Assembly: GCA_019359615.1 (NCBI GenBank)
Contig: JAHHHA010000003.1
Span: 62,001 to 126,000 of the forward strand
Source of the DNA: Cyanosarcina radialis HA8281-LM2
Lineage (GTDB): Bacteria; Cyanobacteriota; Cyanobacteriia; Cyanobacteriales; CCAP-1448
DNA length: 64,000 nt
Direction of reading: 5' to 3'
The position numbers and the translations under genes were made by a program. Within the stretch, counting starts at the first letter, position 1; every line of letters begins with the position of its first letter. This document shows positions 1 to 64,000 of the stretch, piece after piece. The notes beneath the pieces were generated by a model that had not been told where the DNA came from, searched no databases, and saw nothing but the letters and a program-made list of their open reading frames with translations.

Positions 1-370
1 GCTGTCCTGGTTTAACCAGATCCATGAATCATTCATTCCGGCAAAAGTTTGGTCGCAATGTCAACTGGCGCTAGCCGAGGGATTTACCAATGCCGTTCGT
101 CACGCCCACAAAGATTACTCAGCGGAAGTTCCAATTGAAATCGAAGTGACTATCTTGGCCGAATACCTGGAACTGCGAATTTGGGATCGAGGTTTGCCGC
201 TGGATTTGCCAACCAAGCTTCAGCAAATGCAAGAAAATACGAACGAGCGGGCTGAAGGGGGACGAGGATTAATAATTTTGTTTAAGATGGCCGATACTTT
301 GACCTATTCTCGTACAGAAGACGATCGCAATTGTTTGTTATTCGTCAAGCGGTTTGCCGAGGAGGAGTGA
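1..370 (+). CDS. ATP-binding anti-sigma-factor-like protein (HATPase_c_2), 5' truncated
   Basis: The frame is open from base 2 and ends at 370, so the gene begins before the window; the GTG at 146 is internal. The visible 122 residues carry a GHKL ATPase fold of the RsbW/SpoIIAB type: an N box (EGFTNAVRHAH), a G1 box (WDRGLPLDLP) and a G2 box (EGGRGLIILFKMAD). Stand-alone proteins of this family bind ATP and act as serine kinases or anti-sigma partners in partner-switching modules. No antagonist or phosphatase gene is visible downstream, so the pathway is unknown. It could also be the C-terminal domain of a larger phosphatase-kinase protein whose start is missing. Confidence 0.8.
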   Translation, partial: LSWFNQIHESFIPAKVWSQCQLALAEGFTNAVRHAHKDYSAEVPIEIEVTILAEYLELRIWDRGLPLDLPTKLQQMQENTNERAEGGRGLIILFKMADTLTYSRTEDDRNCLLFVKRFAEEE

Positions 371-460
371 GGGGGAAGAGGGCAGGGGAAGCAGGGGAAG
401 CAGGGGAAGCAGGGGAGAATTACTAACTCCGAACTCCTGACTTCTGACTTTTGACTTTAT
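371..460. repeat. short tandem repeats between the anti-sigma gene and glgC
   Basis: Directly after the stop codon lies a purine-rich array with a 9-base unit (GCAGGGGAA, about four copies, 382-416), followed by a block built on TGACTT-type heptamers (CTGACTTCTGACTTTTGACT, 437-456). Both resemble the STRR families of cyanobacteria, and related copies occur elsewhere in the window. Confidence 0.75.
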
Positions 461-534
461 TACCCCCTTGCCAACTGCCCCGTACAGTTCGACACTGGAT
501 TTGGGACTTCATAAGGCAGTTGAGAGGTTTTGTT

Positions 535-1824
535 GTGAAAAAAGTATTAGCTATTATTCTGGGAGGAGGGGCAGGCACGCGCCTTTATCCACTAACTAAG
601 CTGCGGGCCAAACCAGCGGTGCCATTGGCAGGTAAGTATCGACTGATCGATATCCCTGTGAGCAACTGCATTAATTCAGAGATTTTTAAAATTTACGTCT
701 TAACGCAATTCAACTCAGCATCTCTCAATCGCCACATCGCCCGTACCTACAACTTTACGGGGTTTAGCGACGGTTTTGTTGAGGTCCTAGCTGCCCAGCA
801 AACGCCAGAAAACCCCAATTGGTTTCAGGGAACTGCTGACGCTGTGCGCCAATATATCTGGCTGTTGCAAGAGTGGGATGTAGATGAGTTTGTGATTCTC
901 TCTGGAGATCACCTTTATCGGATGGACTATCGTTTATTCGTCCAACGCCATCGGGAAACTAATGCCGATATTACCCTTTCTGTAGTGCCGATCGATGCCA
1001 AACGAGCTTCAGATTTTGGTTTGATGAAGATCGATGCTTCCGGGCGAGTAGTTGACTTCAGCGAGAAGCCTAAAGGAGAAGCACTGGCTCAGATGCAAGT
1101 CGATACCACTGCTTTGGGACTGACTCCAGAACAGGCAAAGCAAAGTCCTTACATTGCTTCCATGGGGATTTACGTCTTCAAAAAAGAGGCGCTAATCGAA
1201 CTGTTGAGGGAATATCGAGATCAGACCGACTTTGGCAAAGAGATCATCCCCGCTGCTGCTCCCAAATTTAACGTTCAGGCTTTCTTGTTTGACGGCTACT
1301 GGGAAGATATCGGGACGATGGAATCTTTTTATGAAGCTAACTTGGCTCTGACGCGCCAACCCCAACCACCATTTAGCTTCTACGACGAGAACGCACCGAT
1401 TTACACCCGTTCTCGTTATTTGCCCCCCAGCAAGCTGCTCGACTGTCAGGTGACAGAATCGATGATCGGAGAAGGTTGCATTCTGAAAAATTGTCGCATC
1501 CATCATTCGGTTTTGGGAGTGCGATCGCGCGTTAATGCTGGCTGTACGATCGAAGACTCTCTGATCATGGGGTCAGACTTCTACGAGCCTTTTGCCGAAA
1601 GACAATCTAATTGCGATGTCGGTAAAATCTGCTTGGGCATTGGCGAAAATACGATCGTTCGTCGCGCCATCATCGACAAAAATGCTCGCATTGGTTGCAA
1701 TGTCAAGATTCTCAATAAAGATCGGATTGAAGAGGCCGAACGGGAAAGCCAAGGTTTTTACATCCGTAATGGCATCGTCGTGGTGCTGAAAAATGCCACG
1801 ATCCCAGACGAAACAGTGATTTAA
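535..1824 (+). CDS. glgC: glucose-1-phosphate adenylyltransferase (ADP-glucose pyrophosphorylase)
   Basis: Makes ADP-glucose and PPi from glucose-1-phosphate and ATP, the committed step of glycogen synthesis; in cyanobacteria it is activated by 3-phosphoglycerate and inhibited by phosphate. The N-terminal nucleotidyltransferase domain has the [19 protein letters not shown] signature, and the sugar-phosphate region reads [13 protein letters not shown]. The C-terminal third is a left-handed beta-helix with hexapeptide-like repeats. GTG 535 is chosen over the upstream TTG at 451: it gives the family's usual [11 protein letters not shown] start and 429 residues, and a GAGAGG ribosome site (522-527) lies 7 bases before it. 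A hairpin follows the stop. Confidence 0.96.
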
Positions 1825-1832
1825 ACCAGAGT

Positions 1833-1866
1833 TGTAAAGGCGCGAGATCTCGCGTCTTTCTTTACA
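1833..1866 (+). terminator. stem-loop downstream of glgC
   Basis: An inverted repeat with outer arms TGTAAAG (1833-1839) and CTTTACA (1860-1866) surrounds a GC-rich palindromic core CGCGAGATCTCGCG (1841-1854). It lies 9 bases after the glgC stop. The same core occurs at 18990-19009, so this is a dispersed palindrome that probably also works as a transcription end. There is no strong T-run. Confidence 0.5.
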
Positions 1867-1988
1867 GAAAAGAACGGGAGCGTGAAAGCCCACTCTCTTC
1901 ATACCATTTGGGTACGGGCGCAATGCATTGCGCCCGTACGCAGGTATGCGAGCAAAACGGTATCAGAGGTTGGTTAAGCGGATTTAGT

Positions 1989-3203
1989 ATGAGAGCCGAA
2001 AATTCTCTAGAATTTCGCTTATTGCTTAACTGGATTCAATCCAGTAGGCATCGCTCTATAGGTGAGAAAGTTGAAGCTATCCTGGGTTCTAGGGCATTAG
2101 ATTGGGAGCGATTGGCAAAAATTGCTCGAAAACAAGGGATTACAACCTTGGTATATTACAGTCTTAGGCAGACGAGCAATCGCTTTATTTCCTCTGAAAT
2201 TGTCGATCGATTGCACCACGCCGCCCAAAATATTGCAACCTGCAATCTCTTGCACCTGCAAGAACTCCTGCGCCTCTTAACTTTACTGGAAAGCCAAGAT
2301 ATTGCCGTAATTCCGATTAAGGGTGCAACTTTAGCCGCGATCGTTTATGGCGATCTGGCAGTGCGGCAATTCAGCGATTTAGATTTGCTAGTGCGGCGAG
2401 CAGATTTCCTCAAAGCTAAAGAGATACTCGAAAAAGAAGGTTACTCTCCGGTAACTCCTCCGGTGTGCCTGCGTGCCTCCCAGGAGAAAGCGGACATACC
2501 CCGCAATGGAGAATGTACCCTGTTTCACCCAGAACGTCAGATTTATCTCGATCTGCATTGGCGCTTGTTGGCAGGTATGCAATTCGCCCTACCCAAAATT
2601 GCCGAAGAGCGTTGGGATTGCTGGCAACGCCGACAACCGATCGCTTTGGCAGGAAAAACCGTTAACACCCTCGGTTGGGAAGATCTGCTGCTGTACCTTT
2701 GTTTTCACGGTGCTAAAGATTTGTGGTGGCAATTGAAATGGATCGCTGACATCGCCGAGTTAGTTAGCGTTGCGCCGATCGATTGGGAATGCCTGATGGA
2801 GAGATCGCGATCGCTTGGATGTCACCGCATGGTACTGCTGGGACTGTTTCTCGCTGGCAATTTGCTGGGAGCGACTTACCCGCTGGAGATTGAAGCTGCG
2901 ATTGAAAGCGATCGCCTATTGATTTTTTTCGCTAACCAAGTCGATCGCTGGATGGGTCAAGAACGAGATCCTTGGGAACAAAATGTTAGCTGGTTGGCAG
3001 TTTTTCGGTGGCAATTTCTGTTGCTAGATAGATGGAGCGATCGCTGGCGGTACTGTTGGGCGTACCTGCAAAGTTTTGTCCGTCCAACTGTTACCGATCT
3101 GAAGTTTATCTCCCTACCCCAAAGGTTGTACTTTCTCTATTTTTTCATTCGCCCGTTGAGAATAGTTGGCAAACTAGTAGTGCGATCGGAAGGCTCGCGA
3201 TAG
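1989..3203 (+). CDS. nucleotidyltransferase family protein (NTP_transf_5-like)
   Basis: A 404-residue protein of the uncharacterised nucleotidyltransferase family (pol-beta-like fold). The catalytic-type segment is IPIKGATLAAIVYGDLAVRQFSDLDLLVRR: a KG motif followed by an SDxDLL acidic pair. The C-terminal half is helical and Trp-rich, as usual in the family. ATG 1989 is preferred to 1908 because the first 27 codons of the longer frame have no family character. In other bacteria this family accompanies PqqD and HprK-like kinases in paeninodin-type lasso peptide loci, and such genes are present here at 12.9-14.1 kb. Whether this one works with them, and on what substrate, is not shown. Confidence 0.8.
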   Translation: MRAENSLEFRLLLNWIQSSRHRSIGEKVEAILGSRALDWERLAKIARKQGITTLVYYSLRQTSNRFISSEIVDRLHHAAQNIATCNLLHLQELLRLLTLLESQDIAVIPIKGATLAAIVYGDLAVRQFSDLDLLVRRADFLKAKEILEKEGYSPVTPPVCLRASQEKADIPRNGECTLFHPERQIYLDLHWRLLAGMQFALPKIAEERWDCWQRRQPIALAGKTVNTLGWEDLLLYLCFHGAKDLWWQLKWIADIAELVSVAPIDWECLMERSRSLGCHRMVLLGLFLAGNLLGATYPLEIEAAIESDRLLIFFANQVDRWMGQERDPWEQNVSWLAVFRWQFLLLDRWSDRWRYCWAYLQSFVRPTVTDLKFISLPQRLYFLYFFIRPLRIVGKLVVRSEGSR

Positions 3204-3386
3204 TTATGTAGCAGATATTTAGTCAAATGATATTAGGGGCAAAGCATTGAAACGATGTCTGTAGATTTCACCTGACTCTGCCGCTCGAAAAGTAGTAAAA
3301 AATATGAAAGTATGATTGAATCTTACTAATACTAGCGATCGCCAATCTAGTTTGCCTATAGCGTTTTATCAAAAGCTGATTCAGTA

Positions 3387-4733
3387 ATGGACGTAACAGC
3401 AGCGCTTTGTACTCTCGATCGATCGATCTTTGCCAAAACTGGCAGGCACTTAAGCTCGTTGCAATCCGCTATTTTTTATGGTGCGTGGTTAGGTCAGAAA
3501 TATCATGACATTGCTGAAGCCTATCATTGCTCCGATGCTCACATCAAAGTGGTGGGAGCGGAACTTTGGGAACTGATCTCTGAGGTTTTAGAGGAACCCG
3601 TCAGCAAAAAGACATTTCGCGTGGCCTTGGAACGTTGGGAAAACTCTCTGATGTCAGCGGAAGAGACGGCTATCACCCCATCCTCTTTGTCTTTGCCTGC
3701 TGCTCGTGTCGCTTCAGCCAAATCTGATTGGCAGTTTCCAGAAGGACAGGTCAAACTGGATTCGCGGTTTTATATCGATCGCCCTCCGATTGAAGCCCGC
3801 TGCTATCAAGCAGTTTTGCAACCGGGCGCTCTACTTTGTATCAAAGCCCCCCGGCAGATGGGCAAAACGTCTCTGCTGGCCCGCATTTTGCACCATGCCC
3901 GACAACAAGATCTGCGGACGGTGGTTCTGGACTTGCAACAGGTAGATAGCAAAACATTTCAAGACCTCGATCGCTTTTTGCAATGGTTTTGTGCCATGGT
4001 GACGCGCGGGCTGGAACTGCCGTTGAAGTTGGCCGACTATTGGGACGAACTCTTTGGCAGTAAAATCTGTTGCAAAGATTATTTTGCCAGTTACCTCCTG
4101 CCTCAACTGAAGCAACCGCTAGTGCTGGCATTAGATGAAGTCGATGAGGTGTTTCAATATCCTGAAATTGCCGATAGCTTTTTCGCCCTGTTGCGCGGTT
4201 GGCATGAAGAGGCCAAAAACAGCGAGCTATGGCAGAACCTGCGGTTAGTGTTGGCACATTCGACAGCAGGCTATATTCCGCTCAACATCAACCAATCGCC
4301 ATTTAATGTGGGATTGCCGATCGAGTTGCCGGAATTTAATGCCGAACAGATCGGAGCCTTAGCTCGTTGTTACGGATTGGATTGGCAAGCAACTGAGATC
4401 GAGCGGCTAACGAGCATGGTGGGAGGGCATCCCTATCTGGTTCAGGTGGCGCTATATCACATGGCCCGCGATCGAATGCCGCTTTCGGCTTTTCTACGTC
4501 TAGCGCCTACCGAATCGAGTCCCTATGCCAATCATCTGCGGCGACATCTGTTGACGTTACAGCAACAGCCGCAGCTAGCATCTGTGGTGGAAAAATTGGC
4601 GGCTGGGGGCGAGCCAGACTTAACATCTTTGGATATTTTTCTACTCGATCGAATGGGGTCGATCCAGTTACGGGACGATCGGGTGAGGTTGCGCTGCGAA
4701 CTTTACCGACAGTATTTTAGGAATGTACATTAG
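3387..4733 (+). CDS. AAA-like (AAA_35) ATPase with N-terminal HTH-like region
   Basis: A 448-residue protein. Residues 1-85 form a helical region resembling the HTH found at the N-terminus of many cyanobacterial AAA_35/vWA-MoxR-associated proteins. Residues 118-430 are an AAA-like STAND NTPase: Walker A APRQMGKTS (154-162), Walker B LVLALDEVDEVF (near 245-256), then the family's HPYLVQVALY segment. No effector or sensor domain follows. It converges with the WD40 gene at 4891, whose ATPase domain carries the same RQMGK Walker A, so the two may derive from one family and act together; that is inference. Function is unknown, and regulation or defence-like signalling is plausible. Confidence 0.75.
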   Translation: MDVTAALCTLDRSIFAKTGRHLSSLQSAIFYGAWLGQKYHDIAEAYHCSDAHIKVVGAELWELISEVLEEPVSKKTFRVALERWENSLMSAEETAITPSSLSLPAARVASAKSDWQFPEGQVKLDSRFYIDRPPIEARCYQAVLQPGALLCIKAPRQMGKTSLLARILHHARQQDLRTVVLDLQQVDSKTFQDLDRFLQWFCAMVTRGLELPLKLADYWDELFGSKICCKDYFASYLLPQLKQPLVLALDEVDEVFQYPEIADSFFALLRGWHEEAKNSELWQNLRLVLAHSTAGYIPLNINQSPFNVGLPIELPEFNAEQIGALARCYGLDWQATEIERLTSMVGGHPYLVQVALYHMARDRMPLSAFLRLAPTESSPYANHLRRHLLTLQQQPQLASVVEKLAAGGEPDLTSLDIFLLDRMGSIQLRDDRVRLRCELYRQYFRNVH

Positions 4734-4760
4734 ATTAATCCGTCGATCGTACTCCACTTT

Positions 4761-4820
4761 GCCCTCACCCCGCCCTGACGGGCACCCCTCTCCCTTGGGA
4801 GAGGGGACGGGGGTGAGGGC
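4761..4820. repeat. dispersed long palindrome (GCCCTCACCCC...GGGTGAGGGC)
   Basis: A 60-base inverted repeat between two convergent genes. The outer arms are GCCCTCACCCC and GGGTGAGGGC, and the inner palindrome is CCCTCTCCCTTGGGAGAGGG. Relatives of the inner part occur near 17090, 27095, 52130 and 61385. In this position it could act as a bidirectional terminator. Confidence 0.7.
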
Positions 4821-4843
4821 TGGATTCGATCTCACATATGGCT

Positions 4844-4870
4844 GTTGGGTTTCACTGCGTTCAACCCAAC
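4844..4870. repeat. 27-base dispersed palindrome, GTTGGGTT...AACCCAAC
   Basis: Arms GTTGGGTT (4844-4851) and AACCCAAC (4863-4870) enclose an 11-base centre. The whole 27-mer is identical to the reverse complement of 43610-43636. Close variants lie at 51291-51317 and 58738-58764. Confidence 0.75.
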
Positions 4871-4890
4871 CTACCTGTCGATCGATGTTA

Positions 4891-7800
4891 TTATTCCGAA
4901 CCAAATCCGTCGCAGAGGTGGCGATCGCTTTCCTTTAAAGCTTTATTGGTACGTAAATAATCTCTTATCCAATCGCAGCCATATTGCGTCAGTCGATCGA
5001 TATCCAAAACGCGATCGAGATCCCAAACGATCGCCGTTTTATCCCAACTGGACGAAGCTAGCTGCTTGCCATCTGGACTGAAGGTTACATGGTCTACCAC
5101 ATCACTGTGGGCCTCAAGTGCGACTAGCAATGTTCCATCTAGCCGCCAAAGTCTCACCGTTTTGTCTCGACTGGCTGAAGCTAGCAACTGCCCGTTCGGG
5201 CTAAAGGCCACGCTATAAACTTTATCTAGATGTCCTGCAAACGTCCGCAGGAGTTTGCCGTCTAACGTCCAGAGTTTGAGGGTGCGATCGTGACTGGCTG
5301 AGGACACAAATCGCCCATCCGGACTAAACGCGATCGCCTGCACCTCAGCTTTATGTCCTCTCAGAGTACGAATTAAACGACCGTCGCCCGTCCAGAGCTT
5401 GACGGTATTATCCCAGCCCGCTGTCGCTATGACTCGTCCGTCGGGACTGAATCGCACGTCGGTTACTGCCGCCGTATGCCCTTTCAGGGTAGAGATCGCA
5501 GTGCCATCGAGATGCCAGAGTTTGGCGGTGTTGTCTAAACTAGTCGAAGTGATCGTTTGCCCGTCGGGACTAAATGCCACTCCAAACACCTCCATTTCCG
5601 ATGAATTAGCAGCATTCGCCCCTAAAATTTTTACTACCGTTCCGTCCGATTGCCACAAGACGACGGTATTATCTCTCGTGCCAGTGACGATTAATTGCCC
5701 GTCGGGACTAATAGCAATGGAAAGTAGGGGACGATCTGCCTTAAAGGTCGATAGCAACTGCCCGCTCCGCGTCCAGCGTTTCACAGTCTGGTCTAAGCTG
5801 ACTGAAGCCACCGTTCGGCCGTCGGGAGCGAACGCAGTTTGTAACACCCAATGTTGATGTCCTTGGAGTTCGATCGAGAAGCGGTGGCGAAGCTGCCAGA
5901 GTTTGACGATATTATTCGAGCCGCTCGAAGCCAGCAAATGCCCGTCTGGACTGAATGCCACCCGCCAACCACTCCCTTGCTGGTTCAAGGTCGCTAGCGG
6001 CGTGCCATCGAGATGCCAAAGTTTAACGGTGTTATCGCCGCTAATTGAGGCAATTATTTGACCGTTCGGGCTAAACGCCACGCCCCAAACCTCGCTGCTG
6101 TGTCCTGACAGCGTTCGCACGAGTTGACCGTCTAACGTCCACAACTTCACCGTGCGATCTGCACTAGCAGAGGCGAGCAGGCGGCCGTCCGGGCTAAACG
6201 CCAGTCCCGGCACGTTCCCCCGATGTCCCTCAAAGGTATGGAGCAGGCGACCTTCGATCGACCAAAGCTGGATATTCTTCGTGGTGCCCAGCGCGATCGT
6301 CTCTCCATCGGGACTGAATGCTACGCTCCAAACTTCAGCCCCCAGAGCTAGACGGCGGAGCGGTTGCCCGTCGAGTCGCCACAGCCTCGCGCTTCCATCC
6401 CAACTGGCGGAAGCAATCGTTTGTCCGTTGGGGCTAAATGCGACATCGAAGATCTCAGCTTGATGCCCGTGGAGCGTGCGAATCGAACGCCCATCTGGCC
6501 GCCAAAGTCCGATCGTTTTGTCAGCACTGGCGGAAGCAATCGTTTGTCCGTCGGGGCTAAACGCGACATCGAAGATCTCAGCTTGATGCCCGTGGAGCGT
6601 GCGAATCGAGCGCCCATCTGTCCGCCAGAGTCGGATCGTTTTGTCGGCACTGGCAGAAGCAAGAGTTTGTCCGTCGGGGCTAAACGCCACCCCATGGACA
6701 AACTCTTGATGCCCGGTGAGGCGGTTGGACTCGATCGTGCCGTAAACAGCCCGTCGCAGCACGGATTCGATTTGGCTGGCAATTTCCGCATCCCGGCCCC
6801 GAATCGCCAACCATTGCTGCCTGGCCCGAATGGCTTCAACCAAAGCATCTAAACGATTATCGGAGGCAAACAGAGCTTCAGCCGAGCGGGCGATCGCTTG
6901 AATTTCATTCATCTGGGCCTGGCGGTATTGCCCGAAGGCCACCCATCCCAAAGCCAAGCCGATCGCTAAAGCTAGACTAATAACGACTAGCAAAAATCTC
7001 TGCAATCTACTGACTTTTCGCTCTTGCACTAAGCGAGCGATCGCCTCTTTAGCGCGGGCTGCCTCCAAGATCTGCTGCTGTTTCTGCTGCTCTAACGTCT
7101 GCGAGGCGGTGAGAAATTGATAATCTCGATCGCTCAATTGTTTTCCCTCTGCCCAAGTCCGAGCATCTTTCAGGGCTTGTCCCTGCAATAGGCGCGATTC
7201 ATCAGAGCAATTTGAGTTCAGCCAGATGGTGAGGTTGGTGGCATAGGGACGTAAGTTACTAAGCTGCCGATCTACCCACTGGCGAGTAAATATATGCTGG
7301 TAAATGCGATTGCTAACTTTCAAGTAGCCTCGATCTTTGACTGCTAATCCAGAGAGCAATAACTCGATTTGGTCGCGACTTTCATCGACGGCAATAGGGG
7401 AATGCTTGTGAGGTGTTTGCCCTTTTGCTCCCTCGGTTGACTCTAAGACCTGCTGGTAAAGCCCCAATAATCGCCCTGCCCGTTCTTCCTTGTAGAGCAG
7501 GCGATGGGCGATGGTTTTTAAATGTTCCGGCCGATCCTGAAGCTCCCAATGTCTGACGATCCGGGACTGCACTAGGTTCTCGATCCAGATCGCTTCCCGA
7601 CCTTCGCTAATAATTCCATCCGCGCAAGCATCGAGTACCAACTGACAGAGCTTTTGGGTCAAAAAAGGTTGCCCGTCCGTCCACTCTAAAATCTGACCCA
7701 CGATCGCATCGGGACGGTTGACTTTTCCTTGCAAACCCACCATGAGCGGCAAGGCTTCCGCCAACCGAAACCCCGGCAGATCGATCTTACGTCCGATATT

Positions 7801-8412
7801 GAACGGCGTGCGGCTTTTGTCGGCGATTAAATCGCCTGGTGTTGTCACCCCCAACAAAGTAAAGGTAAGACGGCGGTAAATCGCTATATCCGATCGCTGG
7901 TTGTAGCAAGCTCGAATCAGGGCAAAAAAGTCGTCGAGCGGAAAATCTAATTCCAGGACGCTATCGATTTCATCGACAAAAATGACGATCGGGCGATCGA
8001 TTTCGGTCAGGAGAACTTCTGCCAAAAAGTTGCTGAAACGCTTGATGAGGGAAAGGTGAGCGCGATCGCGCCACCAAGCTCGTAAATCGACTTGGAGTTG
8101 AAAGCTGCTGACGATGTTTTGCAAAACCGAGGCATACCACTGTTCGGGGGTAATCTGTTGGCTGCCGATCGTCGTCAGATCGATAACGGCCGAGCGAATG
8201 CCTTTTGCTTGCAGGCGGTGCATGGTTTGCACTCGCAAGCTAGATTTGCCCATTTGTCTGGCATTCAACACATAGCAAAACTCTCCTCTTTGCAGAGCCG
8301 CAAATAACTCGTCATCTGCCTGTCGCTTGACATAACTGGGCGCACTGAAAGGCAGACTGCCACCAACTTGATAGCGATCGGGGTAATCTGGGCTGGCGAT
8401 CTTCAACACCAT
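4891..8412 (-). CDS. AAA-like ATPase fused to 14 WD40 repeats
   Basis: A 1173-residue STAND-type signalling protein. Residues 10-330 are an AAA_35 ATPase: YQVGGSLP lead-in, Walker A ARQMGKSS (51-58), Walker B IVIFVDEID (near 142-150). A coiled segment and one membrane helix (RFLLVVISLALAIGLALGW, near 480) follow. From about 560 there are 14 WD40 units (VAFSPDGQ...SASxDxTVKLW), enough for two seven-bladed propellers, and the tail CDWIRDYL...LCDG is common in cyanobacterial WD40-STAND proteins. ATG 8412 is taken rather than TTG 8433. The propellers probably sense a ligand and the ATPase oligomerises; the target is unknown. Blades 2 and 3 are nearly identical in DNA. Confidence 0.88.
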   Translation of the reverse strand: MVLKIASPDYPDRYQVGGSLPFSAPSYVKRQADDELFAALQRGEFCYVLNARQMGKSSLRVQTMHRLQAKGIRSAVIDLTTIGSQQITPEQWYASVLQNIVSSFQLQVDLRAWWRDRAHLSLIKRFSNFLAEVLLTEIDRPIVIFVDEIDSVLELDFPLDDFFALIRACYNQRSDIAIYRRLTFTLLGVTTPGDLIADKSRTPFNIGRKIDLPGFRLAEALPLMVGLQGKVNRPDAIVGQILEWTDGQPFLTQKLCQLVLDACADGIISEGREAIWIENLVQSRIVRHWELQDRPEHLKTIAHRLLYKEERAGRLLGLYQQVLESTEGAKGQTPHKHSPIAVDESRDQIELLLSGLAVKDRGYLKVSNRIYQHIFTRQWVDRQLSNLRPYATNLTIWLNSNCSDESRLLQGQALKDARTWAEGKQLSDRDYQFLTASQTLEQQKQQQILEAARAKEAIARLVQERKVSRLQRFLLVVISLALAIGLALGWVAFGQYRQAQMNEIQAIARSAEALFASDNRLDALVEAIRARQQWLAIRGRDAEIASQIESVLRRAVYGTIESNRLTGHQEFVHGVAFSPDGQTLASASADKTIRLWRTDGRSIRTLHGHQAEIFDVAFSPDGQTIASASADKTIGLWRPDGRSIRTLHGHQAEIFDVAFSPNGQTIASASWDGSARLWRLDGQPLRRLALGAEVWSVAFSPDGETIALGTTKNIQLWSIEGRLLHTFEGHRGNVPGLAFSPDGRLLASASADRTVKLWTLDGQLVRTLSGHSSEVWGVAFSPNGQIIASISGDNTVKLWHLDGTPLATLNQQGSGWRVAFSPDGHLLASSGSNNIVKLWQLRHRFSIELQGHQHWVLQTAFAPDGRTVASVSLDQTVKRWTRSGQLLSTFKADRPLLSIAISPDGQLIVTGTRDNTVVLWQSDGTVVKILGANAANSSEMEVFGVAFSPDGQTITSTSLDNTAKLWHLDGTAISTLKGHTAAVTDVRFSPDGRVIATAGWDNTVKLWTGDGRLIRTLRGHKAEVQAIAFSPDGRFVSSASHDRTLKLWTLDGKLLRTFAGHLDKVYSVAFSPNGQLLASASRDKTVRLWRLDGTLLVALEAHSDVVDHVTFSPDGKQLASSSWDKTAIVWDLDRVLDIDRLTQYGCDWIRDYLRTNKALKESDRHLCDGFGSE

Positions 8413-8433
8413 AGAGGGTCTAGGACAACGCAA

Positions 8434-8817
8434 TCCTAGTTTACCGCCAACGCAGGCATCTCCCTACTAAATCCTACTTTTTAGTTACTTCTAGCAAAAA
8501 AGTAGGCTGCTAGATGGAAAATTCTATACTTGCAAAACCAAAAGTCAATACTTTTTAAAACCATCTGGCATCTATTCTTTTTATAAAATGATCTCGTGCC
8601 CTACTTAAACTAATAGTTTTAAAACTTACGCATCAAGCGTAAAAATAACCAATTGGAAATTCGTAATAAATGCCTTCGGTACGCGGAGCGTGTCACTAGA
8701 TCGTCCGCCTTAATTACGCAATAAAAGAAGGTGCAGAGCCACTAACTTCAGTTATGGAAAACCAAGAAATGCTCGATATCAATAGTCAAAATTAATTAAC
8801 TAATTGAGGAGAAAGTC
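8434..8817. other. intergenic region before the ELWxxDGT gene
   Basis: About 380 bases, divergent between the WD40 gene and the secreted repeat protein. It is AT-rich in 8490-8660 and should hold promoters for both genes, but I see no convincing -35/-10 pair. A fragment near 8672-8695 (TTCGGTACGCGGAGCGTGTC) looks like a small dispersed cyanobacterial repeat. A ribosome site GAGGAGA (8806-8812) precedes the next ATG. Confidence 0.5.
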
Positions 8818-10230
8818 ATGAAATTGCGAAAGATGAAAATGAAATCGGCCAGACAATTAGCTACTTTTATTTTGACTGGCAGTATAGCTGTAGGTACGCA
8901 ACTGCTGGCAGCAACTCCGGCTCGCTCTGCTTGGAACTTTGTGCCATCTAGCCTCACCAATGTCAATGGCACGTTGTACTTTGTTGCCGATAACGGCAGC
9001 CAGGGATATGAACTCTGGAAGAGCAACGGCACCGCTGCTGGCACTGTCTTGGTCAAAGACATCTTTCCTGGCAGTGGTAGTTCTTTTTGGCAATTTTCTC
9101 AGAAATTTCTGATTAATGTTAAAGGGACGTTGTACTTTGCAGCCGATAACGGCAGTCAGGGGAGGGATCTGTGGAAGAGTGACGGCACCGCCGCTGGCAC
9201 TGTCTTAGTCAAAGACATTTTTCCTGGTAGTGGTAGTTCTTTCCCGTTCGATCTCACCAATGTCAATGGGACATTGTACTTTAATGCTAATAACAACAGT
9301 CAGGGGTACGAACTCTGGAAGAGTAACGGCACCACTGCTGGCACTGTCTTAGTTAAAGACATTCATCCTGGACCTAATAGTTCCGATGCCCGCGCTCTAG
9401 CCAATGTTAATGGCACATTGTACTTTAGTGCTAATAATGGCAGGGTGGGGAGGGAACTGTGGAAGAGCGACGGCACCGCTGCTGGCACTGTTCTAGTGAA
9501 AGACATCATGCCTGGAATTCATTCTTCTCTGCCGCAGAACCTCGCCAATGTCAGCGGCACGGTTTATTTTAGTGCAGTTAACAGTCAGGGATATGAACTC
9601 TGGAAGAGCGACGGCACTGCTGCTGGCACTCTTCTAGTTAAAGACATTCGACCTGGATATACTAGTTCTTTTCTGCGAAACCTCACGAATGTCAATGGCA
9701 CGGCGTATTTTGGAGCCAATAACGGCACCGAGGGATTAGAACTGTGGAAAAGCGATGGTACGACTGCTGGCACTGTCCTAGTCAAAGACATCAATCCTGG
9801 AAATAATTTTAATAATGCTTTCCTGCAATTTCTCACGAATGTCAACGGGACCCTGTATTTTAGGCACAGTAACGGCACTCAGGGATTAGAACTGTGGAAA
9901 AGCGATGGTACGACTGCTGGTACTGTTCTAGTCAAAGACATCGCTCCTGGCAGTGGTAGTTCTTTTCCGCGATTTCTCATCAATGTGAATAACAAGCTCT
10001 ACTTTAGTGCCAATGACGGCAGTAATGGTTACGAACTTTGGAAGAGCGATGGCACAACTGCTGGCACTGTCTTAGTCAAAGATATCTTTCCTGGAAGTTC
10101 TAGTTCTAATCCTACTGCTCTCACCAATGTCAACGGCACGGCGTTCTTTGGGGTCGAGATCGCACCAGGACAATACGAACTTTGGAAGACTAATGGCACG
10201 GCGACTACTACGGTTAAGGTCTATCCCTAA
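8818..10230 (+). CDS. secreted ELWxxDGT-repeat protein
   Basis: 470 residues. An N-terminal signal peptide (basic MKLRKMKMKSAR, hydrophobic LATFILTGSIAVG, cleavage near ATPARSA-W) is followed by nine tandem repeats of about 45-50 residues. Each repeat has the form LTNVNGTLYFxAxNGSQGYELWKSDGTxAGTVLVKDIxPGSxSS. This is the ELWxxDGT repeat family, thought to form a beta-propeller and found in secreted or surface proteins of unknown function. A GAGGAGA ribosome site lies 5 bases before ATG 8818. It is the first gene of a + strand run that continues through a small Tat-like peptide and a second secreted propeller protein. Confidence 0.88.
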   Translation: MKLRKMKMKSARQLATFILTGSIAVGTQLLAATPARSAWNFVPSSLTNVNGTLYFVADNGSQGYELWKSNGTAAGTVLVKDIFPGSGSSFWQFSQKFLINVKGTLYFAADNGSQGRDLWKSDGTAAGTVLVKDIFPGSGSSFPFDLTNVNGTLYFNANNNSQGYELWKSNGTTAGTVLVKDIHPGPNSSDARALANVNGTLYFSANNGRVGRELWKSDGTAAGTVLVKDIMPGIHSSLPQNLANVSGTVYFSAVNSQGYELWKSDGTAAGTLLVKDIRPGYTSSFLRNLTNVNGTAYFGANNGTEGLELWKSDGTTAGTVLVKDINPGNNFNNAFLQFLTNVNGTLYFRHSNGTQGLELWKSDGTTAGTVLVKDIAPGSGSSFPRFLINVNNKLYFSANDGSNGYELWKSDGTTAGTVLVKDIFPGSSSSNPTALTNVNGTAFFGVEIAPGQYELWKTNGTATTTVKVYP

Positions 10231-10299
10231 ACAAAGATAATTTGCCCATAAGATTAGAGCATTTTGTCTTTTTTTAACTCAGTATTGGATGTTAACCAA

Positions 10300-10512
10300 A
10301 TGGATCGCCAAGTAGATCGAATTCTGACCCGCAGGCGTACTCTCAAACGGCTGGCACATATCGGTGTAGGGACGGCAACAGGTTTAATCGTTGCTACTCG
10401 CCCTTACGAACGACCGACACTGAAAAAGATGTTGCAGCCCCTCGATCGAGCCGCCGCCCAGACTAGTAGTTGTCCTGACGAAGACGATGAAGGCTGCAAT
10501 ACCCCTCCTTAA
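10300..10512 (+). CDS. small Tat-like exported peptide, acidic Cys-containing C-terminus
   Basis: 70 residues from ATG 10300; a TTG at 10264 would add 12 residues. The N-terminus has a twin-arginine type motif (TRRRTLKRL), a weakly hydrophobic stretch (AHIGVGTATGLIVA) and a possible AxA site (RAAAQ). Cleavage there would leave a 17-residue acidic peptide, QTSSCPDEDDEGCNTPP, with two cysteines. I do not recognise a family. Upstream of ATG 10300 the ribosome site is weak. It sits between two secreted propeller proteins and about 2.4 kb before PqqD and HprK-like genes, so it is a candidate substrate or precursor for them; that is inference. It could simply be a small exported protein. Confidence 0.6.
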   Translation: MDRQVDRILTRRRTLKRLAHIGVGTATGLIVATRPYERPTLKKMLQPLDRAAAQTSSCPDEDDEGCNTPP

Positions 10513-10665
10513 CGAAGTCAGGAAGTGAGGAGGTGAGGAATAGGTTTTTGCAGGAGGGGATTTAGGTCCCGCTCCCAAAACTTTTCCCCTTAAAAGGGGA
10601 GGTAACTGGTCTGATGATTTCGAGCAGATCGTCAGGCTCAAAACTAAACTATTTCAACAAAAATT

Positions 10666-12546
10666 ATGAAGCAAATATTACTGAAAGCAAGTAAAACGGT
10701 AACTCTGTTTGCCATGGCGGGTTTACCGTTAGCGATCGCCTTGCAGCCTTTAAACGCCAACTCACCTCAAATCGCGATCGAAGGTGCAGACATCCACCCC
10801 GTAGAACTAGGAGTGTGGGAAGGAGTCGTCGATCTCGAAGGCGATGAAATCCGCCTCAAACAACTTCAAGGGGACAAACAAATCAAAATCGCTGCCGTCT
10901 TGGGTACTAGCGGTAACGTCACCACCACGGGAATCGCCAAGCTCTATAACAATCTGCCTTTACTCCCCAACGGTGGGAATAATTATGCTTCTTTATCCTT
11001 ACGCTGGCAAATTACCAACAACACCGGAGCCACTTTAGGAGAAGCTACCGCCGGAAATCCCACAGGAATTAAGTTGCAGTTAATGCCTTATGCTGGCACC
11101 ACACCAGCGGCCGATGGCACTTTTTGTGAAAGTGGAGCTACTACCTTACAACGACCGATTTGCGCGATCTCCACTACCATTCTGGCTGGCAAGGTGGGAG
11201 CATCGGGAAGAAATGATGGTACCGATCCGGTGTACCTCGCTTATATGACTCCTCGCGATGGCACTAATTTAACCGTCGCCGACGACACGACAGCTACCGA
11301 ATCGAACGAAGCCACCGGGCGTACCAGCAGCACCGACTTTGCCAGAAGCGTGTGGTTGAGCAACCCCACGCTGGCTAATGGCAGTTCGACTACCATCGGG
11401 TTACGGTTTCGCTATCAACAAACGGCAGCCGGAAACGGACAACCGCGAGTCACCGGGTTTCGCTACAAATTTCGGATTCTAGCCGATCGAGTTGGAGGTG
11501 CAGAACCAACGGCCGGTAATGCCTATGTGACTACCGTAGCTGGGAATGGTACAGATGCCTTCCAAGATGGGGTGGGAGCAAGCGCGCGGTTCAATGAACC
11601 AAGTCGTGTAGCAGTCAACCCCAGTGGGATGACTTTATATGTCGCCGATGATAGCAACCACCGCATCCGAGCGATAAATCTGGCAACTAGTCAAGTCACT
11701 ACCGTAGCAGGGGATGGCACACCAGGATTCCGAGATGGGCCGGGATCGCAGGCGCGGTTCTTTGTCCCAAGAGGTGTAGCAGTCAACCCCAGTGGGACGA
11801 CTCTGTATGTCGCCGATCATGGCAACCACCGCATCCGGACGATAAATCTGGCAAATAGTGAGGTCACTACTCTGGCAGGAGAGGGCATAGGATCGTTCCG
11901 AAATGGGGCGGGATTGCAGGCGTGGTTCTCCTCGCCAAATGGCGTAGCGATCGACCCCAGTGGGACAACTCTGTATGTCGCCGATGGGGGCAACTTCCGG
12001 ATTCGGACGATAAATCTGCAAACTAGTGAGGTCACTACTCTGGCAGGAGAGGGCAATTTGGGTTTCCGAGATGGACCGGCGGCGACGGCGTGGTTCGGTC
12101 TCCCAACTGGCGTAGCGATCGACCCCAGCGGGACGACGGTATATGTCGCCGATTTTGGCAACCAACGCATCCGGGCGATAAATCTGCAAACTAGTCAGGT
12201 CACTACTCTGGCAGGGGATGGCAATTTGGGTTTCCAAGACGGGCTGGCGGCGACGGCGCGGTTCCGTTACCCAATTGACTTAGCGGTCAACCCCAGTGGG
12301 ACGACGGTGTATGTCGCCGATTTTGGCAACTTCCGGATTCGGGCAATAAATCTGGCAACTAGTGAGGTCACTACTCTGGCAGGGGATAGCAATTTGGGTT
12401 TCCAAGATGGACCAGCGGCAACGGCGCAGTTCGCTAACCCATATGGCATAGCAGTCAACCCCAGTGGGACGACGGTATATGTCCCCGATCGTCGATTCAG
12501 CCACCGTATCCGACAGATTCAGACCATTGAGGGTGTGGCTCCGTAG
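10666..12546 (+). CDS. secreted NHL-repeat beta-propeller protein
   Basis: 626 residues. A signal peptide (MKQILLKASKTVTLFAMAGLPLAIALQPLNA) leads into an unrecognised domain (about 30-280) rich in Thr/Gly. Six NHL repeats follow (about 290-620), each of the form VTTLAGxGNLGFxDGxAATARFxxPxGVAVNPSGTTVYVADxGNxRIRAINLxTSE. Six blades make one propeller, likely for protein, peptide or surface-ligand binding outside the cytoplasmic membrane. The repeats are very similar in DNA, so copy number may change by recombination. ATG 10666 gives the signal peptide. Part of the + strand run leading to PqqD/HprK. Confidence 0.85.
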   Translation: MKQILLKASKTVTLFAMAGLPLAIALQPLNANSPQIAIEGADIHPVELGVWEGVVDLEGDEIRLKQLQGDKQIKIAAVLGTSGNVTTTGIAKLYNNLPLLPNGGNNYASLSLRWQITNNTGATLGEATAGNPTGIKLQLMPYAGTTPAADGTFCESGATTLQRPICAISTTILAGKVGASGRNDGTDPVYLAYMTPRDGTNLTVADDTTATESNEATGRTSSTDFARSVWLSNPTLANGSSTTIGLRFRYQQTAAGNGQPRVTGFRYKFRILADRVGGAEPTAGNAYVTTVAGNGTDAFQDGVGASARFNEPSRVAVNPSGMTLYVADDSNHRIRAINLATSQVTTVAGDGTPGFRDGPGSQARFFVPRGVAVNPSGTTLYVADHGNHRIRTINLANSEVTTLAGEGIGSFRNGAGLQAWFSSPNGVAIDPSGTTLYVADGGNFRIRTINLQTSEVTTLAGEGNLGFRDGPAATAWFGLPTGVAIDPSGTTVYVADFGNQRIRAINLQTSQVTTLAGDGNLGFQDGLAATARFRYPIDLAVNPSGTTVYVADFGNFRIRAINLATSEVTTLAGDSNLGFQDGPAATAQFANPYGIAVNPSGTTVYVPDRRFSHRIRQIQTIEGVAP

Positions 12547-12919
12547 GGGAGAGGGGAAAGGGTACGGGGTAAAGGGTAAACAGGGGAGATGAAGGGTAAT
12601 GGTCAGCCGCATCAACGATCGCATTTCAATCCCAATGCTAAGTGCCAAGCACAGGCTGCGCCAACGCCCAACCCCACCGAAAGAGCGATCGCCTTTCCCA
12701 ATTCCCCAGGAGCGAGCCGTTGCTCCGCAACAGGCTGTGTCAAAGCGCAGCGCGTGCGGGCGAAGCATTGGGAGATCGACGATAATGATGAAAAGCGTTG
12801 AGTTATCGCCCCAATACTAAGTGCAAGGCACAGGCTTCGCCTTAGCGAAGCCATGCCGCAGGCTATACGCCCCTACAGTTTTTATCAGTAAATAGCATCC
12901 CAAATTGAGGAGGTGGCTG
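12547..12919. other. intergenic region with dispersed repeats
   Basis: About 370 bases with no gene I can support. It holds a GA-rich stretch after the NHL stop (12547-12600), an imperfect direct repeat of about 30 bases (12633-12662 and 12812-12842, both reading CAATxCTAAGTGC...GGCACAGGCT-like), and a perfect hairpin GGCTTCGC-CTTA-GCGAAGCC (12833-12852). Short frames on both strands here look like repeat translations. Confidence 0.55.
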
Positions 12920-13192
12920 GTGTCTTGGCGTTTGAGTTCCCATGTTTTGATTGCCCCTGTAGTGGATGAAGCAGTGTTGCTGGATACAGCTACCAACGAT
13001 CGCTATATTCTTAATGAAATGGCTCTCAACATTTGTACTCTGCTGCAAGAGGGTTACGATGGTCCTCAAATAGTGGAGGAATTAAAGCAGCTATATCCAG
13101 ATAAATCGACAGAGATTCCCGTCGATGTCGAACAGTTTATGACTCTGCTACAAACAGAAAAATTAATCGAGTGGCAAGAGCAAAGAGCATGA
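12920..13192 (+). CDS. PqqD family peptide-binding protein
   Basis: 90 residues, matching the PqqD/RRE fold: a beta-rich N-terminus (SHVLIAPVVDEAVLLDTATNDRYILNEMALNI) and C-terminal helices (YDGPQIVEELKQLY...EQFMTLLQTEKLIEW). Proteins of this family bind the leader peptide of a RiPP precursor and present it to modifying enzymes; other members are stand-alone and of unknown role. GTG 12920 is chosen because a strong GAGGAGG ribosome site (12907-12913) lies 6 bases before it; the TTG at 12905 would overlap that site. The HprK-like gene starts 35 bases after the stop, so the two are probably co-transcribed. Confidence 0.82.
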   Translation: MSWRLSSHVLIAPVVDEAVLLDTATNDRYILNEMALNICTLLQEGYDGPQIVEELKQLYPDKSTEIPVDVEQFMTLLQTEKLIEWQEQRA

Positions 13193-13227
13193 AAGTTTTC
13201 TGTTAGGGCGATCGCGTTTTATCCGAC

Positions 13228-14124
13228 ATGATGCAAACAGATGAAGCTGGAATTATCTCTCTCTTGCAACGCCTAGAACTTCCCTTGAAGTGGCAAATTC
13301 ACCTAGTGGAGCCATCGCCTGCTCTCGAACCCGATGCGATCGATTTTGCTACTTCCTTTGAGTTTCTCCAATATTTCCGCCTCAAATCGGGAGCGATTTA
13401 CCTGCAAGAACCCCACGCCGGACATCAAGCCCAAATCTGGCCAGATAAACATCAATTGCAAATCTGGGCGGTAGATACACCTCAACAGCCCCTCGACACT
13501 CATCGCCTCTGGCATAATTTCATCCGCTACAGCGTCAGTTTCTATTTGAGCTATTTGGGTTACACTCCCTTGCACGCAGCGGCTTTAATCGATCCTAGCG
13601 ATCGCGTCTGGCTATTTGCTGGTCAAAGTGGTGCGGGCAAATCCACCCTCACCGTAGGAGCGATCGAAGCTGGATGGAAATATCTCAGCGATGACGGTTT
13701 AATCTTGGAGGTTCAGGACGAACGAGTAGTAGCGCATAGCTGGTGGGGTAGCAGTTTGCTCGATCCGATCCTCATAAAGACTTACCCCCATCTAGAACCT
13801 TACTTGGGAGAATTTATCGGTCGGCGACAGTTAATTAACTTGCAGACAATTTACCGCGATCGCTCTTTGCCGCAAGCCATTCCCGATATCATTGCGTTTC
13901 CTTACTTGAGTAACGAAGTTCGATTAGCAAAATTAGAAGCGATCGCTCCAGGTTCAGCCTTGGCTCAACTGATGTCGCATACAGCACCTTGGTTGATGGT
14001 AGAGCCTCGATCGCACTTATCAACCTTAAGAATATTGTGCGAACAGTGTTCTTACTTCACGCTACATCTGGGATCTACTTTGAGAACAATGCCCGATCTG
14101 CTATCTTCATCTCTCTCCTCGTGA
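13228..14124 (+). CDS. HprK-like serine kinase family protein
   Basis: 298 residues. The C-terminal half holds the HPr-kinase-type P-loop GQSGAGKST (near residue 132), preceded by the family signature PLHAAAL, with SDDGLIL after it. The N-terminal half (about 1-100) is not the classical HprK N-domain. Relatives occur beside PqqD and nucleotidyltransferase genes; in paeninodin clusters such a kinase phosphorylates the C-terminal Ser of the precursor. The substrate here is unknown. A second ATG directly follows the first at 13231. Its stop overlaps the start of the next kinase gene in a GTGA tetranucleotide, suggesting translational coupling. Confidence 0.8.
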   Translation: MMQTDEAGIISLLQRLELPLKWQIHLVEPSPALEPDAIDFATSFEFLQYFRLKSGAIYLQEPHAGHQAQIWPDKHQLQIWAVDTPQQPLDTHRLWHNFIRYSVSFYLSYLGYTPLHAAALIDPSDRVWLFAGQSGAGKSTLTVGAIEAGWKYLSDDGLILEVQDERVVAHSWWGSSLLDPILIKTYPHLEPYLGEFIGRRQLINLQTIYRDRSLPQAIPDIIAFPYLSNEVRLAKLEAIAPGSALAQLMSHTAPWLMVEPRSHLSTLRILCEQCSYFTLHLGSTLRTMPDLLSSSLSS

Positions 14125-14645
14125 CTCGAATGATTCTGCTGATTGGATTACCTGGTAGCGGCAAATCGTCTCTAGCCCAACAGATGGTAGTTGAAGATCC
14201 ACAACGCCAGCCCATCTCGACCGATGCAATTCGCGATCGACTATTTGGAGATGAAAGCATCCAAGGATCTTGGCCGTTAGTGCGGGAGCGAATACAGCAG
14301 CAGTTGCAAGCGGCTGTCAGTTCGGCAGTGCCAGAAGTCATTTATGATGCCACTAATGCCCATCAGCAGCACCGACGGGAAGCGATCGCTTTAGGTCGCA
14401 ATTGCGGTTGCGATCGGATTACTGGTATCTGGTTAGACCTGCCCGTCGATCGATGTCTGGAGAGCAACCGAGAGCGCTCTAGGCAAGTTCCAGAAGAAAT
14501 CATTTGGCAAATGTACCGCCAACTGGTGCTTTTTCCCCCTAGTATTGCCGATGGACTCGATTGTTTGATTCGCTGCCATACCGGAGGTACGGATATCGCG
14601 ATCGCCTCAATTTACCCATTTCGCTATAAATTTGTTAAAGATTGA
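14121..14645 (+). CDS. P-loop kinase (AAA_33, polynucleotide-kinase-like)
   Basis: 174 residues from GTG 14121, whose codon overlaps the HprK-like stop (GTGA); ATG 14130 is an alternative. The Walker A is GLPGSGKSS at the N-terminus. PISTDAIRDRLFGD and VIYDATNAHQQHRREAI are typical of the zeta-toxin/T4 polynucleotide-kinase-like AAA_33 group, and the LID region has Arg pairs (NRERSRQVPEEII). These enzymes phosphorylate small molecules, nucleic acid ends or sugars. The tight coupling to the HprK-like gene suggests a shared process, but the substrate cannot be told from sequence. Confidence 0.78.
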   Translation: MTRMILLIGLPGSGKSSLAQQMVVEDPQRQPISTDAIRDRLFGDESIQGSWPLVRERIQQQLQAAVSSAVPEVIYDATNAHQQHRREAIALGRNCGCDRITGIWLDLPVDRCLESNRERSRQVPEEIIWQMYRQLVLFPPSIADGLDCLIRCHTGGTDIAIASIYPFRYKFVKD

Positions 14646-14756
14646 GATAGGAGCAAAATAGTTTTAAATTATTGGCGAGCAAATAATTATTTTCATCCCA
14701 AGCTCTTTTCCCTATCCTCTTATAACGAAATTTGTAGACGAGAGTAAGCTAAACAA

Positions 14757-15761
14757 ATGGCTGTGTCAGACTTCAAAGACTATTACTCCATTTTGGGAGT
14801 CAATAAAACTGCTAGTGCTGATGAGATCAAAAAAAGTTATCGGCGGTTGGCTCGGAAGTACCACCCCGATATGAACCCTGGCGACAAACAGGCAGAAAGC
14901 AAGTTTAAGGAAGTCAACGAAGCCTACGAAGTCTTATCAGATAAAGAAAAACGCCAGAAATACGACCAGTTCGGTCAATATTGGCGGCAAGCCGGACAAG
15001 GCTGGCCTTCAGGAGCTAGTAGTGGAGTCGGTACGGATGTTGGCGGCTTTGATTTCAGTCAGTATGCTAACTTTGACGAATTTATCAACGAGCTACTAGG
15101 TCGGTTTAATACCCCTGGGGCTGGTACTGGTAGCCGTCGCACCTACAACTATCGAACTTCGACGGGTGGAACCACCGGATTCGATGACTTTGGAGGGTTT
15201 TCTGGGTTTGACAACCGCACCGCTAGCAACATCGATCGCGAGGCCACTTTAGCCCTGACTTTTTCCGAGGCTTTCCACGGGGTGCAAAAGCGCCTGAATT
15301 TGGGCAATGAAGTCATTGAAGTCCGGATTCCGGCTGGTGCTAAGCATGGCAGTCGGGTGCGGGTGCGCGGCAAGGGGAATGTGGGTGCTTACAATCAGCG
15401 GGGCGATCTGTATTTGAAGATCGACCTTCAGCCTCACTCTTTCTTCCAATTTGAGGGCGACAACCTGGTGTGCGAAGTGCCAGTAACCCCAGACGAAGCT
15501 GTATTAGGGGCGCAAGTAGAAGTGCCAACTCCAGATGGTACAGTTACCGTCAACGTGCCAGCGGGGGTAAGATCGGGTCAATCTTTGCGGTTGCGTGGCA
15601 AAGGCTGGCCTCTGACTAAAGGCGGTAGAAGCGATCAGTTAGTCAAAATTTTGATCGCGACTCCTAAAGAAATCGATCCCACCGAGCGAGAACTTTACGA
15701 AAAAATCCGCACCCAACGCAGCTACAATCCTCGCAGTCATTTATCTCAAATCCGACTGTAA
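14757..15761 (+). CDS. DnaJ/CbpA-type co-chaperone (type II, no zinc finger)
   Basis: 334 residues. The J domain (8-75) has the HPD motif in [13 protein letters not shown] Gly/Phe-rich linker (about 80-160) follows, then the two C-terminal beta domains (160-330; [25 protein letters not shown]). The Cys-rich zinc-binding domain of DnaJ proper is absent, so it is a type II co-chaperone like CbpA. It stimulates DnaK ATPase and delivers substrates. It is 111 bases from the preceding kinase gene and probably has its own promoter. Confidence 0.92.
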
Positions 15762-15824
15762 ACTCCTCCCTGCGGCTACGCTATTTCAGCAGCCCTCTAG
15801 TTAGATTCAACCTTCAACGGGGAC

Positions 15825-15871
15825 TTGACATATGTATTTATCTTAGTTATCATTCAACCATATGGTTGAAT
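15825..15871 (+). promoter_or_regulatory. sigma70 promoter and palindromic operator on the ArsR start codon
   Basis: A perfect -35 TTGACA (15825-15830), a 17-base spacer and a -10 TATCAT (15848-15853) place the transcription start at about 15859-15861, immediately before ATG 15862. A perfect 20-base palindrome ATTCAACCATATGGTTGAAT (15852-15871) overlaps the end of the -10, the start site and the start codon. No ribosome site precedes the ATG. The layout suggests a leaderless message repressed by the dimeric regulator it encodes. Confidence 0.75.
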
Positions 15872-16200
15872 CAAATTTTGCTCTCGATCTGATTTTTGGT
15901 GCGCTCGCCGATGCGACCCGGAGAGACATCCTCAAGCGCGTATCGAGAGGAAAACACACCATCAGCGAATTAGCAGAATTTTATGCCATGTCTTTGGCAG
16001 CAGTGGCGAAGCACGTCAGCGTGCTGGAGAAAGCAGGACTGATTACCAAGCGGCGAAGTGGCAAGGAGAAAGTCATTCATGTCGAACCAAAGACGATCGA
16101 AGTAGCCGCAGCGCATCTGAGCGAGTACGAACAACTATGGGGTGCCCGCTTCGATGCCTTGGAAAAGTTATTGGCAGAAAATAGAACCGGAGGAGGATAA
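15862..16200 (+). CDS. ArsR-family winged-helix transcriptional regulator
   Basis: 112 residues with the winged HTH of ArsR/SmtB relatives: FGALADATRRDILKRVSRGKHTISELAEFYAMSLAAVAKHVSVLEKAGLITKRRSGKEKVIHVEP. The metal-binding ELCVCDL-type motif of SmtB/ArsR is missing, as in the subgroup paired with AHSA1/SRPBCC proteins. The AHSA1 gene begins 4 bases after its stop, so they form one operon. The promoter overlaps a perfect palindrome at the start codon, which points to autorepression. Cyanobacterial codon use and HIP1-like sites give no sign of recent transfer. Confidence 0.87.
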   Translation: MVESNFALDLIFGALADATRRDILKRVSRGKHTISELAEFYAMSLAAVAKHVSVLEKAGLITKRRSGKEKVIHVEPKTIEVAAAHLSEYEQLWGARFDALEKLLAENRTGGG

Positions 16201-16204
16201 CTGT

Positions 16205-16684
16205 ATGGCACAGCTAAAAGTCACAGTCCCAGAAAACTCACAAAATATCTTGGGTATCGTCACGATCGATGCTGCTTTAGAAAAAGTATTCGAGGCATAT
16301 ACCAAAGAAGAACTCTTTGCCAAATGGTGGTGTCGCGGCAATCCGATGAAAGTATATCGCTTTGATTGCCAAGACGGCGGGAGTTGGCATATTGCAGAGC
16401 AGTCAGAAGATGGGAATGAGTATGAATTTATTGGCTGTTTTCACGAAGTAGCCCCAAATAAACGCATCGTGCAGACGTTTGAATTCTTGGGGATGCCAGA
16501 ACGCGGACACGTCATGTTGGAAAAAGCCGAATTTGTGGCCGTTGACGCACATACGACTGAGATTCATACCCATAGCACTGCCATGAGCCAAGAAGACCGA
16601 GACGGCATGGTCGCCAGTGGAATGGAAAGCGGCTGGCGGCAGTCGATCGAAGCTCTTGGCAAGCTGCTAAGAGCGGGCAACTAA
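16205..16684 (+). CDS. AHSA1/SRPBCC domain protein
   Basis: 159 residues of the SRPBCC (START-like) fold, AHSA1 subgroup: IDAALEKVFEAYTKEELFAKWW near the N-terminus, GGSWHI and HEVAPNKRIVQTFEF in the middle, and GMESGWRQSIEALGKLL at the end. ATG 16205 is preceded by a GGAGGAGG ribosome site (16189-16196), and the longer upstream frame overlaps the ArsR gene in another frame. Members bind hydrophobic ligands; paired with an ArsR-type gene they are often part of a small stress or ligand-response unit. The ligand is unknown. Confidence 0.87.
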   Translation: MAQLKVTVPENSQNILGIVTIDAALEKVFEAYTKEELFAKWWCRGNPMKVYRFDCQDGGSWHIAEQSEDGNEYEFIGCFHEVAPNKRIVQTFEFLGMPERGHVMLEKAEFVAVDAHTTEIHTHSTAMSQEDRDGMVASGMESGWRQSIEALGKLLRAGN

Positions 16685-16892
16685 CTCTAGCTCGCTCTGT
16701 CGGAAGATCGGCTATTCGTGGAAGTTGACAAAGGCGATCGCATCGTTCATTTGCTGTTTGCCGTTGCCTTCATCTGGGTAGGGCGAAGAAGCATATCAGC
16801 CCAAACCAGGTAATCCATGCAGTTTCGTTGAAGGCTAGGTCCGCGAAGCTCCAGCGTTTGGTAGCCCTGCCGATTCCTTCCAGCGTCATGTG

Positions 16893-17380
16893 ATACCAAA
16901 TCCGCTTCTCATACCCCCCAATCCAGCCCCTTTCAAGGGTATGTTTTTGAGATTTGGGGTAGTTCTGGAGCAGGGGATGCAGGGGGAGCAGGGGAAGAAA
17001 AGCCATGGTTTTCGTCGTCTACTCATCGCTCACAGAGCCAATTTTTAAAAACATACACCTGTAAGCAATCCAGCCCTCACCCCCAACCCCTCTCCCAAGG
17101 GAGCTACCGTGTATACATAAGTTATCGATTTGCCGTTTCACACTAAGATCCCCCTAAATCCCCCTTAAAAAGGGGGACTTTGATAACTTCCCCCTGCTTG
17201 GTGCCAGCTGCACAGCGAGGGAACCTCGCCGCAACTCCCCCCCTTTTTAAGGGGGGCTAGGGGGGATCTAATGCAGGGCCTCCAAGTTTTCCCACAGATG
17301 TGTATACACGGTAGCCCAAGGGAGAGGGGAGCCGGAGGCTCCTTTGAGGGAAAGTAGGTTTTGGCAACCGGATTTGGTAT
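16893..17380. mobile_element. MITE-like element with ATACCAAATCCG terminal inverted repeats
   Basis: Perfect 12-base inverted repeats ATACCAAATCCG (16893-16904) and CGGATTTGGTAT (17369-17380) bound a 488-base gene-free stretch. It includes a GCAGGGG-type tandem run and the CCTCTCCC...GGGAGAGG palindrome, and that palindrome is split by a second element (17104-17314). A smaller copy with related ends lies at 37715-37819. No transposase is encoded. Confidence 0.6.
17104..17314. mobile_element. 211-bp MITE with perfect TIRs and 10-bp target duplication
   Basis: Left end CTACCGTGTATACA (17104-17117) and right end TGTATACACGGTAG (17301-17314) are perfect 14-base inverted repeats. They are flanked on both sides by the same 10 bases, CCCAAGGGAG (17094-17103 and 17315-17324). 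Removing the element and one flank restores CCTCTCCCAAGGGAGAGGGG, a palindrome that occurs elsewhere in the window. Inside is a second inverted pair built on GATCCCCCTAAATCCCCCTT. No coding capacity is seen. Confidence 0.88.
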
Positions 17381-17395
17381 GAAAGGAGGAAAGTC

Positions 17396-17794
17396 ATGAA
17401 CGAACCAGCAAACCAGCAATTGGTGCAACAGGCGTATCAAAGTGTCGGAGCAGGTGATGTTCGATCGCTTTTGAATTCTCTGGCAGAAGATGTGCGGTGG
17501 CAACTGCCCGAAATGGAAAACGTACCGTTTGCCGGAACGTGGCACGGACGGGAACGAGTCGAACAATTCTTCAGCACGGTTGCCCAAGCGCAAGATGTCA
17601 TCGAATTCGAGCCGGAGGACTTTATCGCCCAAGACGACAAAGTAGTGGTTTTGGGTCGTTTCTCTCACCGCGTCAGATCTACGGGCAAAGTTTCCACCTC
17701 ACCTTGGGCGCACGTTTGGACTCTCAAAGATGGCAAAGTCACCCATTTTTATGAATACGTAGACACCGCCGCCGTCAGCAGAGCATACACCTGA
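17396..17794 (+). CDS. NTF2/SnoaL-like protein
   Basis: 132 residues of the SnoaL-like/ketosteroid-isomerase-related fold: QQAYQSVGAGDVRSLLNSLAEDVRWQLP, then GTWHGRERVEQFF and a C-terminal WTLKDGKVTHFYEYVDTAAV. Members may be hydrolases, isomerases or small ligand binders; here the activity is unknown. An AAGGAGG-type ribosome site is 6 bases before ATG 17396. It starts 15 bases after the MITE end and may depend on a promoter within or near that element. Confidence 0.85.
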   Translation: MNEPANQQLVQQAYQSVGAGDVRSLLNSLAEDVRWQLPEMENVPFAGTWHGRERVEQFFSTVAQAQDVIEFEPEDFIAQDDKVVVLGRFSHRVRSTGKVSTSPWAHVWTLKDGKVTHFYEYVDTAAVSRAYT

Positions 17795-17925
17795 CCCCAG
17801 GACGATTAACGGCAGCCTTATCTGTTTGACTTTTGACTTCCGCACAGGAGAATTTATTCGGAGCGATCGCATTTCTTTTATACGAGAAAGCGATCGCTCG
17901 TTTATCTCTGTCAATTATTTTGCTT

Positions 17926-18570
17926 CTAAGGCTTCAATAGGTCTGCATCTCCTGGTTGAGGGAGTCTAGGTCTAGATTGGGGCTTAGGAGTAGGAGAGGC
18001 AGGTGGAGTTGATGGTGCGGGTGAAGTTGAGGTGGGCGCGTCTTGGTAATTAGGATTGAATAGTTTTACCAACACGTTAATTAGGGCATCTCGTTGATTT
18101 CGATTCAAACGTTTGATGGCAGCGCGATCGCCACTTGCCGGGTTGGTTTGCAAAACGTCGTATCCTGGATAAATTCCTTCTACTATATACTCGTTAGCTC
18201 CCAAGTAATCGGCTAGGGTCAGCTTCCAATCTAGACGAAAAGTCGGCAGGCGACCTTTGACATATAGGTGATACCTAATCAAACGGCTGGCTAGGGTATT
18301 GCTAGTCGCGACTTTGCCAGTTTCTTTATTAACGTACTGATTCTCTAAGGGAAAATCTGGCAGTGCTTGATAAACTTGCTGCCCTATTTGTTGAGGCTGT
18401 GGGGTCTGGGCGCTAGCAGGCGGTAAATTCAGCCCTCCTTGTTGGTAGCTAGCTGCCAACACTACTAAGCAAAGACCTACTGAGGCGGCAATTGTTAACT
18501 TTAGCGATCGCCTCAGCCTATTATAGAAGCCGATCGTGGGGAAAAGCTGGAATATCCGACTGAAATTCAT
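17926..18570 (-). CDS. conserved cyanobacterial membrane-anchored or exported protein
   Basis: 214 residues. A membrane helix or signal anchor (SLKLTIAASVGLCLVVLAAS, about 23-42) precedes a soluble domain with PDFPLENQYVNKETGKVA and LASRLIRYHLYVKGRLPTFRLDWKLTLADYLG. The C-terminus (about 180-214) is Pro/Ser-rich and disordered. I do not recognise the family; the soluble part looks conserved rather than random. The gene lies alone on the minus strand upstream of rpoZ in the same direction, with a gap of about 55 bases, so they may share a transcript with rpoZ first. Confidence 0.7.
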   Translation of the reverse strand: MNFSRIFQLFPTIGFYNRLRRSLKLTIAASVGLCLVVLAASYQQGGLNLPPASAQTPQPQQIGQQVYQALPDFPLENQYVNKETGKVATSNTLASRLIRYHLYVKGRLPTFRLDWKLTLADYLGANEYIVEGIYPGYDVLQTNPASGDRAAIKRLNRNQRDALINVLVKLFNPNYQDAPTSTSPAPSTPPASPTPKPQSRPRLPQPGDADLLKP

Positions 18571-18626
18571 TGCCTTAGACTCTAGATCGATTTGCCCTCA
18601 TCAATTGCCAATTGGCAATTGCTTCT

Positions 18627-18857
18627 TCAATCACCGATGATTTCGGGTTGGGTTAATTCATCTGCCATCTCGACGATCGCTCGCATAATCGGTTTGATCG
18701 TGGGGTCTTCAACGCTATCAAGATCCTCATAGCGCCTGCGTTTAGCGCGATTTGCCACTTGAACCGTAATCCGATAGCGATTGGAGGCAGCACTAACTAG
18801 CTCCTCGGCTCGGTACATGATCTGACTACTATCGAACTGGGAATGCTTGTGTATCAT
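18627..18857 (-). CDS. rpoZ: DNA-directed RNA polymerase omega subunit
   Basis: 76 residues of the cyanobacterial omega type. The core [37 protein letters not shown] and the C-terminal [10 protein letters not shown] are diagnostic. Omega helps fold beta-prime and, in cyanobacteria, supports binding of the primary sigma factor. ATG 18857 ([12 protein letters not shown]) is chosen because it gives the usual length; ATG 18920 would add 21 residues not typical of the family. Neither start has a strong ribosome site, so the start is less certain than the identity. Confidence 0.9.
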
Positions 18858-18989
18858 ATGGTTATTTTGAAGCTTGGCTCTCACTCTCCAGTTTAAAGGT
18901 TGAGGGTCGTCTTTGGTCATATCAAAGGGAAGGGGGAAGGGGAAATAGGATTGAAAGTCCCTTGGTGAGGCAGGAGGCAGGAATTGTAG

Positions 18990-19009
18990 AGACGCGAGAT
19001 CTCGCGTCT
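18990..19009. repeat. dispersed palindrome AGACGCGAGATCTCGCGTCT
   Basis: A perfect 20-base palindrome within the 350-base region between rpoZ and the YbjN gene, extended on the left by TTGTAG. The same core occurs after glgC, and the related TGTAGAGACGT palindrome is at 21749-21778. The rest of 18858-19214 holds no gene I can support. Confidence 0.75.
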
Positions 19010-19214
19010 TTCCAGATTCAGTGAGTTAGTTGTTGTCTGAATTTAAACTAACCGAGATCGAGAAACTGTTGCTATGCCAACAAATAAGACAATTTAGCAA
19101 GATAAAAGCTAAAAAAACTTCCCATTTCAACCTCCAGTGTCTTCCCAAGAGTCACTCTAGGCGATAAATTAGGGTGGAAACAAATCCAAACCGAGCTTAA
19201 AGCAATACAAATCT

Positions 19215-19688
19215 ATGACCGCAGCATACCAAGCCGATCTATCAACCAGCGATGAGCTAGCCTTGGAAGGAACAGCCCCCCTGAACCACGTTCAAATAAT
19301 TGAAACTGTAATCGCCAGCATGGATCGCGACCAAAAGGTGATGGTGGGGAAAAGCGGTAACGGCTACGTTTGGAAGTTTACTTACGGCAGCGTCGAGGTG
19401 TTCGTTCAACTGACGGGTGAAACTGAAGATGATACTCTAACTGTTTGGTCTTTCGTGCTGCAACTACCAGCTAAAAACGAAGCGCAGTTGACGCGCAAAC
19501 TCCTAGAGATGAACTGGACGGAAACTTTTGAAGCTCGTTTTTGCATCGTCAATAATCAAATAGCTGTGGTGTCTAGCCGCACCTTGGCAGAACTCTCGCC
19601 AGGAGAAATTTCTCGCGCGATTACGATTGTGGCGACGATCGCCGATAATAACGACGAAGCTTTGCAGGCGGAATTTGGGGCGGCTTGA
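19215..19688 (+). CDS. YbjN domain-containing protein
   Basis: 157 residues of the YbjN/T3SS-chaperone-like fold found in many cyanobacteria: VQIIETVIASMDRDQKVMVGKSGNGYVWKFTYGSVEVFVQLTG, then LTRKLLEMNWTETFEARFCIVNNQIAVVSSRTLAELSPGEISRAI. Proteins of this family are poorly characterised; the fold suggests binding to other proteins. The stop (TGA) overlaps the TTG start of the lipoate-ligase-like gene in a TTGA tetranucleotide, so the two are coupled. Confidence 0.85.
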   Translation: MTAAYQADLSTSDELALEGTAPLNHVQIIETVIASMDRDQKVMVGKSGNGYVWKFTYGSVEVFVQLTGETEDDTLTVWSFVLQLPAKNEAQLTRKLLEMNWTETFEARFCIVNNQIAVVSSRTLAELSPGEISRAITIVATIADNNDEALQAEFGAA

Positions 19689-20419
19689 GCGACGTTTGGC
19701 GTTTGATTCCGTTAATTGAGGCTCCGGGCCAGATGCAAATGGCGATCGATCTGTGGCTGATCGAGCGGCACCTTCAAGGGCTGCATCCTCCGACTTTGCG
19801 GTTTTATACTTGGTCGCCCCCAGCAATTTCCCTCGGCTATCATCAGCATCGTTACCCAGAATTTTGGCAGGATCTAACTTGGCAAGGAATGCCAGTAGAA
19901 CTAGTTCGCCGTCCGACTGGAGGTCGGGCAGTTTTGCATCAAGGAGATCTGACTTACGCTGTCGTCACTTCTGGGCTGAAGGGTTCTCGCTTGCAAGTTT
20001 ACGAAACTATCTGCGAATTTTTGCTTCAGGGGTGGCGGCGCTTGGGTTTAGAATTGCACTACGGTACGGCAGGACGAGGTTACATAGACCAGCCGAATTG
20101 TTTTGGTACTGCCACTGGTGCCGACTTAGTTTTGGCAGATGGAACTAAGTTTATTGGTAGCGCCCAACTGCGGCGGGGCGACGGGATTTTGCAACACGGT
20201 TCGATGCGATTGACACCAGATGTTAACTTGTTGGAGCGAGTATTTGGTGAGGCTAGTTTGCCAGTTCCCCGCATAGATATAGCGATCGATACTATAGTCG
20301 ATACTCTAGCCCAAGCCGCTGCTAGCTGTTTCGAGGTGCAATTAGTTACCAATCCTTTATCTGAAGCTGAATGGCAATTGCTGCGCGATCGTACAGATGG
20401 CAATAGACCACCAATGTAG
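19685..20419 (+). CDS. lipoate/biotin protein ligase family protein (LplA-like)
   Basis: 244 residues. The N-terminal WRLIPLIEAPGQMQMAIDLWL, the RRPTGGRAVLHQGDLTYAVV segment (RRxxGGxxVxHxxDL) and KFIGSAQLRRGDGILQHGSM (the K of GxKxxGxAQ, HGS) are the BPL_LplA_LipB active-site motifs. It likely transfers lipoate or octanoate to 2-oxoacid dehydrogenase subunits or GcvH. The start is TTG 19685, overlapping the YbjN stop (TTGA); it is chosen because the conserved WRLIPLI begins there and no ATG precedes it. Whether it uses lipoate, octanoyl groups or biotin cannot be told. Confidence 0.83.
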   Translation: MSDVWRLIPLIEAPGQMQMAIDLWLIERHLQGLHPPTLRFYTWSPPAISLGYHQHRYPEFWQDLTWQGMPVELVRRPTGGRAVLHQGDLTYAVVTSGLKGSRLQVYETICEFLLQGWRRLGLELHYGTAGRGYIDQPNCFGTATGADLVLADGTKFIGSAQLRRGDGILQHGSMRLTPDVNLLERVFGEASLPVPRIDIAIDTIVDTLAQAAASCFEVQLVTNPLSEAEWQLLRDRTDGNRPPM

Positions 20420-20647
20420 TCTAACCAAGAATTTCTATACTTTTAGAACGAGAAGTGTCAATCTCTCTTTAGATAGAGCTTTATAAAGAAAAGTAAAGGT
20501 AACGTTTAACTAACTGTTATCCCAGACTGTTAAGGCGCTGAATAATTCAGTTGTCGATCGCCTAATACCCTGCTGTCTCCGTTTTTTAGGGCATCAGTAG
20601 GAGAGTGCGATCGCTGGCTATTGTATGCCCTGTTAACTTCTTAACTC

Positions 20648-21148
20648 GTGTTTAAATACCTGCCACCGCTCAACGAACACAATTTACCTTATCCAGACAC
20701 TATTCATCCGATCGTCATTCATTTTGCGATCGCGATGGTACTGTTTGCGGTTGTTTGCGATGCGATCGGATACTTTACCAAAAATGAGCGTTTGTATGAG
20801 GTTAGCTGGTGGAACCTGGCGTTTGCCACCGTTTCTACTTTTATCGCCGTCATCTTCGGACAAATTGAAGCGGGGCTAGCGGAACCCTACGACGCAGTGG
20901 CGGATACGCTGAACCTTCATACCCTTATTGGCTGGTCGCTAGCGGCGTTGCTATCGGGCGTGACGGGATGGCGCTATATCATTCGCTTGCAAGATCGGTT
21001 CAAATTACCAATTCCCTACTTTGTACTTAGCGTCGTGCTAGCGGTGGTTGTGGTTTTTCAATCCTATTTGGGGACGTTACTGGTTTGGGTGTACGGCTTG
21101 CACAGCGTTCCAGTAGTGGAGGCAATTCGCCGAGGAGGGTTGACATGA
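20648..21148 (+). CDS. DUF2231 membrane protein, first of a pair before ctaC
   Basis: 166 residues from GTG 20648, with four predicted membrane helices. The family signature LPYPDTIHPIVIHFAIAMVLF (two His, HPxxxHF) near the N-terminus suggests a metal or haem site, although this is not proven. Its stop overlaps the ATG of the second DUF2231 gene (ATGA), and that gene leads into ctaC-D-E, all in one direction. A role in assembly or electron delivery to the oxidase is an inference from position. Confidence 0.82.
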   Translation: MFKYLPPLNEHNLPYPDTIHPIVIHFAIAMVLFAVVCDAIGYFTKNERLYEVSWWNLAFATVSTFIAVIFGQIEAGLAEPYDAVADTLNLHTLIGWSLAALLSGVTGWRYIIRLQDRFKLPIPYFVLSVVLAVVVVFQSYLGTLLVWVYGLHSVPVVEAIRRGGLT

Positions 21149-21753
21149 ATCCAGATTTGCTCGAACAGTTCGGCAATCTCGGCGCGAATGGGTTGCCCTA
21201 CCCGATCCCGATTCATCCGGCTTTGGTGCATCTGACGATTGGATTGTTTATTGCCGCGATCGCTTTCGATCTCGTTGCTGCCCTCTTTCCGCTGGAAAAA
21301 CCAGTATTTAAATGGTTAGAAATTCCAGCAACTCGCTCTGGTTTGTTCGATGTTGGCTGGTACAACTTAGTAGGTGCAGCAGTCATCACGTTTTTTACTG
21401 TAGCTGCGGGTTTCTTTGAAATTTTATTGGCAGTACCTTTAGCCGATGTGAAAAGTGCTTGGGGATTGCAAGCGTTAACAACCATGGTGTGGCACGGAGT
21501 CGGGGGCGTGGCGATTTTGGCGCTAATTGTAGCCATGACCGTTTGGCGTGGCTTTCAACGCTTTCGTTGGCGTAAGGATAGGGCGCGTCAGGTGCAGTGG
21601 AGCTATCTGCTAGCAGGTTTGGGAATCTTCGTGTTGATGTTCTTACAAGGCACGCTGGGGGCGCATTTGGGCGGCGAGTTTGGCATTCACGTCACCGCCG
21701 ACCAACTGTTGCATCTGGGCGAAGATCCAAATCGGGTTTTGCCCAAAATGTAG
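21145..21753 (+). CDS. DUF2231 membrane protein, second of the pair
   Basis: 202 residues, four membrane helices, with the same signature as its neighbour (LPYPIPIHPALVHLTIGLF). ATG 21145 overlaps the previous stop in ATGA and has a GAGGAGG ribosome site about 6 bases upstream; the longer frame from 21085 only overlaps the first gene. It is longer than the first copy, with an extra loop (FPLEKPVFKWLEIPATRSG). Its TAG stop lies inside a 30-base palindrome that may end or attenuate transcription before ctaC. Confidence 0.82.
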   Translation: MNPDLLEQFGNLGANGLPYPIPIHPALVHLTIGLFIAAIAFDLVAALFPLEKPVFKWLEIPATRSGLFDVGWYNLVGAAVITFFTVAAGFFEILLAVPLADVKSAWGLQALTTMVWHGVGGVAILALIVAMTVWRGFQRFRWRKDRARQVQWSYLLAGLGIFVLMFLQGTLGAHLGGEFGIHVTADQLLHLGEDPNRVLPKM

Positions 21754-21778
21754 AGACGTAGCATGCTACGTCTCTACA
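21749..21778. repeat. perfect 30-base palindrome at the DUF2231 stop codon
   Basis: TGTAGAGACGTAGCA (21749-21763) is followed directly by its exact reverse complement (21764-21778). The stop codon TAG (21751-21753) is inside it. As RNA it would form a 15-bp stem with almost no loop, 112 bases before ctaC. It belongs to the TGTAGAGACG family of dispersed palindromes (relatives at 1833 and 18990). Confidence 0.85.
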
Positions 21779-21890
21779 GCACAACCATCAATCTTCAATC
21801 GAACCCGCCCTGCCACACCGATAACCGACAAAATGTTACTCGCCGAGCGTCAACGAATGAATTTATAGGTTTTAAATGTAAGAACAGCGT

Positions 21891-22865
21891 ATGAAACTCC
21901 GTGCCATTATTACGCTTACAGTTTATGGAATCCTAGCAGCGATCGCCAGCTTGTGGATGGCGAAGCAATCTTATTCTTGGTTTCCCCCCGAAGCCTCAGC
22001 AGAATCGAAGCTTATCGACGATTTGTTCGCCCTCTTTACTGGCTTGGGCACCTTCATCTACTTAGGGGTAATAGGACCGTTCTTTTACTCGCTGATTTTT
22101 CATCGAGCGGCTAAATACGATCTCAGTGACGGGCCCGCGATCGAGGGTAATACCTGGCTTGAAGTTATCTGGACGGCCGTACCCCTAGTGCTGGTTATCA
22201 GTTTGGCGCTCGCCAGCTACCGCACCTATAACAAAATGGCGATTCGCGGCCCAATGGATCTGGTACATCTTCATCTGCCCCAACTCATGGAAACCGCCTA
22301 TGCCCTGCCATTGGATGATACGCCCCAACTGCAAATTCAGAACGCCCTAGAAACTGCACCCGTCGAGCATATTGATGTCACCGCCAGACAGTGGGCTTGG
22401 ATCTTTCGTTATCCAGAGCAGAACGTTACCAGCACCGAGCTACATCTGCCAGTAAATCGGCGAGCGAGATTTACGTTGCACTCAGAAGACGTATTGCATG
22501 GGTTTTACATTCCTGCGTTTCGAGTGGAGCAATATGTGGTGCCAAATCAGGACATCGATTTTGAAGTGACACCGATAAAGACGGGGACTTACCGCCTGCG
22601 AGACTCGATGTACAGCGGCACTTACTTTGCCGCCAATCAGACAGATGCAGTAGTGCAACCCGTGGAGGAATATCGGCAGTGGTTAGCCGCTGCGGCTGCC
22701 CAAACGCCAACTCCAGCTTTCAATCAGGCAGCTAGCGAATACGCCCGCGGTCAAGCCCAAGGCGGCAGAGCCAAGGAAAATACCGCCATTAAAGGTTGGG
22801 CTACGATTCCGCCCGCTCCGCCCCCGGTGACGAACTATGCCTCGAAGCAGGTAAGTAATAAGTAA
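21891..22865 (+). CDS. ctaCII: cytochrome oxidase subunit II, CuA-less ARTO type
   Basis: 324 residues: two N-terminal membrane helices (about 7-24 and 50-70, plus a helix near 92-110), then the cupredoxin domain (about 155-260). The first CuA His is kept (DVLHGF, H203), but the block that normally reads CSELCGxxHxxM is DSMYSGTYFAAN (238-249): Cys, Glu, Cys, His and Met are replaced by D238, M240, S242, F246 and N249. This is characteristic of the alternative respiratory terminal oxidase (Cox2/ARTO), which does not take electrons from cytochrome c through CuA. The C-terminus is Ala/Gln/Pro-rich. ctaD follows after 49 bases. Confidence 0.92.
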   Translation: MKLRAIITLTVYGILAAIASLWMAKQSYSWFPPEASAESKLIDDLFALFTGLGTFIYLGVIGPFFYSLIFHRAAKYDLSDGPAIEGNTWLEVIWTAVPLVLVISLALASYRTYNKMAIRGPMDLVHLHLPQLMETAYALPLDDTPQLQIQNALETAPVEHIDVTARQWAWIFRYPEQNVTSTELHLPVNRRARFTLHSEDVLHGFYIPAFRVEQYVVPNQDIDFEVTPIKTGTYRLRDSMYSGTYFAANQTDAVVQPVEEYRQWLAAAAAQTPTPAFNQAASEYARGQAQGGRAKENTAIKGWATIPPAPPPVTNYASKQVSNK

Positions 22866-22882
22866 TAGGTAAGCGAAGCCAA

Positions 22883-22910
22883 TCCAAAATCCAAAATCCA
22901 AAATCCAAAA
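22883..22910 (+). repeat. heptamer array TCCAAAA x4 directly before ctaD
   Basis: Four perfect copies of TCCAAAA fill 22883-22910, ending 4 bases before the ctaD ATG (22915). They occupy the place where a ribosome site would lie, and none is visible. Confidence 0.85.
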
Positions 22911-22914
22911 TCGA

Positions 22915-24639
22915 ATGACCGATATCTCTCTAAAAGTCCCAGAAGCCGTCCGCGCTCAGCCGTATCCGGGTGCCCCAGATAACTGGAAGCGGTTTTTCAC
23001 TTTCAGTACCGATCATAAAGTTATTGGCATTCAATACATTGTCACCTCGTTTTTCTTTTTTCTAGTCGGCGGAGCCTTCGCTATGGTCATCCGGGGCGAA
23101 CTGATTACCCCCGATGCCGATCTGATCGATCGCACTGCTTATAACGCGCTGTTCACGATGCACGGCACGATCATGCTGTTTTTGTGGACTTTTCCGGTAT
23201 TAGTGGGGCTGGGAAATTATCTCGTCCCCCTGATGATTGGAGCGCGAGATATGGCCTTTCCCCGACTCAACGCCGTCTCCTTTTGGATGATTCCAGTTGC
23301 CGGGGTGCTGCTGATGGCCAGTTTCCTAGTGCCAGGGGGGCCTTCCCAATCGGGTTGGTGGGCCTATCCACCCGTAAGCTTGCAAAATCCGACCGGAAAT
23401 TTGATTAACGGGCAGGTGCTATGGATTTTAGCGGTGGCGATTTCGGGCGTGTCCTCAATTATGGGGGCAGTGAATTTTGTCACTACGATTTTTAGAATGC
23501 GATCGCCAGGGATGACCTGGTTTAGAACCCCAGCGTTTGTGTGGGCGGTGCTGGCAGCGCAATTAATTCAGCTTTACGGTCTGCCTGCTCTGACGGGAGG
23601 GGCGATTATGCTCCTACTAGATTTAACCATCGGTACTAGTTTCTTCGCCCCCGATCGCGGTGGCAATCCGATTTTGTACCAGCATTTTTTCTGGTTCTAT
23701 TCCCATCCCGCCGTATATGTGATGGTACTGCCAGCCTTTGGTACGTTTTCGGAAGTGTTGCCCGTTCACGCCCGCAAGCCTTTATTTGGCTACCGCGTAA
23801 TAGCAGCATCGTCGATTTTAATTACCATCATCAGCGGCGCGGTTTGGGTACATCATATGTATGCCAGCGCCACCCCACCCTGGATGCGAATGTTTTTTAT
23901 GGTGACGACGATGTTAGTCGCCGTTCCTTCTGGAATTAAGGTCTTTGGCTGGGTGGCTACGGTCTGGGGCGGCAAAATCCGCTTCACCACCCCGATGCTG
24001 TTTGCTCTAGGGGGAATTAGCAACTGGTTGTTTGCAGGTATCACGGGGATCTTTCTAGGATCTGTACCGATCGACTTGCACGTCCACAATACCTATTTTG
24101 TCGTCGGTCATTTTCATTACGTGTTGTACGGGGCAATAGCAATGGCCATCTTTGCCGCGATTTATCACTGGTTCCCGAAAATAACCGGGCGGAGGTACTA
24201 CGAAGGTTTAGGACAATTGCACTTTGCCCTGGCTTATATCGGCACTCAGTTAACCTTTTTGCCGATGCATCCCCTCGGACTGATGGGAATGCCGCGCCGC
24301 GTCGCTTCCTACGATTTAGAGTTTGCCTACTGGAATGTGATTGCCAGTCTAGGCGGTTTCTTGCTGGGAGTATCGACCGTGCCGTTTATTCTCAACATGG
24401 TTAGCTCTTGGATTTTAGGAGAGAAGGCAGGCGACAACCCTTGGCGGGCCTATGGGTTAGAGTGGCTGACGACCTCACCACCATCTGTCGAAAACTTTGA
24501 AGAAATTCCCGTGGTCATTTCGCCTCCCTACGGCTACGGCCAAGATCGACCCCTAGTAGCTTCAAACCCCAATCCAAAGACGATCGCAGATTCTGGGTTT
24601 CTCATCGAGCAGAAAACATTAAGTCCCGAACCAGAATAA
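22915..24639 (+). CDS. ctaDII: cytochrome oxidase subunit I (ARTO)
   Basis: 574 residues, twelve membrane helices. Haem and copper ligands are all present: H83 (TMHGT, low-spin haem), H264 and Y268 (YSHPAVY, CuB and cross-linked Tyr), H313/H314 (VHHMY, CuB), H399 and H401 (VGHFHY, high-spin and low-spin haem). The YSHP motif marks it as an A2-type haem-copper oxidase. It reduces oxygen in the thylakoid or cytoplasmic membrane; with a CuA-less subunit II, quinol is the suspected donor. No ribosome site precedes ATG 22915; a heptamer repeat lies there instead. Confidence 0.96.
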   Translation: MTDISLKVPEAVRAQPYPGAPDNWKRFFTFSTDHKVIGIQYIVTSFFFFLVGGAFAMVIRGELITPDADLIDRTAYNALFTMHGTIMLFLWTFPVLVGLGNYLVPLMIGARDMAFPRLNAVSFWMIPVAGVLLMASFLVPGGPSQSGWWAYPPVSLQNPTGNLINGQVLWILAVAISGVSSIMGAVNFVTTIFRMRSPGMTWFRTPAFVWAVLAAQLIQLYGLPALTGGAIMLLLDLTIGTSFFAPDRGGNPILYQHFFWFYSHPAVYVMVLPAFGTFSEVLPVHARKPLFGYRVIAASSILITIISGAVWVHHMYASATPPWMRMFFMVTTMLVAVPSGIKVFGWVATVWGGKIRFTTPMLFALGGISNWLFAGITGIFLGSVPIDLHVHNTYFVVGHFHYVLYGAIAMAIFAAIYHWFPKITGRRYYEGLGQLHFALAYIGTQLTFLPMHPLGLMGMPRRVASYDLEFAYWNVIASLGGFLLGVSTVPFILNMVSSWILGEKAGDNPWRAYGLEWLTTSPPSVENFEEIPVVISPPYGYGQDRPLVASNPNPKTIADSGFLIEQKTLSPEPE

Positions 24640-24726
24640 ATAGACTTCTGGTGAAACTCGATCGCCCATCAACTACATCTGTGTTTATCTGTGTTCATCT
24701 GTGGTTTTTATTCAAACTTCCCAATC

Positions 24727-25335
24727 ATGACGACAGAACAAGCGATCGCCCAAGACATTGAAGCCAAAGTCCGGCATACCCAAGAACGCGAAGCCGCAGG
24801 GAATAGTAAATTCGGCTTTATCGTATTTCTTCTTTCTGAAAGCGTAATTTTTCTGAGTTTTTTTACGGGTTATATTATCTATAAAACTCAGACTCCCAAC
24901 TGGTATCCACCGGGAGTTACGGGGTTAGAAATTCGCGATCCAGCGATTAACACGGTCGTACTGGTTTCTAGTAGTTTTGTTATCTACATCGCCGAACGCT
25001 TTTTGCACGACAAAAAGTTGTGGGGGTTCCGGCTGTTTTTAATCGCCACGATGGCTATGGGGGGATATTTCCTCTACGGTCAGGCGGTGGAATGGAGCAG
25101 TTTGCCCTTTACCTATCAATCTGGTTTGTTCGGCGGCCTGTTCTATTTGCTCACCGGATTTCATGGATTGCACGTCTTTAGTGGAATCGTCTTGCAAGCA
25201 GTGATGTTAGGGCGATCGCTCTTTCCAGGTAACTACGATAATGGCTACTTTGGGGTGGAAGCGACATCGCTGTTTTGGCATTTTGTCGATGTTATTTGGA
25301 TTATTCTGTTTGGCTTGCTTTACCTTTGGCAGTGA
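24727..25335 (+). CDS. ctaEII: cytochrome oxidase subunit III (ARTO)
   Basis: 202 residues with five membrane helices, of the bacterial CoxC/CtaE family: KFGFIVFLLSESVIFLSFFTGYIIY, then LTGFHGLHVFSGIVLQAVML and TSLFWHFVDVIWIILFGLLYLW. ATG 24727 (MTTEQAIAQDIE) is chosen; the longer frame from 24691 would begin within a dispersed repeat (ATCTGTGTTTATCTGTG). Last gene of the ctaC-D-E set; 87 bases separate it from ctaD. Confidence 0.94.
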   Translation: MTTEQAIAQDIEAKVRHTQEREAAGNSKFGFIVFLLSESVIFLSFFTGYIIYKTQTPNWYPPGVTGLEIRDPAINTVVLVSSSFVIYIAERFLHDKKLWGFRLFLIATMAMGGYFLYGQAVEWSSLPFTYQSGLFGGLFYLLTGFHGLHVFSGIVLQAVMLGRSLFPGNYDNGYFGVEATSLFWHFVDVIWIILFGLLYLWQ

Positions 25336-25497
25336 GTTGTCATGGGGAAAACTGGATTTTTTATAGACCTCCGGCGAACATCCAAATTTTAGATTTAGAA
25401 CGCAGATGAATACAGATGAACGCAGATAAACCTTGTCCTGAGCAAAGCCGAAGGAGCAGATATTTTTGATGAGTTATCGACTGATGGCAGAGGTTTT

Positions 25498-27006
25498 ATG
25501 ATTATTGACGATGAATTTTATGACGTAATTATTATCGGTACGGGGGCTGGGGGCGGTACGTTGGCCCGTAAGCTAGCGCCAACTGGTAAAAAAATTCTGA
25601 TCTTGGAGCAGGGCGATTTTTTGCTGAAAGAAAGCTCGGAATTGTTGGATACTGAGGTGTTCAAGCAAGGGCAATATCGCGCTCCCGAATCTTGGTCTGA
25701 CAGTGCGGGAGAACCGTTTTACCCGCAGACCTGTTACTCGGTTGGAGGGAATACCAAAAGCTGGTACGGCGTTTTGATGCGAATGCGGGAAGGGGATTTT
25801 GAGGAAGTCCGACACCAGAAGGGGATTTCTCCGGCATGGGAACTGAAATATGCCAATTTTGAACCTTACTACACCGCAGCCGAGCAGCTTTATCAAGTCC
25901 ATGGCCGACTGGGGGACGATCCGACAGAACCGACGCACAGTAAAGACTATCCCTTTCCAGAAATCGGCCATGAAGAGTTTCCCATTCAAGGCATTTGCGC
26001 CGCGCTGGCCGCGAAAGGATTGCATCCTGCCTATTTGCCCCTCGGTTTAGGCGATCGAGGTCGAACCGATTCAGAAGATACTGGTGTTACGCCAGCTTTA
26101 AAATCAAATAATGTCACGCTCAAGACCTCCGCTAAGGCTTGTTGGTTGCATACAAACGCCTCTGGCTCTGAAATTAAAGGGGTTCAAGCCCAGATCGGCG
26201 ACCAGTTTTTCTTGTTTTTAAGTCATATCGTGGTTGTGGCCTGCGGTGCGATTAATTCTGCCGCCTTGCTGTTGCGTTCTGCCAATGAAAAGCATCCCGA
26301 TGGCCTTGCTAATCGCTCTGGCTTGGTGGGACGAAATTTAATGAGGCAGCAATTATCGGTGGTGGTGCAGTTGAGCGCCTCGCCTAACTCTGGGTTATTT
26401 CCCAGAACGGTTGGCCTCAACGATTTTTATTGGGGAGATAAAGACTTTGCTTACCCGATGGGCCACGTCCAGAACGCTGGCGGGATCTTGCGAGACGTTT
26501 TGTTTTCCGAAGCACCGCCAATTTTATCGGCTTTTACCAAGTTTTTGCCCGATTTTGGCTTGCGACAGTTAGCGACGCGATCGATCGGCTGGTGGCTGCA
26601 AACCGAAGACTTACCCGATCCCAATAACCGCGTGCGGTATGTGGGCGATAAGCTGCGGGTTGACTACACTGCCAATAACTTTGAAGCACACGATCGCTTA
26701 GTCTACCGCTGGATCGATATCCTCAAGGAAGTAGAAGTAGAACTTCCCGCTATATTTAATCGCGGGGTACACCCCCGTAGCGATATGCCCCTGCAAGTGG
26801 TAGCCCATCAGTGCGGCACTTGTCGATTTGGAACAGATCCGGCGACCTCAGTTTTGGACTTGAACTGTCGCGCCCACGAAGTTGATAATTTGTACGTCGT
26901 CGATACCAGTTTTTTCCCGTCCAGTGCCAGCGTTAGTCCTGGTTTGACTGCGATCGCTAATGCCCTGCGCGTTGGGGAACATTTGATCGATCGATTGCAA
27001 GGTTAG
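25498..27006 (+). CDS. GMC family FAD-dependent oxidoreductase
   Basis: 502 residues. The FAD-binding motif is VIIIGTGAGGGTLARKL (residues about 9-25), with ILEQGD as the acidic end of the Rossmann fold. The C-terminal GMC domain has HQCGT (catalytic His) and NLYVVDTSFFPSSASVSPGLTAIANALR. Such enzymes oxidise alcohols, sugars or choline; the substrate is unknown. An AGAGG ribosome site precedes ATG 25498. It lies 160 bases after ctaE in the same direction, so it might feed electrons toward the quinone pool, which is inference. Confidence 0.9.
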   Translation: MIIDDEFYDVIIIGTGAGGGTLARKLAPTGKKILILEQGDFLLKESSELLDTEVFKQGQYRAPESWSDSAGEPFYPQTCYSVGGNTKSWYGVLMRMREGDFEEVRHQKGISPAWELKYANFEPYYTAAEQLYQVHGRLGDDPTEPTHSKDYPFPEIGHEEFPIQGICAALAAKGLHPAYLPLGLGDRGRTDSEDTGVTPALKSNNVTLKTSAKACWLHTNASGSEIKGVQAQIGDQFFLFLSHIVVVACGAINSAALLLRSANEKHPDGLANRSGLVGRNLMRQQLSVVVQLSASPNSGLFPRTVGLNDFYWGDKDFAYPMGHVQNAGGILRDVLFSEAPPILSAFTKFLPDFGLRQLATRSIGWWLQTEDLPDPNNRVRYVGDKLRVDYTANNFEAHDRLVYRWIDILKEVEVELPAIFNRGVHPRSDMPLQVVAHQCGTCRFGTDPATSVLDLNCRAHEVDNLYVVDTSFFPSSASVSPGLTAIANALRVGEHLIDRLQG

Positions 27007-27163
27007 ACATCTTTCACCTTGGTCTTGCTTCCCCCTCGCCAGTAAAAATAAACTTCCTTTCCCCTCTCAACCAAAAGAAACTTCCTTTTCCCTCTCCTCG
27101 TAGGAGAGGGCTTCTTTGAGGTGGGAGAGGGGGATTGAGGTGGTGAGGGCAGCCAATGCGGAG

Positions 27164-28141
27164 CTAACCTGCCGGAATCTGAAGTACCCGCTTCCATAAG
27201 CCTTCAAGCACCTGCGAGTAGTTGCCGAGCTTAGATAAGATCGCTCCAGCTTGGACGGGATGGCTAGAGATGGCTGTCTGAGAAGATGAAGCCTGGGCTA
27301 AGAAATTTGTCTGCTGCTGAATTTGGGCAATCTGGCCTTGAAAATAGGAAGCGACTGCTGAATTGCGATCGCCCTTAGCATAATCGATCCCAGCTTGGTA
27401 GTCTGCCAGCGCCCCAGCTAGATCGCCCCGTTTCAAACGCATATCCGCTCTTGCTTGATAGGCTTGATAGAACTTCCAAAAGCGATCGATCGCCCCTTGC
27501 CAATCTCGATCGGCCCCGTCGTAATCGCCCAGTTGGTAAGAGGCTCGGCCCCGGTAGTAGTAAGGGGTAGGGTCTTCGGGATAAACTTCCAGCGCCCGAT
27601 CGTAGTCGGCGATCGCTTCTTGATATTTCCCAGCCGCTGCATAGGCTTTCCCCCGGCTGGTATAGAGTCGAGAGAAAGTTTTGTGGCGCTCGATCGCTTT
27701 GTCATAACTGGCGATCGCCTGTTGATAGTTGCCCAGTTCCATATAGGCATCGCCCTGAAACATCCAGGCTTTTTCGTAGCTCGGATCGATGCGGACTGCT
27801 CTACCCAAGTTGCGTGCTGCCTGTTTGTAGTTCTGACGGTACATAGCCGTTAAACCGTCGTTAAAAGGCTTTTCAGCTTTAACTCGCCGGGCTGGGAACA
27901 CGACGGGTTGCGGTTTGTGGGGCATCATTAAGGGCGCTAAGTTTTTGTGCCTTTCGTGGTGCTGGCGAATACTCTGTTCTAACAACTCCTGAATTGAAGG
28001 TTCTCGATTTGCTGGCAGGGCAGGAGATGCCGAACTCCCTCGATCGGCTAGACAGACTGGGGATAGAGCGATCGCACTAGTCAGACAGACGATCGCCACT
28101 AGTCCTAAAGCTAGAAGCCTAGAAGTGAATAACTTTTTCAT
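27164..28141 (-). CDS. secreted TPR-repeat protein
   Basis: 325 residues from ATG 28141; a TTG at 28153 is rejected. The signal peptide is MKKLFTSRLLALGLVAIVCLTSAIALSPVCLA. Residues about 90-265 hold five TPR units, e.g. PSYEKAWMFQGDAYMELGNYQQAIASYDKAIE and EAIADYDRALEVYPEDPTPYYYRGRASYQLGDYDGA. The C-terminal part (270-325) is Gln/Ser-rich. TPR proteins scaffold protein complexes; this one would act in the periplasm or lumen. It points away from the multicopper oxidase-side repeat element. Confidence 0.87.
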   Translation of the reverse strand: MKKLFTSRLLALGLVAIVCLTSAIALSPVCLADRGSSASPALPANREPSIQELLEQSIRQHHERHKNLAPLMMPHKPQPVVFPARRVKAEKPFNDGLTAMYRQNYKQAARNLGRAVRIDPSYEKAWMFQGDAYMELGNYQQAIASYDKAIERHKTFSRLYTSRGKAYAAAGKYQEAIADYDRALEVYPEDPTPYYYRGRASYQLGDYDGADRDWQGAIDRFWKFYQAYQARADMRLKRGDLAGALADYQAGIDYAKGDRNSAVASYFQGQIAQIQQQTNFLAQASSSQTAISSHPVQAGAILSKLGNYSQVLEGLWKRVLQIPAG

Positions 28142-28170
28142 GAATGCCAACAAATAATTGGGTAGTTCTT

Positions 28171-28419
28171 GTGGGGTAGGTGTCTTGCCATTGGTGTCAA
28201 CTTAGAGCTAGAGCCATTGCTGGGCCTCGATCTTCCGCGCCAACCGCCAGGGGTTCAAAACCCCACAGCTTAAGCACAAGTCCATTGAAATGGACTCGCC
28301 TTGACCGCAGTTGAGTCCTCTTTAGAGGACTTTCGCTATGAGGCAGGGGTTTTCAACCCCTGACGGATGAAGACTTTGACCGTTAACTTGACACCAAAGG
28401 TGTCTCGCCTGCCCCGCCC
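28171..28419. mobile_element. hairpin-rich repeat element between the TPR and oxidase genes
   Basis: Near-perfect 14-base inverted repeats (28191-28204 and 28384-28397, core TTGGTGTCAA/TTGACACCAA) bound four internal hairpins: GGGGTT/AACCCC (28250-28264), AGTCCATT/AATGGACT (28279-28296), AGTCCTC/GAGGACT (28314-28331) and GGGGTT/AACCCC (28346-28360). A GGTGTCT(T/C)GCC motif lies outside each inverted repeat in direct orientation. No gene inside. It ends at the multicopper oxidase stop and may serve as its terminator. Confidence 0.55.
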
Positions 28420-28420
28420 G

Positions 28421-29998
28421 CTAAATGGGAACTAAAGGCGGAGCGGGCAACGGTTGAGGCGGAGCAGTCGTCACCGGATCGGGGCCTCCCCGGCCGACCT
28501 CAAAGTTAGTCATCATGTCGTGGTCTTCATGGATGACGTTATGACAGTGCATCATGTATTTGCCCCTGTGGGGACCAAAGCGAGCAATAACTTCGATCTC
28601 TTGTCCTTCCCCTAGATAAACCGTATCTTTCCGCCCCCGTTCGTAGTCAAAGATCCGACCGTCGCTGCGAGAAAGGATTTGAAAGTCGATGAGGTGAACG
28701 TGAATGGGATGGTTCCAACCGCCACCGCCGTTCTCGAAGCGCCAAATTTCCACGTCATTCAAACCGGGGTTGGCATCCGAACGGGTAGCGTCCCAAGTCA
28801 GCCCGTTGATGGCCCAAAGTCCTTTCCGGCGCTCGAACACGAACTCCCGCTTGCGAACTGCGGCAGATCGATCGAGGCGGGTCAGGGGCCGCAGGGTAGT
28901 TGGTAAGGGAGGTTCATCGACAACAGCACTGCCAGCGACATCGAACCGCATCACTATATTGGTTTGAGCGTACTGCTCGTGGTTCTTCAGTTCTCCATTC
29001 CGCAGAATAATGCTGGTGCCAGCACTGTACTCAGAGAAGTCCAGGACGATTTCGTAGCGTTCGGCCACGCCAACGATGAGGTTGGGAGTTTGGACGGGGG
29101 CGGGCAAGAGTCCTTGGTCTGACCCAATGACGGTAATGGGTGCGCCGTTACTCAAGCGCAAGTTGTAGGCCCGGCTACCGCCCGTGTTACAAATCCGAAA
29201 TCGATATTTCCGGCGTTCGACTGGCATCTTGGGCCACGGTACGCCGTTGACTAAGATGATATCTCCCCAAAAATCTTTAAGTTCTTCAGGATCGAAAAAC
29301 AGCGTGCCATTCCGCCTGACGATCTTATCGCTCAAAACCAGAGGGAGATCGTAGGCTCCTTTGGGTAAGTCTAACTCCAACTCCAAGTTATCTTGGACGA
29401 TATACATCCCAGCCAAACCCCTGTAGGTATTCCGAGATGTGACGTGGAGCGCGTGGTCGTGATACCACAGGGGAGCCGCTAGGTCGTTGGGATAGATGTA
29501 GTCTTTGTAAAAACCAGGGGGAGAGAGATCCTCGGCCCAACCGTCGTATTGGGGCAGAGATGCCATGCCGTGCAGGTGTACGGACGTAGCAATGGGAATA
29601 CCTTTGTCATCGTTGCCCAGTCGATTGATAAATCGGATAATCGATCGCCGATTTTGCCGTTGCCGAATCGTCGGGCCTGGAACCGAGCCGTTGTAGGTCC
29701 AAAACTCAGTTAGAGTCCCAGGCAAAATCTCGGTGCTGGCTCGCACCATAGCGATCTGGTAGAAGTCAGTGCCAGTAAAGCTCTGCACTCCATTGCTACC
29801 AGCGATATTATTACTCGCCACTGGAGAAAGGGTGGGAGGCGTGCGAAAGGTGCGCTGAAACGGTTTCATAGGCGGGCTGAGCCATTTACCAGAGGAGCCA
29901 GATTGCGATCGACCGATGGTTTGAAATGCGATCGGCAATAACATCGCCCCACCACCTATGACACCCACTTGTAAGGCTTTTCGCCGAGATAATCCCAT
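28421..29998 (-). CDS. multicopper oxidase, CotA/bilirubin-oxidase-like, Tat exported
   Basis: 525 residues. The N-terminal SRRKALQVGVIGGGAMLLPIAF is a Tat signal. All copper motifs are present: VHLHGM, WYHDHALHV, HPIHVHLIDF and MHCHNVIHEDHDMM (HCHxxxHxxxxM, with an axial Met for type 1 copper). The enzyme oxidises phenolics, metals or bilirubin-like tetrapyrroles with reduction of oxygen to water. ATG 29998 is chosen over TTG 30001; an AAGGAG ribosome site lies 8 bases upstream. The C-terminus is Pro-rich. Substrate unknown; Mn or Cu oxidation is possible. Confidence 0.93.
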   Translation of the reverse strand: MGLSRRKALQVGVIGGGAMLLPIAFQTIGRSQSGSSGKWLSPPMKPFQRTFRTPPTLSPVASNNIAGSNGVQSFTGTDFYQIAMVRASTEILPGTLTEFWTYNGSVPGPTIRQRQNRRSIIRFINRLGNDDKGIPIATSVHLHGMASLPQYDGWAEDLSPPGFYKDYIYPNDLAAPLWYHDHALHVTSRNTYRGLAGMYIVQDNLELELDLPKGAYDLPLVLSDKIVRRNGTLFFDPEELKDFWGDIILVNGVPWPKMPVERRKYRFRICNTGGSRAYNLRLSNGAPITVIGSDQGLLPAPVQTPNLIVGVAERYEIVLDFSEYSAGTSIILRNGELKNHEQYAQTNIVMRFDVAGSAVVDEPPLPTTLRPLTRLDRSAAVRKREFVFERRKGLWAINGLTWDATRSDANPGLNDVEIWRFENGGGGWNHPIHVHLIDFQILSRSDGRIFDYERGRKDTVYLGEGQEIEVIARFGPHRGKYMMHCHNVIHEDHDMMTNFEVGRGGPDPVTTAPPQPLPAPPLVPI

Positions 29999-30376
29999 CA
30001 ATATCGCTCCTTATCTAAATAACTAACCAACGGTAATTTAATAAAACAACTTGGAGAACTTAGTCCTAATTCGTTTCATCTCAACTAGTTTTTTAGACGC
30101 TAGTGAAACGATTGGAAAATGATGGCGCTATCCATTGAGATCGTGCCACTGCGATGTTAAAGATCTGGCCTGAGAACAACAGATGATGCGTACGAGTTGC
30201 GATCGCTTTTGGCATAAGAAAGATCGACTTATGTTTCGCTCGAAGTGCAGAGCGCGTCGATGGCAAAATAAAAGATTAATCTCAAACTCCATCCCTCTTC
30301 AGATAGATTTTTAAGATAATTTTCTTTTATATAGTTAAAAACATGACAATCTCAAGGAACTGATAAAGTAAGAGCA
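29999..30376. other. intergenic region, divergent multicopper oxidase / NACHT genes
   Basis: About 375 bases containing the promoters of both genes. It is AT-rich in 30260-30340. I see the oxidase ribosome site, but no clear operator or repeat. Confidence 0.5.
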
Positions 30377-32704
30377 ATGGTCGCCAAAGCAAAACGTTCC
30401 TTAAGAGTATCTATAGATCGACTTCCAAAAGTTCAAAAAGCCCTAATTGCTTGTTCGTTGAGCCAAGCTTCATTGGCCAGGGAACTGCAAATGACTCGCC
30501 AAACAGTTAGCAAGTTTTTTCGAGGTCAGCCCGTCGATCGACAGTATTTCGTTCAAATTGGAGAGCGTCTTCACCTGGAATGGGAAGATATTGTAGTCCA
30601 ACCCGTTCTGCTCGAAGATGAAGGCGTAGAACTAATTGACAATTCCAACTTCGATCGCCTCATTAAAAATATTTGCTATAAATTGGCACCAAGCATCCAA
30701 GAGAATTGCGGAAAATTGCGAATTTTAGATATGTCCTATCCGCTTCAGGTTACTGACATCTATGTAGATATCTATGTTTCGGAAAAAATTTCAGGGCGAC
30801 AGAGAATCGATCTTGCCAGCATTCTACCTTTAAACGTATTTAACACCGACTACTTCGATCGCAAAGACCGAGCTAGATCTAGAGTTATAGGAACAGATAT
30901 TGTTGAGAAATACTCGAAACTACTAATTTTAGGAAAACCTGGATCGGGCAAGACAACTTTTCTCAAGTTTTTGGCAATTAAAGGAGTTGCCGATTTTATC
31001 AAGAGCGAAAAAGTTCCAATTTTTGTTCGACTCAAAGATTGTACGAAATCAGATAAATTCGATTTATTTAAATATATTGCAAAACGCTTGTTTGAAAATG
31101 GCATCAAAGAATTGACAGTGATTGAAGAATTACTCGATCGAGGTGGCGCTCTTATCCTACTAGATGGCTTAGATGAAATCGAAGAGGAGAATAGTTATTT
31201 TATTTTTAAAAAAATTCAAGAATTTCAAGAGCGATTTTATAAAAATAACTTCATTATGACCTGTAGGACGGCTGCGAACACCTATACATTTGAAGGATTT
31301 ACTGAGGTTGAAATTTTAGATTTTTCTCGCCGCCAAATTCATTTATTTATCAACAAGTGGTTTTATTCAAAATCTCTAAGTAAAGGCAACAGCCTCTTTT
31401 CTGAAATTCAAGTTCGCGAGCCACTTCAGGAGCTAGCATCTAACCCTTTGCTATTGACGCTGTTATGTTTAAATTTTGAAAATTCAACCTGCTCTTTTAC
31501 TAATTACTTTGAACTTTATCAAGAAAGTTTAAACGTTTTACTAAAATATTGGGATGCCAGACGACACATTAATCGAGGAAGTGCCTATGTTGGTCTTTCC
31601 CTCGGTCAAAAAACCGAACTGCTGGGCAAGATTGCCCTAAACACGTTAAAGCAAAATCGGTATATTTTTAGCGGGCAAGAGCTAGAGTATCAAATCGATG
31701 TGTATCTGAGCTTGCGGCCCGAGCGTCAACCTCAATCTAGCGATCGCCTAGATAGCGAGTCAATCCTCAAATCGATCGAAGCCCAACACGGCCTGTTAGT
31801 GGAGCGAGCAAAAGGAAAGTTTTCTTTCTGTCACCGGATTTTTCATGAGTATTTTGCTGCTCGGAGACTAGCAGACGAACTCATGTCTCAAACTTCTTCA
31901 GATCGTACTAGTTTATCGATCGCGGATGTTTTGGCTCCTCAATGGCATCAAGTATGGCGACTGTTGGTGGAGATGCTACCCTGCGCCGATATCGTCTTGC
32001 AAACGCTGTGTCAAAGCATCGAGAAGCTGATGGCTGAAGATGCAGCGATCCGATCGCTTTTAACCTGGGTAAATCAAAAAGCGATAAAGGCTGAAGGCTC
32101 CTATCAGCCATTTATTGTGCGTGCTTTCTACCTGGAGTTAGCTTCGATCCATATCTTAGATCTAACGTCAGCTAAGCTCGAACTACCGCAAACTGGAAAC
32201 CCTAATTTTATCTGTCAGCTTAACGACGAGCTAACCCTCGATTTGACGCTTAACTGGTTATTAATGCTCGATCGCTTGCTGTTATTAGACAAACCCTCAG
32301 CCCACAAACAAAAAGTTATTTATCGGATAGTAGAGCGCTGTCGAGTCCGTGCGGCTACCACGCTGCCCGCACTAGAAGTAGCTCTTGAAGAACTCAAGCA
32401 AAGGCTTCCAGATACCGAGTGCAGCCCCAATGCTTTTGAAACCTGGTGGCAGGCAAACAGCCAAGTCTGGCTCGATCAGTTAAGGTCTTTAGCCGTTCGT
32501 CATCGAGATCTGGAATATCACTGGCAGTTTAGCGATCGGCAAAAATATCTTTTGACGCAATACTACAATGCCAACCAACTTTTGTTGCATTGTTTTTATG
32601 CTGCTAATGCCGTATCTGAAACTCTACGGCTGCAAATAGAAAATAGTTTTCTCCTACCTGCTAGTCACTACAGTTTTGTCCCTAGTGATACTAAATCCGG
32701 TTAG
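30377..32704 (+). CDS. NACHT family NTPase with N-terminal HTH
   Basis: 775 residues. An XRE-like HTH (about 28-62: SQASLARELQMTRQTVSKFFRG) is joined to a NACHT ATPase with Walker A LGKPGSGKTT (185-194), Walker B ALILLDGLDE (258-267), a TCR sensor-like segment and the winged-helix end SFCHRIFHEYFAARRL. A helical C-terminal region (about 540-770) lacks LRR, WD40 or TPR repeats. Cyanobacterial NACHT proteins are STAND signalling switches, and some bacterial relatives defend against phage. The stretch 30640-31660 is markedly more AT-rich than the rest of the gene and the flanks, suggesting a transferred ATPase part. Its last codons come from a dispersed repeat. Confidence 0.85.
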   Translation: MVAKAKRSLRVSIDRLPKVQKALIACSLSQASLARELQMTRQTVSKFFRGQPVDRQYFVQIGERLHLEWEDIVVQPVLLEDEGVELIDNSNFDRLIKNICYKLAPSIQENCGKLRILDMSYPLQVTDIYVDIYVSEKISGRQRIDLASILPLNVFNTDYFDRKDRARSRVIGTDIVEKYSKLLILGKPGSGKTTFLKFLAIKGVADFIKSEKVPIFVRLKDCTKSDKFDLFKYIAKRLFENGIKELTVIEELLDRGGALILLDGLDEIEEENSYFIFKKIQEFQERFYKNNFIMTCRTAANTYTFEGFTEVEILDFSRRQIHLFINKWFYSKSLSKGNSLFSEIQVREPLQELASNPLLLTLLCLNFENSTCSFTNYFELYQESLNVLLKYWDARRHINRGSAYVGLSLGQKTELLGKIALNTLKQNRYIFSGQELEYQIDVYLSLRPERQPQSSDRLDSESILKSIEAQHGLLVERAKGKFSFCHRIFHEYFAARRLADELMSQTSSDRTSLSIADVLAPQWHQVWRLLVEMLPCADIVLQTLCQSIEKLMAEDAAIRSLLTWVNQKAIKAEGSYQPFIVRAFYLELASIHILDLTSAKLELPQTGNPNFICQLNDELTLDLTLNWLLMLDRLLLLDKPSAHKQKVIYRIVERCRVRAATTLPALEVALEELKQRLPDTECSPNAFETWWQANSQVWLDQLRSLAVRHRDLEYHWQFSDRQKYLLTQYYNANQLLLHCFYAANAVSETLRLQIENSFLLPASHYSFVPSDTKSG
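32687..32702. repeat. half-copy of the ATACCAAATCCGG repeat at two overlapping stop codons
   Basis: GATACTAAATCCGGTT (32687-32702) matches the terminal sequence of the MITE-like elements at 16893 and 37715. It supplies the final NACHT codons, and its end lies within the overlapping stop codons of the NACHT gene (TAG, 32702-32704) and the CRR6 gene (TAA on the minus strand, 32701-32703). Confidence 0.6.
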
Positions 32705-33183
32705 CTACTACCGTCGATCGCCTCAAAAAAGGTATCGTCTAACTCATAACCTAACATCTGAGCCATCGATTTTAAGGTCGATAGACTTTTGATATCATTA
32801 CTTTTCATCCAGTCTGCCAAGACAAATATTTTTCCCATCACAAAAATTTCTAAGGCTTCGGGATTGTACTGGATGCCTTCTTGGCGGCTGAATTGGTGCG
32901 GCACTAACATCGCGGCGTAGCGGGCGAGTTCGCCAGCCTGCCAATCTAAAAACCAGGGCAACCAGGGGTAGCGGCTGTCGAGACGAATAAACCACAACCG
33001 CACTTCAGGAACTTCTGATAATTCTCTAGGATCGTCGGGTTCGCGAGGGTAGTCGATCTGAAAGCGCAACTGTTGCCCTGAAGAGGCTAGTTCGCCTGCC
33101 CCAAGCTGCGCTAAAGCCGCTGCTACTGGGGATAAATCTAAAACCAGCAAGGATTGTAAGGAGATGGTAACGGTCATGGCCAT
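32701..33183 (-). CDS. CRR6 family NdhI maturation factor
   Basis: 160 residues matching the chlororespiratory reduction 6 family (DUF1817). The block FQIDYPREPDDPRELSEVPEVRLWFIRLDSRYPWLPWFLDWQAGELARYAAMLVPHQFS and YNPEALEIFVMGKIFVLADWM is nearly invariant in cyanobacteria. CRR6 helps mature the NdhI subunit of the photosynthetic NDH-1 complex. ATG at 33183 or 33177 is possible (MAMTVTIS); neither has a clear ribosome site. Its stop overlaps the NACHT stop by 4 bases at a dispersed repeat. Confidence 0.87.
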   Translation of the reverse strand: MAMTVTISLQSLLVLDLSPVAAALAQLGAGELASSGQQLRFQIDYPREPDDPRELSEVPEVRLWFIRLDSRYPWLPWFLDWQAGELARYAAMLVPHQFSRQEGIQYNPEALEIFVMGKIFVLADWMKSNDIKSLSTLKSMAQMLGYELDDTFFEAIDGSS

Positions 33184-33431
33184 GAGAGGAAATTTGCGTT
33201 AAACTAGTAATGACTTTGAGTTAGCTCTAAACTTAGTGGACTTCAACCAGCTAGTTTTGATATAAATAACATCAGTAAGAAATACTCAATCAAAGGAAGA
33301 ACAAAAGCTGAAAAAAATCTTAATGGCTTTTTCATCTTTTATCTTTCCGGATTCATTCTTTTTTGTCAAAACCAAGTTTAAAAATGCCCATTAGGAGACT
33401 TAAATACCGATCTAACTAAGGAAAAATAATT

Positions 33432-33905
33432 ATGGAAAACGAAGCGGCCAGTGTTAAACCATTGCGCTCTTTAGAAGATGCCCTCAACCGCTGCAAACTG
33501 CTCGGTATGCGGCTCAGCCGCCAGCGCCGTTTTATCCTGGATCTGCTATGGGAAGCCCAAGAGCATTTGTCAGCTAGGGAAATTTACGATCGGCTGAACC
33601 AGCAAGGCAAGGATATCGGGCATACATCTGTTTATCAGAATCTAGAGGCGCTATCGAGCCAAGGAGTAATCGAATGTATCGAACGCTCTGACGGGCGTTT
33701 GTACGGCAATATTAGCGACTCCCACAGCCACGTTAACTGTCTCGATACCGATCGAATTTTAGACGTTCACATCCAACTCCCAGCCGAGTTGCTCGCCCAA
33801 ATCGAACAACAAACGGGAGTGCAGATTGTAGACTATCGCATCGATTTCTTTGGCTATCAGATGTCAAAATCGGATCGCCAAGAGGTAGCGATCGGCGAAG
33901 GGTAA
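33432..33905 (+). CDS. Fur family transcriptional regulator, PerR-like
   Basis: 157 residues. The DNA-binding part reads GMRLSRQRRFILDLLWEAQEHLSAREIYDRLNQQGKDIGHTSVYQNLEALSSQGVIE, with the metal site HSHVNCLDTDRILDVHIQLP. The usual C-terminal CxxC structural zinc site is absent. The sequence resembles the cyanobacterial PerR (FurC) group that senses peroxide, rather than FurA or Zur; this subgroup call is moderate. An AAGGA ribosome site lies near 33420. The AT-rich region upstream (33240-33420) probably holds the promoter and a self-operator. Confidence 0.85.
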   Translation: MENEAASVKPLRSLEDALNRCKLLGMRLSRQRRFILDLLWEAQEHLSAREIYDRLNQQGKDIGHTSVYQNLEALSSQGVIECIERSDGRLYGNISDSHSHVNCLDTDRILDVHIQLPAELLAQIEQQTGVQIVDYRIDFFGYQMSKSDRQEVAIGEG

Positions 33906-34249
33906 GCGTTAGAGAAACCGATCTATTGCTCTACACTTGCCATAGCATACCAAAACAGCTTTTTGACTTTTGTACGGGCGTAAGTCCTGCGGAGGGACTG
34001 CCAGTATTGAAGTCTGACCGCAGGGAATAGTATTTGGGCGATAACATAACTGTTGGCACGTAAAGGTTTCTGACCGAGTGCTAAAAGCTGCGCCAACGCC
34101 CCTAAGACTTTTCCTCGCCTCAAAAGCAGCTTTGGAGGCTACCTCATTTCACGTTCTGGTTCCTCTCGCGCTACTCACACAACATCCCCAACTTCTTCGC
34201 CTACATTGTTAGGTTCTAAATACGCATACCAGGAACAGGAAGCGAACCC
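33906..34249. other. intergenic region after the Fur-family gene
   Basis: About 340 bases. It holds a short imperfect hairpin (AGTCC...GGACT, 33983-33999) and otherwise nothing I can assign. A 66-codon frame on the minus strand lacks a ribosome site and family features, so I do not call it. Confidence 0.4.
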
Positions 34250-35182
34250 GTGACTAACAGACCAGCGCAGCAATTCTTCCTCCCAGCAGTTAACCTATTT
34301 CGTCACCTGTCGAGACCCCAGTTAATTGCCGACTCAGCAGCAGACACCGATACCTCAACGACTTCATCTGAGGTTGAAACTGCCGATCCTTTGCCTAAAG
34401 CCGAGCCAGAACCATCGCCACCCCGACGAGGTTGGAATTGGTGGTTGGCGGGCTTAATATTACTAGGGTTGGTAAGCGGTTCGGCATTTGGAGCTTTTCT
34501 GTTACTCACCAAATTACCTCCAGCTTTAGATTGCCAGAAAATCTCATCTATGGCCTCAGACGGCGATCGACTATACTGCGCTGATGTAGCGGCCCAGTCT
34601 GGGAAGCCAGAGCAACTGTTAGCTGGAATTAAAACCGCCCAAAGCCTGCCAAAAGAACACCCCTTACACGCAGAGGGGCAAAGACTGATCGATAAATGGT
34701 CGCAAGATCTGGTGGGGATCGCCAAGCAGAAGGTAGAACGAGGGGATCTTTCAGGAGCAACAGCGCTGGTAAATCGGATTCCGAAGAGCAGCGAGGTTTA
34801 CAAACGGGCGCAAGGTACCGTCAAAACCTGGCAGGAGGAATGGCAACAAGGGCAAGAACTCACTCAAAAATTCCAAGAGGCCATAAAAAAACAAAACTGG
34901 GGATCGGCATGGCAGCAAACCGATACCATGTACGACGAGATGAGCTTCGACTACTGGCGCTCGTCCCAGCGGGAGAAACTGCTAAAGCAACTTAAAGCCG
35001 AAAAACACGAAGCGAAAGTGCTGCGACAAGCCCAAAGAATGGCAAGGTATGGGAGTACTGGAAGTTTGAAACGCGCGATCGCTTTAGCCAAAAAAATTCA
35101 AGTCGGTCCGGTTGCCAAAGCTCAAGCTCAAGCCGAAATCAAAAAGTGGAATCTGGCTTTACAGCAAAAAGCCAAGCCGTAA
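34250..35182 (+). CDS. conserved cyanobacterial single-span membrane protein, helical C-domain
   Basis: 310 residues from GTG 34250. Residues 1-58 are Ser/Thr/Glu-rich, one membrane helix (WWLAGLILLGLVSGSAFGAFLLL, about 63-86) follows, and residues 110-310 are strongly helical with repeated Gln/Lys/Trp-rich pairs reminiscent of TPR-like arrays (e.g. LVGIAKQKVERGDLSGATALVNRIPKSSEVYKRAQGTVKTWQEEW). I do not recognise a named family. The topology suggests a cytoplasmic N-tail and an exposed helical scaffold, or the reverse. Stands alone. Confidence 0.7.
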   Translation: MTNRPAQQFFLPAVNLFRHLSRPQLIADSAADTDTSTTSSEVETADPLPKAEPEPSPPRRGWNWWLAGLILLGLVSGSAFGAFLLLTKLPPALDCQKISSMASDGDRLYCADVAAQSGKPEQLLAGIKTAQSLPKEHPLHAEGQRLIDKWSQDLVGIAKQKVERGDLSGATALVNRIPKSSEVYKRAQGTVKTWQEEWQQGQELTQKFQEAIKKQNWGSAWQQTDTMYDEMSFDYWRSSQREKLLKQLKAEKHEAKVLRQAQRMARYGSTGSLKRAIALAKKIQVGPVAKAQAQAEIKKWNLALQQKAKP

Positions 35183-35246
35183 GCTGGAGAGAGTTTTGCA
35201 GGCGTAGGTTTTTAATAATTGAGCCGATAGGGAGAGTCTATCTGCC

Positions 35247-35333
35247 TTCTTGTGGGACAGCCCAGAGGGCTACAGTTCGGCAAGACTTCGGCGTGAGCGC
35301 TCAGTCGAACGCTCACCGCAAGTCCCACAAGAA
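35247..35333. repeat. 87-base element with 12-base inverted ends
   Basis: TTCTTGTGGGAC (35247-35258) and GTCCCACAAGAA (35322-35333) are perfect inverted repeats around an inner GTGAGCG...CGCTCAC pair. A related fragment (TGTGGGATAGCC) lies near 55413. The rest of 35183-35417 has a CCTGTGGGGTAGGCATC fragment shared with the element at 28171. Confidence 0.65.
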
Positions 35334-35417
35334 TTACTCAACGATCGATAGACATCTCCAACAATTCCTGTGGGGTAGGCATCGGAGCCTGCCCTCTATC
35401 TTAATTTCTAGAGATGT

Positions 35418-36191
35418 CTAATGTAGGTGGCTTTGGATGGTGTTATCGATCGCCGCTGCTAATTCTTGAGGGCGCTGCAAGTAAGCTGGCGTTACCGACA
35501 GGCGAGCGTAGCGATCGTTCATATCGAAGGCTTCTTGGAAGAAACCGCCAAAGCCCCGAGCTTTTCGATCTATTTCTAAGAAAACTTCCAATCCGTCGGC
35601 ATGGAGAGAGAAGATAACTTCTAATTCATCTAACCGCCCGCGATATTTGCCAATCGGGCGAAATTCAAACTCTTGGACGAAAGGATACCTGCTGCCCAGA
35701 TGGCGGCTGTACTCGCAATCGACTTCCTTTAGTTGAAATCCCAAGCTTTCTACGGCATTGAGTACCTGTTGCATCAAGGGATGCGGGCGAACTTGCAGGT
35801 AATCTTTATCTTTGGGATCGATCGCGCTCGAAATATCTAACCCGGTACGCAAATAAACTGGTTGATGTCCGATCGTCAGCGGTGTTTCGTAGGGCAATTG
35901 GACGCTAAAAGGCATCACTTTAGTCTCTCTAGGCTGCAAGCTAAATCTTTCTGCTAAGCGATATTTCACCAATTCGCATTCTCTAGTGACGGTGCTATCG
36001 TCTACTTCCTGTTTGTATTCAGTCACGATGTAGAGGTAAACGTCATCAACATTCTGCGGCACGTCTCCACCGATGATGTGGACTTCTCCGGCGATCGCTT
36101 CCCCAGGCATCAGAGTATCGTCGAACAGACGGGCATCTACTTTGGCAGCACCAATTCCGACGCTGGCTAAAATCTTTTTGAACATCGACAT
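35418..36191 (-). CDS. Spo0M (sporulation-control) family protein
   Basis: 257 residues of the Spo0M family, an arrestin-like two-domain beta-sandwich: FKKILASVGIGAAKVDARLFDDTLMPGEAIAGEVHIIGGDVPQNVDDVYLYIVTEY and LRTGLDISSAIDPKDKDYLQVRPHP. Found in many non-sporulating bacteria; the role in cyanobacteria is unknown, perhaps envelope or cytoskeletal interactions. The start is ATG 36191 (MSMFKK), or 36185. Confidence 0.87.
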   Translation of the reverse strand: MSMFKKILASVGIGAAKVDARLFDDTLMPGEAIAGEVHIIGGDVPQNVDDVYLYIVTEYKQEVDDSTVTRECELVKYRLAERFSLQPRETKVMPFSVQLPYETPLTIGHQPVYLRTGLDISSAIDPKDKDYLQVRPHPLMQQVLNAVESLGFQLKEVDCEYSRHLGSRYPFVQEFEFRPIGKYRGRLDELEVIFSLHADGLEVFLEIDRKARGFGGFFQEAFDMNDRYARLSVTPAYLQRPQELAAAIDNTIQSHLH

Positions 36192-36320
36192 GATTGAGTT
36201 CGCTAATTGATTAACTTAGAGATCCAGTTTACCCATCTGCTCTTCCAGAAAATCACCACAACAATTGTCAATTCGCAATTCACAATTCGCAATTAATGTC
36301 GATCGCTAATTGAACTGGAG

Positions 36321-36983
36321 TTAAATTCGACCGATGCGATCGAGCGGCCAGAATCGGAAACAAGCTCTACCAATGATATTAGTTTGCGGCAAAAATCCCC
36401 AGACGTGAGAATCGTTGCTGTTATTGCGGTTATCTCCCATGACAAACACTCGATCGCTGGGAACTACATTAGGTCCCCACTGATACTCTGGCGGGGCGGC
36501 GATGTAATTTTCTGTTAGAGGAACGCCGTTTGAGTAAACTTTGCCGTTTTGAATTTTGATGGTTTGACCTGGCAGGCCGATTACCCGTTTGATAAAAGCT
36601 TGGTCTTGGGCGTAACCATGTAACTGTTGGGGGGGATTGAAGACGACGATATCGCCAGTAGTAGGAGAGTGCAGCCGATAGGAAATTTTTTCGACTACCA
36701 AGCGATCGCCAACCCGCAAAGTTGGAACCATAGAATCTGACGGAATAAAGCGCGGTTCGGCCACAAACGAACGAATTAACAAGGCCAAAATTAAAGCGAT
36801 CGCGACAATCTGAATATTTTCTCCCAATCCTTGCCAAAGTCGCACTAACAAAGGAGTTTTGGGGTTATTTTCGCTATTAATCTTAGATTCTTCAATTTCT
36901 GACTGACTTTGGTTAGCAAGGGCTGTTTCAGTCAAAGGAATAGAATCGTTAGTTGCCAGTAAATCTTTGTCCTCAGATGCCAT
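36321..36983 (-). CDS. lepB: signal peptidase I
   Basis: 220 residues. One membrane helix (ENIQIVAIALILALLIRSFV) follows a 45-residue cytoplasmic tail. Catalytic Ser is in FIPSDSMVPTLRVGDRLVVEK and the general-base Lys in FIKRVIGLPGQTIKI; box E is GDNRNNSNDSHVWGFLP. It cleaves Sec and Tat signal peptides at the outer face of the membrane, such as those predicted on several proteins in this window. Confidence 0.94.
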   Translation of the reverse strand: MASEDKDLLATNDSIPLTETALANQSQSEIEESKINSENNPKTPLLVRLWQGLGENIQIVAIALILALLIRSFVAEPRFIPSDSMVPTLRVGDRLVVEKISYRLHSPTTGDIVVFNPPQQLHGYAQDQAFIKRVIGLPGQTIKIQNGKVYSNGVPLTENYIAAPPEYQWGPNVVPSDRVFVMGDNRNNSNDSHVWGFLPQTNIIGRACFRFWPLDRIGRI

Positions 36984-37070
36984 AAAACGCAGTTTACCTC
37001 GACGATCGACAAGACATTAAAGAACGTAGTGTTAAACTACATTTGATGCCCGAATAGGAGCGGACGTGCA

Positions 37071-37697
37071 ATGGTGCAAGTAGTTCCTCAACTAATAAGT
37101 TTAGAGGAGTTTTTGGACTGGTATCCCGATCGCGGCGGTCGCTATGAATTGTGGCATGGGATCGTTATTGAAATGCAACCAACCGGACCTCACGAGCAAG
37201 TCGCGGGTTTTCTAGGAGTTAAGCTGGGAGTTGAGATCGATCGCCGATCGCTACCCTACATCATTCCCCGACAAGCGATCGTCAAACCAATAGATACCGA
37301 GAGATCTGGTTATAACCCCGATCTGATTGTATTGAATCGAGAGGCCTTAAAAGCGGAGCCGCTGTGGCCAAAGCGATCCACCATCATCAATGGAGAATCG
37401 GTGCGGGTGGCGATCGAAGTCGTCAGCACGAATTGGCGCGATGACTACGGGCATAAGTTTATTGACTACGAAGCAATGGGGATCGGCGAATATTGGATTG
37501 TCGATTATCTGGGATTGGGTAGCAGGCGCTATATTGGTTCGCCAAGACAACCGACACTTTCAGTATACGAACTCGTGGATGGAGAGTATCAGCTTCAGCA
37601 GTTTCGCCGCAGCGATCGAATTATTTCTCCTGCCTTTCCAGAATTAACCCTGACCGCAGAACAGGTATTTGCGGCGGGAACACTGGAAGAGATTTAG
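37071..37697 (+). CDS. Uma2 family endonuclease-like protein (DUF820)
   Basis: 208 residues of the Uma2/DUF820 family, a PD-(D/E)XK nuclease fold greatly expanded in cyanobacteria: SLEEFLDWYPDRGGRYELWHGIVIEMQPTGPHEQVAGFL, with PDLIVLNREA and VRVAIEVVSTNWRDDYGHKFIDYEAMGIGEYWIVD giving the D...E-x-V core. Targets are unknown; activity is mostly inferred from the fold. Second of three Uma2 loci in the window (others at 40923, broken, and 47192). Confidence 0.87.
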   Translation: MVQVVPQLISLEEFLDWYPDRGGRYELWHGIVIEMQPTGPHEQVAGFLGVKLGVEIDRRSLPYIIPRQAIVKPIDTERSGYNPDLIVLNREALKAEPLWPKRSTIINGESVRVAIEVVSTNWRDDYGHKFIDYEAMGIGEYWIVDYLGLGSRRYIGSPRQPTLSVYELVDGEYQLQQFRRSDRIISPAFPELTLTAEQVFAAGTLEEI

Positions 37698-37714
37698 GGA
37701 ATAGCCAAGCTCTC

Positions 37715-37819
37715 ATATCAAATCCGGTTCTTAAACTCCCGATCTAGCCCTCACCCCCTTCGGCAGAGCTTCAGGGGGGCGGGCGAGGAAAACCTGGTTT
37801 TGCTAACCGGATTTAATAT
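37715..37819. mobile_element. 105-base MITE-like repeat with ATATCAAATCCGGTT ends
   Basis: ATATCAAATCCGGTT (37715-37729) and AACCGGATTTAATAT (37805-37819) are inverted repeats with 14 of 15 matches. Inside are AGCCCTCACCCC and GGGCGAGGAAAACCTGG-like stretches, as in the larger element at 16893. Its right end touches the sphS stop codon (37819-37821). Confidence 0.65.
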
Positions 37820-39108
37820 CAAATGTCTGGTTCTCGATCGACAATTGGTAACTTGATTTGCAACCACGCACCCCCAGTTTGAGGGTGATTTCTCGCCTTC
37901 ACAGTACCACCATGAGCCAGGATAATTTGCCTGACGATCGCCAGTCCTAAACCGCTACCCGTGCTGGTTGGGGAGTCTGGAAAATCTTGTCGCCCTCTAG
38001 ATAACTCTCCCCGAAATAGGCGATCGAATACGCGAGGTAAATCTGCTTCGGCAAAGCCGCTACCCGAATCTATGATATCGATTTGCACTCGCTCGGCAGC
38101 ATCGGCATTGGGAAGCAGCTTGACTTCTACTTGGATAGTTCCTCCAATTGGACTATATTTGATACTGTTATCGAACAAATTCAGAAAAACTTGCGTCAGC
38201 CGCGCGATATCGGCTGACACCCACACGAAATCGGGGCTGGAATACAGCCAGCTTAACTGCTTGGCTTGGGCGTGTGGTGCTAGCGTTTGCCAAACAGAAG
38301 CGATCGCTCCTTGCAGTTCGACTGGTTTTAAATTTAGATGTTTGTGGGGATCTTCTTGTAAGTGACTCAGTTCCAAAAAATCTTGAGCCAAGTTAATCAG
38401 GCGATCGATTTCTGAGAGCATTTTTTCTACCCAGCGACTCTCAGGCGGAGCTAAACGCGGCTGTAAATTTTCCGCCACTAATTGAATTGAGGTCAGAGGG
38501 GTTTTGAGTTCGTGAGCCAGATCGGAAATCCAGCGATCGCGCGATCTTGAAGTTTCGACTAGGGGTTGAAGGTTTTCTAAAAACACCCCCACTTCCCCCA
38601 TCGGCAAAGGAAAGCTAGACGCTCGCAAAGTTAGGGATTTCAACTCGCTTAACACCAAAGCATCCTCAGAAACCGGGTGAAACAGCCATTCTTGCTGCAT
38701 AGGCTGTTGCTGGCGGCGGGTTTGCTCGATCAGTCGATCTAACTCGTAAGATCGCACTACCTCTAAGAGCAAGCGTAATTCTCCTGGCTGCCACTGTTGG
38801 ATATGCAATAGCTGTCGCGATCGGTGGTTGCACCAAACTAATTGGTTTTCCTCATCGACGCAGAGATAGCCGATAGGGGCCGATCGAAGTAAGTTTTCCC
38901 AGCCTTGGAGTTTGCTTTCTAATTCTTGTCTGTAACGATTGTGGCGATCGATCCCAGAGCGCAAGCGAGAAACTATTGGTAAAGAAGTCCCTTCCGCCCC
39001 ACCCGTTTGCAACGATGCCAAAATTTTTCGCAGTTGGCGGTAGAGCCAAGCCTGTCGCCAAAGCCAAAACCCAATGCCGATCGCTAGCCCCAGCAGGAAT
39101 TCTATCAT
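37819..39108 (-). CDS. sphS: sensor histidine kinase, SphS-like (phosphate sensing)
   Basis: 429 residues from ATG 39108: one N-terminal membrane helix (MIEFLLGLAIGIGFWLW), a PAS-like region (about 70-150), the HisKA box DLAHELKTPLTSIQLV with H199, then HATPase with N box NLFDNSIKYS, G1 IDSGSGF and G2 GSGLGLAIVRQI. With the OmpR-type regulator upstream this matches the SphS-SphR pair that controls the Pho regulon in cyanobacteria. The longer frame to 39198 would translate the GGGGAGAT array, so it is rejected. Its stop lies at a dispersed repeat. Confidence 0.85.
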   Translation of the reverse strand: MIEFLLGLAIGIGFWLWRQAWLYRQLRKILASLQTGGAEGTSLPIVSRLRSGIDRHNRYRQELESKLQGWENLLRSAPIGYLCVDEENQLVWCNHRSRQLLHIQQWQPGELRLLLEVVRSYELDRLIEQTRRQQQPMQQEWLFHPVSEDALVLSELKSLTLRASSFPLPMGEVGVFLENLQPLVETSRSRDRWISDLAHELKTPLTSIQLVAENLQPRLAPPESRWVEKMLSEIDRLINLAQDFLELSHLQEDPHKHLNLKPVELQGAIASVWQTLAPHAQAKQLSWLYSSPDFVWVSADIARLTQVFLNLFDNSIKYSPIGGTIQVEVKLLPNADAAERVQIDIIDSGSGFAEADLPRVFDRLFRGELSRGRQDFPDSPTSTGSGLGLAIVRQIILAHGGTVKARNHPQTGGAWLQIKLPIVDREPDI

Positions 39109-39110
39109 TT

Positions 39111-39180
39111 GAGGGGAGATGGGGAGAGGGGGAGAGGGGAAGATGGGGAGATGGGGAGATGGGGAGATGGGGAGCAAGGG
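39111..39180. repeat. GGGGAGAT tandem repeat between sphR and sphS
   Basis: About eight imperfect and perfect copies of the octamer GGGGAGAT on the + strand (CTCCCCAT in the sense of the operon). It ends 3 bases before the sphS ATG, leaving no ribosome site. Confidence 0.8.
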
Positions 39181-39221
39181 GAATAAACTATGCCCCATGC
39201 CCTATGCCCTATGCCCCTTCC

Positions 39222-39968
39222 CTATCCAAATCGATAGCCAAAACCGCGAACGGTGATGACGTATTCTGGCTGGCTGGGATCTTTTTCTAGTTTTTCTCGC
39301 AGCCAGCGAATATGAACGTCTACTGTTTTGGTATCTCCTAGAAAATCGGCTCCCCATACTCGATCGATTAACTGGTCCCGCGACCAAACTCGACGGGGAT
39401 AACTCATAAATAATTCCAGCAAGCGAAACTCTTTCGGTGAAAGATTGACTTCTTCTCCCCGCGCGAACGTCCGACACTCTTGGGGATAAAGCGTGACATC
39501 TCGCCATTGCAGAACTGGCTGTTGGGCCGATAAGTTCAAGCGTTGACGGCGCAATAAGGCACGACAGCGGGCAATTAATTCCCGCATACTGAAGGGCTTG
39601 GTAATGTAGTCATCTGCCCCTACTTCTAGCCCTAAGACGCGATCGGTTTCGGTACTTTTAGCTGAGACGATCAAAATCGGGACTGGATTGCCTTGGTAGC
39701 GCAGCCAGCGGCATAGATCTAAGCCATTGACTTGAGGCAACATCAAATCGAGAACGATTAAGTCAAAGGTATTGGTGTTGAGTTCGGCATTCTGTAGCAA
39801 AGACAAAGCCGCACCTCCATCTGTAGCCGTGACGACTTTGTAGCCTTCCTCCTCCAAAGACACGATCAACATTTCCCGAATTAACTCTTCATCTTCTACT
39901 AACAGGATTCGGCTGGCCGAACCGAGTTCTGGCGTAGGATTGCTTTTCGGCAGTTCGAGAGTCAGCAT
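39222..39968 (-). CDS. sphR: OmpR-type response regulator, SphR-like
   Basis: 248 residues. Receiver domain (about 19-135) with acidic pocket EDEE and phospho-acceptor D74 (IVLDLMLP), K in ITKPF. Winged-helix domain (about 150-248) with NLSPKEFRLLELFMSYPRRVWSRDQLIDRVWG and TKTVDVHIRWLREKLE. It probably activates phosphate-starvation genes with SphS. sphR is first in the operon; the sphR-sphS gap is filled by the octamer repeat. The SphR assignment rests on the pair and overall resemblance. Confidence 0.87.
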   Translation of the reverse strand: MLTLELPKSNPTPELGSASRILLVEDEELIREMLIVSLEEEGYKVVTATDGGAALSLLQNAELNTNTFDLIVLDLMLPQVNGLDLCRWLRYQGNPVPILIVSAKSTETDRVLGLEVGADDYITKPFSMRELIARCRALLRRQRLNLSAQQPVLQWRDVTLYPQECRTFARGEEVNLSPKEFRLLELFMSYPRRVWSRDQLIDRVWGADFLGDTKTVDVHIRWLREKLEKDPSQPEYVITVRGFGYRFG

Positions 39969-40067
39969 GATAGAACCCGATAGTATTTTCAGTCTTTAAC
40001 CCAGATATACAATAAAACTGGTTGCAAATTGTCAGCGGTCAATTGTTAATTGTTAGTTGTCAGTTAT

Positions 40068-40134
40068 CCCCCTTGTCCCCTATCTCCCTATCTCCCCATC
40101 TCCCCATCTCCCCATCTCACCCTCTCTCCTTCTC
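40068..40134. repeat. CTCCCCAT tandem repeat before the creatininase gene
   Basis: An octamer array (TATCTCCCTATCTCCCCATCT-like units) fills the bases up to 40134, just before ATG 40141. Upstream of it (40029-40070) is a GTCAATTGTTA/GTTGTCAGTT-type heptamer mix. No ribosome site is seen. Confidence 0.75.
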
Positions 40135-40140
40135 TAAAAT

Positions 40141-40887
40141 ATGCTGCTCCATTTGAGTACCTGGCCGGAAGTAGAAGCTTATCTGAGTCACTCTACTGGA
40201 ATTATTTTACCAATTGGTTCGACCGAGCAACACGGCCCGACTGGTTTAATTGGAACTGATGCTGTTACTGCTGAAGCGATCGCTCGCGGTGTGGGCGATG
40301 AAGTATCGGCGATAGTAGGGCCGACGATTAATGTAGGCATGGCACTACATCACATGGCTTTTCCTGGCACGATGAGTTTGCGCCCCAGTACGATGATTCA
40401 GCTAGTGCAGGATTACGTTACTAGCTTAGCTAAGGCTGGCTTTACCAAGTTTTTCTTTATCAACGGACACGGCGGCAATATTGCTACCCTGAAAGCTGCT
40501 TTTGCTGAAACTTACGCCCATCTGGCCGATTTAAATCTGTCTAACGCTCATTTAGTTCGGTGTCAGGTGGGTAACTGGTTTACTTGCAGTTCGGTTTACA
40601 AATTAGCCAAAGAGTTATACGGCGATCGCGAAGGTTCTCACGCCACGCCCAGCGAAGTAGCAGTAACGCAATATCTTTATCCTTCAGCCATCAAACAAGC
40701 ACCGCTTTCGGCTGAAGTTGGTTCCGGACACGCCATTTATAGCGCGACTGACTTCCGCAGGCGCTATCCTGACGGGCGCATGGGTTCCGATCCATCTTTG
40801 GCTACTCCAGAACACGGCAAGCAATTTTACGATTTAGCAGTGAAAGAATTGAGCGGTTACTATTTGGAATTTCTCAATTCAGACTGA
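40141..40887 (+). CDS. creatininase family protein
   Basis: 248 residues of the creatininase/MftE-like amidohydrolase family: ILPIGSTEQHGPTGLIGTDAVTAEAIARGV (E and H metal ligands, D), MALHHMAFPGTMSLRP, then FFINGHGGNIATLKAA (NGHGGN). The fold hydrolyses cyclic amides with a two-metal centre; some members act on cofactor precursors or RiPPs. The substrate is unknown. Divergent from sphR. Confidence 0.9.
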   Translation: MLLHLSTWPEVEAYLSHSTGIILPIGSTEQHGPTGLIGTDAVTAEAIARGVGDEVSAIVGPTINVGMALHHMAFPGTMSLRPSTMIQLVQDYVTSLAKAGFTKFFFINGHGGNIATLKAAFAETYAHLADLNLSNAHLVRCQVGNWFTCSSVYKLAKELYGDREGSHATPSEVAVTQYLYPSAIKQAPLSAEVGSGHAIYSATDFRRRYPDGRMGSDPSLATPEHGKQFYDLAVKELSGYYLEFLNSD

Positions 40888-40922
40888 GAAGCTTATTCCT
40901 AATCCAAAATGGTATTAGATAT

Positions 40923-41121
40923 ATGCAATCGTCTTCGCCATTGAAACCCAACACTCAAATAACAGCAACCTCGATCGAAGTTCCACCGTTAGAAAATGGC
41001 GATCGCCTCACCCGCCATGAGTTCGAGGATCGAGGGCGATTTGGCTACGGTTCTGGCAGTTTTGCAAACAGGATTGCAGACTCCAGAACGCGCCGATTTT
41101 CTCAAACAGATACTGCCTTAA
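40923..41121 (+). pseudogene. Uma2 family remnant, internally deleted and frame-shifted
   Basis: The first 35 codons (IEVPPLENGDRLTRHEFED) are the normal N-terminus of a Uma2 protein. After about 41030 the meaningful frame shifts by one: GDLATVLAVLQTGLQTPER and ADFLKQILP (41035-41121) match a Uma2-type C-terminus. The roughly 140 middle codons with the nuclease core are gone. The 74-codon frame running to 41147 is an artefact of the shift. Confidence 0.65.
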
Positions 41122-41193
41122 ACTACCGCACTCAGTTGAGGAGATAGTAGGCTCATAGCGATCGAGCGCCAACTATGAACCACTAACGCCTAC

Positions 41194-41460
41194 TTAGTTA
41201 TTATTGGCACTACTATCTTTACCGATGACAAAGCGATGAGCAACCGTTTCCGGCTGAATGGCAGAGAGAATCACATGACTCGAATCGGTAATAATCACCG
41301 CCCTGGTACGCCGTCCGTAAGTAGCATCTATCAGTTGTCCTCGATCTCTGGCATCAGTGATGATCCGTTTGATCGGGGCTGACTCTGGGCTGACGATCGC
41401 TACCACTCGGTTGGCAGAGACAATATTGCCGAAACCGATATTAATTAGCTGAATTTCCAT
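41194..41460 (-). CDS. RemA-like (DUF370) DNA-binding protein
   Basis: 88 residues of the DUF370 family: [73 protein letters not shown]. In Bacillus, RemA is a ring-forming transcription factor of matrix genes. In cyanobacteria it is highly conserved but its regulon is unknown. The tail after [11 protein letters not shown] is short. Divergent from the NFACT gene across 285 bases. Confidence 0.88.
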
Positions 41461-41745
41461 AACAAAAATTAACCACCTAACTTGGCAAACTGGCTGAAAG
41501 GACTCATAGCGTTTCTCGATTTAAGTTTGCGTACCTCGGTTATCTAGAATGATGAGAGCAGAGAAAACCTTGAGAATTCCCAGTCGCTACCCCAAAAAAC
41601 CGCCGTAATTCACCCAAATGAGAAACGTTATAATTTCATGTTAGCCATAAAAATTGGGACTAACAAGGGTGAAATCTGCCAAAAACCCTGTTTTTTAGTT
41701 TCTGTGGTTAATTTTGGATAATTGTTTGGTTGCCAGTTATTGAGA

Positions 41746-43593
41746 ATGCAGCAAGTTGACTTCACCACGATCGCCGCTGTCTGTAGCGAACTCCGTCCCG
41801 ATTGGATTCCTGCCCGCTTGGAACAGGTATATCAACGCGATCGCTATACCATTGCTTTAGGATTGCGAACTCTGAAGCAGCGGGGCTGGCTGACGATCTG
41901 CTGGCATCCCCAAGCGGCGCGAATGTGTTTGGGCGATCCGCCACCGAGAACTCCAGACACCTTTACTTTCAGCCAACAACTCAAGCATCAACTAGGTGGC
42001 TTAGCGTTAGTCGCCATTGATGCGATCGCTCCTTGGGAGAGAGTATTAGATCTGCAATTTGCCCAACGCCCCCAAGAACCACCCAAATGGCATCTGTATG
42101 TCGAAATTATGGGCAAATATAGCAACGTCATCCTCACAGATGCAGATAATCTAATTGTAACTGCTGCCCATCAAGTTAGTTCCCAGCAATCTCGCGTCCG
42201 TCCGATCCAAACCGGACAACCTTACGAACGCCCTCCCTCACTGACGGAACCGATTCCCAGCCATAGCGAATCTCTAGAACGCTGGCAAGAGCGGGTGAGT
42301 TTGATACCAGGAAAGCTGGTAAATCGACTGCTGAAAAGTTACCGAGGTTTGGGTTCGGTTCTAGCAACTTCTATGGTACGAGCCGCCAATCTCGATCCCG
42401 ATCGATCTACCGACTCTTTGGCAGCATCTGACTGGCAGCGCTTATTTCTCAGGTGGCAAGAGTGGCTGGAGGTGTTGGGAGAGGGGGAGATGGGGAGATG
42501 GGGAGATGGGGAGATGGGGAGAGAGGGCGAAGAGGGCGAAGAATTATTAACTGCGAATTGCGAATTGCGAATTGCGAATTGCGGATTTCGTCCTGGTTTT
42601 ACGGTTGAGGGATACACGGTGATGGGGTGGGGTGTAGTCAAACCCGTGGGAACAGTTCAAGAATTGCTCAACCGCTATTACACCGAGAAACTAGAAAAAC
42701 AAGAGTTTAGCCAATTACACCATCAACTGAGCCAGAAAGCGAACAATCTATTACTCAAATTGCGTCAGAAAGCCACCTCCTTTGAGGAACGCTTGCAGCA
42801 GTCTGATGGGGCAGATCTTTACAAACAACAAGCAGATCTATTGATGGCACACCTCCAGGAGTGGCAACCGGGGATGAAGTCTATAGTTTTATCTGATTTT
42901 GAAACTGGCGAAGCGATCGCTATTCCTTTAGAACCAGAAAAAAATGCCATCCAAAATGCCCAGGCTCTCTATCGCCGCCATCAAAAGCTCAAACGCGCTC
43001 GCAGTGCCGTCGAGCCACTTTTGGCAGAAGTTAAAGCCGAACTTCAATATTTAGAACAGGTAGAAGAAAGTTTAGTCGAATTAGATACCTACCAAGCACC
43101 AGAAGATCTGCTAACAATCTTAGAAATCAGAGACGAGCTAATCGCTCAGGGATATCTAGAAGCTGGGGAACAACGCCGCCGCCCCGATGCTACCGACTCG
43201 CAGCCTTATAGTTACCGAACTCCTAGCGGCTTTGAATTATTAGTCGGCCGCAACAATCGCCAGAACGATCGATTAACTTTTCGAGTAGCTTCCGATTACG
43301 ATTTGTGGTTTCACACCCAAGAGATTGCTGGCAGCCACGTTTTGCTGCGCTTAGAACCAGGTTCTGTACCTGACGAAACCGATCTCCAATTTGCGGCCGA
43401 CTTAGCGGCTTATTACAGTCGAGGACGGCAAAGCGATCGCGTTGCCGTAGTATATACCGCACCGAAGCACGTCTATAAACCCAAAGGCGCTAAACCAGGG
43501 ATGGCCATTTACCAGCACGAGCGTATTCTCTGGGGTTGTCCGCAGCAGGGGGAGAGGGGGCGAGAGGGTGGAGAGAGAAAGGGTAAAGGGTAA
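41746..43593 (+). CDS. NFACT family (RqcH/Rqc2 homologue), with in-frame repeat insert
   Basis: 615 residues. The NFACT-N domain starts MQQVDFTTIAAVCSELRPDWIPARLEQVY; NFACT-C helices (about 300-460) and the NFACT-R domain (GFELLVGRNNRQNDRLTFRVASDYDLWFHTQEIAGSHVLLR) follow. In other bacteria RqcH adds Ala tails to stalled nascent chains on the 50S subunit. The DR motif needed for that is E98-R99 here. Residues about 245-280 are translated from GGGGAGAT and GCGAATT arrays inserted in frame, and the last residues (GERGREGGERKGKG) also come from a purine-rich repeat. ATG 41746 is preferred to TTG 41722. Confidence 0.87.
   Translation: MQQVDFTTIAAVCSELRPDWIPARLEQVYQRDRYTIALGLRTLKQRGWLTICWHPQAARMCLGDPPPRTPDTFTFSQQLKHQLGGLALVAIDAIAPWERVLDLQFAQRPQEPPKWHLYVEIMGKYSNVILTDADNLIVTAAHQVSSQQSRVRPIQTGQPYERPPSLTEPIPSHSESLERWQERVSLIPGKLVNRLLKSYRGLGSVLATSMVRAANLDPDRSTDSLAASDWQRLFLRWQEWLEVLGEGEMGRWGDGEMGREGEEGEELLTANCELRIANCGFRPGFTVEGYTVMGWGVVKPVGTVQELLNRYYTEKLEKQEFSQLHHQLSQKANNLLLKLRQKATSFEERLQQSDGADLYKQQADLLMAHLQEWQPGMKSIVLSDFETGEAIAIPLEPEKNAIQNAQALYRRHQKLKRARSAVEPLLAEVKAELQYLEQVEESLVELDTYQAPEDLLTILEIRDELIAQGYLEAGEQRRRPDATDSQPYSYRTPSGFELLVGRNNRQNDRLTFRVASDYDLWFHTQEIAGSHVLLRLEPGSVPDETDLQFAADLAAYYSRGRQSDRVAVVYTAPKHVYKPKGAKPGMAIYQHERILWGCPQQGERGREGGERKGKG
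42481..42584. repeat. two STRR arrays inside the NFACT gene
   Basis: An octamer GGGGAGAT array (42485-42523, about five copies) is followed by AGGGCGAAG doublets and four perfect heptamers GCGAATT (42553-42580). The whole block keeps the reading frame and contains no stop. Confidence 0.88.
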
Positions 43594-43609
43594 AGATTGT
43601 AGATTGTAG

Positions 43610-43653
43610 GTTGGGTTGAACGCAGTGAAACCCAACACCCCAGGAACGTTGGG
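43610..43653. repeat. double GTTGGG hairpin between NFACT and hemA
   Basis: GTTGGGTT/AACCCAAC (43610-43636) overlaps a second hairpin CCCAAC/GTTGGG (43631-43653), so two alternative stems are possible. It lies between two convergent genes and probably terminates both. Confidence 0.7.
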
Positions 43654-43719
43654 TTTCTACGTTAATTATCGCCAATCGACCGAATTCGATATCAGTTGAA
43701 ATCGGGCTTTGAACTGCAA

Positions 43720-45012
43720 TTAAGTATTTTGATTAGCGCCTATAGAATCGAGGTTGAAAAGCATTTGCAAGGCTTGCATGGCTTTCTGTCTGGCTTCAAT
43801 GTCTTGCTGCGCCCGCAGTTGCACCATCGGATCGTGGAGGATTTTATTGACGATGCCGCGCGTTAAAGCTTCGATGACTTCTTGATGTCTTTCGGCAAAT
43901 TCAGAACCCAAGCGCGATAGAGCTTTTTCTAACTCTTGGGCGCGGATGGTTTCCATTTTGTCTCGCAAGCAACTGATGGTAGGAACGGTTTCGAGCGATC
44001 GCCACCAGACATCGAACCCTTCTACCTCTTCTTCTAATAGGGCTTCTGCCTCTTGAGCCATTTTGCGCCGACTTTCTTGGTTTTGAGCGACTACGGCTTT
44101 TAAGTCATCGACATTAAATGCCCGCACGTTCTCTAACTCATTGACATCAGCATCCACATTGCGCGGTACGGAGATATCCACCAACATTAAACTCTGATGC
44201 GAGGCTAAAACGGCTTCGAGTTTGCTGCGGTTCAATAGAGGTTCGGTGGCAGCGGTGCTAGTAAAGACTAGATCGGCAGATGCGATCGTCTCCATCATGT
44301 GAGCCAGGGGATAGAGTTGCAATGGGGCATCGCTAAACTGACTGGCTAATTCTTCTGCCCGTTGCAAAGAACGATTGATAATAGAGATTTTGGTGGCTCC
44401 CTTGGCGATCAGATGTTGCACCAGCAAGCGAGACATCTTTCCTGCCCCCAGGATGGCACAGCGACAAGCGGCTAAATTTTGCACCTTGATTTGGGCTAAC
44501 TCTACTGCTGCCGAACTGATAGAAACAGCCCCAGTCCCGATACTAGTTTCGGTCCGAACTCGCTTGCCCGTTGTCAGGGCTTGCTTGAATAAACGATTGA
44601 GGATCGATCCGATCCCTTGATATTGCTGACCTAGTTTGTGAGTCTGCTTGACTTGGGCCAAGATTTGACCTTCTCCCAACACTAAGCTATCTAAACCCGC
44701 TGCTACTCGCATCAGATGGGTAACAGCGTCTTGATGGAGCAAAACGAACAAGTGCTGCCGCAAATGGTGTAGGGGTAATTTGCTGTGTTCTGCTAGAAAC
44801 TGAGTTACTTCTCTAATTCCTGGCTCGGTTTCGGTAGTGACGATGTAAATTTCTAAGCGGTTGCAGGTACTGAGGATAGCTACTTCTTCGATATGAGGGT
44901 AGCCGCGCAAACTAGCGATCGCGCTTTCTGCTTGTGGCTCTGGAATGCTCAGTTTTTCGCGCACTTCTACTGGGGCTGTCTTGTGGCTCAAACCGATGAC
45001 GGCAATGTTCAT
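43720..45012 (-). CDS. hemA: glutamyl-tRNA reductase
   Basis: 430 residues. [20 protein letters not shown] at the N-terminus, catalytic Cys in [29 protein letters not shown] in the catalytic domain, and the NADPH-binding [15 protein letters not shown]. It reduces glutamyl-tRNA(Glu) to glutamate-1-semialdehyde, the first step of the C5 route to haem, chlorophyll and bilins. The C-terminal dimerisation helix ends in [11 protein letters not shown]. It lies downstream of glpX in the same direction (237-base gap), a common cyanobacterial order. Confidence 0.96.
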
Positions 45013-45112
45013 ACAATTGCTATACGTGGTTGTTTTTTATCTGATTTTTTAAGAGATATAGCTATCCTAGATCGATCGTAGACCCGTGCGATCGCTATTT
45101 TGACTGTTGCGG

Positions 45113-45133
45113 GTGCAGGCATACTGCCTGCAC
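45113..45133. terminator. hairpin between glpX and hemA
   Basis: GTGCAGGCA and TGCCTGCAC (9-base perfect arms, 3-base loop). A second weaker inverted pair, GGATGAAG (near 45183) and CTTCATCC (near 45228), lies just after the glpX stop. Either may end the glpX message before the hemA promoter. Confidence 0.45.
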
Positions 45134-45249
45134 CACTTCCATCGTTAGCCGATCGAATTCGATTGCCATAACGATTAAAAAAAGGATGAAGAGCGAACAT
45201 CTAGCTAAAAAATTCATTCTTCATCCTTCGTTTTTCATCCTGCAATCGA

Positions 45250-46290
45250 TTACCTCAATTGCACGTATTTTGCCTCTTCAAACATATGAATGGTATCGAC
45301 AAATCGTGCGGTTTTAGATTGACTGGAAATGACTAAACTTTGAGTTCTGGCACCTCCGTGGAAGAAGCGCACGCCTTCCATTAAAGTTCCAGGAGTAATA
45401 CCGCAAGCAGCAAATAGCACTGTTTGGCCGCAAGCTAATTCCTCAGCATTGTAGACTTTATCGGGATCGCTAACGCCCATTTCCTTCAAGCGAGCAGCGT
45501 TGCCTTCCTTAGTCCATTTCTCGCTTTCGGGAGTGTTTACCGCTGCCGGATCGTAGATTAACTGTCCTTGGAAATGTCCGCCCAAGCATCGCATGGCAGC
45601 AGCAGAAATTACGCCTTCTGGGGCTGCACCTATACCCATAAGGGCGTGAATGTTAGTACCACCAAAGCCGCAACAAATAGCAGCCGAAACGTCGCCATCG
45701 CTGATCAGTCGCACCCTGGCTCCAGCTTGGCGGATTTCTTGAATTAGCTCTTTATGGCGGGGACGATCCATCACTACCACCACTAATTCTTCTACGGCAC
45801 GTTCCAAACAGTCTGAGAGAATTTTCAGATTTTCCGTGGCAGACTTGTTAATATCGACATGATTGCGAGCCGCTGGTGGTGCTGCTAACTTTTTCATATA
45901 AAAGTCTGGGGCGGCAAATAAGCCACCTTTTTCGGAAATAGCCAGCACTGCCATCGAACCATTTTGCCCGTAAGCTACTAAGTTAGTACCTTCGCAAGGA
46001 TCGACAGCAATATCGATTTCTACCAGTTCGTCTGGGTTGCAAAAAGTTTTGGCATCTTCGCGGGTACAGATCCCAACTTCTTCACCGATGTAAAGCATCG
46101 GCGCGTCGTCACGTTCTCCTTCCCCGATTACGATCCGGCCCCGCATATAGATTTTATTCATCCGCTCCCGCATGGCTTCCACTGCCACTTGGTCGGCGGT
46201 GTTTTTTTCTCCTTTCCCCATCCAACGGGCAGACGCGATCGCGGCTTGTTCTACGACTTCAATAATTTCTAGACCTAAAGTGTTTTCCAC
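45250..46290 (-). CDS. glpX: fructose-1,6-/sedoheptulose-1,7-bisphosphatase, class II
   Basis: 346 residues of the GlpX family: [62 protein letters not shown] (metal-binding Glu/Asp) and [19 protein letters not shown] (DPxEGT). In cyanobacteria this single enzyme serves both bisphosphatase steps of the Calvin cycle; it is redox- and AMP-regulated. The length is normal for the group. Confidence 0.96.
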
Positions 46291-46438
46291 GAATTTTGTC
46301 CTCCCGACTGCTTTTTTTACAGCAGAGTTATCTGGCTATTCTCAGTTTTTAAGTCTATCAAAGTGTGTATACCCGTGCATCAGAGCCTCTGCTCCTGAAA
46401 TTATTAAGTTTTACTACGGTCGGCGGGCGCGATCTTGG

Positions 46439-47086
46439 TTAGAGGGGACCAGCTTGGAGAACGGACTGAATTTGACGGCTGGCGATTAGCGATATCGCTT
46501 TACGGGTCATCTCGATCGGCATAAATGGCGACTCTGGCCAGTATTTAATGACTTGCTCTGGCAATACTGGAATGTGGACGAAACCAACCTTGAGATCGAG
46601 ATGATGAATTTCCCGCCAGTGAAGAAAGTGATAAAAAAGCTGGTTGCACAAATGAGTTCCACAATCGTTTGAAACTTTCGCTGGGATATTGTGGCTCTCC
46701 AGCAACTTCACTAAACTATCTGGCTCTAGTAAAGAATTCCAGTAGGCTGCGGGAGCATTGGAGATAATTGGTTCTCCCTTGGGTGCGTTGCCTGCTTTAT
46801 CTAAAGTTACAAAGTATCTTAAATTCTTGGCCAGGCGTTCGAGAGCTATGCTGTTATATCCTCGCGCTTGACCGATCCCAATGCAAATATCCGGCGCGAC
46901 TGCTTTGAGAGTTTCATCTACTACCTGTCCGAGAATATTGGTATTACCGGGCATAATTTTGAAGTCAATGCGATCGATGTATTGACTGAGTTCTTGAGGG
47001 GGGTTATCGCGCAACGAAACTACAACCAACTCTGACGCATTTAAGCCATCGTCGTTTGGCTCGAAGCCTGTAATTAATACCCTCAT
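46439..47086 (-). CDS. pyroglutamyl-peptidase I family (C15) protein
   Basis: 215 residues. The catalytic triad of family C15 is present: Glu in SIALERLAKNLRYF, Cys in CGTHLCNQLFYHFLHW and His in VGFVHIPVLPEQV. The start is the usual RVLITGFEPN, although Gly/Phe after FEP is replaced by NDDGLNASE. It should remove N-terminal pyroglutamate from peptides in the cytoplasm. Confidence 0.87.
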   Translation of the reverse strand: MRVLITGFEPNDDGLNASELVVVSLRDNPPQELSQYIDRIDFKIMPGNTNILGQVVDETLKAVAPDICIGIGQARGYNSIALERLAKNLRYFVTLDKAGNAPKGEPIISNAPAAYWNSLLEPDSLVKLLESHNIPAKVSNDCGTHLCNQLFYHFLHWREIHHLDLKVGFVHIPVLPEQVIKYWPESPFMPIEMTRKAISLIASRQIQSVLQAGPL

Positions 47087-47191
47087 CTCAAAACACCATC
47101 TCCACGATGATATTAAGCTAACTCAATCTTGGGCGATCGCTCGTAGCACGACTGGCCAAAATCACCAGGTGCGATCGCCATCACTGGTTTT

Positions 47192-47770
47192 TCAAGCATC
47201 AATATCGATGTTTTCATAGAGAGCGGTAATTCCGATTTGAGCATCAAAAGTTCTCAAGTCCAATGTGACATTAGCATCACTATATTCTGAGAAGAGCCAT
47301 TGATTAGCAGCCGTTTTGACGTAGTGTTCTACGCGAACGCTGTACTGGTCGATGAGGAGATATTCGCCGAAGCTTTCAATGGTACGGTAGGCAGAAAATT
47401 TTTCGCCTCGGTCGTAATCTTGGGTTGACTTGGATAGAACTTCAGCAATAAAGCAGGGGTTGATTATGGTGTCGGTACGTCCTGTTTGAAGCTGTAGCGG
47501 TTTTTTGACCGCCATTACATCTGGATAAGTGTAAAGGTGGCGATCGGGAATCCAAAGCCGTTGGTCGCTGCCAAAAATTCGGTAGGATTTTCCCCGTAAA
47601 GCAGATTTGAGAAGAGATGCAAGGTTAATTGCTAATTCATTGTGGTCAGGCGTACCCCCAGTCATAGGAATAATAGCTCCATTGCGGTATTCGCTGCGGG
47701 TATCAGATGCAAGTTCGAGTTCGAGATACTCATCAGGGGTGTAGGTTCGTTGTTCGATTGCTTGTGTCAT
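47192..47770 (-). CDS. Uma2 family endonuclease-like protein (DUF820)
   Basis: 192 residues: YTPDEYLELELASDTRSEYRNGAIIPMTGGTPDHNELAINLASLL at the N-terminus, then YTYPDVMAVKKPLQLQTGRTDTIINPCFIAEVLSKSTQDYDRGEKFSAYRTIESFGEYLLID with the D...E-x-L nuclease-fold residues. It belongs to a different Uma2 subgroup from the one at 37071. Likely mobile or expanded; target unknown. Confidence 0.87.
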   Translation of the reverse strand: MTQAIEQRTYTPDEYLELELASDTRSEYRNGAIIPMTGGTPDHNELAINLASLLKSALRGKSYRIFGSDQRLWIPDRHLYTYPDVMAVKKPLQLQTGRTDTIINPCFIAEVLSKSTQDYDRGEKFSAYRTIESFGEYLLIDQYSVRVEHYVKTAANQWLFSEYSDANVTLDLRTFDAQIGITALYENIDIDA

Positions 47771-47907
47771 GGTGGGTTTTCGGCTCCTAATGTTTCGAGT
47801 TTGCCTACCAACAAACTCCGTTTTTTAAAAATGAATACGTGCGATCGCTAGCAAATTTGAGTAGTCGATCGCCACTGTCTCTTTTATTGTTCGATAAGCC
47901 CTAACAC

Positions 47908-49257
47908 CTATTTCGATCCTATCTTCAAGCCCACAGAAATTAAGGACAGGAAAGTTAAAAACCCGATCGCATCTAAAGTTGTAGTCAATAAAGGACCGCT
48001 AATCAAAGCGGGATCGAGGTGGAAGCGTTTTAAAGTCATGGGAAGTAGAGTTCCCAAGGTAGCTGCTACCAAGACGTTAACTGCCATGACGATCGCCGCG
48101 ATTAAGGCTACCCAGCGTTCGTCGGGTGGCGACCAAATTAACGATAGTATGCCTAAAGCTATTCCTAACGCCAAAGATGTACCTAAACCAGCCAAAATTT
48201 CTTTGCGGAGAATTTTAAAGGTATCTAGGGGAGTAACTTCACCGATCCCCAGTCCTCTGACGGTAACAGATAGAGCTTGAATCGCCACGTTGCCGCTAGT
48301 GTTGGATAAAATCGGCATGATCACAGCTAGAACTGGAACTGCGGCTATTGCAGGTTGAAAAGGGGCAATGGCACTGGCAGCACCGATATACAGCCCAATA
48401 TTCCCCAACAGCCAGGGCAACCGCTTGGTAATAGTGACATGGGGAGGAGACAAAGCAGCTTCGTCGCCACCGCTGACACCCGCTAGTTTTTGGATGTCTT
48501 CAGTGGCTTCTTCTTCGATAATGTCGATTACGTCGTCGATCGTCACGATTCCCACCAGCCGATCTTCTCGATCGACTACTGGTAGGGCGATCAAGTCGTA
48601 GCGCTTCATCAATTGCGCCACTTCTTCTTGGGGCATTTCGGTCCTAGCTTTGAGAACGCGATCGCTGGCAATATCGCGAATCAAAGCGTCGGGAATCGAA
48701 AACAAAAGTTGCCGCAAGGAAACGACGCGGACTAATTTGCGGTTGTCGTCGGTAACGTAGGCATAGTAAATCGTTTCCTTGTCGCGATCGCTCGCTCGAA
48801 TCTTGCTCAAGGCTTGTTCGACAGTCAACCCTTCCCGCAACCGCACGTATTCGGTCGTCATTACCCGCCCAGCCGTATCTTCCTCATAGCCGAGAATCGT
48901 GGCGGTGGCTTGGCGTTCGACAGAACTGAGTTTTGATAGCAGTCGCTTGACTACTCCAGCAGGTAATTCATCAAATAGTTCGGCGCGATCGTCGGGACGC
49001 ATGGCTTCGACGATTTGACATACTTGGGTATCGTGCAGAGAATCGATCAATTCTTCTTGCACTTCCGGAGGGAGATACTCAAATACAGCAATTGCCTGCT
49101 CTTTTTTCAGCACCCGAAAGGCGATCGCCCGCCGTTCCACAGGCAATTCCACAATATAATCGCCCGCGTCGATCGCTGGTAGTTGATTTAGCTCCGATTT
49201 GAGCCTATTCAAGTCCGTAACGTCCGACAGGGGTGTCCGACTTTCCTGCACGAGCAT
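47908..49257 (-). CDS. mgtE: magnesium transporter MgtE
   Basis: 449 residues from ATG 49257, which has an AAAGGAGG ribosome site 5 bases upstream; the GTG at 49299 would overlap it. The N-domain has RAEMLDELP-like PDDRAELFDELPAGVVKRLLSKL, two CBS domains follow (about 130-250), then the connecting helix and five membrane helices (about 275-449; NVAIQALSVTVRGLG, LATTLDAIGFLTF-type region). It imports Mg2+, gated by cytosolic Mg2+ bound at the N and CBS domains. Confidence 0.94.
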   Translation of the reverse strand: MLVQESRTPLSDVTDLNRLKSELNQLPAIDAGDYIVELPVERRAIAFRVLKKEQAIAVFEYLPPEVQEELIDSLHDTQVCQIVEAMRPDDRAELFDELPAGVVKRLLSKLSSVERQATATILGYEEDTAGRVMTTEYVRLREGLTVEQALSKIRASDRDKETIYYAYVTDDNRKLVRVVSLRQLLFSIPDALIRDIASDRVLKARTEMPQEEVAQLMKRYDLIALPVVDREDRLVGIVTIDDVIDIIEEEATEDIQKLAGVSGGDEAALSPPHVTITKRLPWLLGNIGLYIGAASAIAPFQPAIAAVPVLAVIMPILSNTSGNVAIQALSVTVRGLGIGEVTPLDTFKILRKEILAGLGTSLALGIALGILSLIWSPPDERWVALIAAIVMAVNVLVAATLGTLLPMTLKRFHLDPALISGPLLTTTLDAIGFLTFLSLISVGLKIGSK

Positions 49258-49812
49258 CAAACCTCCTTTGTCTCCCCCGCGCTGGGAGACGAGCCTCACC
49301 AGGCTAGAGGAGTTTCGTACTGTGGCTAGATGGACTGCTGTCCATTGGATCTTCTATCAATATTCGACATCGATACCACAAGTTAGGTATCGCTAAGTCT
49401 TATCTTACCCGATCTCCAGACTCTATAGGGTCGTCTCGGTCTAGCACGCCGTCTGTATTGTCAAACTAGGACCTCTCTTGTAGTATGCGTAGTATACTAT
49501 TTTTAAGTTCTGCTCGCAGGGGCGAACGTGCTAGTTTGAAACTAGCTATTTGCGGGACTTTGGTACGACTTCCGAACTCTACCTTTGAAGTGGCACTAGC
49601 TAGTCGTGCCGCCATTCCCCAAATAGCCCTGGGGGGATGGGGGGATGGGGAGATGGGGGGATGGGGAGATGGGGAGATGGGGAGATGGGGAGATGGGGAG
49701 ATGGGGGGATGGGGAGATGGGGAGATGGGGAGATGGGGAGATGGGGGGATGGGGAGATGGGGAGATGGGGGGATGGGGAAGCAGGGGAAAAATTAACTAC
49801 TGACAACTAGCA
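49258..49812. other. intergenic region upstream of mgtE and the vWA gene
   Basis: About 550 bases between divergent genes. 49300-49620 has single-copy sequence that must hold the mgtE promoter; no small ORF or tRNA-like fold is evident. An MgtE Mg-sensing leader cannot be excluded, since mgtE in other bacteria may have an M-box, but I do not see its conserved parts. The rest is the octamer array at 49631-49789. Confidence 0.45.
49631..49789. repeat. 159-base GGGGAGAT/GGGGGGAT octamer array
   Basis: About 19-20 tandem octamers, GGGGAGAT with interspersed GGGGGGAT variants, ending in a GCAGGGG unit, 23 bases before the vWA gene ATG. The longest STRR in the window. In the mgtE sense strand the unit is CTCCCCAT. 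Confidence 0.92.
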
Positions 49813-51267
49813 ATGAACCACGAACGCCGCGAACAGGTGGCGCGGGAAGATTTGGTAATGTTTATTAATGCTTGTCTGGCGAGTACGGGACAGCGAGAGT
49901 TCTACGATGATGCTTACGGCCAGAAAGTGTCGATCGATTTTCTCCACGACTATATTCTGGGTAACTATCGGTTGCTTTACGCTCGGACTTTGGCAGCCGG
50001 AATCAATCATTTTAACCAGGGACAGATTATTTTGAAGTTGCTGGCAACGGGGCGCGATACTCTGCCGAAATATAAAGCAGAAGAGGGAGCGTTAATTGCG
50101 GCCGCCTTGCAAGCTTTACCCCCAAATCGAGCATGGAAAGTATTAGAGCAAATCCGGCAGAGGAAGATTAATAACCGTCGCGCTAGAGCGATTGCCCGCG
50201 AATATCTCGCTACTCGCCCCGATCGCATTGCCTTTGATGCGGTCAAATACCGTTCTAAGATGAGAGCGATCGCCATTCACGCTCATTTGAAGTTAGAAGG
50301 CGAACTAGGGCCGTTTCTCTTCCGTCACTGGCAGCAGCGGGTCTATCAGACGGAGTTATTCGAGAAATTTCGCCAAGGCTACTACAGCGCCCAAGCAGTC
50401 TACAATTTGCCCTTTACTGTAGCTGAGGGTTTAGCTAACAAACATCAAATTCCTCGGCAAGTTTTCTTGAACCAAATCGAGCAACAGATGACGACGGGTG
50501 AAAAGCTGCGCCTGCAAGGTAGTGCCGCCCGTACTGGCGAGGTAGAACTGAAAGTAGATTTTCACCGCCTACCTCTTACCCGTTTGGCTTTGTACGTTCT
50601 TTCCCTCAGTTTAGAGCAAAGACAACGAGAGGGCGAACGCCTGCATCTAGCGCTTGAAGGATCTGCACGTCTGGCATTGCAGAAAGCACCGTTGCAGGTA
50701 GGACGGGTAGCGGCGGTTTTAGATTGCAGTTACTCTAGTTCTGGTTCTACCGAAAAGCGTCGTCGCCCTCTAGGAGTTGCCTTAGCAGTCCACTACCTTT
50801 TACAGGCGGCGGCTGAGGATTATCGTGCTTTTTGGACGATTCCGGTGCAGGATGCTTTGCAAGTAGTTCCTCGCGGCCAAACCGACTTAGCAACGCCTTT
50901 GCTGGAGGCGTTAACTTGGGAACCAGAATTGGTAGTAATTATTTCTGATGGTTGGGAAAACGATCCGCCCCATGGTGCAGCCGAAGTCTTGCGGGTTTAC
51001 TGCTCTAAATTAGATCCTGAAGGCAAAAGGGCAATCGTTCATTGCAATCCAGTATTTAACGCTGACGATTTCTCCCTCCGTCCGTTGAGTCCAGCAATTC
51101 CCACTGTAGGGTTGCGCGATGCCGAAGATTTGCCGACGATGCTAGGTTTTGCCCGATTTGCTAGCGGTGCTGCTCCTCTAGAAGAACTAGAGCAATATCT
51201 AGAAACTCGCGTCCAGCAAATGCTGGCTAAATCTCACACTTATCGAGCTAGACGCGATAGCAGCTAA
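49813..51267 (+). CDS. HEAT-like + vWA protein, Ro60/TROVE-like architecture
   Basis: 484 residues. Residues about 10-290 are all-helical repeats (e.g. LHDYILGNYRLLYARTLAAGINHFNQGQIILKLLATG, ALPPNRAWKVLEQIRQRKINNRRARAIAREYL). Residues 297-470 are a vWA domain with a complete MIDAS: D304-x-S306-x-S308 (DCSYSSS), T358 in QTDLATP and D379 (ISDGWEN). A helical ring closed by a vWA domain is the plan of Ro60/Rsr proteins, which bind misfolded and Y RNAs. I cannot show homology to the TROVE family from sequence alone; it may be a separate conflict-system vWA protein. No Y-RNA-like gene is seen next to it. Confidence 0.65.
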   Translation: MNHERREQVAREDLVMFINACLASTGQREFYDDAYGQKVSIDFLHDYILGNYRLLYARTLAAGINHFNQGQIILKLLATGRDTLPKYKAEEGALIAAALQALPPNRAWKVLEQIRQRKINNRRARAIAREYLATRPDRIAFDAVKYRSKMRAIAIHAHLKLEGELGPFLFRHWQQRVYQTELFEKFRQGYYSAQAVYNLPFTVAEGLANKHQIPRQVFLNQIEQQMTTGEKLRLQGSAARTGEVELKVDFHRLPLTRLALYVLSLSLEQRQREGERLHLALEGSARLALQKAPLQVGRVAAVLDCSYSSSGSTEKRRRPLGVALAVHYLLQAAAEDYRAFWTIPVQDALQVVPRGQTDLATPLLEALTWEPELVVIISDGWENDPPHGAAEVLRVYCSKLDPEGKRAIVHCNPVFNADDFSLRPLSPAIPTVGLRDAEDLPTMLGFARFASGAAPLEELEQYLETRVQQMLAKSHTYRARRDSS

Positions 51268-51290
51268 CATGGGGCATTACGATCGGGTTC

Positions 51291-51317
51291 GTTGGGTTTC
51301 GCTTGGCTCAACCCAAC
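51291..51317. repeat. variant of the 27-base GTTGGGTT palindrome
   Basis: GTTGGGTT...AACCCAAC with a changed centre (TCGCTTGGCTC), between the convergent vWA and FMN reductase genes; probably a bidirectional terminator. Confidence 0.65.
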
Positions 51318-51346
51318 CTCCGGAGATCTCATTGGTGCGATCGAGC

Positions 51347-51886
51347 TTAACCGCGAAGCTTGCGCGTATTATCTACTAAACTTTGGGCGAACTGGTCGAA
51401 CCGTTGAGAAAGCTTTTCATCTAACAGTTTGCCATCAGGGCCGAATGCTTTCCAAGCTTGTCCGATCGCAACTTGTTCCGGGATTACCCAAGCGTGTACC
51501 CATCTCAAAATTATTCGCAAGTCGTTGAGAGCATTATTATTAGACTGACCGCCCAAAACGCTTATTAAGCCAGCAACTTTACCACTGAGATGTTCAAAGC
51601 TCATCAAATCGAGGGCATTTTTGAGTACGCCGCTGACGCTACCGTGATATTCGGGGGTAGCCAAAATTAAACCGTCCGCACGGCGAACTGCTTCTTGTAA
51701 GCGTTCTACATCTGGGTAATCTGCATAGTCATCTCCGCCATCGCAAAATGGCAAGTTCATCGTTCGCAGATCGAGAATTTCTACATTTGCACCTAGAATT
51801 TCTGCTCGTTTAGCTGCTAAATTCAGCGCCTGCTGGCTGTACGAGTCAGGCCTTAAACTGCCACCGATACCGACTATATTCACCAT
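51347..51886 (-). CDS. NADPH-dependent FMN reductase family protein
   Basis: 179 residues of the flavodoxin-like FMN_red family: VGIGGSLRPDSYSQQALNLA (phosphate loop) and LATPEYHGSVSGVLKNALDLMS (FMN contact). It likely reduces FMN, quinones or azo compounds with NADPH. ATG 51886 is chosen over GTG 51889. Convergent with the vWA gene. Confidence 0.9.
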   Translation of the reverse strand: MVNIVGIGGSLRPDSYSQQALNLAAKRAEILGANVEILDLRTMNLPFCDGGDDYADYPDVERLQEAVRRADGLILATPEYHGSVSGVLKNALDLMSFEHLSGKVAGLISVLGGQSNNNALNDLRIILRWVHAWVIPEQVAIGQAWKAFGPDGKLLDEKLSQRFDQFAQSLVDNTRKLRG

Positions 51887-52129
51887 CACTCTAGTTCCTC
51901 TCTACGAGATGTAGTCATCCTTTGTTTCAAAATTAATGGCGCAGATGTTCGATCGCCCTCTCCTAGAGAAGGAAAGAGGAGGAGTATGCTTACCGAATTT
52001 TTATCTGTCTGCCTCTTATTAATACGAAGTCATAACGACTATGATTAAGATAGCGAATAAAACCCCAATCTGTCAACCCGATAGGAAATCTGGTTTTAAA
52101 AGCTTTGAATCTAGCCCTCACCCTAAATC
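51887..52129. other. intergenic region next to the 82-base tandem repeat
   Basis: Together with the repeat that follows, this makes about 560 bases without a gene between the FMN reductase and recN. I see no gene or clear regulatory motif in this part, which should hold the reductase promoter. Near 52083 a GGAAATCTGGTTTTAAAAGC stretch recalls the ATCAAATCCGGTT repeat. Confidence 0.4.
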
Positions 52130-52398
52130 CCTCTCCCACAGGAGAGGGACTTTGAATCTGGGTTCCCTTCTCCCTTTTGCACCCTTTTGTTCTCTCCCGC
52201 TCGTTCTTGCTCCCTCTCCTACAGGAGAGGACTTTGAATCTGAGTTCCCTTCTCCCTCTTGCACCCTGTTGTTCTCTCCCGCTCATTCTTGCTCCCTCTC
52301 CTACAGGAGAGGACTTTGAATCTGGGTTCCCTTCTTCCTCTTGCACCCTGTTGTTCTCTCCCGCTCGTTCTTGCTCCCTCTCCTGCGGGAGAGGGCTG
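52130..52398. repeat. 82-base tandem repeat, about 3.3 copies
   Basis: The unit begins GACTTTGAATCTGGGTTCCC and repeats at 52148, 52230 and 52312 (period exactly 82), with a few substitutions. Each unit ends with CTCTCCTACAGGAGAG, a small palindrome; a fourth copy of that palindrome (CTCTCCTGCGGGAGAG) closes the array. All frames here are repeat translations. Confidence 0.88.
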
Positions 52399-52450
52399 GG
52401 GTGAGGGCCGAATTAGGAAGTATGAGATGATTTGGTAGGCCGATCGCTTT

Positions 52451-54235
52451 CTAAGATTGCGATTGACTTTGGCGCTGATTGGCTGCTCGATCGAGGAGAG
52501 ATTCGACAAAGGCGATCGCATCGGGGGCAGATTTACCGCCAGCTAGTTGGGCTAATTCTTCGCGGCGAGTTTGGCGATCGCTCAACCGACTGACTCGGAT
52601 CGCTGTCCTCACCGAGTCGGGAGTGGAATCGATCGCTTTTGATTTGGTAGCTGAGCTTGCCGAAGCTGGTCTTTTGGCTTCGGAATTCTCCACCAATTGT
52701 TTATCGACGCGAAAATGATGGTCTGCCATCGCCGCGATTAGAGGTTGATGGGTAACGCATAAAACTTGATGGCGTTGGCTGAGTTGGTGCAGTTGTTCGG
52801 CGATCGCTTGGGCGACTTTGCCGCTTACCCCCGCATCGACTTCATCAAAAATCAGCGTCCCTGTGGCATCGACTTGAGAAAAACAGGCTTTCAGGGCCAA
52901 GAGAAAGCGACTCATCTCACCACCAGAAGCGATCGCCGATAGGGGTTGCAATGGTTCTCCAGGATTGGGACTGAATTCAAACGTCACTCGATCGGCTCCC
53001 GTAGAGGCGGGGGGACAAGGTGCGATCGCTACCTGAAACTTGACTTTTTTCATCCCTAGCGGTTTGAGTTGTTCTACCAAACGGCCTTCCAAATCGCCAG
53101 CGGTCAGGGTACGGAGGCGAGTAAGTTCCTGGCAAACTTGGGTCAAAGCGGCTTGAAAACGTTGATAATTAGCTTCCAGTTCCTCTAAAGATTGACCGCC
53201 GCCTTTGATTTCTGCCAGTTCCGCTTGTAGTTTTTCATAGAGGGCGATCGCTTCATCTAGCGGCCCGTATTTGCGGACGATCTGCTTGAGCGATCGCATT
53301 CGTTCCTCTACCTCGCTCAGGCGCTGGGGATCGCTTTCTAAGTCCTCACCGTAAGTATTAATTTGCCGTCCGGCTTCTATTATTTGAGTTAAGGCGGTAC
53401 CGACCAGATCTAGAATCGGTTGCAATCCGGCATCGAAGTCTACCATCTGCCTTAAAGTAGCCTCAGCATCGCCCAGCAAGTCAGCCCCAGCGATTTCACC
53501 AGCATCGTTTTGATAAAGTGCTTGATATACCTTGTAACTCAACTGTTGCAGATCGACGACATGACTGAGGCGCTGGCGTTCTTGTTCTAACTGTTCCAGT
53601 TCGTCCGGTTCCTGCAAACGAGCGGCGGCTAATTCTTGGATTTGATATTCCAGTAAATCTAGCCGTTGCCAGCGTTGTTGCTCGAATTGGCGGCACTTTT
53701 CTAAAGCTTGCAGTGCTTGTTGGCAATCTGCATAGGCAGAGGCCACGATATCTCGTTGTTGTAGTAGTTTAGCCCCACCGTAAAGATCTAATAATTGCCG
53801 CTGGCGGGCAGGGGTCGTTAGTTGGATAGTTTGACCTTGAGCGGTAATTTCCACCAAGCGATCGCGCAATCCGTCCATCAGTTGTCGGTTCACCAACACG
53901 CCGTTCACCCGACTGCGAGAGCGCAAATTGCCTTGTGCTACAGAAATTTCTCGATAGCAAACTGCATTACCGTCATCTAGCAGGTCGATTTCTTGTTCTG
54001 CCAGCCAAGCGGCTACGGTTGGATCTACGCGAAAAGTGGCTTCGATCGAGGCCCGATCGACTCCCGTGCGAATTACTCGACTAGAAACCTTACCGCCCAA
54101 GGCCGCATCGATCGCATCGAGAATAATCGACTTACCAGCACCAGTTTCGCCCGTCAGCACGTTCAAACCGCTGCCGAATTCTAATTCCAGGCGATCGATC
54201 AGAGCAAAGTTTTCAATCCGCAACGATAGCAGCAT
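52451..54235 (-). CDS. recN: DNA repair protein RecN
   Basis: 594 residues from ATG 54235 (MLLSLRIENFALIDRLELEFGSGLNVLTGETGAGKS). SMC-like ATPase: Walker A GETGAGKS at about 31-38, long coiled coil (about 160-370), then signature GGEMSRFLLALK and Walker B TLIFDEVDAGVSG. It joins broken DNA ends with RecA during repair. The longer frame to 54298 would translate the GGGGAGAT/CGCGGAGA repeats, so it is rejected. The C-terminus ends in a Gln/Ser-rich tail. Confidence 0.94.
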   Translation of the reverse strand: MLLSLRIENFALIDRLELEFGSGLNVLTGETGAGKSIILDAIDAALGGKVSSRVIRTGVDRASIEATFRVDPTVAAWLAEQEIDLLDDGNAVCYREISVAQGNLRSRSRVNGVLVNRQLMDGLRDRLVEITAQGQTIQLTTPARQRQLLDLYGGAKLLQQRDIVASAYADCQQALQALEKCRQFEQQRWQRLDLLEYQIQELAAARLQEPDELEQLEQERQRLSHVVDLQQLSYKVYQALYQNDAGEIAGADLLGDAEATLRQMVDFDAGLQPILDLVGTALTQIIEAGRQINTYGEDLESDPQRLSEVEERMRSLKQIVRKYGPLDEAIALYEKLQAELAEIKGGGQSLEELEANYQRFQAALTQVCQELTRLRTLTAGDLEGRLVEQLKPLGMKKVKFQVAIAPCPPASTGADRVTFEFSPNPGEPLQPLSAIASGGEMSRFLLALKACFSQVDATGTLIFDEVDAGVSGKVAQAIAEQLHQLSQRHQVLCVTHQPLIAAMADHHFRVDKQLVENSEAKRPASASSATKSKAIDSTPDSVRTAIRVSRLSDRQTRREELAQLAGGKSAPDAIAFVESLLDRAANQRQSQSQS

Positions 54236-54236
54236 G

Positions 54237-54308
54237 AGGGGAGGGGGAGATGGGGAGATGGGGGGAGGGGGCGCGGAGACGCGGAGACGCGGGGACACGG
54301 GGACGTGG
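54237..54308. repeat. octamer and CGCGGAGA repeats adjoining the recN start
   Basis: GGGGAGAT units (54243-54268) followed by CGCGGAGA units (54271-54292) and GGGGACACG-type variants, starting 2 bases from the recN ATG. No ribosome site for recN can be seen. Confidence 0.8.
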
Positions 54309-54338
54309 AGAGAATTCTAAACTCCTAAACTCCTGTAT

Positions 54339-54944
54339 TCAAGATTTTTCCATCTGACAAAATAAGGCTTTAGGTAGTGGGTTTAAGGTTCCGTGATAGA
54401 CGGTTTCTTCTATCGATCTGACATGGAATCGATCGCCGAACATCTCTTGAATCTCTGTGGGGGTGAATCGATAAGGGCCTGACTCGCGGGTTTCTAAGTA
54501 GCTAAAACACTTGAGAAATAAATAACCTCCAGACTTTATTAAACCAGCAACCGTGCGCACGTAATCTAGGCGACATTCGGGAGGCAGGACGTGGAAACAG
54601 CCGCGATCGAATACTAAGTCAAATTTGCGATTGAGATGGGTGTTGAGGATGTCGTCTGTTTGAAATGAGACGTTGAAACCTTTCTGTTGCGCTTTTTCTT
54701 TAGCTAAGTTGACAGCCGTTTCCGAAAGATCGGTGGCGGTGACATCAAAACCCCGTTCTGCCAATGCGATCGCTTGCGTTCCCGGCCCGGTTCCCAGATC
54801 CAAGGCGCTTCCTGTTTTGAGGTGGAGTTGGGTTAAAGCGCGATCGAGATCTGGATCTAGTTCGGGATTAAACCAAGGCATCGATTCCACTGCATCGGTT
54901 TGATACAATTTTTCCCAGTTGGGAAACTCGCGTTTTTGATTCAT
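54339..54944 (-). CDS. class I SAM-dependent methyltransferase
   Basis: 201 residues. Motif I is ALDLGTGPGTQAIALAERGFDVTATDLSETAV, motif II TDD, then FDLVFDRGCFHVLPPECRLDYV, resembling the thiopurine/TehB-like methyltransferases (DRG). The start is MNQKREFPNWEKLYQTDAVESMPWF. The substrate may be a small thiol, halide, tellurite or selenite. Alone on the minus strand upstream of recN. Confidence 0.87.
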   Translation of the reverse strand: MNQKREFPNWEKLYQTDAVESMPWFNPELDPDLDRALTQLHLKTGSALDLGTGPGTQAIALAERGFDVTATDLSETAVNLAKEKAQQKGFNVSFQTDDILNTHLNRKFDLVFDRGCFHVLPPECRLDYVRTVAGLIKSGGYLFLKCFSYLETRESGPYRFTPTEIQEMFGDRFHVRSIEETVYHGTLNPLPKALFCQMEKS

Positions 54945-55000
54945 CAGCTTGGCTTTAATCTAAAAGATCGTCCTCAACTAGATCTTAATTCTTATTCACT

Positions 55001-55357
55001 TCAGTCGGCTTTTTTGGCTTTAAACGTAGAGCGATCGCCCATATGGAAGTCAATTAAGCCCCTGACCTCATTTTTACCAGCCAATTCCATCCACCCACTG
55101 CCACTGGCTTCATCCATCTCATCTTGTCCGTCCCAAGTGAAGGTAAAACGCTCGCGATCGCCTACTGTCTCTACATACCCATCTATAGATCCGCTTACTA
55201 GTCCGAATTGAAACTCACCTGAGTTAGATGCGATCTCTACATAAGCCTGAGTTTCCATATTGAAGTAATCTTCATCCCACATCTCCATTTCATAGATATG
55301 CCAAAGACCTCCGAATTTGTGGTTTGCAGCTTCTTTTTTAAATCTACGTACTGTCAT
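55001..55357 (-). CDS. conserved hypothetical protein, beta-rich
   Basis: 118 residues: FGGLWHIYEMEMWDEDYFNMETQAYVEIASNSGEFQFGLVSGSIDGYVETVGDRERFTFTWDGQDEMDEASGSGWMEL. Acidic, with alternating aromatic and Gly residues that suggest a small beta barrel. No family recognised and no export signal. Part of a minus-strand group of small genes. Confidence 0.65.
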   Translation of the reverse strand: MTVRRFKKEAANHKFGGLWHIYEMEMWDEDYFNMETQAYVEIASNSGEFQFGLVSGSIDGYVETVGDRERFTFTWDGQDEMDEASGSGWMELAGKNEVRGLIDFHMGDRSTFKAKKAD

Positions 55358-55514
55358 GGCTATTCCTAGTAGTTAAGTTACGATCTGATAATATAGCCTT
55401 GCTCTCATGACTTGTGGGATAGCCGTCCCGGCTGTCTCAGTGGGCTACAAAGTTTGCTGACAGGGACTCAAGAATAAACAATATTCTAAAACTAGAGTTG
55501 GTATTAACAACTAG

Positions 55515-56003
55515 TTAAGGTTCTTGAAGATACCGAGTAACGCGAACGTTAAATTTAGGAATTCGATTCCAATGTTGGCGATTATTCACCAGCGTTTCTT
55601 CAGAGTACATGGAAATTTCATACTTGTAACCATCTCGATCTCGATAGCCACCATATCTAGGCAGATTTGGTTTATCCACAGCAGTTGTAGGCTCCCAGCC
55701 ACAACACAAAAATTTGAGAGGTTCCATCTTAAAGTTTTGACGCAGAAAGCTTTCTACTTGGGCTGCATCTTTACCTTTAACGCTGTAAGACGCTACTAAT
55801 GATTCTGTTTGCGGATTCTTCATCTTTTTACAACTAGAAAACTGTAGCTCTTTTGGTTTTTTATCCCACTTTCCCAGAAAATCTTCGCAAACTGGAGTAG
55901 CTGGAGATGGCGCACTTGAGACGACGATCGCAGTCCGAGCAGTGCAAGATGTAGAGGCGATCGCCAACAGAAAAATAATGAGATTTTGGCTTAATCTTTG
56001 CAT
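55515..56003 (-). CDS. hypothetical exported protein (possible DUF4952-like)
   Basis: 162 residues. The N-terminus (MQRLSQNLIIFLLAIASTSC) is a signal peptide; the Cys could be lipidated but the lipobox is poor. The mature part has CEDFLGKWDKKPKELQFSSCKK and QVESFLRQNFKMEPLKFLCCGWEP, resembling a small Cys-containing family (DUF4952) I recall; this is a weak call. Role unknown. Confidence 0.6.
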   Translation of the reverse strand: MQRLSQNLIIFLLAIASTSCTARTAIVVSSAPSPATPVCEDFLGKWDKKPKELQFSSCKKMKNPQTESLVASYSVKGKDAAQVESFLRQNFKMEPLKFLCCGWEPTTAVDKPNLPRYGGYRDRDGYKYEISMYSEETLVNNRQHWNRIPKFNVRVTRYLQEP

Positions 56004-56042
56004 ATTTATCTTTGTATTTTTTGTGCCTTTATGGTTAATTTT

Positions 56043-56831
56043 TTATGCTCCCATCCCCGAATACTGCTTTAGTCCTCGTCGCCACAGCCAGCGATTGGCA
56101 ATGAAAAATACTATTCCCCAACCTAGCATTACTAATAAACCGCGTCCTATATCTGCTGGCAACCCAACTAAAATGGCCGCGGGGAAATTTACCAGATAGG
56201 GAAATGGAGTCCACAAAATTACCTCGCGCACGCCTTCAGGAAATAATTCCAACGGGGCGATCATGCCAGAAAGAAATAAATAGAAGAGAAACCAAAATTG
56301 TTCGATCGCTGCTGCTCTCTCAGTCCAAAAAGCAAACATGGCAAAAGTATATTGAATGACAAAGCGCAGAGCAAAAGCCAATCCGCAAACTAACAGAAAT
56401 AGCAACAGCCTTGAGAAACTTGGCATCCAAAAAGATTGTGGATATATAACAAAGAATAAAGCTACTAATCCTATACCAAAAGGCAAGCGAGCGAGCCGTT
56501 CGGAAATGTGACTCGTTACATGATGCCAAACCGGATCGATCGGCTGGAGCAATTGAAAAGAAAGTTTACCTTGCAATACTTGTTTTTCAAACTCCCAGAT
56601 CACCCAAACTATAGTTAACTGCCTGACAATAAAAACTGCGAGAAAGTAGCGAACTAAATCTATAGGCTGCAAACCAAATTGTCCGCTTTGAGACGCTTGC
56701 ACCCATACACCCATCAGAATAAACGGCAAGGAATTAGACAGCGCCCATAATGCTAATTCGGCTCGATATTCAAGCATATAGGCATAGTAAGTAACAAGCA
56801 AAGTGTTAATACTTTTGATAAATCGGCGCAT
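56043..56831 (-). CDS. ABC-2 type transporter permease
   Basis: 262 residues with six membrane helices, of the ABC-2_3 (DUF990/YbhR-like) family: YYAYMLEYRAELALWALSNSLPFILMGVW, KLSFQLLQPIDPVWHHVTSHISERL and PLELFPEGVREVILWTPFPYLVNFPAAILVGL. It pairs with the ATPase 162 bases upstream on the same strand. A second permease, usual for this family, is not in the window after it. Substrate unknown. Confidence 0.88.
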   Translation of the reverse strand: MRRFIKSINTLLVTYYAYMLEYRAELALWALSNSLPFILMGVWVQASQSGQFGLQPIDLVRYFLAVFIVRQLTIVWVIWEFEKQVLQGKLSFQLLQPIDPVWHHVTSHISERLARLPFGIGLVALFFVIYPQSFWMPSFSRLLLFLLVCGLAFALRFVIQYTFAMFAFWTERAAAIEQFWFLFYLFLSGMIAPLELFPEGVREVILWTPFPYLVNFPAAILVGLPADIGRGLLVMLGWGIVFFIANRWLWRRGLKQYSGMGA

Positions 56832-56993
56832 TAAATTTTTTAACCTCTTGGACGCTTCAATAACTCAAGTTGCGGTGCGTTACGCTGCGCTAACGCACCC
56901 TACGAATACAACAAATAAACGCTTTGCGTAAATCTTAAAAGCATAAATTGTATCTGTGTTTATCTGTGTTCATCTGTGGTTGATAAAAAATTC

Positions 56994-57974
56994 TCAAACT
57001 ACTCCAGAACTAAAAACTCGTCCGATAACTTCTTCAACAGGCGGATCGGTAACAGTCAAATCTTTGACTTCCAACTCAGCTAAAATCTTGGCCACAGTTC
57101 GAGTCAAAGCTTCTAGCTGCACTAAAAAACGCACTTCCCTGCCTTCAACCGCTTGTAACTCCCCGTAAGCAGTTAGCTTTTCCTGGGGTAGGGGATGGGC
57201 TAATTCTACTTTTACCTCTCGATAGGGAGCAAAACGCTCTAACAAACCATCTAAACTGCCATCGTAAATCAGTTGTCCCTGGTGGATCAGCAACACCCGC
57301 TGGCAAAGAGCAGTAATGTCTGCCATGTAATGACTGGTTAGCAGGATAGTAGCTTGATAGCGTTGGTTGTAATCTCGCAAAAATTCTCGCACCCCAACTT
57401 GAGCGTTAACATCTAAACCCAGCGTCGGTTCGTCGAGAAACAAAACTTGCGGGCGATGCAAAAGTGCTGCTAGCAACTCAGCTTTCATCCGTTCGCCCAA
57501 AGAAAGCTTCCTTACTGGCTGGTTGAGTTTGCCCTCTAATGAGAGCATTTCTACTAGTTCCCCGACTCGACGGTTAAGTTCCTTGTCGGAGATACCATAC
57601 ACGGCCCCGTTGATTTTCAAAGAATCTAGGGCGGGCAAATCCCAGATCAATTGCTGCTTTTGCCCCATCACCAGGGTAATCTTTTGCAAAAATCCCTCTT
57701 GGCGGCGAAAAGGTACGTATCCAGCAACTCTGACTTTACCGCTAGAAGGATGAATCAATCCCGTGAGCATCTTCAGCGTGGTAGTCTTGCCAGCGCCGTT
57801 GGCCCCTAAAAAGCCCACGACTTCACCAGTTTCAATTTGAAAAGAAACGTCTTGCACCGCCTTTACCTGGCGGTAGTTGCGACGAATGAAGTGGGTTAGC
57901 GTGCCTTTAAGTCCTGGTTCTTTAACTGCTACTGGGTAGACTTTACTTAAATTTTCTGCCGCAACTATTGGCAT
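56994..57974 (-). CDS. ABC transporter ATP-binding protein
   Basis: 326 residues. Walker A GANGAGKTT (about residue 60), signature LSLGERMKAELLAALL, Walker B VLFLDEPTLGLD, switch His in LLTSHYMAD. The C-terminal 90 residues (PYREVKVELAHPLPQEK...) are the extra domain seen in exporters paired with ABC-2_3 permeases. Operon with the permease at 56043. Confidence 0.93.
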   Translation of the reverse strand: MPIVAAENLSKVYPVAVKEPGLKGTLTHFIRRNYRQVKAVQDVSFQIETGEVVGFLGANGAGKTTTLKMLTGLIHPSSGKVRVAGYVPFRRQEGFLQKITLVMGQKQQLIWDLPALDSLKINGAVYGISDKELNRRVGELVEMLSLEGKLNQPVRKLSLGERMKAELLAALLHRPQVLFLDEPTLGLDVNAQVGVREFLRDYNQRYQATILLTSHYMADITALCQRVLLIHQGQLIYDGSLDGLLERFAPYREVKVELAHPLPQEKLTAYGELQAVEGREVRFLVQLEALTRTVAKILAELEVKDLTVTDPPVEEVIGRVFSSGVV

Positions 57975-58111
57975 AACTGTTTCGGATAGCGAGAGTAATG
58001 TCTAATTGGCTAAGAGCTAGCTTGCCAGACCCTTACCATGATAAAACCTGTAACCAACTGTTAAGATTGAGGAAAGTTGACCTGTTAAAAATAATCGTTA
58101 GTCAAAATTCC

Positions 58112-58675
58112 ATGACTTCTCAAGTTGCGGTTGAAAAAATCAAGTTAGAAAAACCACCTTTAGATCTGCATTATCTAGGCGATCGCGTTTTGCGCCAAGA
58201 TGCCAAGCGGGTTGCTCGCGTAGACCAAGAAACTCGCCAACTGGTGCGGGAAATGCTGCAAACCATGTACAGCCAAGATGGTATCGGTTTGGCTGCCCCC
58301 CAAGTTGGCATTCACAAACAGTTAATCGTCATCGATTGCGAACCAAATAACGCCGCCACGTCTCCCGTAGTCTTAATTAACCCAGTCATCAAAAGCTACA
58401 GTCGCGACCTGTGCGTCATTCAAGAAGGCTGTCTGAGCATCCCTGGCGTATATATGGATGTCACCAGACCAGCAGTAATTGAAGTTAGCTACAAAGACGA
58501 ACAAGGTCGCCCGCAGACCTTAAAAGCGACCGAACTGCTCGCTCGCGTCATTCAGCACGAGATGGATCACCTCAATGGGGTATTATTTGTCGATCGGGTG
58601 CAAAATGCTTTGGCTTTGACTGAAGAACTCAGAAAGCACGGCTTCTCGCCTCAAGCGGTTAAATCTGTAGCTTAG
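58112..58675 (+). CDS. def: peptide deformylase
   Basis: 187 residues with the three motifs: GIGLAAPQVG, EGCLSIPG and HEMDHLNG (Fe2+ held by the Cys and two His). It removes the formyl group from nascent proteins. ATG 58112 is preferred to 57998, which adds 38 residues outside the family. The first start would also overlap the promoter of the divergent ABC gene. Confidence 0.95.
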   Translation: MTSQVAVEKIKLEKPPLDLHYLGDRVLRQDAKRVARVDQETRQLVREMLQTMYSQDGIGLAAPQVGIHKQLIVIDCEPNNAATSPVVLINPVIKSYSRDLCVIQEGCLSIPGVYMDVTRPAVIEVSYKDEQGRPQTLKATELLARVIQHEMDHLNGVLFVDRVQNALALTEELRKHGFSPQAVKSVA

Positions 58676-58737
58676 GAGCGCAAATTCAATAACGCGCGTG
58701 GGTGGGGTTGAAGGAGGAAATCCCATACCCCACCAAT

Positions 58738-58764
58738 ATTGGGTTTCGCCAGGCTCAACCCAAC
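58738..58764. repeat. variant of the 27-base GTTGGGTT palindrome
   Basis: ATTGGGTT...AACCCAAC with an altered centre, 63 bases after the deformylase stop and before the small membrane protein gene. Confidence 0.6.
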
Positions 58765-58792
58765 CGACAAAATTGATATATAGGTACGATCG

Positions 58793-58993
58793 ATGATTTA
58801 TACTCCCAAAAGCGGTTTGTTTTTGCTCGGTTCTTGCATTACGGCGATCGCTAGCGTCGGTTCGGTATTTGAACTCACTTCTGGCGCACCCGAACTCGGC
58901 AGTCTAGCTACAGGTTCGATTCTTGCCGCTAGCATTCCCCTAACAGTATTATTTTTCTATGCTGCCGTTAAGGATGCTAGGCAGAATCAGTAA
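58793..58993 (+). CDS. small two-span membrane protein
   Basis: 66 residues: SGLFLLGSCITAIASVGSVFEL and LATGSILAASIPLTVLFFYAAV as two membrane helices joined by a short TSGAPELGS loop. I do not know a named family; the sequence does not look random. It ends 11 bases before the FHA-PrsW gene, so the two are probably in one operon. Confidence 0.65.
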   Translation: MIYTPKSGLFLLGSCITAIASVGSVFELTSGAPELGSLATGSILAASIPLTVLFFYAAVKDARQNQ

Positions 58994-59004
58994 CTTCTAA
59001 ATAT

Positions 59005-60543
59005 ATGACTCACAGTGGATTTCTTCGACAGTTGCCTTTTGCAGGAGCAGTTGGGCAAGAAGTACCTCCGTTTAAGCTTCCTGAAGATCGAGAAATAGTA
59101 ATCGGACGAGAAACCACTTGTCAAATCGTGCTGGGCAATGCCTTTGGCGGAGTTTCGCGCCGTCATGCGGCAGTGCGACCCCTGCAACCGCCGTCGCCTT
59201 TGGGAGTACCCCCGGCTTGGGAACTTTGCGACCTCAACAGCGCCAACGGTACTTACGTTAACGGACAGCGACTCTACGGCTGTCATAGATTGCAAGCAGG
59301 CGATCGCATTTTGTTCGGCCAGCCAGGTCAAAATTGCCCGGAATTTGTCTTCGAGTACCAACAAACTTACCAACCAACTATTCCTTCGCCGCCAGCAGCT
59401 AACCCCTATTACCCCCCAACAGTACCCGTTGCCCCCCCAGTAGCTAATCCGTACTCGCCGCCACCGCCGGGTTCGCCGCCACCGCTTCCCGTACCGCCAC
59501 CGCCGCCACCGCCGGGTTCGCCGCCACCGCTTCCCGTACCGCCACCGCCGCCACCTCCTGTTTATAGTGCCGCTGGTGAAAGTCAGCCGAGTTCTTTGAG
59601 ATTTTCTCAGGTCTTTCCTATAGCTTCTACGGGCAGAGATTTAGCCCGTAAGGCATTCCTGATTCCAGGGATCTTTACGGTGGTATTCGTGGTGGGGATG
59701 TTTTTTAGCTTAGCGCTATCCAATCGAGGGCATCGCTTCATCACCTTTGCAACTTTATTAGGCTTATATTTAGCCCTAGCGGCTTACTACTTTATCTACC
59801 GACTGTGCGGTAAGCCCAAGCCTTGGTGGTTGTTAACTGGATCGATCGTCTTTACAATTTTGTCGCTGCTATTTGTCGCCGACTTTACCCTCATACCGTG
59901 GAATGTCGGGGCGGCTAATCTTTTTGGCGAAGCCAGCTTTTTTAACGTACTGTTGGCTAACTTTGTCGGTCCTGGTTTGGGTGAAGAATTTTTCAAAGCC
60001 ATACCTGTAGTGCTGGTATTACTCCTGGGTACCAGATTGCATTCGCCGTCGCGAGAGAGGATTGGAGTTTGGGAGCCTTTAGATGGCATTTTGTTAGGTG
60101 CGGCCTCAGCCGTTGGCTTTACTTTAGTCGAAACTTTGCTGATCTACGTGCCGCGCCAGATCGAGGAGGCAGGGATAGAAGCTGGCTTGCAACTGCTGAT
60201 TCCCCGAATTATTGGCTCCGTGTCGGGACACATGGCTTACAGCGGCTACTTAGGCTATTTTATTGGCTTGAGTATGCTCAAACCCCGCAAGCGTTGGCGG
60301 ATTTTAGCAATAGGCTATTTTAGTGCGGCCACGCTTCACGCTTTATGGAACTCGATCGCTTCTCTAGGATTGTTTCTTGGGGGCCTCTTTTCCTCATCTC
60401 CAGCAGCAGGATTATTGATCGGAGGCTTCTTGCTGATGTTAGTCGGCGTGGTTTCTTATGCCTTTTTGGCCGCCGCTATCCTCAAGGCTAGAGCTTTATC
60501 CCCCAATCGCTCGCAAAATTTCGCTACTCGATTCTTTAATTGA
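59005..60543 (+). CDS. FHA domain fused to a PrsW-type intramembrane protease
   Basis: 512 residues. Residues about 28-110 are an FHA phosphothreonine-binding domain (IVIGRETTCQIVLGN, VSRRHAAV, NGTYVNGQRL). A Pro-rich linker (about 118-195) has a perfect 15-residue repeat. From about 210 there are nine or so membrane helices with PrsW motifs: GLGEEFFKAIPV (EExxK), GFTLVETLL and ATLHALWN. PrsW cleaves anti-sigma factors in Bacillus. Here phosphopeptide recognition appears to be joined to an intramembrane protease. Substrate unknown. Confidence 0.83.
   Translation: MTHSGFLRQLPFAGAVGQEVPPFKLPEDREIVIGRETTCQIVLGNAFGGVSRRHAAVRPLQPPSPLGVPPAWELCDLNSANGTYVNGQRLYGCHRLQAGDRILFGQPGQNCPEFVFEYQQTYQPTIPSPPAANPYYPPTVPVAPPVANPYSPPPPGSPPPLPVPPPPPPPGSPPPLPVPPPPPPPVYSAAGESQPSSLRFSQVFPIASTGRDLARKAFLIPGIFTVVFVVGMFFSLALSNRGHRFITFATLLGLYLALAAYYFIYRLCGKPKPWWLLTGSIVFTILSLLFVADFTLIPWNVGAANLFGEASFFNVLLANFVGPGLGEEFFKAIPVVLVLLLGTRLHSPSRERIGVWEPLDGILLGAASAVGFTLVETLLIYVPRQIEEAGIEAGLQLLIPRIIGSVSGHMAYSGYLGYFIGLSMLKPRKRWRILAIGYFSAATLHALWNSIASLGLFLGGLFSSSPAAGLLIGGFLLMLVGVVSYAFLAAAILKARALSPNRSQNFATRFFN
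59469..59558 (+). repeat. 45-base repeat x2 encoding the Pro-rich linker
   Basis: Two adjacent, essentially identical 45-base units encode GSPPPLPVPPPPPPP twice in the FHA-PrsW linker, so linker length could change by slippage. Confidence 0.8.
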
Positions 60544-60670
60544 GGAGTTCAGGAGATAGGAGTCTAGAAGCTTAGAAAGTGCGCGTTGTTTTTTTGACTT
60601 TTGACTTTTGACTTGTCTCCCCCTCTTCTGTTCGGTTTCCTGCAAACAGGGCTTACGGTTATCCGAATTA

Positions 60671-60702
60671 ACGATATATCGCGATCGATAATGATATATC
60701 GT
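60671..60702 (+). promoter_or_regulatory. candidate PadR operator, ACGATATATC...GATATATCGT
   Basis: ACGATATATC (60671-60680) and GATATATCGT (60693-60702) are a perfect inverted repeat with a 12-base spacer, 31 bases before the PadR start. Each half contains the palindrome GATATATC. PadR-type regulators bind such sites on their own promoters. Confidence 0.65.
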
Positions 60703-60733
60703 AAACTTGAAGAATTGCAGGAGGAATTAATCT

Positions 60734-61339
60734 ATGTTTCGAGGATTCAAAAGGTATGGGTTCTGTTCTCCAGGAGTAGCAACAGTAGGAGTGGGAGCAG
60801 AGTTTTGGGGCGTTCCCTTTTTTGCCCACGGCAGACACCGAAATTTTTGCGGCGGACGAGGCGGGAAAGACTGGTTCTCGCCCGAATTTGGTGAAGGCTT
60901 TAGAACTCCTAGAGGCGATATCAAATTCATGTTGCTGGAACTATTAAGCGAAGGTCCCGCCCATGGATACGACCTGATCAAAGCCGCAGAAAATCGTTAT
61001 GGTGGTTTTCGTCGCCTCAGTCCCGGTTCGGTTTATCCGACGTTGCAAATGCTAGAAGAAGGCGGTTACGTCACTAGCGTTCAAGAAGGCGGTAAAAAGA
61101 TTTACACCATTACCGATGAAGGCAGACAGCTACTAGAAGAGCGATCGCCATCTTCATCTTCATCTGGTGAGGCCTTTAACGATCGCTGGCAAGAGTTGAT
61201 GGAATTGCGGCGAGTGGCAACAGAACTTTCTACTGCCATAGTGACAGTCGTTCGCAGCGGCGATCGCGATCGGGTTCATCGGGTGCGAGAATTGCTAGAG
61301 CAAGTCAGACGGGAAATTTATTCGATTTTGGCAGAATAG
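60734..61339 (+). CDS. PadR family transcriptional regulator with Gly/Phe-rich N-terminus
   Basis: 201 residues. The HTH is at about 60-130: RGDIKFMLLELLSEGPAHGYDLIKAAENRYGGFRRLSPGSVYPTLQMLEEGGYVTSVQEGGKKIYTITDEGRQLLEE. A C-terminal helix (about 150-200) forms the dimer. The first 55 residues are Gly/Phe-rich with Cys and His (C11, H32, H35, C39) and no predicted fold; similar extensions occur in other PadR proteins. AGGAGG ribosome site before ATG 60734. The inverted repeat upstream suggests self-repression. Confidence 0.87.
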   Translation: MFRGFKRYGFCSPGVATVGVGAEFWGVPFFAHGRHRNFCGGRGGKDWFSPEFGEGFRTPRGDIKFMLLELLSEGPAHGYDLIKAAENRYGGFRRLSPGSVYPTLQMLEEGGYVTSVQEGGKKIYTITDEGRQLLEERSPSSSSSGEAFNDRWQELMELRRVATELSTAIVTVVRSGDRDRVHRVRELLEQVRREIYSILAE

Positions 61340-61384
61340 CAAGACCTAACCCCCTGCCCCCTTCCCTTGTAGGGAAGGGAGAAA

Positions 61385-61412
61385 GCCCCTCTCCTTGCAG
61401 GAGAGGGGTTTG
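61385..61412. repeat. CCCCTCTCC...GGAGAGGGG hairpin between padR and recJ
   Basis: CCCCTCTCCTTGCAGGAGAGGGG, a member of the CTCTCC palindrome family, followed by TTTGGGGTGAGG. It probably ends the padR message. Confidence 0.6.
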
Positions 61413-61496
61413 GGGTGAGGTCGATTTTGAGTAATTCTAAACATCTAAAATTCTGTATTCTTATTAATGCCAGGATTTTGCTGTTTAGGAGATTTG

Positions 61497-63578
61497 ATGT
61501 TCGATCGCACTCCAAAATCGTCCCCCAACCGCCAGCAATTGCCACTCCAAAGATGGCAGGTAACACCAGCACAGCCAAAACTGGCACAACAGCTAGCCCA
61601 AGTCACAAATCTTTCTCCTTTAATCGCTCAAGTCTTGCTCGGCCGGGGAATTACGACTACAGAACAAGCACGATCGTATTTAGAGCCGGAATCTGTGAAC
61701 TTGCCCTCACCCTTAGAAGAATTTGCCGATTTAGCTGTCAGCATTAAGTTATTGCAACAAGCGATCGCCTCGCAACAAAAAATCGCCATTTGTGGAGACT
61801 ACGATGCCGATGGCATGACGAGTACGGCTTTATTAATCAGAGCCTTGCGATCGCTCGGTGGTGTAGTCGATTACGCTATTCCCAGCCGGATGCAGGAAGG
61901 CTACGGGATCAATCAGCGGATCGTCGAAGAGTTTCACGCTGAAGGGGTGCAGCTAATTTTAACTGTAGATAACGGCATTGCGGCGATCGCCCCGATCGCC
62001 AGAGCTAGAGAATTAGGGCTGCGGGTAATCGTCACCGATCATCACGACTTACCGCCAGAGTTACCCGTAGCCGATGCGATTCTCAACCCTAAGCTGCTAC
62101 CAGAAACTTCTCCCTATCGCGGTTTGGCTGGCGTGGGAGTTGCTTATGTTTTGGCGGTATGCCTAGCCCAAGAGTTGGGGCAATCTAAGGGATTAGTCAA
62201 GCCGCTACTAGAACTATTTACTCTGGGAACTATTGCCGATCTAGCTCCTTTAACAGGCGTTAATCGCCGCTGGGTGAGAAGAGGCTTGCAACTGTTACCT
62301 GAGTCGCAAGTAACTGGAATTAAGGCTTTAATTCAAATTGCTGGCGTACAGCAGGGAGAGAGGGAGGAAGTCAAAAGTCAAAAGTCAAAAGTCAAAAGTG
62401 AAAATCTAGCTCCACAATCTCTTAAGCCGGAAGATATCGGGTTTCGTTTGGGACCTCGGATCAATGCGGTGGGGAGGATTGCCGATCCGCAAATCGCGAT
62501 CGAATTGCTGACTACTAACGATATGGGGTTGGCATTGGAACGGGCGATGCAATGCGAACAAATCAATCAACATCGCCAGCGATTGTGCGGCGAAATCGAG
62601 CAGGAAGCGATCGCTTTGGTAGAGAATTTGTATGCTGCGTCTCTACCTCTAAGTCGGGTATTAGCGATCGTGCAACCTCAATGGCATCACGGCGTAATCG
62701 GGATCGTGGCTTCTCGCTTGGTGGAACGGTACGGCGTACCAGTATTCATCGGCACTTACGAAGATGAAACTCACATCCGAGGTTCGGCGCGAGGCATTCC
62801 TGAATTTCACGTTTTTGAGGCTTTGGAATTTTGCAAAGATTTATTAGAAAAGCACGGCGGACATCAGGCGGCTGGCGGTTTTTCCTTGCGGGCGAGCAAC
62901 TTAGAAGCATTGCGATCGCGACTTAGTACCTTTGCACGTCGATGCTTGCGGCCAGAAGATCTTAAACCCTTACTTTATATCGACGTTCAAACTGAATTCA
63001 AGCAAATCGATCTCGATCTCTTCCAGCAGATCGATGCTTTGCACCCTTGCGGGATCGAGAACCGAGATCCCGTTTTTTGGACGCAGAATGCCCGCGTTCT
63101 GGATCAACAAATTGTCGGTAAGGGTCATATCAAAATGACGCTATCAACAAACTGTCGATCGACAAAATTTAAGGCTATAGCTTGGCGTTGGGGTGAATTC
63201 TTTCCCTTACCGCCGCGATTGGATGTGGCCTATAAACTCAGAGAAAATAATTGGAATGGTAAAACCAATCTAGAGTTAGAGTTAGTGGGTGCGAGATTGT
63301 CAGAGGTAGCTGCATCTAATAGCCCCAGCTATGTCGCTAAATTTGACTACAACCAGCGATCGTATACCTGTAGCCTGTCAGAATCTTTGCAAGAATTAAA
63401 GATCGTCAATACTGAAGGCAAAATTCTGTCAATTCAACAAGGACAGAAAACGGGGATTTTGTCCAAGAGTGAAGCCGATAACAGCGAAGTCGATGTTACT
63501 CAACCGCCTTATTTCCAATTAATTAAAGCTGCTCGACAGGCAGTAGAAGTTACAGCCAGCCGATCGCACAGTCGGTAA
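61497..63578 (+). CDS. recJ: single-stranded-DNA exonuclease RecJ
   Basis: 693 residues. DHH phosphoesterase motifs CGDYDADGMTSTALL, LTVDNG, VTDHHDLP and FTLGTIADLAPL; DHHA1 motif GGHQAAGGFSL; then an OB-like domain. It degrades 5' single-stranded ends in mismatch and recombination repair. ATG 61497 has an AGGAG ribosome site 6 bases upstream (61487-61491); ATG 61467 does not. Residues about 285-301 are translated from a GA-rich tract and four GTCAAAA heptamers inserted in frame. Confidence 0.94.
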   Translation: MFDRTPKSSPNRQQLPLQRWQVTPAQPKLAQQLAQVTNLSPLIAQVLLGRGITTTEQARSYLEPESVNLPSPLEEFADLAVSIKLLQQAIASQQKIAICGDYDADGMTSTALLIRALRSLGGVVDYAIPSRMQEGYGINQRIVEEFHAEGVQLILTVDNGIAAIAPIARARELGLRVIVTDHHDLPPELPVADAILNPKLLPETSPYRGLAGVGVAYVLAVCLAQELGQSKGLVKPLLELFTLGTIADLAPLTGVNRRWVRRGLQLLPESQVTGIKALIQIAGVQQGEREEVKSQKSKVKSENLAPQSLKPEDIGFRLGPRINAVGRIADPQIAIELLTTNDMGLALERAMQCEQINQHRQRLCGEIEQEAIALVENLYAASLPLSRVLAIVQPQWHHGVIGIVASRLVERYGVPVFIGTYEDETHIRGSARGIPEFHVFEALEFCKDLLEKHGGHQAAGGFSLRASNLEALRSRLSTFARRCLRPEDLKPLLYIDVQTEFKQIDLDLFQQIDALHPCGIENRDPVFWTQNARVLDQQIVGKGHIKMTLSTNCRSTKFKAIAWRWGEFFPLPPRLDVAYKLRENNWNGKTNLELELVGARLSEVAASNSPSYVAKFDYNQRSYTCSLSESLQELKIVNTEGKILSIQQGQKTGILSKSEADNSEVDVTQPPYFQLIKAARQAVEVTASRSHSR
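62352..62397. repeat. heptamer array GTCAAAA x4 inside recJ
   Basis: A GA-rich tract (62352-62369) is followed by four perfect GTCAAAA heptamers (62370-62397). They encode the GEREEVKSQKSKVKSE part of RecJ between two conserved segments. Confidence 0.88.
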
Positions 63579-63634
63579 TATCAAATCCGGTCGATCGACC
63601 ATAATTAATGTAGACCCTAGCCCGTGCGATAGCG

Positions 63635-63662
63635 AAACCCAACACTCAGAAATGTTGGGTTT
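63635..63662. terminator. hairpin between recJ and the last gene
   Basis: AAACCCAACA (63635-63644) and TGTTGGGTTT (63653-63662), a 10-bp perfect stem with an 8-base loop between convergent genes; related to the GTTGGGTT family. Another half-copy of TAATATCAAATCCGG (63576-63590) overlaps the recJ stop. Confidence 0.65.
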
Positions 63663-63872
63663 CTAATTTTGTCTGTAATTAGCATCTATCCAACAACGAG
63701 GTAAATCCTCACCAGACGGAAAAATTAATTGAGTTTTCTCAAAAGGTTCGGGGTCTTGTTCCTCTTCACCTGCTTGCCCTTGGGCGGTGACAGCGCTTTT
63801 GGTGGGGTCGAACAGGGCCTCAATGTCGCGTATTTCTACTAAAGTTCCGGTCTGCTTGTTCTGTAAAAACAT
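63663..63872 (-). CDS. small conserved hypothetical protein
   Basis: 69 residues: FLQNKQTGTLVEIRDIEALFDPTKSAVTAQGQAGEEEQDPEPFEKTQLIFPSGEDLPRCWIDANYR. No membrane segment or signal. The beginning and end look conserved and the middle is acidic and disordered. No family recognised. The rest of the window (63873-64000) holds only its upstream region. Confidence 0.6.
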   Translation of the reverse strand: MFLQNKQTGTLVEIRDIEALFDPTKSAVTAQGQAGEEEQDPEPFEKTQLIFPSGEDLPRCWIDANYRQN

Positions 63873-64000
63873 GGTAAAACTAAACTCAATCTAAAAATTC
63901 GATCGCCAATCTAACGGTAGCCCGCTACATTTTCGATTTCACCAGTCGCAAGAGAGAATTAGAGGTGAGACGCGCCCAGGCTGCGAGGGCAGGATCTCTA

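Follow-up and report, generated by a model that had tools for sequence, protein, structure and literature searches.

Tn5 transposase is the tagmentation enzyme, and its choice of target is commonly regarded as close to random. IS50/Tn5 is placed in the IS50 subgroup of the IS4 family, for which ends of the form CW------Y---CA-A--W-, a size of 1350-1550 bp and direct repeats of 8-9 bp have been tabulated (PMC2266710). Targeting of repetitive extragenic palindromes (REPs) is already known for several IS families, including the IS4 family through ISRm22, copies of which are inserted in such palindromes in Sinorhizobium meliloti (PMC1525189); ISRm22 belongs to subgroup IS4Sa, and its conserved target arms have been remarked on (PMC2266710). 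ISPsy8, for its part, goes into a predicted REP hairpin at its axis of symmetry (PMC1525189).

Here we describe a locus of Cyanosarcina radialis HA8281-LM2, within a window of 64,000 nucleotides (the whole stretch of DNA analysed), in which a MITE with IS50-subgroup-type ends interrupts a palindrome of an older element. It differs from ISRm22, which is autonomous, is described from one host and falls in another subgroup (ends CA, not CT), and from ISPsy8 and other REP-targeting ISs of the IS3 and IS110 families, which have other transposase families (and, for ISPsy8, a 3-bp duplication). The closest named element that we met is ISSysp3, an IS4-like element on plasmid pAQ7 of Picosynechococcus sp. 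PCC 7002; unlike the MITE it is autonomous, and the single copy that we scored (5/9 pairs) lacks a clear palindrome around it. A limited literature search found no earlier description of the MITE family, its IS50-subgroup ends, a palindrome-dependent duplication length or a recurrence across several phyla.

Structure of the nested locus

The segment 16893-17380 is a composite of an outer MITE-like element and two younger insertions. One of these, the 211-bp MITE recognized in an earlier note on this DNA, lies at 17104-17314, is non-coding and has perfect terminal inverted repeats, CTACCGTGTATACA and TGTATACACGGTAG (14/14), as that note had stated. Its 19-bp ends, CTACCGTGTATACATAAGT (17104-17122, plus strand) and CTACCGTGTATACACATCT (17296-17314, minus strand), both fit the IS50-subgroup end consensus (PMC2266710). 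The 10-bp target duplication proposed there is also borne out, with CCCAAGGGAG exact at 17094-17103 and 17315-17324, and so is the splitting of a palindrome by the insertion: the left part, CCCCTCTCCCAAGGGAG (17087-17103), includes the left duplication, the right part, CCCAAGGGAGAGGGG (17315-17329), includes the right one, and excising the insert restores CCCCTCTCCC(aa)GGGAGAGGGG. The interior contains a hairpin repeat, GATCCCCC...GGGGGATC (17146-17269, inverted repeat I2), whose arms at 17146-17176 and 17239-17269 are 87% complementary, and the fold of the whole 211 bp has z = -5.8. Short length, 14-bp perfect inverted repeats, a target duplication, dispersed copies and the lack of a transposase frame are together those of a MITE.

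A genome-wide search for the 14-bp ends, suggested as a check in the earlier note, returned many further copies. The 14-mer occurs exactly 63 times in the 6.5-Mb genome and 109 times at no more than one mismatch, against 3 for a reversed-pattern control, and its abundance is therefore not due to chance; these and the other genome-wide counts are based on pattern searches and retrieved loci. Two more full-length copies, on contigs C7 and C21, have a reported identity of 100% (with a slightly lower score for C21), and several others are 93-98% identical, which points to recent movement of the MITE. One variant (G000:C3:115719-115934, G000 being the own genome) contains in its interior an intact CTCTCCCNNGGGAGAG palindrome (115756-115771), which is the preferred target and could receive a further nested insertion.

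The outer element runs from ATACCAAATCCG (16893-16904) to CGGATTTGGTAT (17369-17380), both exact. It was correctly described as a larger unit enclosing a MITE, but it carries two insertions rather than one: a different MITE of 136 bp, absent from the earlier account though within the same outer element, occupies 16930-17065, with ends CTTTCAAGGGTATGTTTTT / AAAAACATACACCTGTAAG (inverted repeat I4) and an 11-bp target duplication, CAATCCAGCCC, at 16919-16929 on the left and 17066-17076 on the right. The length of the composite sums exactly, 488 bp being 120 bp (outer element) plus 147 bp (136 + 11) plus 221 bp (211 + 10). A search with joined flanks retrieved from the own genome many copies of the outer element that are not interrupted, among them locus L231 (G000:C6:85725-85844), which spans ATACCAAATCCG to CGGATTTGGTAT in exactly 120 bp and has CTCTCCCTTGGGAGAG intact. 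Given these unfilled paralogues and the exact sum of lengths, the outer element is older and both inner insertions came later. The order of events can thus be read, as had been claimed, for outer before inner, but not between the two inner insertions. The unfilled sites are paralogues in the own genome and do not represent this locus in a sister strain; among the relatives searched for an orthologous empty site there was no genome of the same genus, and the downstream SnoaL-like gene, with a counterpart in only one other of these genomes (41% identity), gave no usable synteny.

The 136-bp family has about ten separate copies in the own genome, mostly of 136-145 bp, several of which bear their own 11-bp duplications (for example L222, L224, L225 and L229). 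Some of its copies likewise lie in palindromes (L224, L225, L232).

The outer element sits between the SnoaL-like gene and genes for an AHSA1-like protein and an ArsR-type regulator, and ends just ahead of the GGAGG of the former gene, 15 bp short of its start codon (window 17381-17396). Ends resembling ATACCAAATCCG occur elsewhere in the window (1979, 32688, 37715-37819 and 63578; 15 matches at no more than two mismatches versus 5.2 expected), and 37715-37819 resembles a further short element of the outer family. In another outer-element copy (L236, G000:C28:23043-23128) the ends are altered symmetrically, to ATCCCAAATCCG / CGGATTTGGGAT, giving GATC at both junctions. Rfam gave no match over 16500-17800.

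A probable partner transposase related to Tn5

A transposase with matching ends, which the earlier note had named as a further check, does exist, in another genome. Among 80 relatives searched, the exact 14-mer end is present in 10 other genomes, and a Chamaesiphon MAG (G072) carries a 1482-bp IS (L131/L160) with ends CTACCGTGTATACACAAGT / CTACGGTGTATACACAAGT, one of which is identical to the left 19-bp end of the MITE at 18 of 19 positions. The L131 contig contains both IS ends and starts 2 bp before one of them, so that the target duplication of this copy is unreadable. The reading frame encodes 461 aa of an IS4-family transposase (NCBIfam NF033590, E 3.1e-105) that is related over about 370 aa to the Tn5 transposase of solved structure (E 7.5e-29); the YREK motif YRWRWRIEQLFATLK (Y..R...E......K) is present and DREADI is visible. 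With its end CTACCGTGTATACACAAGT and its size, the IS conforms to the published table for the IS50 subgroup (PMC2266710). It thus resembles IS50/Tn5 in end consensus, YREK motif and transposase homology, whereas the published duplication of 8-9 bp (PMC2266710) contrasts with the 9-12 bp and palindrome-dependent register described below. The ISSysp3 transposase is 62% identical to that of the partner IS, and ISSysp3 has ends CTACTGTGTACACACAAGT and a 10-bp duplication; the ISEc13 end in L214, CTGTCTCTTATACACAAGT, shares TATACACAAGT with the partner IS.

The MITE has its ends in common with this autonomous IS; beyond them, MITE interiors and the IS have nothing recognizable in common. Because the ends are shared, we infer that the MITE was mobilized in trans by an IS of the L131 type, and the 211-bp element is probably driven by a relative of Tn5 transposase. 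The own assembly yielded no intact partner transposase; it contains decayed remnants of such a gene on G000:C31, with one IS end adjoining, and has contig breaks at several of the MITE/IS-type ends. The DDE_Tnp_1 transposases of the own genome (L101-L104) were considered as partners, and none has matching ends; the Tn5 N-terminal domain PF14706 had no match in this genome.

Target choice in the own genome

For 40 distinct MITE insertions of the own genome, the target site was rebuilt and scored by the highest number of pairs that two 9-bp arms close to its centre could form. At least 8 of 9 arm pairs were found at 28 of the 40 sites, compared with 0.95% of random positions within the same loci, 1.5% of positions 45-160 bp from the insertions and 1.9% of intergenic positions. 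The other 12 sites fell below this score, and the preference is hence not absolute. Such insertion into dispersed extragenic palindromes, far above chance, is the behaviour of a REP-targeting IS. Of the commonest palindrome type, CTCTCCN2-7GGAGAG, 255 intact examples are available in the genome.

The position of the cuts follows the palindrome. Among sites with exact duplications, all ten with CTCTCCT arms and a 3-nt loop have 9-bp duplications centred on the palindrome, and all six with CTCTCCC arms and a 2-nt loop, of which the 211-bp copy in the window is one, have 10-bp duplications, with cuts 4 bp and 6 bp from the centre. Duplications of 11 or 12 bp occur at a few sites whose arms differ or whose loops are longer. 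Over all exact MITE sites, duplications of 9 bp (11 sites), 10 bp (14), 11 bp (2), 12 bp (1) and 7 bp (1) were counted, and related ISs have 9-11 bp; these lengths are inside the IS4-family range and partly beyond the 8-9 bp published for the IS50 subgroup. There is strong evidence, then, for a preference for two-fold symmetric sequence with register-locked cuts. Of the hairpin-targeting preference suggested in the earlier note, the preference for palindromes stands (28/40 versus 1-2% of control positions), while the geometry is mildly contrary to an extruded hairpin.

At four loci of the own genome the arms of the two duplications match but the loops differ: TT/AA in L002 and TGT/ACA in L090, each pair being reverse complements, CGC/ACA in L083 and GT/AA in L085. 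A locus in a Legionella MAG (L163) shows the same pattern. Simple insertion does not yield matching arms with differing loops; possible sources are loop inversion and ectopic recombination between copies lodged in similar palindromes.

Relatives in other genomes and plasmids

For the relatives we scored 42 sites, in other genomes and in plasmids, at which the ends of an IS copy had been called. A few of these calls, made automatically, are weak, that in L191 being probably wrong, and the set contains some near-duplicates (L187 and L196). Of the 42 sites, 17 reached 8 of 9 arm pairs or better, versus 0.84% of controls; over half did not, among them the ISSysp3 copy (L199) and a copy from Spirosoma (L165). 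Arm sequences vary by host: in Spirosoma fluviale, for example, the arms are GTGTCAGGTC/GACCTGACAC, in Sinorhizobium fredii NGR234 they are CCCTCTCCCCGC/GCGGGGAGAGGG, and an ISVa18 copy in Vibrio has terminator-like arms, AAAAGGGAGC/GCTCCCTTTT. When half-sites were swapped among the 29 exact-duplication sites of the own and related genomes, the true half-sites out-paired the swapped ones in 1000 of 1000 shuffles (mean 7.14 versus 6.18, largest shuffle 6.68), a result in favour of a recognition of symmetry that goes further than a common consensus. In a tree of 27 transposases, elements that target palindromes did not group apart from the others: both main groups contained high as well as low scores. 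Given these mixed scores and the number of sites below 8/9, we do not claim a palindrome rule for the whole group. Two elements that are near Tn5 by their ends, ISVa18 on the Vibrio cholerae plasmid pW7G (L213) and ISEc13 on an Escherichia fergusonii plasmid (L214), lie in terminator-like hairpins.

Discussion

Based on the above data, we propose that 17104-17314 is a non-autonomous MITE of the IS50 subgroup that was moved in trans and inserted across the centre of a palindrome in an older outer element, a reading to which we give a probability of about 0.85. In the proposed mechanism, the MITE would carry only the 19-bp ends of a Tn5-like IS4-family element, which are predicted to be bound by the transposase. 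The enzyme, supplied in trans and in this assembly represented only by a decayed remnant, would have moved the MITE by a Tn5-like cut-and-paste reaction. The strand-transfer complex, itself symmetric, would favour targets that are two-fold symmetric and GC-rich or GC-edged, and insertion would take place across the centre of dispersed palindromic repeats with a stagger of 9-12 bp. Cuts would fall at a fixed distance from the palindrome centre, 4.5/4.5 bp for a 3-nt loop (9-bp duplication) and 4/6 or 6/4 bp for a 2-nt loop (10-bp duplication). In the window, the target would have been the palindrome of the 120-bp outer element, which also received the 136-bp MITE.

What the transposase recognizes in these targets could be read differently. 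It might recognize a stem-loop extruded from supercoiled or lagging-strand DNA, rather than symmetric linear sequence; the arms differ in sequence between hosts and still pair, and relatives also reside in terminator-like hairpins (L213, L214), as would be expected if a hairpin or cruciform were the target. The same statistics are, however, predicted by symmetry alone, and the 9-10-bp stagger places the duplication across the palindrome centre. A full cruciform would moreover place the cut points in different hairpins, an arrangement that on geometric grounds is ill-suited to Tn5-like transfer, so that we consider extrusion unlikely and the palindrome to be recognized, by inference, as a symmetric duplex. 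Palindromes might also play no part in recognition if a short GC-edged core (CC-N5-GG) were favoured and the surviving insertions were those in non-coding repeats, palindromic only by coincidence. Weak symmetric cores are a known feature of Tn5-type enzymes, CC..GG edges occur in most of the duplications, and the insertion sites are in repeat-rich DNA. Yet only 6 of 44 intergenic CCN5GG cores are palindromic, against 28 of 40 insertions, the pairing exceeds that of swapped half-sites and the cut register tracks loop size, which together make a core preference on its own quite improbable.

Another alternative dispenses with transposition and has the 211-bp unit spread by recombination or copying along with the palindromic repeats. 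Some copies do have mismatched flanks, as from ectopic recombination, but exact duplications, nearly all of 9-12 bp, at 29 copies in the own and related genomes largely exclude such a route; unfilled paralogues exist, and the ends are common to a transposase-bearing IS. We therefore regard it as scarcely credible and retain the insertion of a Tn5-like MITE across a palindrome centre.

A wider proposal can be advanced only tentatively, and may well not hold: that the IS50 subgroup has widespread lineages whose transposases read about 20 bp of two-fold symmetry irrespective of arm sequence, with a palindrome-set cut register, and for which REPs and terminators are harmless landing sites across phyla. 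If only the conservative reading is true, the locus documents a cyanobacterial MITE family that is ordinary in kind and whose history is unusually clear. With unfilled paralogues that are clean and cut positions that are fixed, target choice can be tested directly. Landing in palindromes would explain how the elements multiply without hitting genes, and relatives of Tn5 that land there at a fixed register would show how this class of enzyme tightens its choice of target.
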